The position numbers and the translations under genes are program-made. Shown piece by piece: positions 1 through 64,000 of a stretch of DNA of 64,000 bases. Origin of the DNA: Planomonospora sp. ID67723 (GTDB lineage: Bacteria > Actinomycetota > Actinomycetes > Streptosporangiales > Streptosporangiaceae); NCBI RefSeq assembly GCF_015711605.1, contig NZ_JABTEZ010000002.1:248001-312000 (forward strand). The letters are read 5' to 3'. A model generated the notes under the pieces. It ran no database searches, was not told the DNA's origin, and saw only the letters and a program-made list of their open reading frames with translations. Every line of letters begins with the position of its first letter. The stretch's first letter is position 1.

Positions 1-2759
1 TCTGGCTGGACGAGCTGCCCCTGAAGTCGCACGGCAAGGTCGACCGCGCCCGGCTCCCCGAGCCCGGTGACGAGCGCCCCGACCAGGAGGCCGGGTTCGC
101 GCCGCCCGAGACCCCCCTGGAGGAGGCCGTCGCCCAGGTGTGGGCCCAGGTGCTGGGACTGGTCCGGGTCGGCGTGCTGGACGACTTCTTCGACCTGGGC
201 GGCCACTCGCTGCTCGCCGCCCAGGTGGTCGCCCGCCTGCGGAGGGTCCTCCCCGCGGGCGGACGCCAGATCAGCATCCTCGACCTGTTCAAGCACCGGA
301 CCGTCCGCGAGCTCGCCCGGCTCGCCGAGACCGCCCCCGGCGGGCCGCGCGCGCTCCTGCACCGCCTCACCCCGGCTCGTCCCGCCGCGCCCCCCGCCGT
401 GCCCTCTTCCGCATCCCTCACCGGGACCCTGGTCTGCGTGCCGTACAACGGCGGCAGCGCGGCCGTCTACCAGCCGCTGGCCGACGCGCTGCCCGAGGAC
501 TGGGCGCTGCACGCGGTGGCCGTCCCCGGCCAGGAGCTGGGCCTGGCCGAGGAGACGCGGCCGGTCGCCGAGGTCGCGGAGGGCTGCGCGGCGGAGATCC
601 TCGCCGGAATCCGGGGCCCGGTCGTGCTGTACGGCCACTGCGGGCTCGGCGTCATGCTCACCGTGGAGATCGCCCGTCGCCTGGAGGCCGCCGGGCGGGC
701 CGTCGAGGCCGTCTACCTCGGCGGGATCTTCCCCTTCGCCCGGCCCTCCTCCCTGCTGGGCAGGATCGCCGATCTGGCCGACCGGTTCCGCAGCGACCAG
801 GCGTGGGCCAACGCCCTGCGCGCCGCCGGGCTCGACACCGACGAGCTCAGCCGCGAGGAGCTCACGCTGATGATCGGCAACCGGCGGGAGGGCACCCGGG
901 AGACCGAACGCTACTTCACCCGGCTGCTGGCCGAGGGGGTCGAGCCGCTCCGGGCGCCGATCGTCTCCGTCGTGGGGGAGCGCGACCCGGCGACGGAGTT
1001 CTACCAGGAGCGCTACCGCGAGTGGCACCTGCTGACCGGCTCTGCCTCGCTGGCCGTCCTCGACGAGGCGGGGCACTTCTTCCTGAAGTACCGGGCGAGG
1101 GAGCTGGCCGAGATCGTCACCGGCGTCCACCGGGCCGTCGCCACCGGCGACACCGGGGCGCTGGGCCGTACCGCCCGGTCGACCTGGTGGCTGGAGGGCG
1201 TCTCCTCGCGCTCGGCGGACACCTCGGGCGTCCCGGACGCTCAGGACGTCCCCGGAAGCCCCGCCGTCCCGGCCGGTCCCGGCGTCGCCGGCGCTCCGGA
1301 CGGCCCGCCCCCCGGGGGCGTCCCGAACCCGTCGGACGGGGAGGCCCGGCCGCCGGCCGGACGGCGGGAGAACGCGCCCGCGGGACCGGCGCCGAGCATG
1401 AAACGCTTCGGGGCGGTGGCCGCCGGGCAGCTCGTGTCGATCATCGGGTCGTCGCTGACCGAGTTCGCGGTCCCGCTGTGGATCTACGTCACCACCGGGT
1501 CGCTCGCGAACTTCGCGCTGTTCTCGGTTCTGGCGCTGCTGCCCGGCCTGCTGGTCGCACCGCTGGCCGGCGCGCTGGTCGACCGCTACGACCGGCGCCG
1601 CGTCATGCTCGCCGGGGACGCCGGGGCGTTCGGCACGCAACTCGTCCTCGGCGCGCTGCTGTGGACCGGCAACCTGCAGGTGTGGCACATCTACCCGCTG
1701 CTGGTCGTGCTCTCGGTGGCGCTCACCTTCCAGCGCCTGGCCTACAACTCCGCGATCCCGCAGCTCGTTCCCAAACGCTTCCTCGGCCATGCCAACGGCG
1801 TGGTCCAGATGGTCACCGGAACCGCCCAGCTCGTCGTCCCCCTGGCGGCGGTCGGGCTGATGGCGGCGATCGGCCTGGAGGGCATCCTCGTCCTGGACGT
1901 GGTCTCCTACACCTTCGCGATCGCGGTCCTGCTCCTGGTCCGCTTCCCGAGGACGATGGCCGCCAGGCGCCGCGAGTCGCTGCTCGCCGAGATGGTGGAG
2001 GGATGGCGCTTCTCCTGGGGGAACCGGTGGTTCCGCGCGATGCTGATCTTCTTCGTGGTGCTGAACGTCTTCCTGTCCCCGCTGTTCCTGCTCATCTCGC
2101 CGCTCGTGCTGGGCTTCGGCACCCTCGGCGACGTGGGCCGCGTCGCGTTCTTCGGCGGTCTGGGCGTGTTCCTCGGCGGCCTGGTGATCACCGTCTGGGG
2201 CGGCCCGCGCCGCCTGCGGATGCGCGGCGTCCTGCTCACGACCCTCGCCCTGGGGTTCTTCTGCCTGGTCACCGGCCTGCGGGAGGACCTGGTGGTGATC
2301 GCGGTGGGCGCGTTCGGAATGTCGTTCTGGCTGGCCGTGCTCAACGGTGTCTACGCCACGATCGTGCAGGTCAAGGTGCCGCAGAGGTTCCACGGCCGGG
2401 TCATGGCGCTGAACCAGCTCATCGCCCTGTCCGCGCTGCCGGTCGGTTTCGGCCTGGTCGCGCCGTACGGCAGCGCGCTGTTCGAACCGCTGCTGCTGCC
2501 CGGCGGCCCGCTGGCCGGCACCGTCGGCGCCGTCCTCGGCACCGGGGAGGGCCGCGGCGTCGGCCTGATGTACGCGCTGTTCGCGGTCGCGATCGCGGCC
2601 ACCGCGCTGGTGGCGATGCGGACCCGGACCCTGTCCCGGTTCGACGCCGACATGCCGGACGCGCTGCCGGACGATCTGATCGGGTTCCAGGCCGTCCAGA
2701 AGCGCGCCGTGCCGGCGGAGCCGGAACCCGTCGCGGAGGTGATCACCTTGCGGAGGTGA
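1..2759 (+). CDS. NRPS terminal module fused to MFS transporter (5' end missing)
   Basis: The reading frame is open from base 3, so the start lies left of the window; 918 residues are visible. Residues 1-16 are the end of an adenylation domain, with the A10-type motif LPLKSHGKVDR. A peptidyl carrier domain follows, with DDFFDLGGHSLL and its phosphopantetheine serine at about residue 69. Residues ~135-385 are a thioesterase domain with GHCGLG at the nucleophile elbow, so Cys (about residue 213) replaces the usual Ser; Asp in GERDP and His in EAGHF complete a plausible triad. After a Pro/Gly/Ala-rich linker (~395-465) comes a full MFS permease with about 12 hydrophobic segments and the loop motif DRYDRRRVM, ending at the stop. 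The protein probably completes, releases and exports one peptide product. An internal ATG at 1398 could in principle give a separate transporter, but no ribosome binding site precedes it. The product is unknown. Confidence 0.9.
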   Translation, partial: WLDELPLKSHGKVDRARLPEPGDERPDQEAGFAPPETPLEEAVAQVWAQVLGLVRVGVLDDFFDLGGHSLLAAQVVARLRRVLPAGGRQISILDLFKHRTVRELARLAETAPGGPRALLHRLTPARPAAPPAVPSSASLTGTLVCVPYNGGSAAVYQPLADALPEDWALHAVAVPGQELGLAEETRPVAEVAEGCAAEILAGIRGPVVLYGHCGLGVMLTVEIARRLEAAGRAVEAVYLGGIFPFARPSSLLGRIADLADRFRSDQAWANALRAAGLDTDELSREELTLMIGNRREGTRETERYFTRLLAEGVEPLRAPIVSVVGERDPATEFYQERYREWHLLTGSASLAVLDEAGHFFLKYRARELAEIVTGVHRAVATGDTGALGRTARSTWWLEGVSSRSADTSGVPDAQDVPGSPAVPAGPGVAGAPDGPPPGGVPNPSDGEARPPAGRRENAPAGPAPSMKRFGAVAAGQLVSIIGSSLTEFAVPLWIYVTTGSLANFALFSVLALLPGLLVAPLAGALVDRYDRRRVMLAGDAGAFGTQLVLGALLWTGNLQVWHIYPLLVVLSVALTFQRLAYNSAIPQLVPKRFLGHANGVVQMVTGTAQLVVPLAAVGLMAAIGLEGILVLDVVSYTFAIAVLLLVRFPRTMAARRRESLLAEMVEGWRFSWGNRWFRAMLIFFVVLNVFLSPLFLLISPLVLGFGTLGDVGRVAFFGGLGVFLGGLVITVWGGPRRLRMRGVLLTTLALGFFCLVTGLREDLVVIAVGAFGMSFWLAVLNGVYATIVQVKVPQRFHGRVMALNQLIALSALPVGFGLVAPYGSALFEPLLLPGGPLAGTVGAVLGTGEGRGVGLMYALFAVAIAATALVAMRTRTLSRFDADMPDALPDDLIGFQAVQKRAVPAEPEPVAEVITLRR

Positions 2760-2834
2760 CGGCCGTCGGAGCCGAGGCCGTCATCCACATCCGGGACGCC
2801 GGCCCCGGCCGTGGCGCGCCGGGGCGCGCGGCGG

Positions 2835-5800
2835 TCAGGCCCGCAGGCGCAGGCCCCTCGGGGTCGGGTGGAAACCCGCGGCCTCCAGGGCGGCGGCGAG
2901 CGGGGAGTCGCCGACGGCGGCGCCGTCGGCCCGCTCCACCGTCAGCTTCCCCAGTGCGCCGTCGCGCACGGCCAGCGCGAGCGCGTCCACCGCGGGCTGG
3001 AGGCGGTCGTCGTCGGTGAAGGACAGCAGCGTCCTGCCGCCGCGCTCGACGTACAGGACCAGGTGGCCGTCGACCAGCACCACCAGCGCTCCCGCCTTCC
3101 TTCCGGGTTTGTGGGACACGTCCCCGGGGTGGGCGGGCCAGGGCAGCGCCGCGCCGTACGGGTTGGCCGGGTCCGCCGCCGCCAGCACCACGGCTCGCCG
3201 GACCGCGCCGCCCCGGGCGTGCCGCAGGCCCGCGGCCCCCGGGGCGGGGAGGCGGGGGGCCTCCCACGGGGCCGTGCCGGGGGCGGGAGGACGAGGGGTG
3301 CTCCACGGATCCGGCTCGGGCGGCGGCGGCGCGGTCGCCCGCATGCGGTCGACGGCCCCCGGCAGCGCGAACTGGGCCCCGCCCAGACCCTCGACGAAGT
3401 AACCGCGACGGCACCGGCCGCTCTCCTCGAACGCGCGCAGCACCTGGTAGACGGCGGCGAACCCACCCGGCAGCCGCTCGGCCGTGACCGCGCCCCTGGT
3501 CACCACGCCGTGCCGCTCCAGCAGCACCTCCGCCTGGGCGTGGGCGCGCTGGGTGGCGTCCTCGGCGGGCGGGGGCAGCAGCCACCAGCGCCCGCCCACG
3601 GTCGGAGGGCCGCTCCGGGTGGGCAGCACGGCCCGGCGTCTGCGGGTGGAGGCGGGACGGTGTGCGGGCCGTCCCGTGCCGAGCGTCGCACGGAGCGGGG
3701 CCAGCGTGTCGCCGGTGATCCGCCCCGCCCACACCAGGTCCCACACCGCCGCCACGAGCGTCGCGTCGTCGGGGGCCGCACCTGCCGGAACCGCGGGTCT
3801 CCTCCCGCCCGCCGGGGGCGTCGCGCCACCGGGGTCCGGGATCGCCCGCCCGGCCGTCCCCCCGCCGACGGGCGCTCCCTCGCCGGGCCCCGGGAAGCGG
3901 GAGGCGGCGAGGACCGCGCCGACGCGGGTGCCCAGCTCGCGGAAGAACAGGGCGCCCCCGCCGCCGAGGGCCTCCAGGACCGCCTGGTGCACCGGAGTCA
4001 TGGTGATCTCCAGCGGGTCGGGCAGCAGCAGCGGGGCGGTGTCGGCGAAGTAGAGGGACAGCCAGCCGTCCCCGCCGGGCAGCGACCCCTGGCCGGCCCA
4101 GACGACCTCGCCGGAGGAGGTCAGCTCGTCGAGCAGGGACGGGTCGTAGCCGGGCACGCGCGAGGGCAGGACCAGCGTCTCCAGCGCCGAGGCGGGCACC
4201 GCCGCGCCTTGGAGCCGCTCGACGGCGTCCACCAGGGCGTCGATCGGCGGTCTGCCCGCGCGCGGCGCACCGGTGATGCCGTGCCAGGCGGGCGAGAAGG
4301 CGGCCAGCGTCTCGGCGGGGACCGGTTCCACCTCCTTGCGGAGCCGGGCCAGGGACCTGCGGCGCAACATCCGCAGCACCCCGGCGTCGCACCACTCCTC
4401 GCCCCGGCCGCCGGGCCGGAACTCGCCGCTCACCACCCGGCCGGAGGCGGCCAGCCTGCGCAGCGCGTCGGCGACGACGGCCGGGCCGAGGCCGAAGCGG
4501 GCGGCGGCCGTGCTCGCGGGGAAGGGGGTGCGCGTGCGGGCGTGCCTGGCCAGCAGGTCGCCGAGCGGGTCGTCCACCGGCTCCAGGAACACGTGCGGCA
4601 CGCCCACCGGGGGCGGCACGCCGAGCGCGTCGCGCAGCCGGGCGGCGTCCTCGATCGCGGCCCACTGCTCCTGCCCGGCCACCCGCACCCGGATCGCGCG
4701 CCGGGCCGCCTCCAGACCGGCCAGCCACGCCGGATCGCCCTCGCGCAGGCTCACGTCCTCGGCGAGCAGGGGGCCGTGGGAGCGGAGCAGGTCGGCGAGG
4801 TCCTCGGCGTCGCGGAGCGGCCGGTCCAGCCGGGCCAGCTCGCGCTCGGTGTCGGCGATCACGTCGGGGTCGAGCAGCTCACGCAGGTCGGCCTGGCCGA
4901 GCAGCTCGGCCAGCAGGCTCGTGTCGAGCGCGAGCGCCTGGGCGCGGCGCTCGGCCAGCGGGGCGTCCCCCTCGTACATGAACGCGCCGATGTAGTTGAA
5001 CAGCAGGGACGCCGCGAACGGCGAGGCCTGGGAGGTCTCCACCTCGACCAGCCGCACCCTCCGCGCCGCGATGTCCCGCATCAACCGGACCAGCCCCGGC
5101 ACGTCGAACACGTCCTGCAGGCACTCGCGCATCGTCTCCAGCACGACCGGGAACGAGCCGTACCGGGCGGCGACGCCCAGCAGGTGCGAGGCCCGCTGCC
5201 GCTGCTGCCAGAGCGGCGTCCGCCTGCCCGGCGAGCGGCGCGGCAGCAGCAGGGACCGGCCGGCGCACTCACGGAAGCGGGCCGCGAACAGCGCCGAGCC
5301 GCCGAGCTCCTCGGTGACGATCCGCTCGATCTCCTCGGCCTCGAAGACCGCGACGTCCGACGGCGGGTCCGACAGGGTGTCGGGGATGCGCAGCACGATG
5401 CCGTCGTCGGAGTGCACGGCCTGCACGTCGACGCCGTAGCGCTCGCGCAGCCGCCGCCCGATCGCCAGCGCCCACGGGGCGTGCACGCGCGCGCCGTACG
5501 GCGAGTGCACGACGACCCGCCAGTCGCCCAGCTCGTCGTGGAAGCGTTCGACCAGCAGCGTGCGGTCGTCCGGGACGTATCCGGTGGCCTCGTGCTGCTC
5601 GGCCAGGTAGGAGAGCAGGTTGGCCGCGGCGAACCCGTCCAGGCCCGCGGCCCTGACCCGTGCCAGCGCCGCCTCGCCGCCGGGACCGGTGCCCGCCTCC
5701 GACAGCTCGCGGAGGAAGGCGCCGATCGCCCGGCCCAGCTCGGCCGGGCGGCCCGGCGTGTCACCGTGCCAGAAGGGCAGCTTGCCCGGCCGTCCGGGGG

Positions 5801-7832
5801 CGGGGGAGACCAGCACCCGGTCGGCGGTGATGTCCTCGATCCGCCAGGAGGTCGCGCCGAGCACGAAGACGTCCCCGGCGCGGGACTCGTAGACCATCTC
5901 CTCGTCCAGCTCGCCCACCCGCGAGGCCTTCTCCCCGGCGAGGAAGACGCCGAACAACCCCCGGTCGGGGATGGTGCCGCCGCTGGTCACGGCCAGCCGC
6001 TGAGCCCCGGGACGCCCCTGGAGCACCCTCGTGACCCGGTCCCAGACGATGCGCGGGCGCAGTTCGGCGAACTCCTCGCTCGGGTAGCGCCCGGCGAGCA
6101 TGTCGAGCGTCGCCTCCAGCGCGCTGCGGGGCAGCGTGCGGTACGGCGCGGCGCGGCGGACCACGGTCTCCAGCTCGTCGACGGTCCACTCGTCCAGCGC
6201 GGTCATCGCGACGATCTGCTGGGCGAGCACGTCGAGCGGGTTGCGGGGGTAGCGCAGCTCCTCGATCTCGCCCCGCTTCATCCGCTCGGCCACCACCGCC
6301 GTCTGGACCAGGTCGCCGCGGTACTTGGGGAAGATCACGCCGCGGGAGACCGCGCCCACCTGGTGCCCGGCCCGGCCGATCCGCTGCAGGCCGCTGGCCA
6401 CGCTCGGCGGCGCCTCCACGCAGGCCACCAGGTCGACCGCGCCCATGTCGATGCCGAGCTCCAGGCTGGAGGTGGCCACCACGGCGGGCAGCCGCCCCGA
6501 CTTGAGCGCCTCCTCGATCTGGGACCGCTCCTCCTTGGAGACCGATCCGTGGTGCGCCCGCACGACCTCCGGGACCGCCCCCCGGCTCGCCCCGGCCTGG
6601 GCCATCATCGCGGCCGGGGTGGAGACCGAGGCGGGAGGCGGGGGGAAGCCCTCCGCCCAGTGGACCGGCGCCCCGGAATCCCCGCGGTCCGGCGCGCCCT
6701 CCCACCCGGCGTGGCCGCCCTCCGCGCCGCTCCGTCCGGGATCGCCGCCGGGCCCGGTCGCGCCCTCCCCGGCACGCCGTTCCCAGGCCAGCTCGTTGAG
6801 GCGGGTGCACAGCCGCTCGGCCAGCCGCCGGGAGTTGGCGAACACGATCGTCGAGTCGTGCTCGCCGATCAGGTCCAGGAGCCGTTCCTCGACGTGGGGC
6901 CAGATGGACCGCCGGGCCGGCTGCTCGGTCAGCCACGCGTCGTCGTCCTGGCGGGGGCGGGGGGCGCTGTCGAGCTCGGTCATGTCCTCGACCGGGACGA
7001 CGACCTCGACCTCGATCACTTTCTCCGACGGCGGCTGCACCACGACCGCCGGGCGCGGTCCGCCGAGGAACTCGGCCACCTCGCTCACCGGCCGCACGGT
7101 CGCCGAGAGGCCGATGCGCTGGGCGGGCCGGGGCAGCAGGGCGTCGAGCCGCTCCAGGCTGAGCGCCAGGTGCGCGCCGCGCTTGGTGGAGGCCACCGCG
7201 TGCACCTCGTCGACGATCACGGTCTCCACGCCGCGCAGCGCCTCGCGGGCCTGGCTCGTCAGCAGCAGGAAAAGCGACTCCGGAGTGGTGATGAGGATGT
7301 CGGAGGGCCGGGCGGCGAACCTGCGCCGCTCCTCGGCGGAGGTGTCGCCCGACCGGATCGCCACAGAGATCACCGGCTCGGGCAGCCCGAGCAGCCGGGA
7401 GGTCTGCCGCAGCCCGGTCAGGGGGGCGCGCAGGTTGCGCTCGACGTCCACCGCCAGGGCCTTGAGCGGCGAGACGTAGAGAACGCGGCACCGCTCCGTC
7501 CGCTCGTCGTCCTTCGCGCCCGCGCGGCCCTTCACCCGCCTGCGGCCGTCCACGCGACCGGCGGTCCCCGCGGCCCTCCCCCGTCCGGCCGGCTCCTCCG
7601 GCCCGGCGGGCTCCATCTGCTCGGCGGCCAGCCGGTCGAGCGACCAGAGGAAGGCCGCCAGTGTCTTGCCCGACCCGGTCGGCGCGACCACCAGGGTGTT
7701 GTCGCCCCGGGCGATCGAGGTCCACGCCCCCTCCTGGGCGGCGGTGGGCGCGGCGAAGGCCCCGGTGAACCACTGCCGGGTCACCGGGGTGAAGTGGTCG
7801 AGCGCTGATCCGGTCACCGTTCCATGGTGCAC
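2835..7832 (-). CDS. lhr: Lhr-type ATP-dependent helicase (Lhr with C-terminal domain)
   Basis: Large superfamily 2 helicase of 1665 residues. Motif I (APTGSGKT) is near residues 50-57, the DEVH box near 207-212, then SAT in motif III and the second RecA-like domain with HHGSVSKEERSQIEEALKSG and QRIGRAGHQVG. The long C-terminal half is typical of full-length actinobacterial Lhr, a 3'-5' DNA/RNA helicase acting in DNA repair. The start shown is GTG at 7832; a second GTG at 7818 lies just before the conserved LDHFTP segment and is equally possible, since neither has a clear ribosome binding site. A Gly/Pro-rich insert of about 80 residues between helicase motifs and another near residues 1290-1340 look like lineage-specific low-complexity loops. 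It is divergent from the decarboxylase gene at 7950. Confidence 0.93.
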   Translation of the reverse strand: MHHGTVTGSALDHFTPVTRQWFTGAFAAPTAAQEGAWTSIARGDNTLVVAPTGSGKTLAAFLWSLDRLAAEQMEPAGPEEPAGRGRAAGTAGRVDGRRRVKGRAGAKDDERTERCRVLYVSPLKALAVDVERNLRAPLTGLRQTSRLLGLPEPVISVAIRSGDTSAEERRRFAARPSDILITTPESLFLLLTSQAREALRGVETVIVDEVHAVASTKRGAHLALSLERLDALLPRPAQRIGLSATVRPVSEVAEFLGGPRPAVVVQPPSEKVIEVEVVVPVEDMTELDSAPRPRQDDDAWLTEQPARRSIWPHVEERLLDLIGEHDSTIVFANSRRLAERLCTRLNELAWERRAGEGATGPGGDPGRSGAEGGHAGWEGAPDRGDSGAPVHWAEGFPPPPASVSTPAAMMAQAGASRGAVPEVVRAHHGSVSKEERSQIEEALKSGRLPAVVATSSLELGIDMGAVDLVACVEAPPSVASGLQRIGRAGHQVGAVSRGVIFPKYRGDLVQTAVVAERMKRGEIEELRYPRNPLDVLAQQIVAMTALDEWTVDELETVVRRAAPYRTLPRSALEATLDMLAGRYPSEEFAELRPRIVWDRVTRVLQGRPGAQRLAVTSGGTIPDRGLFGVFLAGEKASRVGELDEEMVYESRAGDVFVLGATSWRIEDITADRVLVSPAPGRPGKLPFWHGDTPGRPAELGRAIGAFLRELSEAGTGPGGEAALARVRAAGLDGFAAANLLSYLAEQHEATGYVPDDRTLLVERFHDELGDWRVVVHSPYGARVHAPWALAIGRRLRERYGVDVQAVHSDDGIVLRIPDTLSDPPSDVAVFEAEEIERIVTEELGGSALFAARFRECAGRSLLLPRRSPGRRTPLWQQRQRASHLLGVAARYGSFPVVLETMRECLQDVFDVPGLVRLMRDIAARRVRLVEVETSQASPFAASLLFNYIGAFMYEGDAPLAERRAQALALDTSLLAELLGQADLRELLDPDVIADTERELARLDRPLRDAEDLADLLRSHGPLLAEDVSLREGDPAWLAGLEAARRAIRVRVAGQEQWAAIEDAARLRDALGVPPPVGVPHVFLEPVDDPLGDLLARHARTRTPFPASTAAARFGLGPAVVADALRRLAASGRVVSGEFRPGGRGEEWCDAGVLRMLRRRSLARLRKEVEPVPAETLAAFSPAWHGITGAPRAGRPPIDALVDAVERLQGAAVPASALETLVLPSRVPGYDPSLLDELTSSGEVVWAGQGSLPGGDGWLSLYFADTAPLLLPDPLEITMTPVHQAVLEALGGGGALFFRELGTRVGAVLAASRFPGPGEGAPVGGGTAGRAIPDPGGATPPAGGRRPAVPAGAAPDDATLVAAVWDLVWAGRITGDTLAPLRATLGTGRPAHRPASTRRRRAVLPTRSGPPTVGGRWWLLPPPAEDATQRAHAQAEVLLERHGVVTRGAVTAERLPGGFAAVYQVLRAFEESGRCRRGYFVEGLGGAQFALPGAVDRMRATAPPPPEPDPWSTPRPPAPGTAPWEAPRLPAPGAAGLRHARGGAVRRAVVLAAADPANPYGAALPWPAHPGDVSHKPGRKAGALVVLVDGHLVLYVERGGRTLLSFTDDDRLQPAVDALALAVRDGALGKLTVERADGAAVGDSPLAAALEAAGFHPTPRGLRLRA

Positions 7833-7884
7833 CGCGCCACCGACAGAATCCGCGCCGGGCGGGAGCCGTACGGGAAGGTAGAAA

Positions 7885-7901
7885 ACACCTATGAGAGGTG
7901 T
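7885..7901. promoter_or_regulatory. Inverted repeat in the lhr/decarboxylase divergent promoter region
   Basis: ACACCT-ATGAG-AGGTGT is a perfect 6-bp inverted repeat. A -10-like CATAAT follows at 7902-7907, so a protein bound here would sit directly upstream of or over the promoter of the decarboxylase gene. It may be an operator; as a hairpin it is short. Confidence 0.35.
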
Positions 7902-7949
7902 CCATAATGTCTATGTCTGGTTTAAGTGTTTTGTCCGCATACTTCTCTG

Positions 7950-9287
7950 GTGCACAGTTACGACGAGCGCCTGACGAGCCTGGTCTTCGACTACATGAAG
8001 GACCGGCTCTCCCTCGACCCCGTCCCCCTCGACAACCCCGGGGTGAAGGACAAGCTCGAGGCAGCCCTGGCCGGGGCCATCGGTCCCGGGGGCACCGACC
8101 CGGAGAAGGTCCTGGAGTTGTACGCCACCCAGCTGGCCCCGGCGGTCATCTCCGCCGACAGTCCCCGGTTCCTCTCCTTCATCCCGGCGGCCCCGACCAA
8201 GGCCGCCCTGCTGTTCGACATGGTCGTCTCCTGCGCCTCGCTCCAGGGCATCTCCTGGCTGGAGGCCTCCGGCGCGATCGCCGCGGAGAACCAGGTGCTG
8301 CGCCTGCTCGCGGACCGGGCCGGGCTGCCCGAGGGCGCGGGCGGCTGCTTCGTCTCCGGCGGTTCGGCGGGCAACCTGTCCGCGCTCGTCGTCGCCCGCG
8401 ACACCGCCCGGCGCAGGGTTCCCGAGGGCCGCCTGCGCGTCGCGGTCAGCGACCAGGCGCACTCCTCGATCTCCAACACCCTGCGCATCATCGACGTGGA
8501 CGCCCTCGTCGTGCCCTCGCGGGACCACCGCCTCACCGGCGAGTCCCTGCGCGCCGCCCTGGCGGCCGACCCCGACCCGTCGAACGTGATCGCCGTGGTC
8601 GCCACCTCCGGCACCACCAACGCCGGCATCATCGACGACCTGGCCGGGGTCGCCGAGGTGGCCCGCGAACGCGGCCTCTGGTTCCACGTGGACGGCGCGT
8701 ACGGCGGCGCGGGGCTGTTCGCCCCCTCGATCCGCCACCGCTACGCCGGAATCGAGCACGCCGACTCCTTCGTCGTGGACCCGCACAAGTGGCTGTTCGC
8801 GCCCTTCGACTGCGCCGCCCTGCTCTACCGCGAGCCCCGCCTGGCGCGGGCCGTGCACACCCAGGACGCCTCGTATCTCGACGTCCTGCACACCGAGGGC
8901 GACGAGTGGAACCCCACCGACTACGCCTACCACCTGACCCGGCGCGCCCGGGGGCTGCCCCTGTGGTTCTCCCTGGCGGTGAACGGCACCGACGCCTACA
9001 CCGAGGCCATCGAGAAGGGCCTGCGGCTCGCCCGCGAGACCGCGGCCCTGATCGACCGCACCGGGCACCTGGAGCTGATCCGCGAGCCGGAGCTGTCGGC
9101 GGTGCTGTTCCGCCGCGCCGGCTGGACGAGCCGGGACTACCACGACTGGTCCGAGCGGCTGCTCGCCGGGCAGATCGGCTTCGTCACGCCGACCGGCTGG
9201 GAGGGTGAGACCGTCGCCAGGTTCGCGTTCCTGCACCCGGACACGTCCATGGAGATCGTGAAGGAGATCCTCGACACCATGGCGTGA
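7950..9287 (+). CDS. PLP-dependent decarboxylase (group II, aromatic amino acid/glutamate type)
   Basis: About 445 residues. It matches the pyridoxal-dependent decarboxylase family that includes aromatic L-amino acid, tyrosine and diaminobutyrate decarboxylases. The Schiff-base lysine lies in DPHKWLFAPFDC, the cofactor Asp in HVDGAYGG, and a phosphate-binding segment is SGGSAGNLSAL. The first conserved segment (HSYDERLTSLVFDYMKDRL) begins at GTG 7950, which I take as the start; the frame is open to 7926. No good Shine-Dalgarno is visible, so the transcript may have a very short or no leader. Neighbours are not functionally linked, so the substrate cannot be inferred; a 10-aa shorter or longer start does not change the call. 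Confidence 0.85.
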   Translation: MHSYDERLTSLVFDYMKDRLSLDPVPLDNPGVKDKLEAALAGAIGPGGTDPEKVLELYATQLAPAVISADSPRFLSFIPAAPTKAALLFDMVVSCASLQGISWLEASGAIAAENQVLRLLADRAGLPEGAGGCFVSGGSAGNLSALVVARDTARRRVPEGRLRVAVSDQAHSSISNTLRIIDVDALVVPSRDHRLTGESLRAALAADPDPSNVIAVVATSGTTNAGIIDDLAGVAEVARERGLWFHVDGAYGGAGLFAPSIRHRYAGIEHADSFVVDPHKWLFAPFDCAALLYREPRLARAVHTQDASYLDVLHTEGDEWNPTDYAYHLTRRARGLPLWFSLAVNGTDAYTEAIEKGLRLARETAALIDRTGHLELIREPELSAVLFRRAGWTSRDYHDWSERLLAGQIGFVTPTGWEGETVARFAFLHPDTSMEIVKEILDTMA

Positions 9288-9363
9288 CGGCACGGACAGG
9301 TTGGACGACCGCGGCCAGGGAGATAGCTCAGACGAACGTCGGCATACTGAGCGGTGGGCAGCC

Positions 9364-9852
9364 ATGAGCATCGACTACCCGGCCATCGAGACGGCACGCG
9401 AGCGGATCAGGGCGGAGCACCTGCGGGCGCACCGCCCGCCGAGCAGCGCGAGGGGTCTGCACCACTTCGCCCTGATCTCCTCCGACGTCGAGAGGACGAT
9501 CGCCTTCTACCAGGGGCTGCTGGAGTTCCCCCTCACGGAGATCTTCGAGAACCGCGACTACCGGGGCTCCAACCACTTCTTCTTCGACATCGGCAACGGC
9601 AACCTGCTGGCCTTCTTCGACTTCCCCGGCCTGGACCTGACCCCTTACCGGGAGGTCCTCGGCGGGCTCCACCACATCGCCATCTCGGTGGACCCGGCGA
9701 CCTGGGAACGGTTGCGGGGCAAGCTGGAGGCCGCGGGCGTGCCGCACCGGATCGAGAGCGGCGCCTCGATCTACTTCCGAGACCCCGACGGGACCCGGCT
9801 GGAACTGCTCGCCGACCCGCTCGGCGAGATGTACGGCTCCCGCGTGCTCTGA
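9364..9852 (+). CDS. VOC family protein (glyoxalase/dioxygenase superfamily)
   Basis: 162 residues with one vicinal-oxygen-chelate domain pair. The first module starts at GLHHFALISSDVERTIAFYQGLLEFPL and the second at GLHHIAISVDPATWERLRGKLEAAG. Metal-ligand candidates are the His residues at the start of each module and the Glu in DPDGTRLELL. Members include glyoxalases, extradiol dioxygenases and antibiotic-binding proteins, and the sequence does not tell which this is. ATG 9364 was chosen because conserved sequence begins soon after it; the open frame extends to 9301. It follows the decarboxylase by 76 bp on the same strand and could be co-transcribed. Confidence 0.8.
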   Translation: MSIDYPAIETARERIRAEHLRAHRPPSSARGLHHFALISSDVERTIAFYQGLLEFPLTEIFENRDYRGSNHFFFDIGNGNLLAFFDFPGLDLTPYREVLGGLHHIAISVDPATWERLRGKLEAAGVPHRIESGASIYFRDPDGTRLELLADPLGEMYGSRVL

Positions 9853-9935
9853 CGCGCTCGCCCCGCCGTCTCGCGCTCCTCGCCGGGGAGGAACCTGCGG
9901 GGAGGCCCGGGGAGCCGCCGCGGGCGGCCGGACGG

Positions 9936-10151
9936 TCAGCGCCGGGAGGGGCGGCGGGTGCGGGGCCTGCCCTCGCGCGGCTGCCGGGCCTGTGCGGCGT
10001 GCCGCTCGGAGCGCTCGGCCTTCTCCTTCTGCACGGCGAGGCGCAGGTTCTTGAGGAACTCGCGGCGCCTGGCCCTGCGTCCGGCCTTCTCCGCGGGGGT
10101 GAGCTTGAGCGCCGAGGCGAGCAGGACGCCGATGAGGGGGAGTTTCACCAT
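9936..10151 (-). CDS. Small basic protein of unknown function
   Basis: 71 residues from ATG 10151 (MVKLPLIGVLLASALKL). A short hydrophobic N-terminus is followed by a strongly basic, Arg/Lys-rich helix with a possible coiled coil (REFLKNLRLAVQKEKAERSERHAAQ) and an Arg/Pro tail. It looks like a small peripheral membrane or nucleic-acid-binding protein, but I do not recognise a family. Its Arg/Pro-rich tail could also reflect GC-rich codons, so its reality is likely but not certain. Confidence 0.5.
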   Translation of the reverse strand: MVKLPLIGVLLASALKLTPAEKAGRRARRREFLKNLRLAVQKEKAERSERHAAQARQPREGRPRTRRPSRR

Positions 10152-10345
10152 GCCCCGAGTCTCACCCGCCGTGGCGGAGACTTCCAGGCCCAGAACGCGT
10201 CCGTGACGGCCGGGGTCCGTGACGGTCGTGGTGCGCACGGCCTTGCGCCCCATGGCCGCGGGAGGGCTCCCGGCGGGCGGCTCGCGTCCGCCTGCCGGGG
10301 ACGCGCCCGGGGGTGCGCACGGTCAGGGGGCCCCATACTGGGGGC

Positions 10346-10540
10346 ATGCGTCTGTCAGAGTTCTGGAAGCGGATGAAGCTCCACTTCGGCGACTCCTACG
10401 CCGAGTCGTGGGCCCGCGACTACGTCATCGCCGACCTGGGCGGGCGGACCGTGATCCAGGCGCTGGCCGACGGTGTCGCGGCCAAGGAGGTCTGGCACGC
10501 GGTGTGCGGGGTGACGGACGTGGCCGCCCGGCTGCGCTGA
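10346..10540 (+). CDS. DUF3046 family protein
   Basis: 64 residues beginning MRLSEFWKRMKLHFGDSYAESWARD, with the LADGVAAKEVWHAVC segment typical of DUF3046. This small protein of unknown function is encoded just upstream of recA in many actinobacteria, and it is so placed here, 694 bp before recA. Upstream ATG/GTG codons exist, but conserved sequence starts at this ATG. Confidence 0.85.
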   Translation: MRLSEFWKRMKLHFGDSYAESWARDYVIADLGGRTVIQALADGVAAKEVWHAVCGVTDVAARLR

Positions 10541-10572
10541 GGCAGGTGCGCTGGGGCAGGTGCGCTGGGGCG
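10531..10572. repeat. Three 14-bp tandem copies at the DUF3046 stop
   Basis: Three head-to-tail copies of a 14-nt unit (GGTGCGCTGGGGCA type). The first is slightly diverged and includes the DUF3046 stop codon. Two other 14-nt tandem repeats, of different sequence, lie at 24651 and 27209. Confidence 0.8.
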
Positions 10573-10663
10573 GGCGATCGCCCCGGGGTGCGGCGTCCGG
10601 GGAGGGGGAGGTCCGGGGGAGGTCCGGTGCGCGGCATCCGCGCCGGGACGCGCCCCGCCGGGC

Positions 10664-10939
10664 TCAGGGGACCGGGGCGCCGGCCAGGAGCTGTTTGACG
10701 GACTCGGCCACCTGGGCGGGATGGGCGGTGCCCTCCTGGCCGTCGGGGGACCACAGGTAGAGCCAGCCCTCCTTGGCCGGTGTGGCGAAGACGATCGTCT
10801 GCTTGCCGGAGCTCGGGTGCCAGACCCACAGCACGGGGTCGTCGCCTCCCAGCATCCGGCTGACCATCCCCCGGTCGGGCAGCTCGGCGGCCAGGGACTC
10901 GAGATGGGTCAACCGTTGCTGGGTGAACGTGTCGGTCAC
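10664..10939 (-). CDS. Conserved hypothetical protein, 91 aa
   Basis: MTDTFTQQRLTHLESLAAEL starts the protein; a central part rich in Trp follows (VLWVWHPSSGK, GWLYLWSPDGQ). It is small and soluble, with no signal peptide or membrane segment. I do not recognise the family. The codon pattern is typical of a real high-GC gene. It is divergent from recA. Confidence 0.6.
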   Translation of the reverse strand: MTDTFTQQRLTHLESLAAELPDRGMVSRMLGGDDPVLWVWHPSSGKQTIVFATPAKEGWLYLWSPDGQEGTAHPAQVAESVKQLLAGAPVP

Positions 10940-11109
10940 GTCGTTGTCACCTCGGAGTCACCTCGAAATTGTTTCGGCCCCAGCATTCCCACAGGTCAGC
11001 CCGGTGACACCAGGTTCGACGGAATGCCCGCAAATGTCGTCTCGCAGGCCGGGGCCGTACGCCGTCCGGCCCCGGGGGCGCCGAGACGCGCGGTGCCGTT
11101 GAGCCGCGA

Positions 11110-11132
11110 TCGAACAGTCGTTCGGCTATATT
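11110..11132 (+). promoter_or_regulatory. LexA (SOS) box and -10 element of recA
   Basis: TCGAAC-AGTC-GTTCGG at 11110-11125 matches the actinobacterial/Bacillus-type SOS box (TCGAAC-N4-GTTCGA) with one mismatch in the last base. The -10-like TATATT follows at 11127-11132. LexA bound here would block RNA polymerase, so recA should be induced by DNA damage. No good -35 lies at the usual distance. The leader to the recA ATG is about 95 nt. Confidence 0.8.
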
Positions 11133-11234
11133 GAACGTGCCATCCCTCGTGGCGTGCTCTCCGGAAAATGTCGGTGGCACCCCGTAGCTTTCTGGCAACA
11201 CCGATTCGACCCGCAACCCTCCAGGGGGCTCCCA

Positions 11235-12344
11235 ATGGCAGCTAACGACCGCGAGAAGGCGCTCGAGACCGCGCTCGCTCAGATCGAGCGGCAGTTCGGC
11301 AAGGGCTCCGTCATGCGTCTCGGCGACGAGACCCGTGCGCCCATCGAAGTGATCCCGACCGGTTCCATCGCGCTCGACGTCGCCCTCGGCATCGGCGGGT
11401 TCCCGCGTGGCCGCATCGTCGAGGTCTATGGTCCGGAGTCCTCCGGCAAGACCACCGTCGCCCTGCACGCGGTGGCCAACGCCCAGCGCGGCGGCGGCAT
11501 CGCCGCGTTCATCGACGCCGAGCACGCCCTCGACCCGGAATACGCCAAGAAGCTGGGCGTCGACACCGACGCGCTGCTGGTCTCCCAGCCCGACACCGGT
11601 GAGCAGGCGCTGGAGATCGCCGACATGCTGATCCGGTCCGGCGCCGTCGACCTGCTGGTCATCGACTCGGTCGCGGCCCTGGTGCCGAAGGCCGAGATCG
11701 AGGGCGAGATGGGCGACAGCCACGTCGGTCTCCAGGCCCGCCTGATGTCCCAGGCCCTGCGCAAGGTCGCCGGCGCGCTCAACAACACCGGCACCACCGC
11801 GATCTTCATCAACCAGCTCCGCGAGAAGATCGGCGTCATGTTCGGCTCGCCCGAGACGACGACCGGTGGAAAGGCGCTGAAGTTCTACGCCTCGGTCCGC
11901 CTCGACATCCGCCGCATCGAGACGCTGAAGGACGGCACCGAGGCGGTCGGCAACCGCACCAGGGTGAAGGTCGTCAAGAACAAGATGGCCCCGCCCTTCC
12001 GCGTGGCCGACTTCGACATCCTCTACGGCGTCGGCATCTCCCGTGAGGGCGGCCTGATCGACATGGGCGTCGAGCACGGCTTCGTCCGCAAGTCCGGCGC
12101 CTGGTACACCTACGAGGGCGACCAGCTCGGCCAGGGCAAGGAGAACGCTCGCAACTTCCTGCGCAACCACCCGGACATGGCGAACGAGATCGAGAAGAAG
12201 ATCAAGGAGAAGCTCGGCGTCGGCCCCCGCGTCGACGCACCCGTCTCCCCGCCGCCCGCCGCCGCCCCGGCGGCTCCGGCCGCTCCCGCCGCCTCGGGCC
12301 GTGGTTCCAAGGCGGCTGCCGCCCCCAAGCCGGGCGACGTCTGA
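11235..12344 (+). CDS. recA: Recombinase RecA
   Basis: 369 residues. The N-terminus [29 protein letters not shown] is followed by Walker A GPESSGKT near residues 67-75, the catalytic Glu in [11 protein letters not shown], Walker [11 protein letters not shown], loop L2 with [21 protein letters not shown], and the C-terminal domain. The last ~45 residues are an Ala/Pro-rich tail. It promotes strand exchange and LexA cleavage. ATG 11235 has GGGGG-rich sequence 8-12 nt upstream. An SOS box precedes it and recX follows 12 bp downstream. Confidence 0.99.
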
Positions 12345-12356
12345 TCCGGGTGATCG

Positions 12357-13361
12357 GTGGTGAAGGGACCTGACTCCGGTCCGGCCGACGCGGCCGGGTC
12401 GCGAGACTGGGGTGCCTGGCCCGATCTGCCCGAGTCCGGAACCTCCGGCCGGGGCGACCGGCCGAGCCGTTCGCGGGGCGATCGCCCGGGGGCGTGGGAG
12501 GCGTTCACCGCCGGAGCGGGCTCCGGCGGTGGTTCTGGACCGCGGGAGGGCTCCGGGCCGGAGGGCGGTGCGGAGGATGTTCCCGGCGGCGCGCGACGCC
12601 GCGGTTCACGGCGTGCCGCCGAGCGCTCGAAGGGCGACGCGGCCGGTTCGGCATGGCGCCGTCCCGGAGGCGCGGCCGGGGAGGGCCCGGAGGAGCCGTC
12701 CGGAGACGACGCCGGGAACATACCCGGGGAGAACTCCGCGAGACCGTCCAGGGGAACCTCCCGACGGGCCTCCGGAGGAAGGTCCGGGGGCTTCCTGCCC
12801 GACGGGCCGGTGGAGGGGTCTCCGGCGAGCCGGGGGCCCGAGGCCGATCCGCAGGCGGTGGCGAGGGCGATCTGCCTGCGGCTGCTGACCATGGCGCCGC
12901 GCACCCGAGCCCAGCTCGCGGAGGCGCTGCGCAGGCGAGAGGTGCCCGAGGAGGCGGCCGAGGCCGTGCTGGAGCGGTTCTCCGAGGTCGGGTTGATCGA
13001 CGATGAGGCGTTCGCCGCCGCGTGGGTGAGCTCGCGCCATGCAGGGAAGGGACTGGCCCGGCGGGCGCTGGCCTCGGAGCTCCGGCGGCGCGGCGTCGAG
13101 GAGGACACGGTCAAGGAGGCGGTCGAGCAACTCGACCCCGAGGAGGAGGCGGAGACCGCCCGCAGGCTCGTGGCCCGCAGGCTCTCCTCCACCCGGGGGC
13201 TGGAACCGGCCGCCAGGACGCGCAGGCTCGCGGGCATGCTCGCCCGCAAGGGATACGGGCCCGGACTGGCCTTCCGTGTCATCCGTGAGGCCCTGGAGAG
13301 CGAGGAGCCGCAGAGCGCGGTGTTTCCGGAGGAGCCGGATTATCCGCTCGACTCGCCATAG
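12357..13361 (+). CDS. recX: Regulatory protein RecX with long disordered N-terminal extension
   Basis: 334 residues from GTG 12357, 12 bp after recA and in the same transcription unit. The RecX domain starts only at about residue 164 (ADPQAVARAICLRLLTMAPRTRAQL). It has the expected three-helix repeats, including VGLIDDEAFAAAWVSSR and GLARRALASELRRRG. The first ~163 residues are Gly/Ser/Pro/Arg-rich and probably unfolded. RecX caps and regulates RecA filaments. A later start inside the extension is possible, but the frame stays open with normal third-position GC and no strong internal ribosome binding site is seen. Confidence 0.92.
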   Translation: MVKGPDSGPADAAGSRDWGAWPDLPESGTSGRGDRPSRSRGDRPGAWEAFTAGAGSGGGSGPREGSGPEGGAEDVPGGARRRGSRRAAERSKGDAAGSAWRRPGGAAGEGPEEPSGDDAGNIPGENSARPSRGTSRRASGGRSGGFLPDGPVEGSPASRGPEADPQAVARAICLRLLTMAPRTRAQLAEALRRREVPEEAAEAVLERFSEVGLIDDEAFAAAWVSSRHAGKGLARRALASELRRRGVEEDTVKEAVEQLDPEEEAETARRLVARRLSSTRGLEPAARTRRLAGMLARKGYGPGLAFRVIREALESEEPQSAVFPEEPDYPLDSP

Positions 13362-13653
13362 TGCGGTCCCAACGCGTGCGTTCGTGGGGCTTTCGTGCCT
13401 TGCCCGTGACCACTTTGACGCTTAATCTCGACGGCAGTGAGGAGTTACTCCGCGCAGCGCGGATTGTCATAACGGTGAACTACGGACGAGCAGACTTGGC
13501 GGCGCGGGCAGGCGGAATGCCGGTGGGAGGAGCCGGCGCGGCGCCGGTCCGCGGTTGATATCTGTCCTGGTGGCGACACCGCTCGGACTATTCGTGCCGT
13601 GCGTGTGACCCTCGCGTGCTCGATATCGGCGACGCGAGGAGGGCGGGGCACGC

Positions 13654-15339
13654 ATGGAGCCCGTTGTGGTGATCGTGCTGGCAGGGGCAATGGTGGTTCT
13701 TGCCGGAGTGACGATAACCGCGCTGGTCGTCCTGCTGCGCCGTACCGGAGGGATGACGGGCACGCCGATCGGTCCCTCTTCCGAGCAGCTGGCCGAGATC
13801 CAGGGTGAGCTGGAGGAGGCCAGACGCGAGGCGGTCGAGATCCGGGCCAGGGCCGAACAGGAGGCCGGGGAGCTCTTCCGCCGCTCCGAGCAGCAGGCCG
13901 CGGAGGCCAGGCGCCGTTCGGAGCAGGAGGCCGAGGCGATCCTGCGCCGCTCCGAGGCAGCCGCGGAGAGCGCCGCGCAGCTGCGCAAAGAGGTCGAGGC
14001 CGAGAGCCAGGTGCTCAAATACGAGCTCAAGGAGCTCCGCTCCGATCTGGAGCGGCGGGAGAACCGGCTGGCCGAGCGCGAGCAGCGGCTCGACGAGGAG
14101 GCCAGGCGCCAGGCCGAGCGGGCGCGCAAGCTCGCCGAGACCGAGACCGAGCTGGCCGACCGCCGCGAGGCGCTCGACAGGCTCGCCCAGGAGCGCAGGA
14201 CCGTCCTGGAGCGGGTGGCCGGGCTCACCAGCGGGCAGGCCAAGTCCGAGCTCGTCCGGGAGATCGAGAACCAGGCCAAGCGCGAGGCCGCGCTGATCGT
14301 CCGGGAGATCGAGAGCGAGGCCCGCAAGGAGGGCGAGAAGCGCGCCACCAAGATCGTCACTTTGGCGGTGCAGCGCGTGGCCGCCGAGCAGACCGCCGAG
14401 TCCGTGGTTAGCGTCCTGCACCTGCCGGGTGACGAGATGAAGGGCCGCATCATCGGTCGCGAGGGCCGCAACATCCGCGCCTTCGAGTCGACGACCGGCG
14501 TCAACCTGATCATCGACGACACCCCCGAGGCGGTGCTGCTGTCGTGCTTCGACCCGGTCCGCCGTGAGACCGCCCGGCTGACCCTGGAGAAGCTCGTCCT
14601 CGACGGCCGCATCCACCCGCAGCGCATCGAGGACGCCTACGAGCGCAGCCGGGCCGAGGTCCAGGAACTGTGCGTGCGCGCGGGCGAGGACGCCTTGGTG
14701 GAGCTCGGCATCACCGAGATGCACCCTGAGCTGATCACCCTGCTCGGCCAGCTCCGCTACCGCACCTCCTACGGCCAGAACGTGCTCGGCCACCTCGTGG
14801 AGTCCGCGCACATCGCCGGGATCATGGCCGCCGAGCTGCGGCTGGACCAGATGCTGCTCAAGCGTTGCACGCTGCTGCACGACATCGGCAAGGCCCTGAC
14901 CCACGAGGTCGAGGGCAGCCACGCGCTGATCGGCGCGGAGATCGCCCGCCGGTACGGCGAGCACGAGGACGTGGTCCACGCGATCGAGGCGCACCACAAC
15001 GAGGTGGAGGTCCGCACGGTCGAGGCGGTCCTCACGCAGGCCGCGGACGCGATCAGCGGTGGCCGCCCGGGCGCGCGGCGCGAGTCGTTGGAGGCCTACG
15101 TCAAGCGGCTGGAGCGGCTGGAGGAGATCGCCCAGTCCTACACGGGCGTGGAGAAGGTCTTCGCCATGCAGGCGGGCCGCGAGATCCGGGTCATGGTGAA
15201 GCCCGACTCCGTCGACGACATCCAGGCGTCGGTGATCGCCCGCGACGTGGCCAAGCAGGTGGAGGAGGAGCTCACCTACCCGGGCCAGATCCGGATCACG
15301 GTCGTCCGCGAGTCCCGCGCCACCGAGTTCGCCCGCTAG
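13654..15339 (+). CDS. rny: Ribonuclease Y
   Basis: 561 residues. An N-terminal membrane anchor (about 4-28) precedes a long charged coiled coil (about 40-250, many Glu/Arg/Ala with heptad-like spacing). A KH RNA-binding domain begins at GRIIGREGRNIRAFE, and an HD domain carries the metal-binding HDIGKALTHEVEGSHALIG near residue 409 and EAHHNEV. This is the usual RNase Y order; the enzyme starts mRNA decay at the membrane. A GAGGAGG-type ribosome binding site lies upstream. The 292 bp between recX and this gene hold no other ORF I trust. Confidence 0.96.
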   Translation: MEPVVVIVLAGAMVVLAGVTITALVVLLRRTGGMTGTPIGPSSEQLAEIQGELEEARREAVEIRARAEQEAGELFRRSEQQAAEARRRSEQEAEAILRRSEAAAESAAQLRKEVEAESQVLKYELKELRSDLERRENRLAEREQRLDEEARRQAERARKLAETETELADRREALDRLAQERRTVLERVAGLTSGQAKSELVREIENQAKREAALIVREIESEARKEGEKRATKIVTLAVQRVAAEQTAESVVSVLHLPGDEMKGRIIGREGRNIRAFESTTGVNLIIDDTPEAVLLSCFDPVRRETARLTLEKLVLDGRIHPQRIEDAYERSRAEVQELCVRAGEDALVELGITEMHPELITLLGQLRYRTSYGQNVLGHLVESAHIAGIMAAELRLDQMLLKRCTLLHDIGKALTHEVEGSHALIGAEIARRYGEHEDVVHAIEAHHNEVEVRTVEAVLTQAADAISGGRPGARRESLEAYVKRLERLEEIAQSYTGVEKVFAMQAGREIRVMVKPDSVDDIQASVIARDVAKQVEEELTYPGQIRITVVRESRATEFAR

Positions 15340-15345
15340 GCGGGC

Positions 15346-17307
15346 TCAGACGCGGAAGAGCTGCTGGTAGAAGGCGAGCTCGGTGGCCAGGGCCGCGCTG
15401 CGGGTCTCGGCGCGGCGGAAGCCGTGCGACTCGCCCTCGAACGTGAGGTAGGTGCAGGGCACCCCGCGTTCGGCCAGCGCGTCGGCGAAGGCCTGCGACT
15501 GGGACGGGGGGACCACGGGATCGGCCAGGCCCTGCAGCAGGAGCATGGGGCAGCGCACCCCGGCGACCTGGCCGAGGGGTTCGCGGGAGCCGTACAGGAC
15601 GGGGTCCTCGGGTCCGACCAGCCACTCGACGTAGCGGGACTCGAAGTCGTGGGTGCCCTCGGCGAACGGGCCGAGAGCGCTCACCCCGTAGTAGGAGACG
15701 CCGCCGGCGAACACGTCGGAGGCCGCGCAGGCCGCCATGACGGTCCAGCCTCCGGCGCTGCCGCCCCGGATCGCGATCCGCGCCGGATCGGCCAGTCCTT
15801 CCTCCGCCAGCCACTCGGCCGCCGCGATCGAGTCCTCCACGTCGACCACGCCCCACTGGCCGCGCAGCCGGTCGCGGTAGGCGCGGCCGTAGCCGGTGGA
15901 GCCGCCGTAGTTGACGTCGATCACGCCGATGCCCCGGCTGGTGAGGAAGGCCTTCTTCAGGTCGAGCGCCGTCGTGCTGTGCCCGGTCGGGCCGCCGTGG
16001 GCGAACACGACGTAGGGCGGCGCGCCGTCACCGGTGACCTCCGGATTCGACGGCGGGTAGACGAAGGCGTGCACCCGGCGGCCGAACCGCCCCTGGATCT
16101 CCACGGCCCGGGGGACCGGCAGGTAGGCGACGTCGGGCAGCTCGTCGATATCGCGCCGGAGCCCCTCCACCCTCCCGGTCACGGTGTCCACCCGGACGAC
16201 CGACTGGGGCACCGCCGGGCCGTACCCGATCCCGGCGATCGTGCGCCCGTCCGCTGCCAGCACCGGGGACCAGCCGTCGTAGGGCACGTCGAGGTCGGTC
16301 AGCGTGCCGCCGTCGGGGTCGAGGATGCCCAGCCGCAGGTCTCCCTGGCCGTGCAGGACCGCGAGCCGTCCGTCGTCCAGCACGGTGTACGGCGCGCCGC
16401 CGAGCTGCCAGAGCGGACCGGCGAACTCCTCCTCGGCGGGGTAGAGCGCCTGGGAGGACGTGCCGTACATCCCGATCTGGTAGAGGTTCCACCAGCCCGA
16501 CCAGTCGGAGATCAGATAGAGGTTGCGGTCGTCGCGCCACTGCGGGGCGAGCACGGACTCGGTGGAACCGCCCTTGACGGTCCAGGAGTGGCCGTCGGCC
16601 AGGCGGGTGATCCGCAGCTCGGTGCCGTTCCACGGCATGCGGGGGTGGTTCCAGCAGATGTAGGCCAGGTGCCCGCCGTCGGGGGAGATCGCCAGGGAGG
16701 CGTAGAAGTCGCTCCCGCCGACCCGTTCGCGGGGCTCGGCGCCGCCGTGCAGGGGGATGGAGACGATCGACCGGCTGACCTTGCCGTTGTGGTGCCGCTC
16801 CTGCACGCACCAGATCTGCCCGTCGTGGACGATCAGATCGGCGTAGCGGAGCCCGGCCTCGACCTCGGGCTCCGGGGTGATCGGCCTGGGCTCGGCACCC
16901 GGAGCCAGCAGGTAGAGCCGCTGGTCGGCCAGGTTCGCGAAGACGACGCTCGCGCCGGCACCCTCACTGTGGCCCTCGCTGTGGCCCTCGCTGTGACCCT
17001 CACGGGGACTCCCATCGGGCCCCTCGGCGTGGTCCTCACCGGGAACCACCACGTAGGAGCGCCCGCCGTACTCGTGCACGCGGGTCCTGGCACTCCACGG
17101 CGCCGACAGCAGCTCACGGCGTGTGCCGTCGGCGCTCCGGTGCATGATCGTGGTCCGCCCGCCTTCGGCGGGCCGGTCCTCGCTCCACCACACCTCCTCG
17201 CCCAGCACGGTCGGAAAGGCCAGGTTCAGTCCCGAACGGGCGACCTGGGAGGTGGAGACGGGAGAGGGCCAGGCGGCGTACGGCAGGACATCACGCTCTG
17301 CGGGCAT
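15346..17307 (-). CDS. S9 family prolyl oligopeptidase/acyl-aminoacyl peptidase
   Basis: 653 residues from ATG 17307. The first ~390 residues are beta-propeller-like repeats (ITRLADGHSWTVKGG, LYLISDWSGWWNLYQI). The C-terminal part is an alpha/beta hydrolase with nucleophile Ser in GGSAGGW (near residue 517), Asp in GLADPVVPP and His in GESHGF. No signal peptide is seen, so it is probably a cytoplasmic peptidase. An in-frame 12-nt repeat near 16965-17005 encodes EGHS three times within a loop. It converges with rny, with six bases between the stop codons. Confidence 0.92.
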   Translation of the reverse strand: MPAERDVLPYAAWPSPVSTSQVARSGLNLAFPTVLGEEVWWSEDRPAEGGRTTIMHRSADGTRRELLSAPWSARTRVHEYGGRSYVVVPGEDHAEGPDGSPREGHSEGHSEGHSEGAGASVVFANLADQRLYLLAPGAEPRPITPEPEVEAGLRYADLIVHDGQIWCVQERHHNGKVSRSIVSIPLHGGAEPRERVGGSDFYASLAISPDGGHLAYICWNHPRMPWNGTELRITRLADGHSWTVKGGSTESVLAPQWRDDRNLYLISDWSGWWNLYQIGMYGTSSQALYPAEEEFAGPLWQLGGAPYTVLDDGRLAVLHGQGDLRLGILDPDGGTLTDLDVPYDGWSPVLAADGRTIAGIGYGPAVPQSVVRVDTVTGRVEGLRRDIDELPDVAYLPVPRAVEIQGRFGRRVHAFVYPPSNPEVTGDGAPPYVVFAHGGPTGHSTTALDLKKAFLTSRGIGVIDVNYGGSTGYGRAYRDRLRGQWGVVDVEDSIAAAEWLAEEGLADPARIAIRGGSAGGWTVMAACAASDVFAGGVSYYGVSALGPFAEGTHDFESRYVEWLVGPEDPVLYGSREPLGQVAGVRCPMLLLQGLADPVVPPSQSQAFADALAERGVPCTYLTFEGESHGFRRAETRSAALATELAFYQQLFRV

Positions 17308-17427
17308 GACGTAATCCTGCCCGATATCGCGCCGCGTGTCGCCGGTATGAAGCCGATCTCGTGCGGGCGGCGGGCACACGGATCGGGAGCGGACGGCCGT
17401 CCAGCGGAGGACGGCCGTCCCCCCGCC

Positions 17428-18372
17428 TCACGGGTTCGGCGTGCCGTCCCCCACCGGACCCGCGACCGCGGTCGGCGAGTCCGGCCGGGCGACGGGCCGG
17501 GCGGATGTCTTCCTGCTGCGGCGGCTGCGCCGCTCCAGCCAGGTGGCGACGGCGCCGACGGCCAGATTGATGATGATGTAGATGACGGCGATGACGATCA
17601 CCGAGGGGATGATGTTGCTGAAGTTCGAAGGCAGTACCCGTGCCCCCGCGTTCAGCAGGTCCTCGAACGCGACGATGAACCCCAGCGCCGTGTCCTTCAG
17701 CAGCACCACGAGCTGGGCGACGATCGCCGGCATCATGGCGGTGACGGCCTGCGGCAACAGGACCATCCGCATGACCTGGCTCTTGCGCAGGCCGATCGCC
17801 AGCGCCGCCTCGCTCTGGCCGCGGGGGAGGGACAGGATGCCCGCCCGCACGATCTCCGCCAGGACCGAGCCGTTGTACAGCACCAGGCCGACCACCACCG
17901 CGCTGAAGGGCGTCACGGTGAGCCCGAAGAGGAGGCTCGCGCCGAACATGGCAGTGAAGATCATGATGAGCAGCGGGATCGCGCGGAAGAACTCCACCAC
18001 CGCCCCGGCCGGGATGCGGATCCAGGCGTGCTCGGAGAGCCGGGCGATGCCGAAGACGAAGCCGAACGGCACCGCGATCACCGCGGCGACCACGGCCGCG
18101 CTGAGCGTGTTGACCAGGCCGGGGAGGATCAGGTTGGCCCATACGTCGGCCCGCAGGAACGGCGTCCACAGGTCGGCGTCGAGCTGGTTCTTCTCGTCCA
18201 GCTTGGTGAGCATCACATACAGCGCGAACACCACGGCGAGGACGGTCAGCACGGTGTAGACGACATTGCGCGCGCGGGCCCGGGGCCCGGGCGCGTCGTA
18301 GAGGACCGTGGCGCGGTCGGCGCCCGCGACCGGCCTGCGCCCGGCCTTCACCGGCGCCGGTGTCGCCGTCAT
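17428..18372 (-). CDS. gluD: Glutamate-type ABC transporter permease GluD
   Basis: 314 residues. A charged N-terminus is followed by five or more membrane helices and the amino-acid permease EAA loop (RGQSEAALAIGLRKSQVMRMVLLPQA). The C-terminal ~40 residues are basic, then Pro/Gly-rich. It pairs with GluC as the membrane channel of a polar amino acid importer. Its ATG overlaps the gluC stop by 4 bp (ATGA), so the two subunits are translationally coupled. Confidence 0.93.
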   Translation of the reverse strand: MTATPAPVKAGRRPVAGADRATVLYDAPGPRARARNVVYTVLTVLAVVFALYVMLTKLDEKNQLDADLWTPFLRADVWANLILPGLVNTLSAAVVAAVIAVPFGFVFGIARLSEHAWIRIPAGAVVEFFRAIPLLIMIFTAMFGASLLFGLTVTPFSAVVVGLVLYNGSVLAEIVRAGILSLPRGQSEAALAIGLRKSQVMRMVLLPQAVTAMMPAIVAQLVVLLKDTALGFIVAFEDLLNAGARVLPSNFSNIIPSVIVIAVIYIIINLAVGAVATWLERRSRRSRKTSARPVARPDSPTAVAGPVGDGTPNP

Positions 18373-19037
18373 CGGACCACCGCCATCCGCTTGGCCAGCC
18401 AGCCGAACAGCAGGCCGACGGGCAGCGTCAGCACCAGGAATCCCAGGGCGAACCCGAAGAAGATCGGTACGACGGCGTCACCGTGCGCCTCGAAAAGGGT
18501 CTTCATCGTCAGGGAGGCCTCTCCCACGCCGATGGCGGCGGCGATCGTAGTGTTCTTGGTCAGCGCGATCAGGATGCTGCCCAGCGGGGCGATCACCGCG
18601 CGGAACGCCTGGGGCAGCACGATCAGCCGCAGGTTCTGGGCGAAGGTGAGCCCGATGGCGCGGGCTGCCTCCGCCTGGCCCAGCGGCACCGTGTTGATCC
18701 CGGCCCGGATCGACTCGCAGACGAAGGCCGCGGTGTAGGCGGACAGGCCGATGATGGACAGCCACATGGAGTTGGTGGACAGGCTGTCGGAGAAGGAGAC
18801 GTCCAGGACCACGCCGAGCCCCAGCCCGCAGAACACGATCACCAGCGTGAGCGGGGTGTTCCGTATGGCGTTCACGTACACGGTGCCGATCCCGCGCAGG
18901 ATCGGCAGCGGGCTGACCCGCATCGCGGCGAGCAGCGTCCCCAGGATCAGCGCTACCAGCCCGCTGGTCAGCGTGAGCCGGATGGTCAGCCAGAAGGCGT
19001 CCCGGATGACCGGGAACTCCTCGATGAGTGCCTCCAC
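18369..19037 (-). CDS. gluC: Glutamate-type ABC transporter permease GluC
   Basis: 222 residues from GTG 19037, which has GGAGG six to ten bases upstream. Membrane helices and the EAA motif (LGQAEAARAIGLTFAQNLRLIVLPQAFR) mark a His/Glu/Gln-type inner-membrane permease. It lies between the binding protein gene and gluD in the order gluA-gluB-gluC-gluD, as in Corynebacterium and Streptomyces. Confidence 0.93.
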   Translation of the reverse strand: MEALIEEFPVIRDAFWLTIRLTLTSGLVALILGTLLAAMRVSPLPILRGIGTVYVNAIRNTPLTLVIVFCGLGLGVVLDVSFSDSLSTNSMWLSIIGLSAYTAAFVCESIRAGINTVPLGQAEAARAIGLTFAQNLRLIVLPQAFRAVIAPLGSILIALTKNTTIAAAIGVGEASLTMKTLFEAHGDAVVPIFFGFALGFLVLTLPVGLLFGWLAKRMAVVR

Positions 19038-19098
19038 TCATTTCCTCCCACGGCTGCCGGCCGGGGCGCGTCGGCGCCCCGGCCGGTCGATGGCCTGA

Positions 19099-19920
19099 TC
19101 AGTAGCGTTCGACGGTCGGCGGGGTGGTGAAGAACTTGCCGAACTCACCGAAGTTGGCGTCGACGGCCTTCTTCCAGCTGCCGTCCTGGAACATCTTCTC
19201 CAGAGCCTTGTTGATCTTCTCTCGGGTGTCCTTGTCGTCAAGCTTCACGCCCACGCCGTACTTCTCCTCGGAGAAGGGCTGACCGACCAGGCGGAACTTG
19301 CCGGGCTTCTGGGTGGCGAACCCCGCGAGGATCGTGGCGTCCGTGGAGATCGCGTCGACCTGCTTGTTCTCCAGCAGCGGCAGGCAGGCGCCGTAGCCCT
19401 GCTGCTCGGTGAGGAACTGGGACTTCCACTCGGCGCCGAACTTGTCGGCCAGACGCTTGGGAGAGGAGGAGCCCTGGGCGCCGCAGACCTTCTTGCCCTT
19501 CAGGTCCTCGACGTTGTTGATCGAGGTGTCGTCCGCCCGGGTCAGGATGTCCTGGCCGGTGACGAGGTACGGCCCGGCGAAGCCGACCTTCTTCTTGCGG
19601 TCGTCGGTGATCGAGTAGGTCGCGATCACGATGTCGACCTGGCCCTGCTGGATGAACGACTCGCGGTTGGCCGACTGGGCCTCCTTGAACTCGAGCTTGT
19701 CGTCCGCGTAGCCGAGCTCCTTGGCGATGTAACGGGCCACGTCGACGTCGAACCCCTTGAAGGAGCCGTCGGGCTGCTTCTGCCCCAGGCCGGGCTGGTC
19801 GATCTTGATTCCCACGACGAACTTGTCGTCGCCACCGCTGCTGTCGCCACCGCAGGCGGTCAGACCGGCCACCGCAGCCGCCGCCGCGATCATCATGGCG
19901 CCAATACGACGCATGCGCAT
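19099..19920 (-). CDS. gluB: Glutamate-binding lipoprotein GluB
   Basis: 273 residues. A basic, Ala-rich signal peptide ends in the lipobox LTAC-G, so the mature protein is lipid-anchored outside the membrane. The body is a family 3 solute-binding protein (FKGFDVDVARYIAKELGY, EKYGVGVKLDD). It delivers glutamate or a related acidic amino acid to GluCD. The substrate is inferred from the conserved gene order. Confidence 0.93.
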   Translation of the reverse strand: MRMRRIGAMMIAAAAAVAGLTACGGDSSGGDDKFVVGIKIDQPGLGQKQPDGSFKGFDVDVARYIAKELGYADDKLEFKEAQSANRESFIQQGQVDIVIATYSITDDRKKKVGFAGPYLVTGQDILTRADDTSINNVEDLKGKKVCGAQGSSSPKRLADKFGAEWKSQFLTEQQGYGACLPLLENKQVDAISTDATILAGFATQKPGKFRLVGQPFSEEKYGVGVKLDDKDTREKINKALEKMFQDGSWKKAVDANFGEFGKFFTTPPTVERY

Positions 19921-19986
19921 TCTGCTACCTCGTCTCTCGTCAATGTCTGGATGAGGGACCTGCTCGTCAGGACCGGCTCGTCGGGA

Positions 19987-20742
19987 TCAATGCGTAAGGA
20001 TCTTGGAAAGGAAGTCCTTGGCCCGGTCGGTCCGGGCGTTGGTGAAGAACTCGTCAGGCGTGTTCTCCTCGACGATCTGCCCCTCCGCCATGAACACCAC
20101 GCGGTTGGCGGCCCGCCGGGCGAAGCCCATCTCGTGGGTGACGACCATCATGGTCATGCCGTCGCGGGCCAGGCCGATCATCACGTCGAGCACCTCCTGG
20201 ACCATCTCGGGGTCCAGCGCCGAGGTCGGCTCGTCGAACAGGATCATCTTGGGGTCCATGGCCAGCGCGCGGGCGATGGCCACCCGCTGCTGCTGGCCGC
20301 CGGAGAGCTGCGCGGGGTACTTCGAGGCCTGGCTGGCGATGCCGACCCGCTCCAGCAGCTCCATGCCGCGCTGCTCGGCCTGGCCCCTGGCGATGCCCCT
20401 GACCTTGATCGGCCCGAGCGTGACGTTCTCGAGGATCGTCTTGTGCGCGAACAGGTTGAAGGACTGGAACACCATGCCGACCTCGGACCTCAGCCTGGCC
20501 AGCGCCTTGCCCTCCTCGGGGAGCGGCTGCCCGTCGAACAGGATCGTCCCGCCGTCGATGGTCTCCAGCCGGTTGATGGCCCGGCAGAGCGTGGACTTGC
20601 CGCCGCCCGAGGGGCCGATGACGACCAGCACCTCGCCGCGCGAGATCGTCAGGTTGATGTCGCGCAGCACGTGGAGGCTGCCGAAGTGCTTGTTGACGCC
20701 TTCAAGCACGACAAGAGGAGTCGCGTCCCCGTTCTCCGTCAT
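19987..20742 (-). CDS. gluA: Glutamate-type ABC transporter ATP-binding protein GluA
   Basis: 251 residues. Walker A GPSGGGKS is near residues 43-50, followed by the Q-loop, signature LSGGQQQR, Walker B MILFDEPTSALDPE and the switch His in VTHEMGFA. It is the first gene of the gluABCD operon and powers amino acid uptake. Confidence 0.95.
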   Translation of the reverse strand: MTENGDATPLVVLEGVNKHFGSLHVLRDINLTISRGEVLVVIGPSGGGKSTLCRAINRLETIDGGTILFDGQPLPEEGKALARLRSEVGMVFQSFNLFAHKTILENVTLGPIKVRGIARGQAEQRGMELLERVGIASQASKYPAQLSGGQQQRVAIARALAMDPKMILFDEPTSALDPEMVQEVLDVMIGLARDGMTMMVVTHEMGFARRAANRVVFMAEGQIVEENTPDEFFTNARTDRAKDFLSKILTH

Positions 20743-21057
20743 AGATCACAACGTAATTCTGTAAAGGGCAAGTCGCGCTAACCCTGCGGTACCGATCCGA
20801 TCACGGACGGCCAACGGCTGGGTCATCCCCGTTGCGGCCCGGCCCCGGGACCGGCGGCCGGCCCGGAAGGGCCCTCGCCGGGCCGGCCGCCGCGCCCGCG
20901 GCGACCTCAGCGATCGGCGGAGCCCCGGCGCGGTGACCCGGCGGGGTGTCCCGGCGCGGTGACGTCCTTCGCGAAGCGTATCGGATCCGTCGCCCGGCGT
21001 ACGGCCCGCGGAAGCCGTACCCGGAGGTCGGGGGAGCGCCTACCCTTGTTGGTTGAG
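20743..21057. other. Intergenic region between gluA and miaB
   Basis: 315 bp between divergent genes. The gluA-proximal 40 bp are unusually AT-rich for this genome and should hold the glu promoter, but no clear -35/-10 pair stands out. On the miaB side TACCCT at 21041-21046 is a possible -10, ending 11 bp before the miaB ATG, which would give an almost leaderless mRNA. The middle is GC-rich with no ORF I trust. Confidence 0.4.
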
Positions 21058-22566
21058 ATGACTGCCACCGTGGAGAGCGCCCGCACGTACGAGGTTCGTA
21101 CCTACGGGTGCCAGATGAACGTGCACGACTCCGAGCGCCTGTCGGGCCTCCTGGAGGACGCGGGATACGTTCCCGCGACCGAGGGGGAGACGGCCGACGT
21201 GGTCGTGTTCAACACCTGCGCCGTGCGGGAGAACGCCGACAACCGCCTATACGGCAACCTCGGCCACCTGCGTCCCGCGAAGACGGACAACCCCGGCATG
21301 CAGATCGCCGTGGGCGGCTGCCTCGCGCAGAAGGACCAGGGCGAGATCGTCCGCCGGGCGCCCTGGGTCGACGTGGTGTTCGGCACGCACAACATCGGCT
21401 CGCTGCCGGTCCTGCTCGAACGCGCCCGGATCGCGCAGGAGGCCCAGGTCGAGATCAAGGAGTCGCTGGAGACCTTCCCCAGCACCCTGCCGACCAAGCG
21501 CGAGTCCGCCTACGCCGCGTGGGTGTCGATCTCCGTCGGGTGCAACAACACCTGCACGTTCTGCATCGTGCCCGCGCTGCGCGGCAAGGAGAAGGACCGC
21601 CGCCCCGGCGACGTCCTCAACGAGGTCAGGACCCTGGTCGACCAGGGCGTCCTGGAGATCACCCTGCTGGGGCAGAACGTCAACACCTACGGCGTCGAGT
21701 TCGGCGACCGGTTCGCCTTCGGCAAGCTCCTGCGGGCCTGCGGCGAGATCGACGGCCTGGAGCGGGTGCGCTTCACCAGCCCGCACCCGGCCGCCTTCAC
21801 CGACGACGTCATCGCGGCGATGGCCGAGACGCCCAACGTGATGCACCAGCTCCACATGCCGCTGCAGTCAGGCTCCGACCGGGTCCTCAAGGCGATGCGC
21901 CGCTCCTACCGGGCCGAGCGCTACCTGGGCATCATCGAGCGGGTCCGTGCGGCGATGCCGGACGCGGCCATCTCCACGGACATCATCGTGGGCTTCCCCG
22001 GCGAGACCGAGGAGGACTTCCAGGGCACGCTGGAGGTGGTGCGCCAGTCGCGGTTCGCCAACGCCTTCACCTTCCAGTACTCCATCCGCCCCGGCACCCC
22101 GGCCGCCACCATGGACGGCCAGATCCCCAAGGAGGTCGTGCAGGAGCGCTACGAGCGGCTCGTCGCCCTGCAGAACGAGATCTCCTGGGAGGAGAACAAG
22201 AGGCAGGTCGGCCGGGTGCTGGAGGTTCTGGTGGCCGAGGGCGAGGGCCGCAAGGACGAAGCGACCCACCGCCTGTCCGGCCGGGCCCCCGACAACCGCC
22301 TGGTGCACTTCTCGCCGAACCTGCCGGACGGGGAGGCGCCGCGTCCCGGGGACATGGTCACCGTCGAGGTCACCTACGCCGCCCCGCACCATCTGGTCGC
22401 CGACGGTCCCGTGCTGAGCCTCCGGCGCACCCGTGCGGGTGACGCATGGCAGGCCCGTCAGGGCGCCCCTGCGGGCAAGGGCTCCGGCGTCATGCTCGGC
22501 ATGCCGTCGATCGGCCGTCCGGCTCCCGCCCGCCAGGAGACCCCCGGCTGCTCCGCCGCCTCCTAG
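21058..22566 (+). CDS. miaB: tRNA-2-methylthio-N6-dimethylallyladenosine synthase MiaB
   Basis: 502 residues. Radical SAM methylthiotransferase: the N-terminal UPF0004 domain has cluster Cys at about 18 (YGCQMN), 54 (NTCAVRENA) and 88 (GGCLAQK). The radical SAM motif CNNTCTFC places Cys at 162, 166 and 169. A TRAM domain follows near 385-460. It adds the 2-methylthio group to i6A37, the base that MiaA makes. ATG 21058 was chosen because family homology ([13 protein letters not shown]) starts just after it; the frame is open to 20959. The C-terminal ~50 residues are a nonconserved tail. Confidence 0.97.
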
Positions 22567-22580
22567 ATCCGCGGGCGTGC

Positions 22581-23297
22581 TCAACGGTTGAACAGCTCGT
22601 CGAGTACGGCGTGGCAGTAGGTGCGGCGGAGCTCGTCGAAGGTCGCGCACGGATTCGGCAGGTGAGGCGGCTGCCGCGAGGCCGGGGTCGACGGGCGGGC
22701 GGCGGGATCGCCGGACGCCGTCGCGACCGGCGCGGGACGCGGTCGCGGGGCGGGCGCCCTCCGCGCCTGTGAGGGTCCGTCGCCGCCGGTCGAGGACGCG
22801 GGCGGGCGGGAAGGCGCGGTGGAACGGTCCCGGGCGACGGTGCCGCGCGGTTCCGGCACGGCTCGGGCGTGCGGGAGGGCCGGAGCCGCGGTGCGGGGGA
22901 GCGGACCCGGGGCGAGGGCGGGCGCGAGCGGCTCCCGGGTGCGCCCCGGGCCGCCGGTGTCCTTCTGCGGGGCGGCGTCTGCGGCGTCCCCGGCGGATGC
23001 GGGGACGGCCGGTCCGGGGACGGGCGAGTTCCATGCGGCTCCGCCGGGAGCGGGCCGGTCGGAGGAGATCGGCCCTCCGTCCGGTACGGCGGTGCCGGAG
23101 GGGACGAACGGAGCCGGGGCCGGGGCCGCGTTCACGGTGAGCAGGATGCCGAGACCCGCGAGCCCGGCGGTGGTCAACGTGCCAATTAGGACATACGGCC
23201 GTGAAGTACGTAGAAGCCTCTCAATGGATGACAAGTCGTGATTCCTTTGTGATTGATGTGCGGGCGTTTCGTTACTGTGGCTAGTGTGGTTCGGCAC
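22581..23297 (-). CDS. Pro/Ala-rich membrane-anchored protein of unknown function
   Basis: 238 residues from GTG 23297. A short hydrophilic N-terminus is followed by one hydrophobic helix (about residues 34-58, YVLIGTLTTAGLAGLGILLT). Then come about 150 residues of Pro/Ala/Arg/Gly-rich sequence and a short C-terminal segment with two Cys (NPCATFDELRRTYCHAVLDELF). The topology suggests an exported tail anchored by one helix, with a small disulfide- or metal-binding end. The true start is uncertain. No family recognised. Confidence 0.55.
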   Translation of the reverse strand: MPNHTSHSNETPAHQSQRNHDLSSIERLLRTSRPYVLIGTLTTAGLAGLGILLTVNAAPAPAPFVPSGTAVPDGGPISSDRPAPGGAAWNSPVPGPAVPASAGDAADAAPQKDTGGPGRTREPLAPALAPGPLPRTAAPALPHARAVPEPRGTVARDRSTAPSRPPASSTGGDGPSQARRAPAPRPRPAPVATASGDPAARPSTPASRQPPHLPNPCATFDELRRTYCHAVLDELFNR

Positions 23298-23347
23298 CCT
23301 CGGAAACCGTGGAGGTTTCCATCGAAAACCGCAGGGAGTTGTTCCCC

Positions 23348-23902
23348 ATGCACGTCCCCCCGTCTCCGGGCCGTCCCGAGCAGCCCAGAGAACCCGAAAT
23401 CCTCACCGGCCCCGCCGGTGAGCCCGCACCCCGGCGCAAGCACGGCCTGGCCATAGCCGCTGCCTCCGCCCTCACCGCCGCCATCGTGAGCGCCGGTGCC
23501 GTCTTCGTCCTCGTCGGCGGCCCGGGTGACGGCGGCGCGTCCCCGGAGTCCCGGTCGCCGCAGGGCACGCAGGGCGCGCAGCAGGACCCCGGAGCGGGCG
23601 ACGGCTCCGACGGCGACGGCTCCGGCGAGGCGCCGGAGGAGGCCGCGAACGGCTCCGACGGCGGTGCCCCCGACTCCGACTCCGACGCCGCTCCCGACTC
23701 CGGCGACTCCGGTGACGCCAGGGCGTCCGGCGACGGAGACCCGGGCGGTTCGGACGGCAAGCCCGCCACGTCGACCTCCGGCAAGAAGAAACAGGGTTCC
23801 CGGCAGGGGGCGGAGCAGCCGGAGGCGGACGGCCGGAGCGACCCGCAGTCCGACGGTCCTCCCGGATTCATCCCCCCCAATCCCCCGATCGGCGGTTACT
23901 GA
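23348..23902 (+). CDS. Acidic Ser/Asp/Gly-rich membrane-anchored protein
   Basis: 184 residues from ATG 23348, with AGGGAG about ten bases upstream. Residues ~35-62 form one hydrophobic helix (KHGLAIAAASALTAAIVSAG). The rest is a low-complexity, strongly acidic tail of Gly, Ser, Asp and Pro, ending PPGFIPPNPPIGGY. It is probably a wall- or surface-exposed protein. It is divergent from the Pro-rich gene at 22581-23297, which has similar single-helix topology. No family recognised. Confidence 0.6.
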   Translation: MHVPPSPGRPEQPREPEILTGPAGEPAPRRKHGLAIAAASALTAAIVSAGAVFVLVGGPGDGGASPESRSPQGTQGAQQDPGAGDGSDGDGSGEAPEEAANGSDGGAPDSDSDAAPDSGDSGDARASGDGDPGGSDGKPATSTSGKKKQGSRQGAEQPEADGRSDPQSDGPPGFIPPNPPIGGY

Positions 23903-23964
23903 CCCGGTCCGGCCCGAGCCGCCGGTGCCGCCGTACGGCGGGCAGGCTCCGTTAGTCTGGCGGC

Positions 23965-24642
23965 GTGATCGTCGCCGCCGCCGTGTGCCCGCACCCCCCG
24001 CTGCTGATCCCCGAGCTGGCCGGTGCCGCCGCGAGCGAGCTCGACGAGCTCCGCGCGGCGTGCGCCGCCGCGGTGGACGCCCTGCGGGACTGCGCGCCCG
24101 ACGCGGTCACGGTGGTCGGCGGGGCCGAGACGGCCGGGACCTACGGGCCGGACGCCGCCGGAAGCCTCGCCCCTTGGGGGGTGGACGTGCGTGCCGGCTC
24201 GGGGGTCCCCATCCTGCCGCTCTCCCTCACGGTCGGCCGCAGGCTCCTCGACGAGCACGGCCTGGTCGCCTCCGGATTCCACGCGGTGCCGTTCGACGCC
24301 TCCCCCGGGGAGTGCGCGGCGCTGGGCGAGCGGTTGGCGGCCGGGGCCGGACGGGTGGCGCTGCTGATCATGGCCGACGGCTCCGCCCGCCTGACCGAGA
24401 AGTCCCCGGGCTACCTCGATCCCCGCGCGGAGCCGTACGACGCCGGGATCGTGCGCGCGCTCGCCCGCGGAGAGGTCCCCGACCTCGACCCCGGCGAGGC
24501 GGCGGAGCTCTGGGCCGGGGGCAGGGCCGCGCTCCAGGTCCTCGCCGGCGCCGGTGCCGACGGCCCGCTGACCGGTGAGATCCTCTACGACGCGGCCCCC
24601 TACGGGGTCGGTTACTTCGTGGCCCTGCTCAGGCGCGCCTGA
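23965..24642 (+). CDS. Class III extradiol dioxygenase-like protein (mia-region conserved gene)
   Basis: 225 residues, start MIVAAAVCPHPPLLIPELAG. The opening CPHPPLLIPE and the overall length fit a group of actinobacterial proteins related to class III extradiol dioxygenases (LigB fold) found between miaB and miaA. Whether it binds metal or acts on a ring compound is unknown; the His in CPHPPLL is one candidate ligand. The site is conserved in this region of many actinobacterial genomes (family knowledge), which suggests a housekeeping role. Confidence 0.7.
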   Translation: MIVAAAVCPHPPLLIPELAGAAASELDELRAACAAAVDALRDCAPDAVTVVGGAETAGTYGPDAAGSLAPWGVDVRAGSGVPILPLSLTVGRRLLDEHGLVASGFHAVPFDASPGECAALGERLAAGAGRVALLIMADGSARLTEKSPGYLDPRAEPYDAGIVRALARGEVPDLDPGEAAELWAGGRAALQVLAGAGADGPLTGEILYDAAPYGVGYFVALLRRA

Positions 24643-24650
24643 CGGGCACG

Positions 24651-24692
24651 CCATCCGGGTGCCGCCATCCGGGTGCCGCCATCCGGGTGCCG
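24651..24692. repeat. Three perfect 14-bp tandem copies after the dioxygenase-like gene
   Basis: CCATCCGGGTGCCG is repeated three times without mismatch, starting 8 bp after the stop codon at 24642. A degenerate CAGCCGGGTGCCG copy follows at about 24717. It lies between two genes with facing 3' ends. Confidence 0.9.
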
Positions 24693-24728
24693 TCAGCCGG
24701 GCATGCCGACCCGGTCAGCCGGGTGCCG

Positions 24729-25652
24729 TCAGGGGCGCCTGGGGACCGGGACGCGCGCCAGATCCCGCGCCAGGACGATGTCGCCGTCGAAGAACGCGCG
24801 CGCCTCGTCGACGAAGCGGGGCTCGTCGGCGGGACCGTAGCGTTCGGAGATGTGGGTCAGAACCAGGCGCCTGACCCCGGACTCGGCCGCCACCCGACCC
24901 GCGTGGGCGGCGGTCAGATGCCCGTAGTCGGTGGCCAGCGCCGCCTCACCGGACAGGAACGTCGACTCGATCACCAGCAGGTCCACCCCCTCGGCGAGCG
25001 CGAACACCCCGTCGCAGAGCCGGGTGTCCATGACGAACGCGGCGCTCTGACCCGGGCGCGGCTCGCTGCAGTCCTCCAGCCGCACGGCCGAGCCGTCCGG
25101 CGCGGTCACCGTCCCCTCGCGCTGGAGCCTGCTGATCGCAGGGCCCTCGACACCCCGCTCCCGCAGCAGCCCGGGGAGCATCCGGCGGCCGTCGGGCTCG
25201 TCGATGCGGTAGCCGTACGACTCGACGGGGTGGGAGAGCGGGCGGGCGGTGAGGGCCACCGGGCCCGCGTCGAAGGTCGCGCGCTCGCCGGAGACCGGAC
25301 GTTCGGCGATCACCTGGGTGTCGGCGAAGACGGAGGCGTGCCGAAGGCGCCGCCAGTAGGTCTCGCCGCCCGCCGGGTAGGCGGCCTGGACGGGGTGGGC
25401 GACACCGTCCCTGGCGATGCGCTGGATGACGCCGGGAACGCCGAGGCAGTGGTCGCCGTGGAAGTGGGTGACGCAGATCCAGGTGACGTCATGGGAACCG
25501 ACGCCCGCCAGGGTCATCTGGCGCTGGGTGCCCTCGCCGGGGTCGAACAGGAAGCCCTGACCATCCCATAGCAGGAGATATCCATTGTGGTTACGGTGGC
25601 GGGTAGGGACGGCGCTGGAGGTGCCGAGAACGACGAGTTCGCGAAGGGACAC
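24729..25652 (-). CDS. rnz: Ribonuclease Z (tRNA 3' processing)
   Basis: 307 residues from GTG 25652, the usual length for bacterial RNase Z. Metal motif [10 protein letters not shown], an N-terminal [16 protein letters not shown] and a late HISERYG motif identify the metallo-beta-lactamase-fold tRNase Z. It cuts the 3' trailer from tRNA precursors. The frame is open to 25724, but homology begins at [13 protein letters not shown]. Its start is only 7 bp from that of the divergent alkyltransferase gene. Confidence 0.93.
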
Positions 25653-25659
25653 ATTCCCA

Positions 25660-26184
25660 ATGGTAGGAACCGTGGCGTTCGGGAGCCTGCCCACACCCCT
25701 GGGGGAGATGACGGTCGCGGTCACCGAGGACGGAGTGGCGGGCGTCGGCTGGGGCGGCAGGCGCCGGCTCGGCGAGCGGCTGATCGACGGGCTCGGGCTG
25801 GCCGAGGCGGACGCCCCGGAGCGGACGGCTCCCGTGCTGGGCGAGCTCGCGGACTACTTCGCCGAGCGGCTGCGGGTCTTCACCGTCCCGGTGGACTGGC
25901 GGCTGACCACGGCCGCTCAGCGCAGCGTCCTGGGCACGCTGTACGCGACGGTCCCCTACGGCCGGACGGTGACCTACGGCGAGCTGGCCGCCCGCAGCGG
26001 AGGCGGGATCCCGGCCCGGGCCATCGGGTCGATCATGGGCGCCAACCCGATCCCGGTCATCGTGCCCTGCCACCGGGTGGTCGCGAGCAACGGCCTGGGC
26101 GGCTTCAGCGGGGGAGAGGGCGTCGAGTCCAAGCGATGGCTGCTGACCCTGGAGGGCTACCTGCAGCCGACTCTGTGGGGCTGA
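25660..26184 (+). CDS. ogt: Methylated-DNA-[protein]-cysteine S-methyltransferase
   Basis: 174 residues. The active site [11 protein letters not shown] carries the acceptor Cys; the recognition helix is [28 protein letters not shown]. It repairs O6-alkylguanine by suicidal transfer. ATG 25660 is shown; GTG 25672 ([11 protein letters not shown]) is an alternative. It precedes miaA by 23 bp and may be co-transcribed with it. Confidence 0.93.
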
Positions 26185-26207
26185 GCGGGGCTGAGAGACT
26201 TGTCGCC

Positions 26208-27113
26208 GTGCCTCAGCTACCTGTCATCGCCGTCGTCGGTCCCACGGCGGCCGGAAAGTCCGACCTGGCCGTCGACCTCGCCCTCGAACTCGGGGGAGAG
26301 GTGATCAACGCCGACTCCATGCAGCTCTACCGGGGAATGGACATCGGGACGGCGAAGCTCTCGATGGAGGAGCGGCGCGGGGTTCCCCACCACCTGATGG
26401 ACGTCTGGGACGTGCGCCAGACGGCGAGCGTGGCGGAGTACCAGGCGCTGGTCCGGCCGCTGATGGACGACCTGACGGCCAGAGGGGTCGTGCCGGTCCT
26501 GGTGGGCGGGTCCGGGCTCTACGTGCGGGCCGCGCTCGACGACCTGGAATTCCCCGGCACCGACCCGGAGATCCGCGCGCGGCTGGAGGCCGAGCTGGAG
26601 CGGGTCGGACCGGCTCCGCTCCACGAGAGGCTCCGAGAGCGCGATCCGGAGGCGGCCGCGGCGATCCTGCCGGGCAACGGGCGCCGGATCGTGCGCGCGC
26701 TGGAGGTCATCGAGCTGTCCGGGCGCCCGTTCTCCGCCACGATGCCGTCCTACGACGCGGTCTACGACAGCGTGCAGCTCGGCGTCGAGGTGCCCCGGGA
26801 CGTGCTGGACGAGCGGGTCGCGCTCCGGGTGGAGCGCATGTGGGAGGCCGGGCTGGTGGAGGAGGTGCGGAAGCTGGCCGGGGAGGGTCTGGCCGAGGGC
26901 CGTACGGCCAGCCGCGCGCTCGGCTACGCCCAGGTGCTGCGGTTCCTGTCCGGGGAGTGGAGCGAGGAGCAGGCCATGCAGGAGACGATCCGGGCGACCC
27001 GCAGGTTCGTCCGCCGCCAGGAGTCGTGGTTCCGCCGCGACCCCCGCGTGGTCTGGCTTCCCCAGCAGGCCCCCGACCTCCTGGAGCGGGCGCTCGCGAC
27101 GGTGCGCCGGTGA
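26208..27113 (+). CDS. miaA: tRNA dimethylallyltransferase MiaA
   Basis: 301 residues from GTG 26208. P-loop GPTAAGKS is at residues ~11-18, then INADSMQLYRGMDIGTAK, GGSGLYVRA and the C-terminal RRFVRRQESWFRRD. It transfers dimethylallyl to A37 of tRNAs reading UNN codons; MiaB then methylthiolates the product. It lies 23 bp downstream of ogt and is followed by a 14-bp tandem repeat and dapF. Confidence 0.96.
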   Translation: MPQLPVIAVVGPTAAGKSDLAVDLALELGGEVINADSMQLYRGMDIGTAKLSMEERRGVPHHLMDVWDVRQTASVAEYQALVRPLMDDLTARGVVPVLVGGSGLYVRAALDDLEFPGTDPEIRARLEAELERVGPAPLHERLRERDPEAAAAILPGNGRRIVRALEVIELSGRPFSATMPSYDAVYDSVQLGVEVPRDVLDERVALRVERMWEAGLVEEVRKLAGEGLAEGRTASRALGYAQVLRFLSGEWSEEQAMQETIRATRRFVRRQESWFRRDPRVVWLPQQAPDLLERALATVRR

Positions 27114-27208
27114 ACCGGGGCCCGTCTCGCAGATCATGAGTCCGGGCGGCGGAGCCGGATGCCGATCGCGACCGCGGCGGTTTCACGGGCCGCGACGTGT
27201 CAGCGTCG

Positions 27209-27264
27209 CAGTGGACACGCTGCAGTGGACACGGCGCAGTGGACACGGCGCAGTGGACACGGCG
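27209..27264. repeat. Four 14-bp tandem copies between miaA and dapF
   Basis: Four head-to-tail copies of CAGTGGACACGGCG (the first has CTG for GCG at the end) in the 228-bp miaA-dapF gap, 77 bp before the dapF ATG. The number of copies probably varies between strains. Confidence 0.9.
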
Positions 27265-27341
27265 AGGACGTGACGGGGGCGGGAGCCGGTTGCGGCCCCC
27301 CGAGCCGCGACGCGCGGCGTCGCCGTCAATAGGCTGAGACC

Positions 27342-28148
27342 ATGCATTTCGTAAAGGGTCACGGCACCGAGAACGACTTCGTCATCCTTCCCGACCCGGA
27401 GGGCGAGCTGGAGCTGCCGGGGGCGCTCGTGGCCGCCATCTGCGACCGCCGGGCCGGGATCGGCGGCGACGGCGTGCTCCACGTGGTGCGGACCAAGCTC
27501 AGCCCGGAGGTGGCCGGGCAGGCCGGCGAGGCCGAGTGGTTCATGGACTACCGCAACGCCGACGGCAGCGTGGCCGAGATGTGCGGCAACGGGGTCCGGG
27601 TCTTCGCCCGGTACCTGGTCGACGCCGGCCTGGCCGAGGCGGGGGAGTTCGGGGTGGCGACGCGGGGCGGGGTCAAGCGGGTGCGTCTGGCCGCGACCGG
27701 TGACGTGACGGTCGACATGGGCCCGCCGCGGGTGCTGGGCGAGAGCCGCGCCACCGTCTCCGGGCGCGAGTACGGCGGGCTCCGCGTCGACATGGGCAAC
27801 CCGCATCTGGCATGCGTCATCGGCGACCCGGTGGCCGGGCTCGACCTGACCCGCCCGCCCGCCTTCGACCCGGCGGACTTCCCGCAGGGGGTCAACGTCG
27901 AGCTGCTGAACGCGGTCGGCCCGCGCAGGGTCGTGATGCGGGTCTTCGAGCGGGGCTCGGGTGAGACGCGGTCCTGCGGCACGGGCGCGGTCGCCTCGGC
28001 GGTGGCCGCCGCGCACCTGGCGGGGGAGTCCACCGGGAGCTGGGAGGTCGAGATCCTCGGCGGCACCGTCACCGTGACCCTCGACGAGCGGACCAGCTAC
28101 CTCGCCGGTCCCGCGGTCCTCGTGGCGTCAGGGGAGATCACTCTTTAG
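27342..28148 (+). CDS. dapF: Diaminopimelate epimerase
   Basis: 268 residues. The two catalytic Cys lie in AEMCGNGVRVFARY and ETRSCGTGAVASA; the start MHFVKGHGTENDFVILPD is typical. It converts LL- to meso-diaminopimelate for lysine and peptidoglycan. The position after miaA is conserved in actinobacteria. Confidence 0.97.
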   Translation: MHFVKGHGTENDFVILPDPEGELELPGALVAAICDRRAGIGGDGVLHVVRTKLSPEVAGQAGEAEWFMDYRNADGSVAEMCGNGVRVFARYLVDAGLAEAGEFGVATRGGVKRVRLAATGDVTVDMGPPRVLGESRATVSGREYGGLRVDMGNPHLACVIGDPVAGLDLTRPPAFDPADFPQGVNVELLNAVGPRRVVMRVFERGSGETRSCGTGAVASAVAAAHLAGESTGSWEVEILGGTVTVTLDERTSYLAGPAVLVASGEITL

Positions 28149-28210
28149 CTTGCAGAGCATCATTCCGGTAGGAGATGCTGGGTTCCTTCGATAGACCGAG
28201 GAGGAACGGC

Positions 28211-28960
28211 ATGGCTGACCCACAGGTGACGGCGGCGGCGGTCAAGGGGAAGATCGGGACGCTCGGCGGCGGGTTCATGATCTCGCGCGAGGTCAAGGCG
28301 GTGTGCGAGCAGACCGGCACGCCTCCACGGGCGATGTACTTCCGCGGCCGGTGCGGGGTGCTCGGAGAGGTGGACGCCGACGTGGTCATGGCGGCCACGG
28401 TCTTCTTCACCGCCGACGACGTCAGGGCGAACTGGGAGGCGGGCAAGAGCCTGCCGGTGGAGCGGGCGGTCGAGCTCTACGCGGGGGCCTGCCACGACTG
28501 GGGCCGCCGCAGGCTCGGAGACTTCGCCGGGGCCGCGCGCCTGGCCGAGCTGCTGGAGCCCGTGGTGCGGGACGCCTCCGCGCTCTGCGCCCCGCTCTTC
28601 GCCGGCTGGCGGGCGCTTCCGCTGCCCGATGACGCCCCCGCCCGGGTCACCCATCTGATGCACCTGGTCAGGGAGCTGCGCGGCGGTCTGCACGCGGTGG
28701 CCGTGCTGGCCGAGGGACTGACGCCGCTGGAGGCCATGGTGTTCAGCTCCCATGAGGGCAGCCCGCTGGGACTGGTCTCCGGGGAGGACATGGCGCGCTT
28801 CTTCGGCTGGCCGGAGCCGTACCCCGCGCCGGGGCCGGAGACGCTCGCCCGCCGGGCGCGGGCCGAGGAGCTCACCGACCGGATGATGGCGCCGTTCTTC
28901 TCCGCGCTGGGCGACGAGGAGTCCGCCGAGCTGGTGGAGCTGGTGGGCCGGGCGGGCTGA
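28211..28960 (+). CDS. SCO6745/SalK-like conserved actinobacterial protein
   Basis: 249 residues from ATG 28211, with GAGGAGGAAC six bases upstream. An Ala/Leu-rich all-helical protein: an N-terminal FMISREVKAVCEQTGTPPRAMYFRGRCGVLGEVDADVV segment and a C-terminal HSSHEG-like segment (FSSHEGSPLGL). This fits the SCO6745 family, thought to have a winged-helix-like fold but without a known function. Family assignment is from remembered motifs only. Confidence 0.6.
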   Translation: MADPQVTAAAVKGKIGTLGGGFMISREVKAVCEQTGTPPRAMYFRGRCGVLGEVDADVVMAATVFFTADDVRANWEAGKSLPVERAVELYAGACHDWGRRRLGDFAGAARLAELLEPVVRDASALCAPLFAGWRALPLPDDAPARVTHLMHLVRELRGGLHAVAVLAEGLTPLEAMVFSSHEGSPLGLVSGEDMARFFGWPEPYPAPGPETLARRARAEELTDRMMAPFFSALGDEESAELVELVGRAG

Positions 28961-29041
28961 GGGAGGAGACCGGCCGGGCGGGTGGGGCGGGGGAGCCGGT
29001 TCGTTTGGGGCATCCCCCCCGACCTGGCAGACTGACGTTCC

Positions 29042-31318
29042 ATGGACGTGGACATCTGGGCCTGGGTCGGCGACACCCAGCGGCAACTGCACGAAGCCGG
29101 CAACACCGGCCTGGCGATGGCGATCGGTGACGTGCCCGCTCAGGCGCTGGAGGGCCGGTACGCCCAGCTCGACGTGCTGGCGCCGGCCATCGCCCAGCAG
29201 GCGGAGAACCTGGAGCTGCCCTGGCTTGAGTTCTACGCCCGCTACTGGCACCTGATCGGCCGCATCGGCGACCGCGCCCAGGGCGTGGTCGCCCTCGACG
29301 ACGCGCGCACCTTGGTGCAGTTCGCCCAGCGTGACGACGTCCGCGACTGCCCGGCCGCCCCCGGCGCCGTCCTGGCGCTGGCGATCGCCCAGGCCAACAC
29401 CGACGGTTCCGGTTACGCGGCCGAGCGGCTGGAGTCCCTGGCCGCCGCCCAGGTGGGGTCCGGTTCGCCGGCGTTCTCCGCCTTCGCCGAGCAGTACGTC
29501 TGCGCGCTGGTGGACGCGGGCCGCGCAGACGAGGCCGTCGCGCACGCGGAGGCCGCGGTGGCGGAGCTGGCCGGGGCCGGTCGCGAGGCGAGCTGGGAGC
29601 TGGGGGCGGCCTCCGCCAGGGCCCTGCTCGCCGCGGGCCGCGCGCAGGACGCGCTCACCGCGCTCGACGCCGCGGCCGGGTTCGCACCCGCCGATCCGGT
29701 GGCCAAGGCGCGCCGCGAGGGCGTGCTGCGCGCGCTCGTGCTCGCCACCCTGGAGCGCGTGCCGGAGGCCGTGGAGGCCCTGCCCGACCTCGACGTGGTC
29801 GGTGACCACCCCCGTGACTGGGTGGAGTGGGCGCATGCCGTGCGCAGGCTCGCCGGCTCGGCGCAGATCACCAACAGCTGGCAGCTCGGCCGCGTCCTCA
29901 AGCAGTGGATCGACTACTTCGCCGTCATGGGCGCCTACGGCGCGCGGGTCGAGCTCGCCCTCGTCGCCGGTGACCTGGCCGTCGCCCGCAAGGGCGTCTG
30001 GCAGGCCCGCATGCTGGCCGACCTCGCCGAGTCCGCCGCCGCCGAGCTCAAGAAGCCCGACGAGGCCGCCGGCCGGATCGCCGCCCTGCGGGCCGCCGCC
30101 GACAAGGCGACCCCGCCGGAGGCCCCCGGGCCGCAGGACGAGCTGGTCGCCTACTTCGACGCCGCCGACGGCTTCAACGCCGACCCTGAGCGCTGGGTGG
30201 GCTGGCTGGCCCCGCTGTCCGGGCAGGACATCGAGGCCACCCGCCGCCATACCACCACGCTCGGTTTCCTCGGTTATCCGGCCAAGGGCGCCGACATCTA
30301 CTGGACCATGCTGGTCGAGTCGGGCGCCATCGAGTCCGCCGACGAGCAGGACGTCTCCTACCTCACCGGCCTGCTGATCGAGGCCCGTCAGGACGAGCGG
30401 CTGGAGCAGATGGCCGAGCGGCTCCCCGCCGCCCAGCGTCACCTGGCCCTGGGCCGGCTGCACCGCGCCAGGGAGCGCTGGGAGCAGGCCGCGGCCGAGG
30501 GCGAGGCGGGCGTGGCCGCGGGCGCGGGCATCGAGGCGCGCCGCCTGTGGGCCACCGCCGTCCAGCAGGGCGGCGACAACGCCAAGGGCGCCGCGGTCCT
30601 CCGCGAGATCCTCGACACCGAGGAGATCGAGACCGAGGACGTCTGGCGGATGATCACAATGGCGACCGCCGCCGAGGACTGGGAGACCGTCCGCGCCGGC
30701 GCCGCGAAGATCGGCATGCCGCTGGAGTCCACCGAGGGCCCGATCGAGGAGGAGATGGGCCTGGTGCGCATCGTCCTGCCCGCCCCCGACGGCAGCCAGC
30801 GCGCGGTCATCAGCCTGCGCACCGGACCGGCGACGGCGCGCCTGGCCATCCCGCAGCCTCCCGGCATGGAGTACAACGCCGGCGACCTGGTCGTCTTCGA
30901 CCCGGCGCTGCTGGAGCCCGTCCCGGAGAGCCCGGAGGAGCAGGAGAGCTTCATCCCGCCGTTCGCGGCGGTCAGCATGCTCCGCCCCGGCGGCTACACC
31001 AGCTGGTTCTTCGACGGCGCGGCGCCCAGCGAGGCCGACTGGACCGAGTTCAACGAGGTCATGGCCGAGCGCGGCTGGCCGATGTGGGTCTACAGCGACG
31101 AGAACTACAAGGTGACCCACCCGACCACCGGCGAGCCCCTGCCCGGCGTGTTCGGCTGGATCGCGATCCCGCCGGACGTCACCCCGGTCGAGCTGGACGC
31201 GGTGCTCGACGACGCCACCGAGCGCTGGGTGCACCCGCTGGCCTGGCTCGACCTGGCCAGGGCCGTCGACGTCGAGGTCGAGCGGCACGAGCGCATCAGC
31301 AAGGAGTACGGCCTCTAG
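29042..31318 (+). CDS. Large TPR-like conserved protein of unknown function
   Basis: 758 residues. Residues ~60-560 are alpha-helical repeats of about 34 residues resembling TPRs (AGRADEAVAHAEAAVAELAG, AARALLAAGRAQDALTALDAAAG). The last ~200 residues are a mixed alpha/beta domain rich in Trp, Pro and Tyr (GGYTSWFFDGAAPSEADW, AERGWPMWVYSDEN). No signal peptide. TPR proteins usually act as scaffolds, so a partner-binding role is likely. I do not recognise the C-terminal domain. Confidence 0.65.
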   Translation: MDVDIWAWVGDTQRQLHEAGNTGLAMAIGDVPAQALEGRYAQLDVLAPAIAQQAENLELPWLEFYARYWHLIGRIGDRAQGVVALDDARTLVQFAQRDDVRDCPAAPGAVLALAIAQANTDGSGYAAERLESLAAAQVGSGSPAFSAFAEQYVCALVDAGRADEAVAHAEAAVAELAGAGREASWELGAASARALLAAGRAQDALTALDAAAGFAPADPVAKARREGVLRALVLATLERVPEAVEALPDLDVVGDHPRDWVEWAHAVRRLAGSAQITNSWQLGRVLKQWIDYFAVMGAYGARVELALVAGDLAVARKGVWQARMLADLAESAAAELKKPDEAAGRIAALRAAADKATPPEAPGPQDELVAYFDAADGFNADPERWVGWLAPLSGQDIEATRRHTTTLGFLGYPAKGADIYWTMLVESGAIESADEQDVSYLTGLLIEARQDERLEQMAERLPAAQRHLALGRLHRARERWEQAAAEGEAGVAAGAGIEARRLWATAVQQGGDNAKGAAVLREILDTEEIETEDVWRMITMATAAEDWETVRAGAAKIGMPLESTEGPIEEEMGLVRIVLPAPDGSQRAVISLRTGPATARLAIPQPPGMEYNAGDLVVFDPALLEPVPESPEEQESFIPPFAAVSMLRPGGYTSWFFDGAAPSEADWTEFNEVMAERGWPMWVYSDENYKVTHPTTGEPLPGVFGWIAIPPDVTPVELDAVLDDATERWVHPLAWLDLARAVDVEVERHERISKEYGL

Positions 31319-31332
31319 AAACGGCGCCGCCG

Positions 31333-31362
31333 CCCGCCCGTGGGAGCCCTCTCGCGGGCGGG
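31333..31362 (+). terminator. GC-rich stem-loop after the TPR-like gene
   Basis: CCCGCCCG and CGGGCGGG form a perfect 8-bp stem with a 14-nt loop, 14 bp after the stop codon. There is no T-run, as is common for actinobacterial terminators. Confidence 0.45.
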
Positions 31363-31376
31363 AGACCGTCCAGCTC

Positions 31377-31406
31377 TAGAATCTCATTCGGTATGTTCGC
31401 CGCATA
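31377..31406 (+). promoter_or_regulatory. Candidate promoter/operator region of the SDR gene
   Basis: TAGAAT at 31377-31382 is a good -10. At 31392-31406 lies TATGTTCG-CCGC-ATA, whose TATG...CATA ends form a small inverted repeat. A similar TATGTTCG-N4-ATA is at 32730, upstream of the flavoprotein gene. Confidence 0.35.
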
Positions 31407-31419
31407 GGGAGAGATCTGA

Positions 31420-32178
31420 ATGCTGGACCGATTCCGGCTGGACGGCAGGGTCGCGATCGTCACCGGGGCCTCCTCCGGACTGGGCGTCGCGTTCGCGCGG
31501 GGCCTGGCGGAGGCGGGCGCCGACATCGTGATCGGCGCGCGCCGCAAGGACCGCCTGGAGGAGACCAGGGCCCTGGTCGAGGAGACCGGCCGCCGGTGCG
31601 TGGCGGTCGCCACCGACGTCACCAAGCCGGAGGACTGCCAGGCCCTGGTGGAGGCGGCGGTGGCCGAGCTGGGCGCCGTGGACGTCCTGATCAACAACGC
31701 GGGTGTCGGTACGGCGGTGCCCGCGCTGAAGGAGACGCCCGAGCAGTTCCGGCAGGTCGTGGAGATCAACCTGCACGGCACCTACTGGATGGCGCAGGCC
31801 TGCGCCAGGGTGATGCGGCCCGGCTCCTCGATCGTCAACATCGGCAGCATCCTGGGGGAGACCACGGCCGGGCTCCCGCAGGCCGCCTACAGCGCCTCCA
31901 AGGCCGGGGTCGTCGGACTCACCCGTGACCTGGCCCAGCAGTGGACCGCGCGGCGCGGGATCCGGGTCAACTGCCTGGAGCCGGGCTTCTTCGCCTCGGA
32001 GATGACCGAGCAGTACGCCGAGGGCTACATGGCCTGGCAACTGGAGAACCGGGTCCTGATGGGGCGCGCCGGGGACCCCGCCGAGCTGGTGGCCGCAGCC
32101 GTCTTCCTGGCGAGTGACGCCGCGTCCTACGTGACCGGTGCGGTGATCCCGGTCGACGGCGGGATCCTGATCACCTGA
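31420..32178 (+). CDS. Short-chain dehydrogenase/reductase
   Basis: 252 residues. Classical SDR with TGASSGLGVAFARG (nucleotide site, near residues 12-25), NNAG, and catalytic Ser/Tyr/Lys in NIGSIL and YSASKAG; the Arg cluster GARRKDR after beta2 suggests NADP(H). The substrate is unknown. It is the first gene of a same-strand run through the sarcosine oxidase genes, which suggests it acts on a related amine or on an aldehyde or alcohol intermediate, but this is inference. Confidence 0.88.
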   Translation: MLDRFRLDGRVAIVTGASSGLGVAFARGLAEAGADIVIGARRKDRLEETRALVEETGRRCVAVATDVTKPEDCQALVEAAVAELGAVDVLINNAGVGTAVPALKETPEQFRQVVEINLHGTYWMAQACARVMRPGSSIVNIGSILGETTAGLPQAAYSASKAGVVGLTRDLAQQWTARRGIRVNCLEPGFFASEMTEQYAEGYMAWQLENRVLMGRAGDPAELVAAAVFLASDAASYVTGAVIPVDGGILIT

Positions 32179-32267
32179 GTCAGTAAAACTGAGCTCAGGA
32201 GTTAATCGTCCGGTTGCAGGAATAATGCGCATCCGTCACGCGCACGTGCGAGAGTTTGTGTGACGTG

Positions 32268-32651
32268 ATGGAGCAGATGGAGGGCATCTTGCTGGAAGTC
32301 GACCGGCTCGGCGCGGTTGTGCGCGACGAGCGTCCCTGGGGTGGGTTCGAGCGCTACACCCTCAACGAGCCGACCACGGTGAAGATCATCGAGGTCGCCC
32401 CCGGCCAGCGGCTCAGCCTGCAGCGGCACGAGCACCGCGACGAGCTCTGGGTGGCCCTGGACCCCGGGGCGGTCTTCGAGATCGACGGGATCCGGACGGA
32501 GCCCGCGGTCGGCGACCGGGTGCTCATCCGGGCGGGCCAGACCCACCGGCTCGGCTCCTCGGGGCCCGCCACCCGGATCCTGGAGATCGCTTTCGGCTAC
32601 TTCGACGAGGACGACATCGAGCGCCTCGAAGACTCCTACGGGCGGGCCTGA
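32268..32651 (+). CDS. Cupin protein like the type II phosphomannose isomerase C-domain
   Basis: About 127 residues (ATG 32268; TTG 32289 has a better-placed GGAGGG and is also possible). The single cupin barrel has RPWGGFERY, PGQRLSLQRHEHRDELWVAL with three metal-ligand residues (His, His, Glu), and AGQTHRLGSSGPATRILEIAFG. This matches the stand-alone relatives of the mannose-6-phosphate isomerase domain of GDP-mannose pyrophosphorylases. No sugar genes lie nearby, so its role in this operon is unclear. Confidence 0.78.
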   Translation: MEQMEGILLEVDRLGAVVRDERPWGGFERYTLNEPTTVKIIEVAPGQRLSLQRHEHRDELWVALDPGAVFEIDGIRTEPAVGDRVLIRAGQTHRLGSSGPATRILEIAFGYFDEDDIERLEDSYGRA

Positions 32652-32706
32652 CCGGAAGCCGTCCCCGATCCGGCGCGACCAGGGATCGGCCGCGTCCGGC
32701 CGCCTC

Positions 32707-32744
32707 TTGTCCGGTCCTGATTCGCACCTTATGTTCGGTAAATA
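32707..32744 (+). promoter_or_regulatory. Candidate promoter of the dimethylglycine dehydrogenase-like gene
   Basis: TTGTCC (32707) and TTATGT (32729) are spaced by 16 bp. The -10 overlaps the TATGTTCG-N4-ATA element (32730-32744) also seen before the SDR gene, and the ATG lies 38 bp further on. Confidence 0.35.
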
Positions 32745-32782
32745 TCCGGCGATTGGTGCGGTAGGGAACACCCGGAGGGTGC

Positions 32783-35317
32783 ATGGCGGACCGGCCTCGT
32801 GTTGTGATCATCGGTGCCGGCATCGTGGGCTGCGCCCTGGCCGACGAGCTCACCTCGCGTGGCTGGAACGACGTCACGGTCCTGGAACAGGGGTCGCTCT
32901 TCGCCGCCGGCGGGTCCAGCTCCCACGCTCCCGGGCTGGTCTTCCAGACCAACGCGTCGAAGACGATGACGGAGTTCGCGGCCTACACGGTCGCGAAATA
33001 CCGTGAGCTCTCGCTCGACGGCCGCCCCTGCTTCAGCCGGGTCGGCGGCCTGGAGGTCGCCACGACCCCCGAGCGCTGGCTCGACCTGCACCGCAAACAC
33101 GGCTGGGCCACCTCCTGGGGCGTCGAGAGCGAGCTGGTCGGCCCGGCGCGGTGCGCCGAGCTCTGGCCGCTGCTCGACGCCTCGCTGGTCCACGGCGGCT
33201 TCCACGTCCCCTCCGACGGCCTGGCCGACGCGGTGCGCTGCGGCGAGGCCCAGGCCCGCCGGGCCGCCGGGCGCGGCGCGCGCTTCCTGCCCGGCCACCG
33301 GGTGGTGGCGGTGGAGCGGCGCGGAGGCCGGGTGACCGGGGTGACCGCCGAGGTGTCCGAGGGCGGTACGGCAGGCGGCGCCCCCACCGGGCGGGTGACG
33401 GTGCCCGCGGACGTCGTGGTCTGCGCGGCCGGGTTCTGGGGTCCGGCGGTCGGGGAGCTCGCGGGGCTGACCGTGCCGCTGCTGCCCCTGGCCCACCAGT
33501 ACGCCCGATCCGGTCCGTTGCCCGCTCTCGCGGGGAGCCGCGGGGCGCGGGCCGTACGGGATCTCGCGAGAGACGGGAACGGGGCGGGGGAGGGGGCGGG
33601 GGCCGGCTGGCCCATCCTGCGCCATCAGGACCGCGACCTGTACTTCCGCCGGCACGGTGACAGGGTCGGCGTCGGCTCCTACGCCCACCGGCCGATGCCC
33701 GTCCGGCAGGACGAGATCGCGGCGCGCGCCACGACCATGCCCTCGGTCCAGGCCTTCACCTCCGCAGACTTCGAGCCGGCCTGGCGGGACGCGGCCGAGC
33801 TGATGCCCGTGCTGGGCGAGTCCAAGCCGGAGGAGGGCATCAACGGGATCTTCTCCTTCACCCCGGACGGTTTCCCGCTGATCGGCGAGGCGCCGGAGCT
33901 CGCCGGGTTCTGGGTGGCCGAGGCGGTCTGGGTGACCCACTCGGCCGGGGTGGCCAGGGCGCTGGCCGAGTGGCTCGTCGACGGCCGGTCCACGTTCGAC
34001 CTGCACGAGTGCGAGCTGAACCGGTTCGAGGAGGTCCAGCTCGCACCCGCCTACGTCGCCGAGCGCGGCGGGCAGAACTTCGCCGAGGTCTACGACATCG
34101 TCCACCCCCTCCAGCCGATGGAGTCGCCCCGGCCGGTGCGGACCAGCCCGTTCCACCCCCGCCAGCGGGAGCTGGGCGCGTTCTTCCTGGAGGGCGCGGG
34201 CTGGGAGCGGCCGCACTGGTTCGAGGCCAACGCGGCGCTGCTGGACGACCTGGTACGGCACGAGCCCGGTGCCGGGACGATCGTCGGGGCGGAGGCTCGC
34301 GACACGTGGGCCTCGCGTTACTGGTCGCCGATCGCCGCGGCGGAGGCGTGGGCGACCCGCAACCGGGCGGCCCTGTACGACATGACGCCGCTGAAACGGA
34401 TCGAGGTCGCCGGGCCGGGCGCCGCGGCGTTCCTGCAGCGCATGACCACCAACAACGTGGACAGGCCGCCCGGCGCGGTCGCCTACACGCTGCTGCTCGA
34501 CGCCGGGGGCGGGATCAGGTCCGACCTGACCGTGGCCCGGCTGGGCGAGGAGCGGTTCCAGGTGGGGGCCAACGGCAACCTCGACCTCGCCTGGTTGCGA
34601 CGGCACGCGCCGCCGGAGGGTGTGAGCGTGCGGGACGTCACCGCCGGGACCTGCTGCGTCGGCGTCTGGGGGCCGAGTGCGAGGGACCTCCTCCAGCCGC
34701 TCACCGATCTGGACCTGTCCAACGGCGCCTTTCCCTATTTCACCCTCAAGTCTGGATATGTCGGTCAGGTGCCCGTGACCATGATGCGCCTGTCGTACGT
34801 CGGCGAGCTGGGCTGGGAGGTCTACGCCACGGCCGACGTCGGAGCGCGGCTCTGGGACCTGCTCTGGGAGGCGGGCCGGGAGCACGGGCTGGCCGCGGCG
34901 GGCCGGGCCGCCTTCAACAGCCTGCGGCTGGAGAAGGGCTACCGGCTGTGGGGAGTGGACATGACCCCGGAGCACCGGCCGCAGGAGGCCGGACTCGGCT
35001 GGGCCGTACGGATGGGCAAGGACTTCGTCGGCAGGGGGGCGCTCGGCGGCCGGACGCTGCGCAGGCTGGTGCCGCTGCTCACCGAGCGGGTCGTCATGGG
35101 CAGGGAGCCGGTCTTCCACGAGGGGCGCGCGGCCGGTCACGTGACCAGCGCCGCCTACGGGCACACCCTCCGGCGGGCGATCGCCTACGCCTGGCTCCCG
35201 GCCGGCGCGGCGGTGCCCGGCACCGCCGTGGAGGTGGAGTACTTCGGGCGGCGGGTGCCCGCGGAGGTGGCCGCCGAACCGCTCTTCGACCCGGACATGT
35301 CCCGGATCAAACGGTAG
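32783..35317 (+). CDS. Dimethylglycine/sarcosine dehydrogenase-like flavoprotein (FAD + GcvT domains)
   Basis: 844 residues, with CGGAGGG before the ATG. The N-terminal FAD domain has [21 protein letters not shown]. The conserved [10 protein letters not shown] carries the His (about residue 48) to which FAD is covalently bound in rat dimethylglycine and sarcosine dehydrogenases. The C-terminal half is a GcvT-like THF-binding fold (about 480-830, ending in an [18 protein letters not shown] barrel). The family oxidatively demethylates dimethylglycine or sarcosine and gives methylene-THF. The next genes encode sarcosine oxidase, so dimethylglycine is the likely substrate here (inference). The frame also fits a general GcvT-family oxidoreductase. 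Confidence 0.82.
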
Positions 35318-35435
35318 GACGACGTGCGAGGGATCGAGTGACACGACCGTCATATCCGGATCGAGCGGCAGAAACGCCGTATCCACGATCGAGCGATGGG
35401 ACCGCCATGGAACGGACCGACCGGCAGGACCGCCG

Positions 35436-36647
35436 GTGAGCGCCTCGAACCACCCGGACTTCCTCTGGCGCGACCCCGAGCCGAGGAGCTCCTACGACGT
35501 CGTGATCGTCGGCGGCGGCGGGCACGGCCTGGCCACCGCCTACTACCTGGCCAGGAACCACGGGATCACGAACGTCGCCGTGCTGGAGAAGGGCTGGCTG
35601 GCCGGGGGCAACATGGCCCGCAACACCACGATCATCCGGTCGAACTACCTGTGGGACGAGAGCGCCGCCATCTACGAGCACTCCCTGAAGCTGTGGGAGG
35701 GGCTCTCCGCCGAGCTGGACTACGACCTGATGTTCAGCCAGCGCGGCGTGCTCAACCTCGCCCACAGCGCGCACGACGTGCGCGAGGGACGGCGCCGGGC
35801 CAACGCCAACGTGCTCAACGGCGTCGACGCCGAGTGGCTGGACGCCGACGAGGTCCGCAAGTTCTGCCCGATCCTCGACACCGGCGGGCACACCCGCCAC
35901 CCGGTGCTCGGCGCGACCCTCCAGCGCCGCGGCGGCATCGCCAAGCACGACCACGTCGCCTGGGGGTACGCGCGGGCGGCCGACGCGCTCGGGGTCGACC
36001 TGGTCCAGGGATGCGAGGTCACCGGGTTCGAGATCGCGGGCGGGCGGGTGCGGGCCGTGCTGACCTCGCGGGGGCGGATCGCCGCCGGGACCGTCGCGCT
36101 GGCCGCCGCCGGGCACACCAGCGTGCTGGCGGCCAGGGCCGGCGTCCGGCTGCCGCTGCAGTCGCACCCCCTGCAGGCGATGGTGTCGGAGCTGCTGGAG
36201 CCGGTGCTGGACTGCGTGGTCATGTCCGGCGCGGTGCACGTCTACGTCAGCCAGGCGCACAAGGGCGAGCTGGTCATGGGCGCGGGTATCGATTCGTACA
36301 ACTCCTACGGCCAGCGCGGGGCCTTCCACATCGTGGAGGAGCAGATGGCCGCGGCGCTGGAGCTGTTCCCGATCTTCAGCCGGGTCCGGGTGGTGCGGAC
36401 CTGGGCCGGGATCGTGGACGTCTCGCCGGACGCCTCGCCGATCATCGGGGCGACCCCGGTGGGGGGACTGATGATCAACGCGGGCTGGGGGACGGGAGGC
36501 TTCAAGGCGACCCCGGGCTCGGGCTGGGTCTACGCCGAGACGATCGCGCGCGGGAGACCGCACCCGCTGGCCGAGCCGTTCGCCCTCGAACGCTTCACCA
36601 CCGGGGCGCTCGTCGACGAGCACGGCGCGGCGGCGGTGGCGCACTGA
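35436..36647 (+). CDS. soxB: Sarcosine oxidase beta subunit
   Basis: 403 residues from GTG 35436. FAD motif [22 protein letters not shown] is followed by a segment [18 protein letters not shown], in which one of two His (171 or 173) corresponds to the covalent FMN site of heterotetrameric sarcosine oxidase. It oxidises the N-methyl of sarcosine together with the alpha subunit. soxD follows 40 bp downstream. Ordered soxB, soxD, soxA as in Corynebacterium and other actinobacteria. Confidence 0.93.
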
Positions 36648-36687
36648 TGCGGCGGAGCAGCGGGAGCGGCGTGGAGGTGACGGCCTG

Positions 36688-37008
36688 ATGCAGTCGATCG
36701 AGTGCCCCTGGTGCGGCCCGCGCGACGAGATCGAGTTCCGGTACGGCGGGCAGGCCGGGATCGCCTATCCGCGCGACCCCGGGGCGCTGAGCGACGAGGA
36801 GTGGGCCGGGTACGTGTTCATGCGCGACAACCCCAGGGGCTGGTTCCACGAACGCTGGTTCCACGTCCACGGCTGCCGGACCTGGTTCTCGATCCGGCGG
36901 CACACCGTCACCCACGAGACCGGGCCCGTCCCGGATACCGGCCGGGAACCGGAGAGCGATCGGACAGGGCGGGGCCCGCTCGCCCGCGGGACCGGGGAGG
37001 CGAGATGA
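36688..37008 (+). CDS. soxD: Sarcosine oxidase delta subunit
   Basis: 106 residues. Zinc-binding Cys6, Cys9, His59 and Cys63 (CPWC and HVHGC) are the family hallmark, with conserved GYVFMRDNPRGWFHERWFH in between. It is a structural subunit of the heterotetrameric oxidase. The C-terminal ~30 residues are a charged tail not in the core family. Its stop overlaps the soxA start by 4 bp (ATGA). Confidence 0.93.
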   Translation: MQSIECPWCGPRDEIEFRYGGQAGIAYPRDPGALSDEEWAGYVFMRDNPRGWFHERWFHVHGCRTWFSIRRHTVTHETGPVPDTGREPESDRTGRGPLARGTGEAR

Positions 37009-40000
37009 GGAGGGAGACCGGGGGCCGGATCGACCGCTCGCGGACGCTGCGCTTCTCCTTCGACGGCGAGGAGCTGACCGGGCACCCGGGTGACACGCTG
37101 GCCTCGGCGCTCCTGGGCTGCGGGGTCCGGATCGTCGGACGGAGCGTGGATCTCGGACGGCCGCGCGGGATCTTCACCGCCGGAGCCGAGGAGCCGAACG
37201 CGCTGCTGCGGGTGGGGGACGAGCCCATGGTCGCGGCGACGACTGTGGAGCTGCGGGACGGGATCGAGGCGTGGAGCCTGCAGGGCCGGGGCCGCCTCGA
37301 CCCGGCCGCGCCGCCCGGCGAGGCCCGGCACGACAAGGCCCACCTCCACTGCGACGTCCTGGTGGCCGGCGCCGGCCCGGCCGGACTGGCGGCGGCGCTG
37401 GCGGCCGGTGAGGCGGGCGCCCGCGTCGTCCTGCTCGACGACCAGCCCGAGCCCGGCGGCGACCTGCTGGGCGGCCGGCTCCTCCTGGACGGAGCCCCGG
37501 CCCCGGAGTGGGTCTCCTCCGTCGCCGTCCGGCTCGCCGCCCTCCCCGAGGTGCGCGTGCTGCCCCGGACCACCGCCGTCGGATACCACGACCACAACTA
37601 CGTCGTCGCCGTGGAGGAACGCGACGCCAACCGCGGGCGGGAGAGCGGCGGGCGGCGGCTGTGGCATCTCCGGGCGCGGCGGGTCGTGCTCGCCACCGGG
37701 GCGCACGAGCGTCCGGTCGCCTTCCCCGGCAACGACCGCCCCGGCGTCATGCTGGCCTCGGCCGCGCGGACCTACGCCAACCGGTACGGCGTGCTGCCCG
37801 GCCGCCGGGCGGTGGTGTTCACCTGCACCGACTCCGGACACGAGGCCGCGCGCGACCTGGCCGCCGCGGGGGTGGAGATCGTGGAGATCGTGGACCCGCG
37901 CCGGGACGGGGCCGTGATCACCGGGACGCTCGCGGACGCGGAGGGGATCCTGACCGGGGTGGCGATCGGCGACCGGACCGTCGGATGCGATCTGCTGGCG
38001 GTGTCGGGCGGGTGGAACCCGGCGGTCCACCTGTTCAGCCAGTCGCAGGGGCGGCTCCGCTTCGACGACGCGCTCCAGGCGTTCGTCCCCGACCGCTCCG
38101 CGCAGGCCGAACGGTCCGCCGGGGCGTGCCGGGGCGTGTACGGCACGGCCGCCGCCATCGCCGACGGGTTCGCCGCCGGGTCCTGGGCCGCCGGGTCCCG
38201 GGCCGCCGGGCAGGCCTTCCACGTCCCCGAGTGCGACGAGCCCGAGCCGCGGCCCCCCGCCGCGCTGTGGGCCGTCCCCGGCGCGGAGGCGTTCGTCGAT
38301 CTCCAGCGGGACGTGACGGTGGCGGACGTCGAGAGGGCCACCGGGGCGGGGATGCGCTCGGTGGAGCACGTCAAGCGCTACACCACCGCCGGGACCGGCG
38401 CCGACCAGGGCAAGACCTCCGGGGCGACGGCCGTGGGGGTGGTGGCGGGGCTGCTCGGAGCGGCTCCCGGGCAGGTGGGGACGACCACGTTCCGCCCGCC
38501 GTACACGCCGGTGGCCTTCGGGGTGCTCGCCGGGCGGGAACGGGGCGCGCTCTCGGACCCGGTCCGGGTCACCGCCATGCACGGCCTGCACCTCGCGCGC
38601 GGCGCGGTCTTCGAGAACGTCGGGCAGTGGAAGCGCCCCCGTTACTTCCCGCTCGGCGGCGAGTCCATGGAGGAGGCGGTCGAGCGCGAGCGCCGCGCCG
38701 CGCGGACCGGGGTGGGCGCGATGGACGCCTCCACCCTCGGGAAGATCGAGGTCAGGGGGCGGGACGCGGGGGAGTTCCTCGACCGGGTCTACACGAACAT
38801 GTTCTCCACGCTGCCGGTCGGCTCCTGCCGCTACGGCGTGATGTGCGGGGCCGACGGCATGGTCCTGGACGACGGGGTCACCACCCGCCTGGCACGGGAC
38901 CGCTATCTGGCGACCACGACCACCGGCAACGCCGCCGCCGTGTTCGACCGGCTGGAGGAGTGGCGGCAGACCGAGTGGCCGCACCTGGACGTCTCGCTCA
39001 CCTCGGTCACCGACCACTGGGCGGTCGTCGCGGTCGTCGGCCCCCGGGCCCGGCCGGTCGCCCGGGCGCTGGTCCCCGGCGTCGACTTCGACGACTTCCC
39101 CTTCATGACCTACCGGGAGAGCGGCCCGGCCCGGATCTTCCGGATCAGCTTCTCCGGGGAGCTGGCCTACGAGATCAACGTACCCCGCTGGTACGGCGCG
39201 GCACTGTGGGAGGCCGCGCTGGAACTGGGCGCGGTGCCGTACGGGACCGAGACCATGCACGTGCTCCGGGCCGAGAAGGGCTTCGCGATCGTCGGGCAGG
39301 AGACCGACGGGACCGTGACCCCGCAGGACCTCGGGATGTCGTGGATCGTCTCCACGCGCAAGCCCGACTTCATCGGCAAGCGGTCCCACGCCCGCCCCGA
39401 CACCGCCCGCCCGGACCGCAGGCGACTCGTCGGCCTCGTCCCCGACGATCCCGCCGAGACCCTCACCGAGGGCGCGCAGCTCGTCGCGGCCCCCGGCGGC
39501 GGGCGGATGATCGGCCACGTCACCTCCGCCTACCCCGGCGTCGCGCTGGCCATGGCCGCGGGCGTCGCGATCGGTGACCGCCTCGTCGCCTTCGACGGCA
39601 GGCGGATTCCGGTGACCGTGGTCTCCCCCGTCTTCCACGACCCGGAGAACGCCCGCCGTGACGGCGATCCGCAGGATCCCTCCCCCCGCTCCGGAGCTCC
39701 GGCCGGCAGGCCCGGGACCGGCAGTGACGCCCTCCGGGAGATCCCGGAACCGGGGGACGCCGCGGACCCGGTGCCGGAATGGGCCCGCGGTGACCGCGCG
39801 GCGAGCCCGCTGGCGGAGTTCACCGGCCGGTTCGCCGCCGCGAGCTCCCCTGCGGTGACGATCCGGGAGCTCCCCTTCCTGCCGATGCGGGAGATCATGG
39901 GTGGGGAGGCGGGGGAGGGACTGCGGCTCGGGCCCGACTGGTGGCTGGCCGTGGGAGAGCCGCCGGCGGGCGGTGGACCCGGTGACCGGCCCGCGGGCGC

Positions 40001-40268
40001 GGACACCGGGACGGCGGGGACGGACGTGTCGGCGCAGCGGGCCGTCGTCGAGCTGTCCGGGCCGGGGGTCCGCGACGTGCTCATGACCGGCTGCCCGATC
40101 GACCTGCATCCGGAGGTCTTCACCACCGGCTCGCACACGCAGACCCTGCTGGCCCGCGCTCCGGTCGTGCTGCACCGGACCGGGCCGGACGCCTACCGCG
40201 TGCTCGTCCGGGCCTGTCTCGCGGGGTACCTTGCCGAATGGCTGCTGGACGCCTTGGAGGGACTGTGA
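37005..40268 (+). CDS. soxA: Sarcosine oxidase alpha subunit fused to gamma subunit (SoxA-SoxG)
   Basis: 1087 residues from ATG 37005. Residues ~1-100 are a ferredoxin-like domain without cluster Cys. The NAD/FAD domain begins with VAGAGPAGLAAALAAGEAG near 120, and a GcvT-like THF-binding domain starts near 571 (MDASTLGKIEVRGRDAGEFLDR) and ends near 885. After a ~45-residue Pro/Gly/Ala/Asp-rich linker, residues ~932-1087 (SPLAEFTGRF...VTIRELPFLPMREIM) match the SoxG gamma subunit, which is normally a separate ~200-aa gene. It is one open frame, so the alpha and gamma subunits are fused. Substrate: sarcosine to glycine with methylene-THF and H2O2. No separate soxG is nearby. The last two codons overlap the next gene (GTGA). 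Confidence 0.9.
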   Translation: MRRETGGRIDRSRTLRFSFDGEELTGHPGDTLASALLGCGVRIVGRSVDLGRPRGIFTAGAEEPNALLRVGDEPMVAATTVELRDGIEAWSLQGRGRLDPAAPPGEARHDKAHLHCDVLVAGAGPAGLAAALAAGEAGARVVLLDDQPEPGGDLLGGRLLLDGAPAPEWVSSVAVRLAALPEVRVLPRTTAVGYHDHNYVVAVEERDANRGRESGGRRLWHLRARRVVLATGAHERPVAFPGNDRPGVMLASAARTYANRYGVLPGRRAVVFTCTDSGHEAARDLAAAGVEIVEIVDPRRDGAVITGTLADAEGILTGVAIGDRTVGCDLLAVSGGWNPAVHLFSQSQGRLRFDDALQAFVPDRSAQAERSAGACRGVYGTAAAIADGFAAGSWAAGSRAAGQAFHVPECDEPEPRPPAALWAVPGAEAFVDLQRDVTVADVERATGAGMRSVEHVKRYTTAGTGADQGKTSGATAVGVVAGLLGAAPGQVGTTTFRPPYTPVAFGVLAGRERGALSDPVRVTAMHGLHLARGAVFENVGQWKRPRYFPLGGESMEEAVERERRAARTGVGAMDASTLGKIEVRGRDAGEFLDRVYTNMFSTLPVGSCRYGVMCGADGMVLDDGVTTRLARDRYLATTTTGNAAAVFDRLEEWRQTEWPHLDVSLTSVTDHWAVVAVVGPRARPVARALVPGVDFDDFPFMTYRESGPARIFRISFSGELAYEINVPRWYGAALWEAALELGAVPYGTETMHVLRAEKGFAIVGQETDGTVTPQDLGMSWIVSTRKPDFIGKRSHARPDTARPDRRRLVGLVPDDPAETLTEGAQLVAAPGGGRMIGHVTSAYPGVALAMAAGVAIGDRLVAFDGRRIPVTVVSPVFHDPENARRDGDPQDPSPRSGAPAGRPGTGSDALREIPEPGDAADPVPEWARGDRAASPLAEFTGRFAAASSPAVTIRELPFLPMREIMGGEAGEGLRLGPDWWLAVGEPPAGGGPGDRPAGADTGTAGTDVSAQRAVVELSGPGVRDVLMTGCPIDLHPEVFTTGSHTQTLLARAPVVLHRTGPDAYRVLVRACLAGYLAEWLLDALEGL

Positions 40269-41119
40269 ACGTCGCGGTGATCGGCGGAGGCCGGATGGGG
40301 GCGGGGATCGCCCAGGTGTTCCTGGCCACGGGGGCGCATGTCACGGTCGCCGAGGCGGGCGAGCGCGCGTCGGCCGCCGCGCGCGAGCGGATCGCGCGCG
40401 GGCTGCGGGTCGCGGAGGAGAAGGGCGGCCTCGCGAGGAAGGACGGTCCCGGGGACGGCGGCTCCCCGGCCGAGGAGGCGCTGGCGCGGCTGGTGACCGG
40501 TCCGGTGCCCGCGGGCGCCGACCTGGTGGTGGAGGCGGTGCCGGAGGACGCGGCACTCAAGGTCCGGGTCCTGGCCGAGGCGGAGAAGGCCGCCGGACCG
40601 CACGCCGTGCTGGCCACCAACACCAGCTCGCTCTCCGTCGGGGAGCTCGCCGCGGGGCTGGAGCGTCCCGAGCGCTTCCTCGGGCTGCACTTCTTCAACC
40701 CGGTCCCGGTCCAGGAGCTCGTGGAGATCGTCACGGCCCCCGCGACCTCGGCGGAGACCCTCGCCCGGGCGAAGGAGTGGGTGGCCGGACTCGGCAAGAC
40801 CGGAGTGGTGATCAGGGATTCGCCCGGGTTCGCCACCAGCCGCCTGGGTGTGCTGGTCGGGCTGGAGGCGATCCGCATGGTCGAGGAGGGCGTCGCCTCG
40901 GCCGAGGACATCGACCGGGCGATGGTGCTCGGCTACCGCTACCCGATGGGTCCGCTCCGCCTGGGCGACCTGGTCGGGCTGGACGTGCGGCTGGCCATCG
41001 CCGAGTACCTGTGCGAGCGGCTCGGTCCCCGCTTCGAGCCGCCGGAGCTCCTGCGCCGCAAGGTCGCAGCCGGTGAGCTGGGACGTAAAACCGGGCGCGG
41101 CTTTTACGACTGGGATTGA
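40265..41119 (+). CDS. 3-Hydroxyacyl-CoA dehydrogenase
   Basis: 284 residues from GTG 40265, which overlaps the soxA stop by 4 bp. NAD motif VIGGGRMGAGIAQVF; catalytic region GLHFFNPVPVQELVEIV with the His of 3-hydroxybutyryl-CoA dehydrogenases; a C-terminal DSPGFATSRLGVLVGLEAIRMVEEGVAS dimerisation domain; ends RKTGRGFYDW. It resembles 3-hydroxybutyryl-CoA dehydrogenase more than carnitine 3-dehydrogenase, which usually has a HPFNPP motif. Its tight coupling to sarcosine oxidase is unexpected. Confidence 0.88.
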   Translation: MNVAVIGGGRMGAGIAQVFLATGAHVTVAEAGERASAAARERIARGLRVAEEKGGLARKDGPGDGGSPAEEALARLVTGPVPAGADLVVEAVPEDAALKVRVLAEAEKAAGPHAVLATNTSSLSVGELAAGLERPERFLGLHFFNPVPVQELVEIVTAPATSAETLARAKEWVAGLGKTGVVIRDSPGFATSRLGVLVGLEAIRMVEEGVASAEDIDRAMVLGYRYPMGPLRLGDLVGLDVRLAIAEYLCERLGPRFEPPELLRRKVAAGELGRKTGRGFYDWD

Positions 41120-41159
41120 TTGTTTGGGTAAATTCACCGTTTCCGGGTAGCCAAATATT

Positions 41160-41858
41160 GTGAGAGACGGCGTAAAGGCGCAGGTGGGGCGGGGACGAGG
41201 CGCGCTCGTCGCGGTGCTGGCGATCGTGCTGGCGGGCTGCGGCCCCGCGGGGAAGATATCCGACGAACCCGCGAGCGGCGAGCGCGGCGAACAGGGCAGG
41301 TCCGCCGCCGAGGCGCTCAAGGACCTGGAGAAGCTCCCGGTCAAGGGCCGCGGCCCGAAGACCGGCTTCGACCGGGACGAGTTCGGGCCCGCGTGGGCGG
41401 ACGTCGACCACAACGGCTGCGACACCCGCAACGACATCCTCAAACGGGACCTGAAGGACGAGACCTTCAAGAAAGGCACCCACGACTGCATCGTGCTCAC
41501 CGGGATCCTGGAGGATCCCTACGGCGGCAAGACCATCGAGTTCGAGCGCGGCGAGAAGACCAGCATGGAGGTGCAGATCGACCACGTGGTCGCGCTCTCC
41601 GACGCCTGGCAGAAGGGAGCCCGGCAGCTCAGCGCCGCCGAGCGCAGGGAACTGGCCAACGACCCGCTGAACCTCCTTGCGGTGGACGGCCCGCTGAACA
41701 GCCAGAAGAGCGACGCCGACGCGGCGACCTGGCTGCCGCCGCGCCGTGCCTACCGCTGCCCCTACGTCTCCCGCCAGATCTCAGTGAAGATCAAGTATGA
41801 GCTCTGGGTCACCGCCGCGGAGAAGGCCGCGATGGAGCGGGTGCTGAAGTCCTGCTGA
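41160..41858 (+). CDS. Secreted HNH (DUF1524-type) endonuclease lipoprotein
   Basis: 232 residues from GTG 41160. The hydrophobic N-terminus ends in the lipobox VLAGCG, so it is predicted to be lipid-anchored outside. The nuclease region includes EVQIDHVVALSDAWQKGA, with the HNH His in DHV and the later NDPLNLLAV and NSQKSDAD motifs. DUF1524-type exported nucleases degrade extracellular DNA or defend against it. The next gene is tRNA-Sec, unrelated. Confidence 0.85.
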   Translation: MRDGVKAQVGRGRGALVAVLAIVLAGCGPAGKISDEPASGERGEQGRSAAEALKDLEKLPVKGRGPKTGFDRDEFGPAWADVDHNGCDTRNDILKRDLKDETFKKGTHDCIVLTGILEDPYGGKTIEFERGEKTSMEVQIDHVVALSDAWQKGARQLSAAERRELANDPLNLLAVDGPLNSQKSDADAATWLPPRRAYRCPYVSRQISVKIKYELWVTAAEKAAMERVLKSC

Positions 41859-41928
41859 CGGTCCGGCCGCAGCGGGCGGGCAGCGCCGTACTGCGTGAGT
41901 CTGATGTGATCTATGGGAGATCATTGGC

Positions 41929-41934
41929 TATTGT
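41929..41934 (+). promoter_or_regulatory. -10 element upstream of tRNA-Sec
   Basis: TATTGT ends 7 bp before the first base of the mature tRNA (G41942), so transcription could start at or next to the tRNA's own 5' end. A weak -35 (GTGATC, 41906) lies 17 bp upstream. Confidence 0.4.
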
Positions 41935-41941
41935 CTCCTCC

Positions 41942-42034
41942 GGAGGCGTTTGGGTTCCTGGTGGTCCTCCTGGTCTTCAAAACCAGTGGCGCCGAGCACC
42001 TCGGCGCGGCGGGTTCGATTCCCGTCCGCCTCCG
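41942..42034 (+). tRNA. selC: tRNA-Sec (anticodon TCA)
   Basis: 93 nt with the marks of a selenocysteine tRNA: an extended acceptor stem (GGAGGCG with CGCCTCC, followed by discriminator G); an anticodon stem CTGGT/ACCAG with loop CTTCAAA giving UCA; a long variable arm (GCGCCGAG-CAC-CTCGGCGC) and a T arm GCGGG-TTCGATT-CCCGT. The last acceptor pair next to the T stem is T-C, a small imperfection. CCA is not encoded. It is charged with Ser by SerRS, converted by SelA and delivered by SelB. selB lies 140 bp downstream. Confidence 0.95.
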
Positions 42035-42054
42035 CAGACCAGCACCCGGGATGG

Positions 42055-42183
42055 ATGGAAGTGGATCAACGTCGCGCTGTGACGCGCACCGACGTCCTGC
42101 TCACCGGCCGGCGGCTCGCTGCGGCACAGGAGCGCCTCGACCGTGATCCGGCCGAGGCCGCCGCGGAGCGCGCATGCGAGTGA
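42055..42183 (+). pseudogene. selA N-terminal remnant between tRNA-Sec and selB
   Basis: An ORF of 42 codons, from ATG 42055 to TGA 42183. Residues 7-36 (AVTRTDVLLTGRRLAAAQER) match the start of actinobacterial L-seryl-tRNA(Sec) selenium transferase SelA, which normally begins with an RTDxLLxxxRLxxAxxRL pattern in the same place between the tRNA gene and selB. The remaining ~390 codons of SelA, including the PLP lysine, are gone. The stub ends by overlapping the selB start. This suggests an internal deletion that left the 5' end joined to selB. The family match is from memory. Confidence 0.65.
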
Positions 42184-43913
42184 TCGCCACCGCCGGGCAC
42201 GTCGATCACGGCAAGTCGACGCTGGTCCGGGCGCTCACGGGGATGGAGCCCGACCGCTGGGCGGAAGAACGCCGCCGCGGGATGACCATCGACCTCGGGT
42301 TCGCCTGGACCGCCCTGCCCTCCGGCGAGCGGGTCGCGTTCGTCGACGTCCCCGGGCACGAGCGGTTCGTCACCAACATGCTGGCCGGTGTCGGGTCCTG
42401 CCCGGCGGTGATGTTCGTGGTGGCGGCCGACGCGGGTTGGCAGGCCCAGTCCGCCGAGCACCTGGCGGCGCTGGACGCCCTGGGAGTACGGCACGGCCTG
42501 CTCGTCGTCACCCGCTCCGATCTCGCCGATCCGGCCGAGGCCCGCCGGCAGGCGTACGCCCGTCTGGCGGGCACGAGCCTGGCCGGCATCGACGCCGTCG
42601 CCGTGAGCGGGCTGACCGGAGACGGCCTGCCGGACCTGGCGGCCGCCCTTGACCGCGTCCTGTCCGCGCTCCCCGAGCCCGACCGGGAGGCGCCCGTCCG
42701 GCTGTGGATCGATCGCGTGTTCACCGTCGCCGGGGCGGGCACGGTCGTCACCGGGACGCTCGCTCAGGGCACTCTCGCCGTGGGCGACGAGCTGGTCGCG
42801 GGGGCCCAGCGCGTGCGGGTCCGGGGGCTGCAGACCCTCAACGAGCGGACCGATCGGGTGCACGCGACGGCGCGGGTCGCCGTCAACCTCCGGAGTACCG
42901 GCAGGAGCGCGCTCTCGCGCGGTGCGACCTTGCTGACGCCCGGCGCGTGGTCGGCCACGGACGTCGCCGACGTGCGCCTGGAACCGGCGGCGGCGCCGCA
43001 GGGCGATCTGGTCCTGCACATCGGGTCGGCGGCGATGCCGGCCCGGCTGCGCCCTCTGGGCTCCCCGGGTGACCTCGCCCGGATCTCCCTCGCCAGGCCG
43101 GTGCCGCTGCGTGTCGGCGATCGTGCGCTGCTGCGCGACCCCGGCCGTCGCTCGATCGTCGCCGGGGTCCGCGTCCTCGACGTCCGCCCGCCCCCGCTGC
43201 GCCGCCGGGGAGCCGCCGCGGCTCGGGCGGCGCAGCTCGCCGGGGTGGCCGCCCCCGCCGCGGCCGACCTCCTGCGCTGGCACGGACTGCTCACCGGGGC
43301 GGATCTGACCGCGATGGGCTGTCCGCCCGGCGGCCGTCCGGTGGCCGGAGACTGGTTCGCCGACCCCTCTCACTGGTCGGCGCTCCAGCGACGGCTCGCC
43401 GCGCTGGACCCCGGGCTCACGGTCGACGCCGCCGCGGCCCTGCTCGGTCTCCCCGACCGGAAACTCGCCGAGGCGCTCGTCGCGCCGCCGCTCACCGTCA
43501 GGAACGGGCGCATCCAGCCCATCGCCGCCGCACCGCCCCCCGCCGTGGCGGCGGTGGCCGCCGAACTGGCCGAGCGGCCCTTCCACGCCCCCTCCGCCGA
43601 GCGGCTGGCCGAACTCGGCCTGACCGGCAGGACTCTGGCGACGGTCACCCGGTCCGGACTGCTGCTGTCGATCGCCAAGAACGTCGTCCTGCTCCCGGAG
43701 GCTCCCGAGGCGGCCGCGGCCATACTTCGCCGGCTTCCCGGGCCGTTCACCGTCGGCGACGCCAGGGCGGCCCTGGGCACCAGCCGCCGCGTGGCCGTAC
43801 CGCTTCTCGAATACCTCGACGCACGCGGCCTGACCCGGCGCATCGACAACGAACGGCGCGTCTGCCCGGAGTCTTCCCCGCCCGATCCCTCCGGGCCGGG
43901 CAAGCGCCCGTAG
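42174..43913 (+). CDS. selB: Selenocysteine-specific elongation factor SelB
   Basis: 579 residues. GTPase motifs: GHVDHGKST (G1, near 8-16), RRGMTIDLGF (G2), DVPGHERF (G3) and TRSDL (a variant of NKxD, with TRSD). Elongation-factor domains 2 and 3 follow. The C-terminal ~200 residues are winged helices that bind the SECIS hairpin in Sec mRNAs. Apparently intact. Its ATG lies 10 bp before the end of the selA remnant. It needs Sec-tRNA from SelA, which is not intact here. Confidence 0.93.
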   Translation: MRVIATAGHVDHGKSTLVRALTGMEPDRWAEERRRGMTIDLGFAWTALPSGERVAFVDVPGHERFVTNMLAGVGSCPAVMFVVAADAGWQAQSAEHLAALDALGVRHGLLVVTRSDLADPAEARRQAYARLAGTSLAGIDAVAVSGLTGDGLPDLAAALDRVLSALPEPDREAPVRLWIDRVFTVAGAGTVVTGTLAQGTLAVGDELVAGAQRVRVRGLQTLNERTDRVHATARVAVNLRSTGRSALSRGATLLTPGAWSATDVADVRLEPAAAPQGDLVLHIGSAAMPARLRPLGSPGDLARISLARPVPLRVGDRALLRDPGRRSIVAGVRVLDVRPPPLRRRGAAAARAAQLAGVAAPAAADLLRWHGLLTGADLTAMGCPPGGRPVAGDWFADPSHWSALQRRLAALDPGLTVDAAAALLGLPDRKLAEALVAPPLTVRNGRIQPIAAAPPPAVAAVAAELAERPFHAPSAERLAELGLTGRTLATVTRSGLLLSIAKNVVLLPEAPEAAAAILRRLPGPFTVGDARAALGTSRRVAVPLLEYLDARGLTRRIDNERRVCPESSPPDPSGPGKRP

Positions 43914-43922
43914 CCCGGCCGG

Positions 43923-45218
43923 TCAGGCCGATGCCCCCGCCACGGCCGCCACGTTCATGCGGACGATCTCAAGGGCGAGACCGAGGTCGATGTGGGCAAG
44001 GGTGTCGTCGGCGGTGTGGACGTTCTTGTTGCCGCCGTCGGCGCCCTCGATGGTGAGGACGGCCGGGATCGCGGCGTCGATGAACGGTACGTGATCGCTG
44101 TTGAACGGCTGGAGCGACTGCTGCACCGCCAGCCCGGTGTAGGTGCCCGCCGCCGCGGCCAGGTCGTCGATGAGCCCCTGGGAGAGTGCGGCGCCTTCGA
44201 GCAGCACGGTCGGCGTCGCCGTGTTGAGCGTCGCGATCATGTCCATGTTGACGACCGCGCGGATGCGGGCGGCTTCGGCGGGGTCCAGCCCCGCGACGTA
44301 CCGCCTGCTGCCGAACAGGCCCTGCTCCTCGCCGCCGAAGAGGACCAGGCGCAGGTCGTGGCCGGCCTCGTGCCCGGCGAGCACGCGCGCGATCTCCAGC
44401 AGGCCCGCCGCGCCGCTGCCGTTGTCGTCGGCGCCGGGAGCCGGGGCCGACGGGCCGCCGCGCAGGTTGACCGAGTCCAGGTGCGCGGTGACCATGACGG
44501 TGCCGCGGGCGTGGCCCGGCGCCGTCCGTTCGGCGACGACGTTGTGGCTCCGCCCGGATCCGACGGCGATCGGGACCAGTTCCACGGTGTAGCCGAACTC
44601 CCGCAGCCGATCCCCGGCCGTGGTCGCCGCCGCGTGGAAGCGGTCGCTCAGCGAGTGGCGGGTGCCGAAACCCACCAGCTCCCCGAGGAAGCCCTGGTAG
44701 GAGTCCCCGGAAACCTGGTCCACCAGGGCCTGGATCCGCGGGACCGGCGCGCGGGCGGCCGGCGTCACGGTGCGGAAGACCACGGCGCCGGCGGGCACCG
44801 GCTGGATCCTGTAACAGGCGTCCTCACCGGACGGGATCCGCCCGAGCCGTCCCCGATCGACGCCGACCACGAGGTAGCGGCCCTTGTCGACCAGCACGGG
44901 GACGTCGGGATGCTCGTGCTGGAACACGCGCCCCACCTGGGTGACCAGGAACAGCTCCCCGTCCGGCCCCGGCGGGGGGCGGTCCTGCAGGACGAGCCCG
45001 TTCGAACGGGCCCGGCTGTGCGCGGACGCCCAGAGCTCGTCGTCCCCGGTCCAGTAGAGGACGGTGTCGTCGAGCCGGAGCCAGTCCAGCCCGGGCGACG
45101 CGATCCGCGCCGTGGCGGAGTCCGGGTCCGCCGGCACCTTCACGATGCCCGCCCTCACGGCTCTCGCCTTGACAGTGCCTTGCCTCATCGGACCCCCGTG
45201 GTCGTTCGCCGACGTCAT
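43923..45218 (-). CDS. M28 family metallopeptidase without signal peptide
   Basis: 431 residues from ATG 45218. The C-terminal ~230 residues contain the full M28 di-zinc site: His in TAHLDSVN, Asp in GADDNGSG, Glu in GGEEQGLFGS, Asp in VNMDMIA and His in VHTADDT. The first ~190 residues are a beta-rich domain of unknown role. No signal peptide or membrane segment is seen, though most M28 aminopeptidases with this layout are secreted. It overlaps the small gene upstream by 4 bp and is the last of three genes with the M43 protease. Confidence 0.88.
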   Translation of the reverse strand: MTSANDHGGPMRQGTVKARAVRAGIVKVPADPDSATARIASPGLDWLRLDDTVLYWTGDDELWASAHSRARSNGLVLQDRPPPGPDGELFLVTQVGRVFQHEHPDVPVLVDKGRYLVVGVDRGRLGRIPSGEDACYRIQPVPAGAVVFRTVTPAARAPVPRIQALVDQVSGDSYQGFLGELVGFGTRHSLSDRFHAAATTAGDRLREFGYTVELVPIAVGSGRSHNVVAERTAPGHARGTVMVTAHLDSVNLRGGPSAPAPGADDNGSGAAGLLEIARVLAGHEAGHDLRLVLFGGEEQGLFGSRRYVAGLDPAEAARIRAVVNMDMIATLNTATPTVLLEGAALSQGLIDDLAAAAGTYTGLAVQQSLQPFNSDHVPFIDAAIPAVLTIEGADGGNKNVHTADDTLAHIDLGLALEIVRMNVAAVAGASA

Positions 45219-45532
45219 TTCGCGATCCTGAGCACGCCGTCCGCGCAGGAGATCACGGAGATCTCGATCGGCGCGCCGTCTTCTTCGGGGAAAGCGACCC
45301 GGATGCGGTCGCCCCCCTCGCTCCGCCAGCGGCCGGTCACCTCCCGCGGCCGGTCGTCCGGGCCGGGACGCAGCTCCAGGAACGTCCCCCCGGCCCGGAA
45401 CTCCAGCCCTCGCCGCGGTCGCCGCGAGGGGCGGAAAGGATGGTCCCGGGGCCGGTACACCGCCGTGGTCTCGGTGTCCTCCTCGTAGGAGTGCAGCCAG
45501 ACGCCCACGACGTCCGGAACCGTACCGCTCAT
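45215..45532 (-). CDS. Small beta-rich protein between two metallopeptidases
   Basis: 105 residues, start MSGTVPDVVGVWLHSYEEDTET. The segment GVWLHSYEEDTETTAVYRPR and GLEFRAGGTFLELRPG-like strands suggest a small lipocalin-like beta barrel. No signal peptide, no Cys pair. It lies 11 bp after the M43 gene and overlaps the M28 gene by 4 bp, so all three are coupled. A partner, chaperone or inhibitor of one peptidase is a guess from position. Confidence 0.65.
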   Translation of the reverse strand: MSGTVPDVVGVWLHSYEEDTETTAVYRPRDHPFRPSRRPRRGLEFRAGGTFLELRPGPDDRPREVTGRWRSEGGDRIRVAFPEEDGAPIEISVISCADGVLRIAK

Positions 45533-45543
45533 GGACAGGCCCC

Positions 45544-46695
45544 CTACCGCCGGACTCCCCCTCGCGCCTCCCGTCCGCGCGGCCGCCCGGCGACCGTGTC
45601 GAGTACGGCGCGGATGTCGTTCAGGACCTCCACGGTCAGCCGCTCGCTGTCGTGCAGGAGCCGCTCCACGTCACCGTCGGAGACGAACTTCTCCGCGGCC
45701 TCCGCGCCGGCGGCGCTCCCCACGGTGGCCTCCTGCGCGAGCGCGGGCATGGCCGCCGCGGCCAGGAAGGAGGCGCGCGGTCCCTCCAGGCAGGCGTTCA
45801 TCCGCGCGAGCTGGCCCTTCGTGAACATGAACATGCCCGCGTCGTCGGTGTAGTCCATGTAATTCACGAACATGTCGCCATTCGGCCCGTTGTTGCAGGT
45901 GATACGGGGAAATCTCGGCATTCCCGTGTTCGCGTCGGCCTGGTTCGGCGTGTCGACGACCTTGTCGTCGCTGGTGCACGCTCCGTCGTCGTCGCCCCAG
46001 ACGTGGAAGAGGTTGAGCCAGTGGCCGATCTCGTGGGTCGCGGTGCGGCCGCCGTTGAAGGGGTTGCCGGGGAAGTCGGCCGTCCCGGTGGTGCCGAAGG
46101 CGGAGTGGAGGATGACGACGCCGTCGAGGTGCGGGGGCTGGCCGGGGAAGGCCGCGTAGCCCAGGAGGCCGCCCGTCAGCTGGCAGACCCACATGTTGAG
46201 GTACTGGTCGCTCGGCCACGGGTCGGAGCCGCCCGTCGCGCTCGACTTGACGCCGTGGCGATGGTCGAACCCGGTCCGGTCGGTCACCACCCGGACGATC
46301 CCGTCCGTCGGATCCCCGTTGGGATCCTGGGTCGCGAGGCGGAACTCGATCCTGGTGTCCGCCACCAGCGGCTTCCACACGTCGGGCACTTTGTCCACGT
46401 CGGGGTTGGCGGCCCGGAAGTCCTGGTTGAGGACGGTGAACTGGCTGCGGATCTGCTCCTCGCTGATGTCCTGCTCCGGGTGGTTCCGGTTGGACACCAC
46501 GTGGACGACGACCGGGATGGTGATCACACCGCGGCGTGCGGAGGTGCGCCGTCCGAGTTCGTACTGGAGCGCCCGATTCTCGATCACCGAGCGCTGGGCG
46601 CGGTACGTCATGCTCGCGTTGAGCAGCTCGCGGTGCACGAGCATCGTGCCGCACAGATCACGGGTCGGAGGTTGCGGAGGAACGGGTTCGGCCAT
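45544..46695 (-). CDS. M43 (pappalysin/cytophagalysin-like) metalloprotease
   Basis: 383 residues from ATG 46695, which has GGGGGGA 8-14 nt upstream. Zinc site HEIGHWLNLFHVWGD fits HExxHxxNxxH with a downstream Met-turn NYMDY, the metzincin M43 pattern. An upstream domain includes the conserved VHVVSNRNHPEQDISEEQIRSQ. It cleaves protein substrates. The N-terminus (MAEPVPPQPPTRDLCGTM) has no signal peptide, unlike typical secreted M43 enzymes. It is first in a three-gene run. Confidence 0.88.
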   Translation of the reverse strand: MAEPVPPQPPTRDLCGTMLVHRELLNASMTYRAQRSVIENRALQYELGRRTSARRGVITIPVVVHVVSNRNHPEQDISEEQIRSQFTVLNQDFRAANPDVDKVPDVWKPLVADTRIEFRLATQDPNGDPTDGIVRVVTDRTGFDHRHGVKSSATGGSDPWPSDQYLNMWVCQLTGGLLGYAAFPGQPPHLDGVVILHSAFGTTGTADFPGNPFNGGRTATHEIGHWLNLFHVWGDDDGACTSDDKVVDTPNQADANTGMPRFPRITCNNGPNGDMFVNYMDYTDDAGMFMFTKGQLARMNACLEGPRASFLAAAAMPALAQEATVGSAAGAEAAEKFVSDGDVERLLHDSERLTVEVLNDIRAVLDTVAGRPRGREARGGVRR

Positions 46696-47000
46696 GGTGG
46701 GATCCCCCCGGAGTCGGCCTGGGGTTGCCTGCGGCACCCAAGAAGGAGACAGGGCGCAAAAGGCTTGCGGCCCTCATTTCAATTCGGGTCGTACCGTCCC
46801 TTTGGTCACTCGAACCGCATAAAAAGCATGAATCTCCCCGTTTTGCCCAGCTCTTGGGTGTGGTCCACCCCGGAACGGGGTCGCGTTTCCGGCCGGGCCG
46901 GAACCGACGGGAGCGGGGTCACGCCCGAGACCGTCTGAGACCGGGACCGGGGTGTGGTGCGCGCCCGATGGCCACCGGCCCACCGGACGCGCGACCGGGG
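46696..47000. other. Intergenic region upstream of the M43 gene
   Basis: 305 bp. A stem-loop (AGGGC-GCAA ... TTGC-G-GCCCT) lies at 46751-46774, and an AT-rich stretch (about 46815-46835) may hold the promoter of the protease operon. No ORF. Confidence 0.4.
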
Positions 47001-47387
47001 TCACCAGATGTAGTTGATCTTCAATCTGACGACCCTTCCGGTCTTGGTGGAGATGTACAGGTCGTATCTCCACACCCCCTTCTCCATCTGGACCCACCAG
47101 GTCCACAGGCCCTGCTCCCACACGCGCTCCACCTTCACGACCACGGCTCCGGGAGCGCTGCGCTCGGCGATCGCGACGGCCTCATCCGAGGTGATCTCGC
47201 CGGCCGCCGCGGGCGGGGCCGGAGTGGGCGTGACCGAAGCGGGTGCGACCGGGGCGGGTGCGACCGGGGCGCCGGCGGTGGTGCCGGCGGTGGTGCCGGC
47301 CAGGGCGACGCCGCCCCCGGCGAGCAGGAGGGCTGCGGCTCCGGCTCCGGCGAGGGCGGTTCTGAAGATCACGCTGATCTCTCTCAT
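47001..47387 (-). CDS. Secreted PepSY-domain protein
   Basis: 128 residues. Signal peptide (about 1-31, hydrophobic AGAGAAALLLAGGGVALA), an Ala/Pro/Thr-rich linker, then one PepSY domain (EITSDEAVAIAERSAPGAVVVKVERVWEQG... VWRYDLYISTKTGRVVRLKINY). PepSY domains often act as protease inhibitors or in surface proteolysis control, and this gene lies next to a cluster of proteases. The link is positional only. Confidence 0.82.
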   Translation of the reverse strand: MREISVIFRTALAGAGAAALLLAGGGVALAGTTAGTTAGAPVAPAPVAPASVTPTPAPPAAAGEITSDEAVAIAERSAPGAVVVKVERVWEQGLWTWWVQMEKGVWRYDLYISTKTGRVVRLKINYIW

Positions 47388-47483
47388 GGAACAGGCGTTC
47401 CCGGGCGGCGGTGGGACTCCGTCATGCCCCCGCTAAAAACAGCGTCATGTTCCCGCCGCCCGGGCAAGGCTTCCCCTTTCCCG

Positions 47484-48587
47484 TCAGCCGCAGCCGGAGG
47501 CCCCGTCGTCGTCCACCGCGGGGGCCTCGTCGGCCACGGTGACCGACAACTGCGCGGTGGAGGCGACCAGGCTCCCCTCGGGTGACTTGGCCAGCTTCTC
47601 GTCCACCACGATCCCGCGCTCGCCGAGCAGCTCGTAGGTCGCCGGGTCGAAGACGAGGTCCTCGCGGATCCCGCCCGCGTCCACCCGGCCCACCCCGATG
47701 CCCCGGCGGCCCGCGGCGTCTTCGGCGTCCCGCACCGCGTCGACCCCCGGGATGGTCGCGGCGGCCTGGAACAGCGCGGCCCGCTGCGCGGCGGGCAGGT
47801 AGTTCTCCCGCAGCATGTCGCCGACCCGGGTCCAGGCGGCCTCGTCTTCGGAGTTGCCGCCCCGGTCGCCCTCGTAGAGATGGGCGCGCATGCCCTCGGC
47901 GTCGGCCGGCAGTCTCTTCAGCGCCGCGTAGTCGGTGCGGAGGAAGTCGGGGGGCGGCTCGCAGGCCGGCAGCCGGAGCATCTCGACGGTGCCCGCCTCC
48001 CGGTGGGCCTCCTCCGGGATGGGCCAGCCGGGGTAGGCCCTCGGCTCCAGGTGCTCGATCCTCAGCGAGCCGTCCCTGCTGCCGTCGGCGGACTGCCAGA
48101 TCGTCCGCTTCGTCCGGTAGAGGTGGCGGGCCTCCGGGACGGTCTCCCCCGTTTCGGCGTTGGTGGCGTTCCCGCTGAACGCGCCGTACATGGTCTCCGA
48201 CTCGACCTTGACGAACTGGTCGTCGCGGGGCTCCAGGTCGGTCCCGGTCCGGGTGGCCGCGCTGGCGGCCCTGTCGAGCACCTCGCTCGCCGAGACGGGT
48301 GCGATCTGGGGAAGCGCCACGACGACCTCCTCGACCGGCCCGCGATCCGGGCCGGGCCCGGCCGCCGGCGCGATCCCGGTCGCCAGCGCGGTCGCCGTCG
48401 CGCCGACCGCCACCGCCAGCGCCCCGGCCAGCAGCGTCATCCGCGGTCCGCGCAGAAAGGACCGCGCGGGCGTGCGCGAGACGGCCGCCGCGACCAGCCC
48501 CCGCCGGGCCGCGGCCTTCGCCTGCGGGTCGTACGGCGGCGCGTCCGGCCGGACGGCCGCCACCAGCTGGATCTCGTCCTCGTTCAT
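47484..48587 (-). CDS. CU044_5270 family membrane protein (ECF sigma partner)
   Basis: 367 residues. About 50 cytoplasmic residues come first, then one membrane helix (MTLLAGALAVAVGATATALATG) and an extracytoplasmic domain with DAVRDAEDAAGRRGIGVGRVDAGGIREDLVFDPATYELLG near the end. This matches the CU044_5270 family, encoded next to ECF sigma factors in actinobacteria and possibly acting on them. The ATG overlaps the sigma stop by 4 bp, so the two genes are coupled. Confidence 0.78.
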   Translation of the reverse strand: MNEDEIQLVAAVRPDAPPYDPQAKAAARRGLVAAAVSRTPARSFLRGPRMTLLAGALAVAVGATATALATGIAPAAGPGPDRGPVEEVVVALPQIAPVSASEVLDRAASAATRTGTDLEPRDDQFVKVESETMYGAFSGNATNAETGETVPEARHLYRTKRTIWQSADGSRDGSLRIEHLEPRAYPGWPIPEEAHREAGTVEMLRLPACEPPPDFLRTDYAALKRLPADAEGMRAHLYEGDRGGNSEDEAAWTRVGDMLRENYLPAAQRAALFQAAATIPGVDAVRDAEDAAGRRGIGVGRVDAGGIREDLVFDPATYELLGERGIVVDEKLAKSPEGSLVASTAQLSVTVADEAPAVDDDGASGCG

Positions 48588-49177
48588 GCGTGCGACTCCA
48601 GGGAACGGCGGATCTTGGTTCGGGTCCGGGAGAGCCGGGAGCGCACGGTCCCGATCGGGATGCCGAGCGCCTCGGCGGCCTCCTCGTAGGTCAGCTCGGC
48701 CCAGGCGACCAGGAGCAGCAGGTCCCGTTCGGCGGAGCTCAGTCTCGCCAGCGCGGCGGCGAGGGCGGGCCGGAGCGCGTCCGCGGTCACCCGCTCCGCG
48801 CTGCGCTCCTCGAAACCGGCCGCCCGCTCCGGGGCCTGCCGGGCCAGGGCCTTGAGCCTGCGCGTCTCGGCCCTGCGGTGGCCGGAGATCAGGTTCGAGG
48901 CGATGCCGTACAGCCAGGGCCTGGCGTCGTGCCTGGCCAGGTCGTAGCGGGTGCGCTTGCGGAACGCCACGAGGAACGTCTCGGCCGTCACGTCGTCGGC
49001 CGTGGTGACGTCGTCGAGCCGCCGTGCGGCGTACCGGTGGATCTCGTCGGCGTGCCGGTCGAACAGCCCGGCGAACCTGTCGGGGTCCGCCAGCGACTCC
49101 TCGATCAGCGCCGCGTCGTCGGTGGGCGGAGGCGGGGCGGGCGCCGTCGCCCGATGGGGGAGCGACAGGTTCACCAC
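48584..49177 (-). CDS. ECF RNA polymerase sigma factor
   Basis: 197 residues from GTG 49177. Sigma region 2 is DRHADEIHRYAARRLDDVTTADDVTAETFLVAF..RPWLYGIASNLISGHRR; region 4 is LLLLVAWAELTYEEAAEALGIPIGTVRSRLSRTRTKIRR. It is followed by the CU044_5270-type partner gene. Targets unknown. A GGAAC element (typical ECF -35 core) sits upstream on the same strand near 49262, but no good -10 spacing was found. Confidence 0.9.
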   Translation of the reverse strand: MVNLSLPHRATAPAPPPPTDDAALIEESLADPDRFAGLFDRHADEIHRYAARRLDDVTTADDVTAETFLVAFRKRTRYDLARHDARPWLYGIASNLISGHRRAETRRLKALARQAPERAAGFEERSAERVTADALRPALAAALARLSSAERDLLLLVAWAELTYEEAAEALGIPIGTVRSRLSRTRTKIRRSLESHA

Positions 49178-49270
49178 CCGTTTCGTCCAGTCATGAGAGG
49201 GTCCTTGTCTGCGGGCGCGTCCGCGCCCACACCCTCTACTCCGTCACCGGACGGTATACGGTTCCGTGCT

Positions 49271-49753
49271 TCAACCGACTTTCACGAGCAGGGGCGGCGA
49301 GGTGATCCGGAGGCGGGGGGCCCGGCGGACGAGGTCCAGGACCTCGGGGACGTCGGTCTGGCCGAAGCGGCCGAGCCACTGCTCGGGGGCGGGGCTCTCG
49401 GTGTCCAGGGTCAGCGTGTAGGCGTAGGAGCCGGGTGTGCCGGGCGCGAAGGTCTCGAAGACGGCCAGGGTCCGGATCGCGCAGGGGTCGAACGCCTCGC
49501 CGGGCGCCAGCCGTACGAAGTCGGAGACCCGCAGGGGGCCGACCAGGGGGTCCTCCGGGACCGGCGGGGCGGCGACGACCCGGCCCCCGAAGGAGACCGA
49601 CGGCAGGTAGCGGGGGTAGCGACTGCCGTCCTCCGAGCCGTCGAGGACGCCGGTGATCAGCAGCTCGGCGGCGGCCACGAGGGAGACGGAGACGGGGACC
49701 GGCTTCCCGGCGGGGTACGGCCCGCCGGGAGCGGTCAGTTCTATCCGGAGCAC
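49271..49753 (-). CDS. Beta-rich companion protein of the metzincin
   Basis: 160 residues from GTG 49753 with AAGGA at the right spacing. Pattern of short beta strands starting LRIELTAPGGPYPAGKPVPVSVSLVAAAELL; no signal peptide, no Cys pair. The opening resembles a region of the neighbouring 725-aa protease (LALHLRATKEAFAFGEPVVVELKL), so both may hold an Ig/fibronectin-like domain. It lies 66 bp after that gene on the same strand. Function unknown. Confidence 0.6.
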   Translation of the reverse strand: MLRIELTAPGGPYPAGKPVPVSVSLVAAAELLITGVLDGSEDGSRYPRYLPSVSFGGRVVAAPPVPEDPLVGPLRVSDFVRLAPGEAFDPCAIRTLAVFETFAPGTPGSYAYTLTLDTESPAPEQWLGRFGQTDVPEVLDLVRRAPRLRITSPPLLVKVG

Positions 49754-49819
49754 GGTGTCCTTCTTCTCGGTTTCCCGGTGAGCATGCCAACAGCGACGGA
49801 CATGTCACCTTTTCTCAGG

Positions 49820-51997
49820 TCACCGCTTCTTCGGAGCGGGCCGTTCCCCCGCCTCGGTGACGAGCGTCGCCTTGGCGCGCTCGGCCTGCCGCCGGATCTG
49901 GTCGAGCACGGCCGGGCGCAGGTGCTTGGCCTCGAAGGTGTGGACCATCTTGTCGATCGTGCCGGTGGCCTGCTCCAGGTCGCCCTGCTTGGCCTGGGCG
50001 CGGGCCAGGCGGCGCATCACCATGTTGAGCGTGATGTTGTCCACGCCCGCGCCCCTCGCCGAGGCGTCGGCCACCATGGTGAGCTGCTGGATGCTCTCCT
50101 TGGTGTCGGGCTGGCGGATCTTCAGCTCCTTGTCGGCGGTGAGGTCCTTGAACTCCCGCTCGGCGTTGATGCCCTGGGCCATGCGGGCGTAGACGGCCAG
50201 GGGGTGCTCGCCGTACCGCTCGATGACCTCGCTCAGCGCGTCGTTTCCCGAGGACAGGCAGGGGGAGTCGGAGCCGAGCAGGGACAGGAGCTTGCCCGAC
50301 TCCTCGCCCAGCATCAGCTCGGCGACCTGCTGGTCGTCCTGCGTGACGGGATAGCGGACCCTGATCAGGCAGACCGGGGAGACGACCCTGGAGCCGTCGG
50401 AGGCCAGGTACTGGGCCCGGACGCGGTACTCGCCGGGCTGCTGGAAGTAGTGCCCGTCGCTGCCGTGGCCGATGTAGGCGCTGCGGTAGATCGCCGGGTT
50501 CTCCCCGTCCAGCCGGATCATGGTCGTCTCGTCCACGCAGTGGCGCAGCATCGGCCGGTAGAGCACGGTCCGGCCGGACGGCTGGGTGATCGCGATGTGC
50601 GTGAAGTCGGTGTCGGGATGCAGGTGGCCGTGGGTGCTGCGGCCGCGCAGGTCGGTGGTGCAGAGCTTGAGCTCCACGACCACCGGCTCGCCGAACGCGA
50701 AGGCCTCCTTGGTGGCGCGCAGGTGCAGGGCGAGGCCCGACCGGTCCTCGACCGGCTCGTCGAAGAGCTCGGGGGCGATCTCCGCGGCGCCCGCCCCGAA
50801 GGGGTTCGCACCCATGATCACGTCGCGGTAGTGGCCGTGGCGGAGGTGGATCAGCTCGCTGTCGGTGAACTGGAACGGGAACGCCGCCCAGTAGGCCGCC
50901 TCGCCTCCGGCTCCGGAGAGCGGGCGGTAGTTCTGGACGTAGTTCATCCAGCTCAGGTCCGCCAGGCCGCCGTTGGGGCCCAGCGGCTGCGGCGGGACGG
51001 CCAGGTGCTTCTGCCAGGAGTGCAGCAGGTTGAAGGCGTGGCCGATCTCGTGCACGTAGGTGCGCAGCTGGGCGCGCAGGGCCTGCGGATTCTCGCCCTT
51101 GATCGCGTTGTAGAAGACCGCAGCGCCCTGGCGCTGGCAGGTGTCGCCGTAGTCGAACATGATCCCGCGGTAGCCGCCGGTGTGCGCGCTGGCGACCAGC
51201 ATCCAGACCTTCCACTGGGGCACGTTGTCGTGCGCGCTGAAGTGCCGCACCATCGCGTTGTGCAGCTCGGCGTCGTCCCAGAGCAGGTCGGTCCCGGCGC
51301 TCTCGGTGGTGATGACGTCGGACAGGCCGGACATCTGGAGCTCGATTCCGGCCTCGGCGTAGGCGCGGGCGACGGTGAGCTCGCGGATCTGGCTGTCCGG
51401 GGGCTGGGGCAGCGCGGCGGTGTCGTAGGAGACGAACGGCACGGTCCCGGTCACCGAGTCCTGCTCCAGGACCACGCTGCGGAAGTACGGCGAGACGAAC
51501 GAGCAGGTGTAGGCGGCGCCGGGCTCGCCCGAGGCGGCGGAGAACCGCACGGTCGCGTCGGCCTGGGACTGCAGGACGGTCCTGCGCGGGATGCTCACCC
51601 GCACGAGCGGGGCGCCGGCGGTGAAGGTGAAGGTCCCCGTCCCCTCGATCACGATCTCCTCGGCCGTGACGGTGACCGTCGGCAGGTGCACGATGAGGGA
51701 GCCGAAGTAGGAGGTCGTGTTCCCGCTGGTGGAGAAGAAGTCGGCGCTGACGCGGTGCTGCGGGCGGGTGCCGTCGACGTCCACGCGGAGTTCGAGCTGG
51801 CAGTCCTGGCCCGTGCTGCGGTATCTGCCGCGCGTCAGCTGCCACTGGGCCTCCTGCCGGAGGCCTCCCGTCTCCGGGTGCTGCTCACGGACCCTCCCGT
51901 CGGGCTGGACGGCCTCCTCGCGCAGGTGGTGTTCGAGGACGACCGTGCCGGACGGGGACGCCGATGTCCCCAGGGTGGGGTCGGATGGAGCGGACAT
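49820..51997 (-). CDS. Large metzincin-like protein, HExxHxxNxxH
   Basis: 725 residues from ATG 51997, with GGGAGAG before it; the frame continues upstream to 52153, but that start is less likely. Residues ~315-330 hold TYVHEIGHAFNLLHSWQKH, with a Met-turn WMNYVQNY at about 360: a metzincin zinc site. The N-terminal ~300 residues are beta-rich. A further beta domain (ALHLRATKEAFAFGEPVVVEL) and a helical C-terminus follow. No signal peptide is seen, although a protease of this size would normally be secreted. Family unrecognised. Confidence 0.7.
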   Translation of the reverse strand: MSAPSDPTLGTSASPSGTVVLEHHLREEAVQPDGRVREQHPETGGLRQEAQWQLTRGRYRSTGQDCQLELRVDVDGTRPQHRVSADFFSTSGNTTSYFGSLIVHLPTVTVTAEEIVIEGTGTFTFTAGAPLVRVSIPRRTVLQSQADATVRFSAASGEPGAAYTCSFVSPYFRSVVLEQDSVTGTVPFVSYDTAALPQPPDSQIRELTVARAYAEAGIELQMSGLSDVITTESAGTDLLWDDAELHNAMVRHFSAHDNVPQWKVWMLVASAHTGGYRGIMFDYGDTCQRQGAAVFYNAIKGENPQALRAQLRTYVHEIGHAFNLLHSWQKHLAVPPQPLGPNGGLADLSWMNYVQNYRPLSGAGGEAAYWAAFPFQFTDSELIHLRHGHYRDVIMGANPFGAGAAEIAPELFDEPVEDRSGLALHLRATKEAFAFGEPVVVELKLCTTDLRGRSTHGHLHPDTDFTHIAITQPSGRTVLYRPMLRHCVDETTMIRLDGENPAIYRSAYIGHGSDGHYFQQPGEYRVRAQYLASDGSRVVSPVCLIRVRYPVTQDDQQVAELMLGEESGKLLSLLGSDSPCLSSGNDALSEVIERYGEHPLAVYARMAQGINAEREFKDLTADKELKIRQPDTKESIQQLTMVADASARGAGVDNITLNMVMRRLARAQAKQGDLEQATGTIDKMVHTFEAKHLRPAVLDQIRRQAERAKATLVTEAGERPAPKKR

Positions 51998-52187
51998 GTG
52001 ATCTCTCCCGTCGCTTTCGTCGCGTTTCGGGCATGGCGGTGCCGTCGAGGATCGCCGGCCCCCCGGACACCCGATGGTGTGCCGCCGTGATGCGGCCGCA
52101 CACTCGCGGCAGAGGTATATCCGGACACTTCTCCTCCGCCCCCCGCCTGTCAATGGGCCGCCGGGAATGTGGCCGCGGAGGCAGGCG

Positions 52188-52763
52188 TCACGAACCTGGT
52201 TCCAGCAGCTCCCTCAGTCCCAGCTCCAGGTTCTCATCCCCGGTCTCGCGGACCACGAGGGGCAGACCCAGGAGCTCCGCCGCCCGTACGGCCAGCGCGC
52301 GCAGCTCCGGCGTCGGGAGCTGGGCCAGCCAGACGGCGCGGCGATAGTGGGCGAAGTAGGCGTCGCGCAGGCCGGGGTAGCGGTCCAGCCCGAGCTCGGC
52401 GACGACGGAGCGGTGGAAGGTGCGGACCAGGTAGTCGGTGAGGAAGTACGTTCCCGGCTCCTCCTCGGCCAGCTTCCGCGCGTCCGGACCGGCGAAGACG
52501 TCGTAGCAGTGCTCACCGCGCAGCCGCGCCAGGCCGTGCCGCTCGCACACCGCGTCCAGCGCCCCGTAGGTCCCGCAGTCGGCGTAGGCCACCGCCAGCC
52601 GCCGGTGCCTTCCCCGCGCCGCCTCGACCACCGCCTCGACCTCGGCGGCGATCAGGGCCGGCCGGTTGTGCAGCAACGGCGCGAGCGGGTACACCTCGAC
52701 CGCCCAGCCGCGCCGCGCCGCGATCTGCCTCACGTGTCCCGCCAGCGCCCCGCACGCGATCAC
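52188..52763 (-). CDS. DUF1638 family protein
   Basis: 191 residues from GTG 52763, where the typical opening VIACGALAGHV begins. The frame extends to 52844 inside the RACo gene. Features include a ADCGTYGALDAVC segment and GEHCYDVFAG. DUF1638 proteins are encoded together with corrinoid methyltransferases in many anaerobes; their role is not established, and assisting corrinoid handling is a suggestion from context. It lies 19 bp after the RACo gene on the same strand and may be co-transcribed with the methyl-transfer genes. Confidence 0.75.
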   Translation of the reverse strand: MIACGALAGHVRQIAARRGWAVEVYPLAPLLHNRPALIAAEVEAVVEAARGRHRRLAVAYADCGTYGALDAVCERHGLARLRGEHCYDVFAGPDARKLAEEEPGTYFLTDYLVRTFHRSVVAELGLDRYPGLRDAYFAHYRRAVWLAQLPTPELRALAVRAAELLGLPLVVRETGDENLELGLRELLEPGS

Positions 52764-52782
52764 CCCCGCCTCGGGGGGAGAG

Positions 52783-54624
52783 TCAGAAGGAGAGGAGGTC
52801 GACGAAGCGGTCGTTGAAGTCGGGGCGGTCGGAGAGCTCGACATAGTGGATCTCCTTCAGGAGGGCGAGGGCCCCGGCGCGCTCCTGGACCGAGAGCAGG
52901 GCGAGCTTGGCGCCCTCACCGGCGACGTTGCCCGCGCTGACGATCCGGGGCAGCGCCAGCGCCGGCACCAGGCCGATGCGGACCGCCGAGGCGGGGGAGA
53001 GGTAGGAGCCGAAGGAGCCGGCCAGCAGGACCTGCTGGATCTCGTCCTCCCCGACCCCGTACTCCTGCAGCAGCAGCCGCCACCCCGTCGCGATCGCGGC
53101 CTTGGCGAACTGCAGCTCGCGCACGTCCCGCTGGGACAGGTACACCTCCCCGGCCAGGGTGAAGACCCGCTCCCGGCCGACCGTGGCCAGCCGGTCGGCC
53201 AGCTCCGGCGCCAGCCGTACGGCCTCCGCGTCCGGGACGAACCGGCCCGAGCGGTCGAGCAGGCCGACTCGCAGCAGCTCCGACACGGCGTCCACCAGCC
53301 CCGACCCGCACAGCCCCACCGGCTCGGCGTCGCCGATCACGCCCAGCTCCACCGAGGGGGTGAGCCGTACCGTCTCGATCGCTCCCGCCGAGGCGCGCAT
53401 GCCGCAGCGGATCTGGGCGCCCTCGAAGGCCGGACCGGCCGGGGCGGCCGTGGCCAGCAGCCGGTCGGCGTCCCCCAGCACGATCTCGCAGTTGGTGCCC
53501 ACGTCGATGAACAGCCGCAGCCGCCGGTCCCGGTCCATGCCGGTCGCCAGCGCCCCGGCCACGACGTCGCCGCCGACGTACGCGCCCAGCGCGGGCAGCA
53601 CCACGGCCCGCGCCCGGGGATGCAGCCGCAGGCCCAGGTCCGAGGCGAGCAACACGGGCAGCGCGCGGGCCGCCATCACGAACGGCGCCACGCCCAGCGG
53701 CTCGGGATCGACGCCGAGGACGAGGTGCACCATGGTCGCGTTCCCGGCCAGCGCCACCTCGTAGACGTGCTCGGGGGAGACCTCCCCCTCCTTGCACACC
53801 TCCAGGGCGAGCTGGTCCAGCGTCTCGCGCGCCGCGTCCCGCAACCGGTCCAGCGCGGCGGGGTCCAGCATGGTCGCGCTGATCCGGGAGATCACGTCGG
53901 CGCCGTACGGCTGCTGCAGGTTGAGCATCGAGCGCACCGCCACCGGAGTCCCGGCCGACAGGTCCAGCAGCGTCGCCACGACCGTCGTCGTGCCCAGGTC
54001 GAAGGCGAGGCCGTAGCGCGACCCGCTGGTGTCCCCGGGCTCCACGTCGATCAGCGCGTCGTCCACGACCACCGCGGTGACCTTGAAGTCCGCCGCCCGC
54101 ATCACCCTTCCCACGGCTCGTACGGCGTGCAGGTCCGGGGTGAGTTCCAGGTCGTCCAGGGCCGCCAGCAGCCGTTCCAGGTCCGGGACCTGGTCGGAGA
54201 GCGAGGGCTCGGCCAGCTCGACGTAGCGCTTCTGCACGGCGGGACGCAGGATGACCTGCCGGCCCACCCCCACGGTCGCCGCCTTCGGCCGGGTGGAGAG
54301 CGCGGGCACCTCCACCTCCAGGTCGGAGACGGCCGGGGCCAGGCAGGCCAGCCGCCACCCGTCGCGCAGCTGCTCGGGGGTGAACGCGCGGGGGTCCAGG
54401 CGGGAGACCGGGACCGCGCCCGCGGGACCGCCCGTGCCGGTCACCCTGACCTTGCACTTGCGGCAGGTGCCGTGCCCGCCGCAGGTCGAGTCGACGGCCA
54501 CGCCGTTCCAGCTCGCCGCCTCGAACACGCTCACCCCGGGCGGCACGCTCACCTCCTTGGGCGGCCTGCCCTCGGCCAGCAGGCGCAGCCGTACCCGCCC
54601 GGCGCCGGGACCCTCTCCGGTCAC
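52783..54624 (-). CDS. Corrinoid activation protein (RACo-like, [2Fe-2S] + ASKHA)
   Basis: 613 residues from GTG 54624, overlapping the upstream stop by 4 bp. The N-terminal ferredoxin domain has cluster Cys at 48, 54, 57 and 94 (TCGGHGTCRKC... RLAC). A middle domain follows, then an ASKHA ATPase domain (YGLAFDLGTTTVVATLLDL, ALAGNATMVHLVLG, LCGSGLVDAVSELL). RACo proteins use ATP and reduced ferredoxin to bring oxidised Co(II) corrinoid back to Co(I). This is needed in every corrinoid methyl-transfer system, consistent with the operon. Confidence 0.9.
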   Translation of the reverse strand: MTGEGPGAGRVRLRLLAEGRPPKEVSVPPGVSVFEAASWNGVAVDSTCGGHGTCRKCKVRVTGTGGPAGAVPVSRLDPRAFTPEQLRDGWRLACLAPAVSDLEVEVPALSTRPKAATVGVGRQVILRPAVQKRYVELAEPSLSDQVPDLERLLAALDDLELTPDLHAVRAVGRVMRAADFKVTAVVVDDALIDVEPGDTSGSRYGLAFDLGTTTVVATLLDLSAGTPVAVRSMLNLQQPYGADVISRISATMLDPAALDRLRDAARETLDQLALEVCKEGEVSPEHVYEVALAGNATMVHLVLGVDPEPLGVAPFVMAARALPVLLASDLGLRLHPRARAVVLPALGAYVGGDVVAGALATGMDRDRRLRLFIDVGTNCEIVLGDADRLLATAAPAGPAFEGAQIRCGMRASAGAIETVRLTPSVELGVIGDAEPVGLCGSGLVDAVSELLRVGLLDRSGRFVPDAEAVRLAPELADRLATVGRERVFTLAGEVYLSQRDVRELQFAKAAIATGWRLLLQEYGVGEDEIQQVLLAGSFGSYLSPASAVRIGLVPALALPRIVSAGNVAGEGAKLALLSVQERAGALALLKEIHYVELSDRPDFNDRFVDLLSF

Positions 54625-55472
54625 GTCCGCCTGGCCCGGTAGGCGGCGATCCAGGCAGCGCCCCACGGGTCGTTGCCGAGCAGCAGGTCGGCGGCGCGGG
54701 CGGCGGTGACGCACTCGGGGGCGAGGGCGTTCATGATGGCGCTGGTCAGCCCGGCGGCGGCGGCCATCGGCAGGAAGGCGGCGCTCAGCGCGTGCCGGTC
54801 GGGCAGGCCGAAGGAGACGTTGGAGGCGCCCAGGCACATGTTGAGCCCGTAGGCTTCGCGGATCGCCCGGATGGTCTCCAGGGTCGTGTTCACCGCGTCG
54901 GTGTCGGCGCCGACGGTCATCGCGAGCGGGTCGATGACGATGTCCTCGACCGGGATGCCGTACTCCTCGACGGCCACCCGGACGATCTTCCCGGTGATCT
55001 CCAGCCGCTGCTCGGCGGTCTCCGGGATGCCGGTCTCGTCGTTGGCCAGCGCGACCACCGCCGCGCCGTGCCGCTTGACCAGCGGCAGGATCTCGGCGAG
55101 CCGGTCGTCCTCGCCGGTCACGGAGTTGACCAGGGCCTTGCCCTGGTAGACCGCCAGCCCCGCGGACAGGGCCTCGACCACCGAGGAGTCGATGCACAGC
55201 GGCAGGTCGGTGTGCTCCTGGACGAGCTTGATCACGGCCGCGAGCAGCTCGGCCTCGTCGGTGAGCGGCACGCCCGCGTTCACGTCGAGCACGTGCGCCC
55301 CGGCCGCGACCTGCCGCTCCACGTCGACGACCACCTGGGACAGGTCGCCCGCGCGCAGCGCCTCGGCGAACTTCGCGCGTCCGGTCGGGTTGATGCGCTC
55401 CCCGATGACGCAGAACGGCCGGTCGTGGCCGATGACCACTTCCCTGGTGCGGGATCTCAGGACGGTGTGCAC
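54621..55472 (-). CDS. Methyltetrahydrofolate:corrinoid methyltransferase
   Basis: 283 residues from GTG 55472, with AGGAGG 10 nt upstream. Pterin-binding TIM barrel (DHPS-like): FCVIGERINPTGRAKFAEAL, VLDVNAGVPLTDEAELL, LCIDSS, and GASNVSFGLPDRHALSAAFL near the end. It moves methyl between corrinoid and THF, in this context from methyl-Co(III) corrinoid to THF or the reverse. The stop overlaps the RACo start by 4 bp. Confidence 0.9.
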   Translation of the reverse strand: MHTVLRSRTREVVIGHDRPFCVIGERINPTGRAKFAEALRAGDLSQVVVDVERQVAAGAHVLDVNAGVPLTDEAELLAAVIKLVQEHTDLPLCIDSSVVEALSAGLAVYQGKALVNSVTGEDDRLAEILPLVKRHGAAVVALANDETGIPETAEQRLEITGKIVRVAVEEYGIPVEDIVIDPLAMTVGADTDAVNTTLETIRAIREAYGLNMCLGASNVSFGLPDRHALSAAFLPMAAAAGLTSAIMNALAPECVTAARAADLLLGNDPWGAAWIAAYRARRT

Positions 55473-55482
55473 GGCGTGCCTC

Positions 55483-56394
55483 CTAGGCGGGGACGGCGGG
55501 AGGGCGGCGGGAGATGCGCAGGTCGGACAGGAGGCGGGGGACGGCGTCGCCGCCGCGGAAGTCGACCAGGTGCAGGCCGCGCACCCCGGGCAGGCCGAGC
55601 GCGTGCCTGGCCTGTTCGAGGGCGAGGTCGTAGGCGGCGGCGGAGGGGTCGGCGGCCCGCTCCACCCGGTCGATCGTCTCCGCGGGGACCGAGACGCCGG
55701 GCAGCTTCCCGTCCATGAACCGCAGCCCGCGGACCCCCTCGACCAGGCAGATCGTCGGCAGGAACGCCGCACGGGCGGTCAGCCCGGCCCGCGCCACGCC
55801 CGCCATGAACGCCGCCAGCCGGTCCTGGTGGTAGCAGATCTGCAACTGCAGGAACCGGGCCCCGGCCTGGACCTTCTGCACCGCGCGCTCCACCGGGCGG
55901 GAGTGCGGCAGGAAGCCCGGGCTCTCCACGGCGCCGACCAGCAGCTCCGGAGCCGGATCGAGCCTGCGGCCGGACAGGTAGCGGCCCTCGGCGAGCGAGG
56001 CGGCGGCCCTGACCAGCCGCGGCCCGTCGAGGTCGAACACGGGGCGGGCCTCGGGCTCGTCTCCGGCCGTGACGTCGTCGCCCGTCATGCAGCAGACGGC
56101 CCGGACGCCGTGCAGCGCGGCGCCCACGATGTCGGCCTGCAGGGCCAGCCGGTTCTTGTCCCGGCAGACCACCTGCATGATCGGGTCCAGGCCGAGCCGC
56201 CGGACGGCCACCGCGACCGCGACGTTGCTGGCGTGCGCGTGGGCGGCGGTGTTGTCGGTGACGTTGACCGCGTCGGCCCAGCCGCGCAGCCGGTCCGCGT
56301 GCCGTACCAGCGCGGACATGTCGGCGTCCACCACGGGGAACTCGGCCGTGACGACCGGGGTGCCCGAGGCCAGCAGTCCGGCGAGCCCGGACAT
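55483..56394 (-). CDS. Methylenetetrahydrofolate reductase family protein
   Basis: 303 residues from ATG 56394. MTHFR TIM barrel: VVTAEFPVVDADMSALVRHADRLRGWADAVNVTDN, LDPIMQVVCRDKNRLALQADIVGAALHGVRAVCCMTGDD, GARFLQLQICYH. It interconverts methyl-THF and methylene-THF. In this operon it would oxidise the methyl-THF made by the neighbouring methyltransferase (inference). It lies 16 bp after the corrinoid gene and 10 bp before the methyltransferase gene. Confidence 0.87.
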   Translation of the reverse strand: MSGLAGLLASGTPVVTAEFPVVDADMSALVRHADRLRGWADAVNVTDNTAAHAHASNVAVAVAVRRLGLDPIMQVVCRDKNRLALQADIVGAALHGVRAVCCMTGDDVTAGDEPEARPVFDLDGPRLVRAAASLAEGRYLSGRRLDPAPELLVGAVESPGFLPHSRPVERAVQKVQAGARFLQLQICYHQDRLAAFMAGVARAGLTARAAFLPTICLVEGVRGLRFMDGKLPGVSVPAETIDRVERAADPSAAAYDLALEQARHALGLPGVRGLHLVDFRGGDAVPRLLSDLRISRRPPAVPA

Positions 56395-56410
56395 CACAGG
56401 CCCGCCCGGC

Positions 56411-57082
56411 TCACGAGGAGGTCCCGGCCATGGCACGGCGCTCGGCCAGGAGCTCCTTGGCGCGGCGGACGGCGGTGGAGGCGTCGGCGGCGTAGCCGTC
56501 CGCGCCGACCGCGTCGGCGTACTCCTGCGTGACCGGGGCCCCGCCGACCATGACGATCACCTGGTCGCGCAGCCCCGCCTTCTCCAGCGCGTTGATGTTC
56601 GCCTTGAACATCGGCATCGTCGTGGTGAGGAAGGCCGAGAAGCCGACGATGTCGGGCCGGTGCTCGCGGATCGCCGCGACGAACTTCTCCGGCGCCACCT
56701 GCACGCCCAGGTCGATCACCTGGAACCCGGCGCCCTCCAGCATGATGTTCACCAGGTTCTTGCCGATGTCGTGCACGTCGCCCTTGACCGTGCCCATCAG
56801 GAACGTGCCCAGCGACGTCGCGCCGGTCTGGGCCAGCAGCGGGCGCAGCACCTCCATCGCGCCGGCCATCGCCCGCCCGGCGATCAGCATCTCCGGCACG
56901 AAGAAGTCACCGCGCTCGAACCGGGCGCCCACCTCCTCCAGGGAGGGGATCAGCGCGTCGAACAGCATCGTCTCGGGCGCCATGCCCGAGGCCAGGCCCC
57001 GGCCGGTCAGGTCGAGGACGGCCGGGGCGTCTCCCACGAGCGTCCGGTCGTAGAGGCCCTGCAGGATCTCTTGCTCGGTCAA
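56411..57082 (-). CDS. Cobalamin-binding corrinoid protein (MttC/MtgC type)
   Basis: 223 residues from TTG 57082, with AGGAG upstream; it overlaps the IclR stop by 4 bp. A helical cap domain is followed by the B12 domain, with GDVHDIGKNLV placing the cobalt-ligand His at 104, and then VIDLGVQVAPEKFV and VGGAPVTQEYADAVGADGYA. It carries the methyl group between the MTTB-family enzyme and the THF methyltransferase. Confidence 0.95.
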   Translation of the reverse strand: MTEQEILQGLYDRTLVGDAPAVLDLTGRGLASGMAPETMLFDALIPSLEEVGARFERGDFFVPEMLIAGRAMAGAMEVLRPLLAQTGATSLGTFLMGTVKGDVHDIGKNLVNIMLEGAGFQVIDLGVQVAPEKFVAAIREHRPDIVGFSAFLTTTMPMFKANINALEKAGLRDQVIVMVGGAPVTQEYADAVGADGYAADASTAVRRAKELLAERRAMAGTSS

Positions 57083-57825
57083 CGGGGGGCTCCTAACACT
57101 TGGGAGAGGGTGGCGGCCTCGGCGGTCAGAAGCCCGCCGATCTCGGTGACGCGCTCCGGGACGAGGCGGACCGACGGCCCGGAGACCGACAGGGCCGCGA
57201 TGACGGCGCCGTCCCCGCCCCGAACGGCGGCCGCGACGGCGATCAGGCCGGGTTCCAGCTCCTCGCGGGCCACGCCGTAACCGCGCCGCCGGATCTCCGT
57301 GAGCTCCCGGTCGAGGTCCCGGCGGTCGGTGACGGTCCGGGGGGTGCGGCGCTCCAGCGGCCCGCGGGGCAGCTCGGCCGCGCCGTGGGCGAGGAAGACC
57401 TTGCCCAGGGCCGAGCAGTGCAGCGGCACGCGCAGTCCGACCCAGTTCATCGCACCGAGCAGGTAGCTGCTGTCGACCTGGGCGATCTGCTCGACCGCGC
57501 CGCCGCTGAGTACGGCCAGGTTGACGGTCTCACCGGTCTTCTCCCCGATCCGCTCCAGGTACGGCTGGGCGGTGGCGACCAGGTCGGCGCTGCCGGACCG
57601 GCTGGCGTAGCGGGCGAGCACCGGCCCCGGCCGGAACGCGCCGTTGTGGTCGCGCCGGAGAAGGCCGTGCCGCTCCAGGGCCGACAGCAGGCGGGAGGTG
57701 GTGCTCTTAGGCAGCCCGGACTCGGTGAGCAGCGTGGTGAACGGCTGCGGCTCGCCCGCCTCCACGACGCGGACGAGCAGTTGCGCCGCCCGGTCGACGG
57801 CCTGGGTCCCGGATGAGGTCTTCAT
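57079..57825 (-). CDS. IclR-family regulator of the methyl-transfer genes
   Basis: 248 residues from ATG 57825 with AGGAGA before it. An N-terminal winged helix (LPKSTTSRLLSALERHGLLRRD) and a C-terminal effector domain (GETVNLAVLSGGAVEQIAQVDSSYLL, LHCSALGKVFLAHGA, RRRGYGVAREELEPGL). It is first in the minus-strand operon and divergent from the MTTB gene, with a palindromic site between, so it probably controls both. The ligand is unknown; a betaine-type amine is a guess. Confidence 0.9.
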   Translation of the reverse strand: MKTSSGTQAVDRAAQLLVRVVEAGEPQPFTTLLTESGLPKSTTSRLLSALERHGLLRRDHNGAFRPGPVLARYASRSGSADLVATAQPYLERIGEKTGETVNLAVLSGGAVEQIAQVDSSYLLGAMNWVGLRVPLHCSALGKVFLAHGAAELPRGPLERRTPRTVTDRRDLDRELTEIRRRGYGVAREELEPGLIAVAAAVRGGDGAVIAALSVSGPSVRLVPERVTEIGGLLTAEAATLSQVLGAPR

Positions 57826-57924
57826 GGCACTCTCCTGCTCGTTGCGGCGCCTCGCGTCGTGGTCCGGCGCCGGCGATCGGCCCCGCCCTCGTCACGCCCG
57901 GTTCAACGGCGCCCCCTTCGCGGA

Positions 57925-57950
57925 GTTCCATATTATGGAACCTTGGTTCC
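57925..57950. promoter_or_regulatory. Double inverted repeat, candidate IclR operator
   Basis: GTTCCATA-T-TATGGAAC (57925-57941, perfect) overlaps a second inverted repeat GGAACC-TT-GGTTCC (57937-57950), so three GTTCC/GGAAC half-sites lie in 26 bp. The form and spacing fit IclR-family operators. A -10-like TAAAAT for the MTTB gene lies at 57963-57968, so the second site overlaps the -35 region. Confidence 0.7.
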
Positions 57951-58007
57951 ACTTCTTGAGCGTAAAATCGCCTCAGATCCGGGTCAAGAGGGTCAGAAGG
58001 AGTGGCT

Positions 58008-59438
58008 GTGTTCCTGAACCAGATGCCCCGCTACGAGATCCTGTCCGCCGACGCGATGGCCACCCTCGACCGCGGCTGGCGCCGCATCGTCTCCGAGATC
58101 GGAGTCGAGTTCATGTCCCCCCGGGCGCTGGAGCTGCTGCGCAGGGCCGGGATGAAGGTCGAGGACAACAACGTCTTCTTCGACCCGGAGTTCATTCTCG
58201 AACAGGTCGCGAAGGCACCGCGGGAGTTCGACGTCCAGGCCCGCAACCCCGCCAACAGCGTGCACATCGGCGGCGACCACATGGCCTTCGGCGCGGTGTA
58301 CGGCTCGCCGTTCGTGCGCGAGGGCGGGGTCCGCCGGGAGGCGACGCTCGGCGACTTCCACCGCTTCTGCAAGCTCTCGCAGGTCTTCGGCGAGATGGAC
58401 TCCGCCGGGGGCGTGGTCTGCGAGCCCGGCGACGCGCCGCTCGACTCGCGCCATCTCGACATGGTCTACGCGCTCCAGACGCTGACCGACAAGATCTACA
58501 TGGGCAACGTGGTCTCCGGCCCGAACGCCGCCGACACCATCGCGATGACCCGCATCCTGCTCGGCGACATCGAGACGACTCCGGCCACCATCTCCCTGAT
58601 CAACTGCAACTCGCCGCTGCGCTGGGACGACCGCATGCTGGACGCCCAGTTCGAGTACTCCGCGGCGAACCAGCCGGTCGTCCTCACCCCGTTCCTGCTG
58701 ATGGGCGCCATGTCGCCGGTCTCGGTGCCGGCCACGCTGGTCCAGCAGATCGCCGAGGCGCTCACCGGGATCGCCCTGTCCCAGCTCATCCGCCCCGGCT
58801 GCCCGGTGATCTTCGGCTCGTTCCTGTCGAACATCGACATGCAGTCCGGCTCGCCCTGCTTCGGCACCCCCGAGTCGGCCGCCGGGCTGCTGTGCACCGG
58901 TCAGATCGCCCGCCACTTCGGCCTGCCCTGGCGCTCGGGCGGGGCCCTGACCTCCTCGCAGACCGCCGATGCCCAGGCCGGCTACGAGGCGCTGATGACG
59001 ATGCTGCCCACCTTCCTGGCGGGCGCCAACTGGGTCATGCACGCCGCGGGCTGGCTGGAGGGCGGTCTGGTCAGCGGCTTCGAGAAGTTCATCGTGGACG
59101 TCGAGATCCTGCGCATGCTCCAGCACGAGTTCACCCCGATGGAGATCACCGAGGAGTCCCTGGCGTTCGACGCCCACGCCGAGGTCGGTCACGGCGGCCA
59201 CTTCCTGGGCGCGGCGCACACCATGGAGCGCTTCCGGACCTGCTTCTACCGGCCGCTGCTGTCGTCGTCGGACAACTACGAGCGCTGGGTACGGCGTGGC
59301 GCCCACGATGCCGCGGCGCGGGCCGGGGAGATCTACCGGGCGAAGCTGGAGGAGTACGAGCAGCCCCCGCTCGACGACGCGGTCCGCGAGGAGCTCCAGG
59401 ACTACGTCACCCGCCGCCGTCGCGAGCTCGGCGACTAG
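58008..59438 (+). CDS. MTTB-superfamily amine:corrinoid methyltransferase (non-pyrrolysine)
   Basis: 476 residues from GTG 58008, which has AAGGAG five bases upstream (GTG 58002 is in frame but too close). It has the MTTB barrel features such as VEDNNVFFDPEFILEQVAKAPREF, HIGGDHMAFGAVYGSPFV and GGALTSSQTADAQAGYEALMTMLP. No internal UAG, so it is a non-Pyl member like glycine betaine methyltransferase MtgB; the substrate could be glycine betaine, proline betaine, carnitine or another quaternary amine. It transfers a methyl to the corrinoid protein encoded divergently. The stop is TAG. Confidence 0.9.
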   Translation: MFLNQMPRYEILSADAMATLDRGWRRIVSEIGVEFMSPRALELLRRAGMKVEDNNVFFDPEFILEQVAKAPREFDVQARNPANSVHIGGDHMAFGAVYGSPFVREGGVRREATLGDFHRFCKLSQVFGEMDSAGGVVCEPGDAPLDSRHLDMVYALQTLTDKIYMGNVVSGPNAADTIAMTRILLGDIETTPATISLINCNSPLRWDDRMLDAQFEYSAANQPVVLTPFLLMGAMSPVSVPATLVQQIAEALTGIALSQLIRPGCPVIFGSFLSNIDMQSGSPCFGTPESAAGLLCTGQIARHFGLPWRSGGALTSSQTADAQAGYEALMTMLPTFLAGANWVMHAAGWLEGGLVSGFEKFIVDVEILRMLQHEFTPMEITEESLAFDAHAEVGHGGHFLGAAHTMERFRTCFYRPLLSSSDNYERWVRRGAHDAAARAGEIYRAKLEEYEQPPLDDAVREELQDYVTRRRRELGD

Positions 59439-59468
59439 GGCCTCGTCGCGAGCTCGGCGACTGGGGCC
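59419..59468. repeat. 24-bp direct duplication across the MTTB stop codon
   Basis: The 24 bp at 59419-59442, which contain the last codons and TAG stop of the gene, are repeated at 59445-59468 with one change (TAG becomes TGG). Two bases separate the copies. Confidence 0.9.
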
Positions 59469-59667
59469 CGTTCGGCGTTCGGATCTCCAGGCGGGCCGGA
59501 GACTCCGGATCGGCGAGACGGTGCCTCGCAGGCGGAGCTCCGGTCCGACGGCTCTGCGGGGTCCCGCCGAAGCGAAGGACCGGTCCCCGCCGCTCCCCGA
59601 TCCGGGTGACGCGGAGCCCGGATCGCGCTCGGTGCACGGGGGCCGCCGCGGCAGACGGGGCGGCCGG

Positions 59668-62019
59668 TCAGGCGGCGTGCCGCCACGGGGTGACCCGGAG
59701 CAGGTCGTCGACCTCCCTCGGGGAGATGGGCGGGGAGAACAGGTAGCCCTGCGCCAGCGGGCAGCCCATCTGCTGCAGCACGCCCGCCTGCTCGCGCGAC
59801 TCGACGCCCTCGACGACGGTGGCCAGGTCCAGGCTTGCCGCCAGCTCCACGATCGCCTTGGTGAAGGCGCGGGCCTGGCGGTGGTCGGTGTTGGTGAGCG
59901 GGGCGGTGAACGAGCGGTCGATCTTGAGGATGTCGACCGGCAGGGTGCGCAGGTACGACAGCGACGAGTAACCGGTGCCGAAGTCGTCCAGGGCGATGCG
60001 CACGCCGTGGGTGCGCAGGTCGGCCAGGACCTCCACGATGCGCTGGGTCTCGGCCGGGCTGGTGGCCAGCAGCATGCTCTCGGTCACCTCCAGGGTCAGC
60101 GCGTTGCGCGGCAGCTGCGAGCGGACCAGGACCTCCAGGACCGTGTCCCGGAAGGTGCGCTCGCGCAGCTGGCGGCCCGAGACGTTGACGGTCACGGCGA
60201 TGCCGTAGCGCTCGTGCCAGCGGCGCGCGTCGGCGCAGGCCCGCTCCAGTGCCCACCGGCCGATCTCGACGATCAATCCGGTGTCCTCGGCGACGGGGAC
60301 GAACACGTCCGGCGGGACGGGGCGGCCCCCGGCCGGGGTCCAGCGCAGCAGCGCCTCGACCGCGTAGATGGCGCCCGAGGCCAGGTCGACGACGGGCTGG
60401 TAGGCCAGACTGAACTCGTTCCGGGCCAGGGCCTGGCGCAGATCGGCGGCGATCTCGGCGTGGTGCAGGCGCTCGGCGCGCAGGGTGTAGTCGAAGACCG
60501 CGATCTGGTTCTTGCCGGCGGCCTTGGCCGCGTACAGGGCCAGGTCCGCATCGCGCAGCGCGTCACTGGCGGTGGTCAGGGAGGCCTCGGCCAGGACGCC
60601 GATGCTGGTGGTCACATACAGCTCGCGGCCGTCGAGGGTGTAGGGAACCCGTATCGCGGCCAGCACCCGCTCGGCTGCGGCCGTGGCGGTGCCCGGGCCG
60701 GCGCCGGGCAGCAGGATGGCGAACTCGTCGCCGCCGAGCCGGGCAAGCACCTGCCCGTCGGCGGTCAGGTCGCGCAGGCGGCGGGCCACGACGGTCAGCA
60801 GCTCGTCGCCGACGGGGTGGCCGTAGGTGTCGTTGACGTCCTTGAATCCGTCCAGGTCCAGCAGCAGCAGCGCAGGTGCGGGAGTGTCGGGGTGCGCGGC
60901 GTGGTCGGCGATGGCGCCCTGCAGGGCCTCGCCCAGCAGGATGCGGTTGCCCAGCCCGGTCAACGGGTCGTGGGAGGCGCGGTGGGACAGGCTGCGCTGG
61001 AGGACGTCCTGCTGGTGCAGGGCGTCGCGCAGGTCGGCGGCCTGGGTCTCGGCGATCCCGGCCACCACGCTCAGCCGCAGCACCAGCAGGACGGCCAGGA
61101 GCAGGGTCAGCACCGCCACCACCAGGTCACTGTGCGAGGAGACGTCGCTCTGCCGCCACCCGCCCAGGATGGAGACCGCCGGGCTGAGCAGCGCCAACGC
61201 CAGGAAGATCAAGACGCGGTTCCGGCCGGAGACGGCCGCGGGCCGGGTCCGGCCGGCGCCGACCATGCTGGGGTGCAGCGCCACGGCCCCGGTCAGCACC
61301 GACCAGCCCAGCCAGCCGATCGTGGTGAGGGGGCCGGCCGGGCGGCCGGCGACCTGGTCGAGCAGGTAAGCGCCGTCGGCGACGAACAGGGCGAGGTAGG
61401 AGACGCTCAGCAGGCGCAGCCACGGGGCGCGGCCGCTGTCGAGGATCATGCGGGTGATGACGCCGAAGGCGAACAGGTCGATGACCGGCGGGGCCAGCGC
61501 GAAGACGAACGCGGTGCTCAGGCGGCCGCTGTGGTCGATCGCCGGGGCGATGAGGAAGGTCCACAGCGGCATGGCCACCCCGACGCTGATGATGCCGCCG
61601 TCCAGCAGGCCCGCCAAGCGGGAGCCGTTGGTCTGCACGCTCAACGAGATCAACGCGGTCAGCGACAGGCCGTAGGCGGTAAGGGTGCCGACCCGGTACA
61701 GCTCCAACAGCTCGGAATTGCCCAGCCACACGCCGCCGACGCCCCAGCCCAGCGTGGTGGCCGCCCAGGCCACCACGACGGCGAGGCGCATCAGCCGCCA
61801 CGGTCGCGACCGTGCCAGGCCGTGCCGGCGGGTGCCGGCGAAGACGGCCAGCGCCGAGGCGCCCTGCCCCAACCCCCAGCACAGCACCTCCACCCTCGGC
61901 AGCCGTTCGGTGACGACCGAGGCGATCGCCGTCAGCACGCTTCCCAGCAGCAGGAAGCCCAGCCAGGCACGGGGATGAATGGCCTGGCGGCGGGCCACCT
62001 CAGGTGAAGACGGGTTCAT
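59668..62019 (-). CDS. Membrane GGDEF-EAL protein (c-di-GMP turnover)
   Basis: 783 residues from ATG 62019 with AGGAGA at good spacing. Roughly eight membrane helices fill residues ~14-335 (a MASE-like sensor). A short linker leads to the GGDEF domain (about 350-510, motif LARLGGDEFAILL near 428), then EAL (about 530-780, motif EALLRWTP near 552). The inhibitory RxxD site five residues before GGDEF reads ADGQ, so it is missing. It may make or break c-di-GMP. In actinomycetes this messenger governs development. It is divergent from the SPFH gene. Confidence 0.92.
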   Translation of the reverse strand: MNPSSPEVARRQAIHPRAWLGFLLLGSVLTAIASVVTERLPRVEVLCWGLGQGASALAVFAGTRRHGLARSRPWRLMRLAVVVAWAATTLGWGVGGVWLGNSELLELYRVGTLTAYGLSLTALISLSVQTNGSRLAGLLDGGIISVGVAMPLWTFLIAPAIDHSGRLSTAFVFALAPPVIDLFAFGVITRMILDSGRAPWLRLLSVSYLALFVADGAYLLDQVAGRPAGPLTTIGWLGWSVLTGAVALHPSMVGAGRTRPAAVSGRNRVLIFLALALLSPAVSILGGWRQSDVSSHSDLVVAVLTLLLAVLLVLRLSVVAGIAETQAADLRDALHQQDVLQRSLSHRASHDPLTGLGNRILLGEALQGAIADHAAHPDTPAPALLLLDLDGFKDVNDTYGHPVGDELLTVVARRLRDLTADGQVLARLGGDEFAILLPGAGPGTATAAAERVLAAIRVPYTLDGRELYVTTSIGVLAEASLTTASDALRDADLALYAAKAAGKNQIAVFDYTLRAERLHHAEIAADLRQALARNEFSLAYQPVVDLASGAIYAVEALLRWTPAGGRPVPPDVFVPVAEDTGLIVEIGRWALERACADARRWHERYGIAVTVNVSGRQLRERTFRDTVLEVLVRSQLPRNALTLEVTESMLLATSPAETQRIVEVLADLRTHGVRIALDDFGTGYSSLSYLRTLPVDILKIDRSFTAPLTNTDHRQARAFTKAIVELAASLDLATVVEGVESREQAGVLQQMGCPLAQGYLFSPPISPREVDDLLRVTPWRHAA

Positions 62020-62422
62020 CAGGTTTCTCCTAGCCGTACGTCCCGGCAGCCGATCGGCCCCTAGGGGGTGGCCTTCGGTCGGCAGGTGGCGGCCGCCGCC
62101 GCCAGACAAGAGGGAGCACACATGAGACCGTCCGTTTCTTCCATGGACTCCGGTCCCCTCCAATCGGACGACGACCCGGGCAGATGAGGAAACCCGTCGA
62201 ACCGGTGACCCGGCGGATTCCGGACAGCGGGCCTCGGGCGTCCGGTACGCCGCTCGGCCGGGCCGTTCCCCGGGAGGGCTGATCGGCAGGGTCCGCCTGT
62301 CCGCCGACCGGGGACCGGGCCGCAGAGCGGGCGTGACGGAACCGGGAGCAGCCTGGAGCCGCCCCGAAGCCGCCGGGCGGCTAAGATCCGCCTTCGGTAA
62401 AGCGGACGTAAAGGGAGTGGCG
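62020..62422. other. Intergenic region between the GGDEF-EAL and SPFH genes
   Basis: 403 bp between divergent genes. TAAGAT at 62382-62387 is a -10 candidate for the SPFH gene and lies in a GGCGG-CCGCC stem-loop. On the other strand I looked for a c-di-GMP riboswitch and found no convincing conserved core. No ORF I trust. Confidence 0.4.
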
Positions 62423-63346
62423 ATGAGCGCACAGAAGGCCGGCGGCAGGCGGTTGCTGAGATGGTTCCTGCTGGCCCTCGGCGCGGTGGTGGTGCTGGGC
62501 TTCCTGCTCAGCGGATGCACCCGGGTGAGCACACAGCCCGACGAGGTCGTCCTGCACTACGCGGGCGGGACCTTCGAGGCCATCAAGTTCGAGAAGTGCA
62601 TCAACCCCTCCAGCGGAGCCACGCTGCTCGGGCCCGGCGACACCGGATACTCCTACCCGTTCGGCCAGCGGACCTTCGACTTCTCCGGAGCCGACGGCGC
62701 CGAGTCCAAACCGCTCAGCGTCGTCAGCAAGGACAACGTCGAGATGCTGGTCTCGGGGGTGGCGACCTTCACGCTGAACACCGACTGCAAGACGCTCCAG
62801 CAGTTCCACGAGAAGATCGGGCTGAAGTTCCGCTCCTACTTCGACGACGGTGAATCCGAGGGGTGGAGGCGGATGCTCGGCACCTACATGCGGATCCCGC
62901 TGGACCGGGCCCTGGACGCGGCCTCCCAGGAGTTCGAGTGGCGCGGGCTGTTCAACGACCCGAAGGTGAAGCAGGCCTGGGAGGCGAGGGTCGGCACGCT
63001 GGCGCGGGAGTTCATCAAGGAGACGGCCGGGGCCGACTACTTCTGCAGTCAGAACTACGCCGGCAGCGGTGACTGCGGCGACATCTCGCTCACGATCCAG
63101 AAGCCGGAACCGCCCGACGCCCTGGTCGACGCCCTGGCCGCAGAGCAGGCCGCGAAGGCCGAGAACGTCGCGCAGGCCCAGCGCAACGCCAAGGTCCGCA
63201 CCGAGATCGAGTCCATCAAGGACCTGGTGAGGGTTCTCGGCCCGGACGGTGCCGTGCTCTGGCAGGCCATCCAGAAGGGCCAGGTCACGGTGGTGCCGGT
63301 TCCCCAGGGCAGCGACCTCAACATCACCCCGCCGAACCGGCAGTGA
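62423..63346 (+). CDS. SPFH/band 7-like lipoprotein or membrane protein
   Basis: 307 residues. N-terminal basic residues, then a hydrophobic segment WFLLALGAVVVLGFLLSGC that could act as a lipobox (LSGC) or membrane anchor. Next comes a band 7-like domain with FAIKFEKC, GYSYPFGQRTFDFSG and DNVEMLVSGVATFTLN. The C-terminal helix (ALAAEQAAKAENVAQAQRNAKVRTEIESIKDL) is coiled-coil-like, as in SPFH proteins. They form membrane scaffolds. Role here unknown. Confidence 0.78.
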   Translation: MSAQKAGGRRLLRWFLLALGAVVVLGFLLSGCTRVSTQPDEVVLHYAGGTFEAIKFEKCINPSSGATLLGPGDTGYSYPFGQRTFDFSGADGAESKPLSVVSKDNVEMLVSGVATFTLNTDCKTLQQFHEKIGLKFRSYFDDGESEGWRRMLGTYMRIPLDRALDAASQEFEWRGLFNDPKVKQAWEARVGTLAREFIKETAGADYFCSQNYAGSGDCGDISLTIQKPEPPDALVDALAAEQAAKAENVAQAQRNAKVRTEIESIKDLVRVLGPDGAVLWQAIQKGQVTVVPVPQGSDLNITPPNRQ

Positions 63347-63408
63347 CCTTCACCGGTCCGCTCCCGGGGAGCCGCCGATCCGCTCCGTCCCCGTGGTCAC
63401 CGGCTTGA

Positions 63409-64000
63409 TCACCCTCTGCCGGAAGCGGGGCTGAGACCACCGCCGAGTTCGGAGCCGAAGTCCCGGGCGATCTTCCGCATGCCCGCGGCGAGCTCCTCCC
63501 GGTCGAGGGCGTCGATGCGCTCGGCCGGGCCGGAGACCGACATGGCGGCGACCGTCCGCGCGCCGTCGTGCACCCCGACGGCCAGGCAGTGCACGCCGAG
63601 CTCCTCCTCGCCCAGGTCCAGTGCGTACCCCCGGTCCCGCACCCGTCCCAGCTCGGCGAGCATGCCGGGCAGGTCGGTGATCGTGTTGGCGGTCCGCCGG
63701 GGCATCCCCGTCCGTTCGACGAGCGAGGCCACCTCGGCGTCCGGCCGGTCGGCCAGCAGGACCTTGCCGACGGCCGTGCTGTGCGGCAGCACCCTCCTGC
63801 CGACCTCGGCGAACATGCGCAGCCGCCGGGGCGATGGGATCTGCGCGACGTAGACGATGAAGTCGCCCTCCAGCACCGCCATGTTCGCCGTCTCGCCGGA
63901 CAGCTCCACCATCCGCTTCAGGTACGGCTGCGCCCACACGCCGACCATGCGCTCGGCCACCCCGCCGAGCCGCACCAGCGCCCCGCCCAGCGCGTAGCGC
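63409..64000 (-). CDS. IclR-family regulator (start beyond window)
   Basis: The effector-binding half and C-terminus of an IclR protein are visible: AQPYLKRMVELSGETANMAVLEGDFIVYVAQIPSP, LPHSTAVGKVLLADRP, RDRGYALDLGEEELGVHCLAVGV. The helix-turn-helix and the start lie to the right. It is a second IclR regulator in the window, similar in layout but not a copy of the first. Target unknown. Confidence 0.88.
   Translation of the reverse strand, partial: RYALGGALVRLGGVAERMVGVWAQPYLKRMVELSGETANMAVLEGDFIVYVAQIPSPRRLRMFAEVGRRVLPHSTAVGKVLLADRPDAEVASLVERTGMPRRTANTITDLPGMLAELGRVRDRGYALDLGEEELGVHCLAVGVHDGARTVAAMSVSGPAERIDALDREELAAGMRKIARDFGSELGGGLSPASGRG

Follow-up and report, generated by a model that had tools for sequence, protein, structure and literature searches.

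The window, by which we mean the whole stretch of DNA analysed (64,000 nucleotides of the Planomonospora sp. ID67723 genome), carries a tRNA-Sec gene (selC) with the anticodon UCA, followed on the same strand by a short open reading frame and by selB, the gene of the selenocysteine-specific elongation factor (Table 1). The genes of a GmrSD_C-domain protein and a 3-hydroxyacyl-CoA dehydrogenase lie upstream of them, and that of an M28 peptidase lies downstream on the opposite strand. The tRNA-Sec and the full-length SelB had both been recognised in a preliminary description of this DNA made from the letters alone, and both are borne out: the former by ARAGORN and by Rfam, where it gives the single RF01852 match above the gathering score in the genome, and the latter by its TIGR00475 score and by the succession of the Pfam domains GTP_EFTU, GTP_EFTU_D2, Beta-barrel_SelB and SelB-wing_3. 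This is the only full-length SelB in the genome, the remaining matches being partial and at most 36% identical. The short frame between the two genes starts with GTG and ends with a TGA that overlaps the start of selB.

Table 1. Location of the genes and features discussed in the text, in the window (first six lines), elsewhere in the same genome and in other loci.
Feature	Location	Strand	Evidence or remarks
3-Hydroxyacyl-CoA dehydrogenase	40238-41119		Upstream of tRNA-Sec
GmrSD_C-domain protein	41160-41858		Upstream of tRNA-Sec
tRNA-Sec (selC), anticodon UCA	41942..42035	+	ARAGORN; Rfam RF01852, 74.4 bits (gathering score 47)
Predicted selA fossil, 40-codon in-frame fusion	42061..42183 (GTG at 42061, TGA at 42183)	+	Pairwise scores against native SelA; C-terminal resemblance; shared stop
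selB, 579 aa	42174..43913	+	TIGR00475, 283.5 bits (cut-off 242.25)
M28 peptidase	43923-45218	Opposite	Downstream of selB
Intact selA	G000:C1:568005-569045		PF03841, 346 bits; no stops; 447-aa ORF
selD	C2:1547156-1548070		390.8 bits
UGA membrane gene, copy 1	C2:1542711-1543415		3.7 kb from selD
UGA membrane gene, copy 2	C3:851245-851946		Profile search
Rhodanese-like gene beside selB	L050-L053, L055, L056: about 5736-6128		
Rhodanese-like gene beside selB	L054, L057, L058: about 3549-3998		
tRNA-Sec-like, anticodon ACA	L070:3884-3976		
tRNA-Sec-like, anticodon ACA	L019:1358-1451		
tRNA-Sec-like, anticodon ACA	L021, L022:1357-1450		
tRNA-Sec-like, anticodon ACA	L032:3341-3434		

The short frame had been described as a stub of selA, 42 codons long. 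Its identity as a remnant stands, while its length is 40 codons. The alignment to SelA proposed at the same time gave a divided answer: the profile search was blank (no Pfam or NCBIfam match at E<=10, as expected for so short an ORF), whereas pairwise alignment scored far above shuffled sequences. With its 40 codons the frame is not a full-length PLP enzyme and is homologous to SelA as a remnant. Against the SelA N-termini of three intact operons, those of Microtetraspora sp. NBRC 16547 (L049) and of two Nonomuraea (L050 and L052), the BLOSUM62 scores were 87, 88 and 89, with 50, 46 and 48 as the best of 2000 shuffles each, and the DNA scores were 58, 70 and 63, with 30, 30 and 38 as the best of 300 each. 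For none of the eight SelA N-termini tried did any of 2000 shuffles reach the score of the fossil. At the other end, the residues AAAERACE resemble the end of native SelA (e.g., AAAVERACT in L050), and the stop codon is common to the fossil and to native selA in the relatives; the DNA match of this end is short, 29 against L049 and L050 with shuffles reaching 25-26, and for L052 it does not exceed them (27 and 27). The lack of profile matches is what could be said for a chance frame unrelated to selA, an explanation to which we attach practically no probability, given the outcome of the shuffles, the position of the frame where the relatives have selA, and the stop shared with the native gene. 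Judged by these comparisons, the ORF is a true selA fossil, in which about the first 30 and the last 8 codons of the gene appear to have been joined in frame, the 5' part being, on the alignments, the firmer half of this claim. Since the fossil carries the native start, the native end and the same stop, the middle of selA would have been lost without a shift of frame.

The intact order tRNA-Sec-selA-selB is found in L049, L050 and L052, where the inferred GTG of selA lies 27-30 nt past the tRNA-Sec gene. The window retains this order of the sister species, with tRNA-Sec and selB intact, as in the bacterial selC-selA-selB operon, but differs from the latter in that native selA is represented by the 40-codon fusion, and the intact selA and selD are found at separate loci. 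The preliminary description regarded such an arrangement as a rare intermediate state; it is not unique, for it recurs in four Nonomuraea loci (L051, L053, L055 and L056): native selA is gone from all of them, tRNA-Sec is 59-134 nt from selB, and a selA 77-81% identical to that of our genome lies upstream on the other strand. Their remnants are of other lengths and retain the same frame, which weakly hints at the retention of a lead-in ORF; the hint is weak because a TGA inside codons 3-4 of selB also closes the frames in selA-less loci, and because these loci are related to one another and L055 lacks the native start. Translation of the fossil may lead into that of selB, which would account for its retention. 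PMC8124441 describes a remnant tRNA-Sec within selB in Sinorhizobium and others and discusses the possible coupling of such a fossil to the next ORF. There, as here, the fossil of one sel gene is retained inside the sel operon, but that gene is tRNA-Sec in the former case and selA in the latter. A stub also precedes selB in a Sphaerisporangium MAG (L048), and its DNA matches that of the window stub no better than shuffles do (31, shuffle best 34). One more selA without the middle, matching the profile at 1-83 and then at 276-366, was observed at G150:C7:168702-169238 (L269, L271), adjoining a second SelB-type match just below the cut-off (G095, same coordinates); by its profile match, this copy appears to be another selA fossil produced by internal deletion.

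As to the possibility, also raised in the preliminary description, that selA resides elsewhere, it proved to be correct. The genome, 8.34 Mb in 9 contigs and 99.83% complete, contains on contig C1 an intact selA, its sole selA match in the profile search and the very finding that the preliminary description itself had named as refuting its reading. The encoded protein has at 278 the motif SGDKLLGGPQ, which presumably plays a role in PLP binding. The selD gene, the search for which had likewise been proposed, is present on contig C2, so that the bacterial Sec-decoding set of selA, selB, selC and selD is complete. A full-profile selA match free of stops was found in all 14 genomes searched, with two matches each in G151, G153 and G159, and the further middle-less one in G150.

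The fossil scores 66 against the SelA of its own genome, below the 87-89 obtained with native SelA of other species, and it is nearer to the latter in DNA as well as in protein. In a tree of 83 SelA rows, from which four rows interrupted by stops, as well as short hits and duplicates, had been removed beforehand, the selA of this genome groups with the Nonomuraea copies of the L051/L053/L055/L056 type (100/99) and is next joined by Streptosporangium L057 (99/93), while the native clade stands apart (100/100). From the proximity of the fossil to the native SelA of others and from this placement, the best reading appears to be that a divergent second selA made the native gene superfluous and that the latter was then deleted, with tRNA-Sec, selB and selD still in use. 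The same two observations, the fossil being nearer to foreign native SelA and the tree keeping the selA groups apart, make it rather unlikely that the C1 gene is the operon's own selA relocated. Relocation or an old paralogue nevertheless stays compatible with the tree, since AU tests rejected neither the placement of this genome's selA inside the native clade (p 0.063, the native-clade group taking in L028 and L267) nor a topology uniting both selA groups on one side of a branch (p 0.37); besides, none of the genomes examined was shown to possess both selA types together. A divergent rhodanese-like gene (L001:3145-3567; PF00581, 41.5 bits) adjoins the C1 selA, and rhodanese-like genes are neighbours of selB in 9 further loci of Streptosporangiaceae, among 110 other sources searched; their product is a possible selenium-handling partner.

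The usual target of Sec insertion is FDH-N. In this genome no TIGR01553 match is over the cut-off (best 3.9e-26), whereas FDH-N over the cut-off was found in 10 of 15 genomes in one search and in 9 of 12 in another, in several cases with an in-frame TGA. The absence here of the enzyme usual in relatives was counted against our main explanation. No in-frame stops were seen in the 13 TIGR01591 matches listed for the genome either, and formate dehydrogenase was dropped as a Sec target. The proposed search for UGA-containing genes thus failed for FDH-N with a SECIS but succeeded otherwise, yielding two membrane protein genes with a UGA and a SECIS-type hairpin (TGA at L167:14272 and L315:9386). 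The first was among the 23 candidates of a scan for TGA codons with coding signal on both sides, performed on 2.05 Mb, a quarter of the genome. In a control, the scan recovered 7 of 10 FDH loci; of the others, L141 has TGA and is a true miss, L144 has TGC, and L145 was unreadable. The membrane gene ranked last of the 23 and owed its selection solely to its reappearance when relatives were scanned in the same way. Its product is a membrane protein of about 235 aa with the UGA in AGFSLSGSV-U-SLNSA.

A profile built for this protein family (A1) gave 49 matches in 43 of 150 genomes of the bacterial family. All 49 have an in-frame TGA (one has two), and in all 30 loci read the TGA stands at the motif site. 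In a draw from the whole phylum, profile A4 matched 38 of 396 genomes with 41 matches, of which 30 were read as loci; two were unreadable, and the remaining 28 had UGA in 23 cases (including the second copy of this genome) and Cys in 5, which means that Sec/Cys pairs exist among the homologues. The family is associated with SelB: among the SelB matches listed, taking a match that starts at model position 2 as presence, 41 of 43 carriers possess it vs 47 of 107 other genomes (Fisher 5e-10), and carrier G027 also has SelB, raising the count to 42 of 43; by the curated cut-off only, the figures are 29/43 and 29/107 (p 6e-6). A weak match (45 bits) at L317:7700 in G115 is a divergent relative with SPUGLSMAG and a UGA, and a plasmid tblastn retrieved one Nonomuraea record, unannotated at the match.

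According to the rule given in PMC13188914, a bSECIS has a loop of 3-9 nt with G in its first two places and a stem of 4-16 bp, 16-37 nt from the UGA. The hairpins of the membrane family fit this rule as stated there, the energy limit aside: in 30 of 30 loci the first loop base is at index 35, counted from the U of the UGA, and the loop reads GGUYY in 28 and AGGUU in 2, on stems of 5-8 bp. In the FDH genes of relatives, a GGUCU loop lies at +21 on stems of 6-7 bp (10/10). By a generic hairpin test, at least 5 G-C pairs are present in 50 of 53 UGA members, vs 14.3% of 20,442 TGA triplets, and in 1 of 5 Cys forms. Over both strands of the 2.05 Mb, just 5 of 40,527 TGA triplets have, at a distance of 16-37 nt, a GGUYY loop closed by a stem of at least 7; of these, only the TGA of the membrane gene lies in a frame that shows coding signal both before and after it. 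In an alignment of 25 distinct hairpin sequences, pairing holds in 91.4% of the cells, both sides vary in 4 of the 7 pairs, and the covariation value of 0.380 compares with 0.181 for shuffled and at most 0.128 for slid alignments; neither the number of pairs varying on both sides, which was as high in 110 of 500 shuffles, nor that of pair types (431 of 500) is above shuffles. In eight sequence pairs, the 16 codons past the UGA contain 0-5 third-position changes, and the rest of the frame downstream has a third-position excess. If the UGA were a normal stop, followed by a separate gene or dead sequence, one would hardly expect every A1 match to continue past it, some distant homologues to replace it by Cys, the hairpin to covary, third positions to be in excess downstream, or nearly all carriers to possess SelB, and we hold this explanation to be very improbable. 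The UGA membrane proteins are, by these sequence features, strong candidates for Sec-containing proteins.

Taken together, these data make us quite confident that native selA underwent an in-frame internal deletion after a divergent selA had taken over, and that the Sec trait should be alive, the genes of SelA, SelD, SelB and tRNA-Sec being present along with UGA/hairpin targets. In the course of events that we propose, the tRNA-Sec-selA-selB operon of the window would have lost the middle of selA after the second gene took over, with the two termini of the original selA left as an ORF still running into selB; the C1 SelA would convert Ser-tRNA-Sec to Sec-tRNA-Sec with selenophosphate from SelD, and SelB would deliver the latter to the hairpin-followed UGA codons of at least two membrane-family genes. 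The preliminary description had also considered that the trait is being lost, or that SelB with Ser-tRNA-Sec places serine at UGA. The destroyed selA of the window and the missing FDH-N agree with this, as does the only genus mate examined (G058), in which SelB-like matches do not exceed 36% identity, no FDH-N match reaches the cut-off and a UGA membrane gene was not found; the Sec trait thus seems not to be uniform within the genus. However, with full selA and selD elsewhere in the genome, and with two UGA genes to decode, whose SECIS-type hairpins change slowly in relatives, both proposals become highly unlikely. What looked like the loss of Sec is better read as the replacement of one selA by another, and when a gene is absent from its own operon, the whole genome should be searched before the trait is called lost.

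DsbD and CcdA have two conserved transmembrane Cys. The membrane family resembles their transmembrane domains in weak profile matches and in an SP(U/C) motif near the N-terminus, but it lacks the second conserved Cys, the Sec/Cys column being the sole invariant Cys-type column of the alignment, and mostly stays below the Pfam cut-offs. DsbD_2 (PF13386) matches 12 of 21 aligned members at E<=0.1 (best 2.1e-6) and DsbD_TM (PF02683) 6 of 21 (best 3.8e-6); among the matches listed, L339 is over the DsbD_2 cut-off (28.2 vs 24.9) and the rest are below it or unmatched. Both copies of our genome have no DsbD-type Pfam match, four Streptosporangiaceae members are without a match of any kind in Pfam at E<=10 and in NCBIfam at E<=1, and all 10 family proteins run against NCBIfam stay below its cut-offs. 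The predicted structure is poor (pLDDT 61), and of the 108 PDB matches that it returned at E<=10, not one reached E<=0.001; profile searches of PDB sequences returned nothing or two chance-level matches, and a regular-expression look for two-fold symmetry yielded nothing usable. On the basis of the motif and the profile matches, the family is probably distantly DsbD/CcdA-like. Table 1 of PMC13188914 counts 119 prokaryotic selenoprotein families and subfamilies, with which ours shares the in-frame UGA, the bSECIS-type hairpin and the Sec/Cys pairs, but no row of that table fits it by name or motif. A published description of the family was not found in the open-access literature, preprints excluded, and we regard it as a strong candidate for a hitherto unrecognised family of selenoproteins.

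The neighbours of the membrane gene were counted in clustered flanks of 38 loci, some genes being held twice; as the flanks are short, the counts are lower bounds. At least 19 loci contain a membrane-anchored CxxC protein, thioredoxin-like by eye and with no Pfam match over the cut-off, and at least 13 a Cys-rich protein whose start is of the Tat type; the one in this genome matches TIGR01409 (19.4 over 16.7 bits). MauE-type proteins also occur (three tested, all over the cut-off): the gene directly downstream of the C2 UGA gene encodes MauE (PF07291, 57.8 vs 27 bits), and the copies in L055 and L048 each have one MauE gene close by (41.9 and 52.2 bits, respectively). By analogy with the roles of MauD and MauE, the membrane protein may act as a thiol/selenol electron carrier for the disulfide chemistry of an exported protein. 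We tentatively propose, with somewhat more doubt than conviction, an undescribed phylum-wide family of DsbD-like selenoproteins that would act with MauE and thioredoxin-like partners on the disulfides of a Tat-exported Cys-rich protein and would, in place of FDH, keep the Sec trait here, the selA remnant serving as a coupling ORF for selB. The UGA-interrupted family offers a testable answer to why Sec is kept without FDH-N in some actinomycetes and, if confirmed, would add a Sec-bearing relative to the DsbD/CcdA electron carriers.

Several other loci have, near selB, tRNA-Sec-like genes with the anticodon ACA (RF01852, 66.8-71 bits), which would read UGU. PMC7609411 (citing Mukai 2016) reports tRNA-Sec with sense anticodons. 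That the ACA tRNA-Sec of N. wenchangensis reads UGU in FDH-N was considered and dropped, the TGT at the site lacking the +21 GGUCU hairpin. In L018, a 96-nt tRNA with the anticodon ATA is called Tyr.
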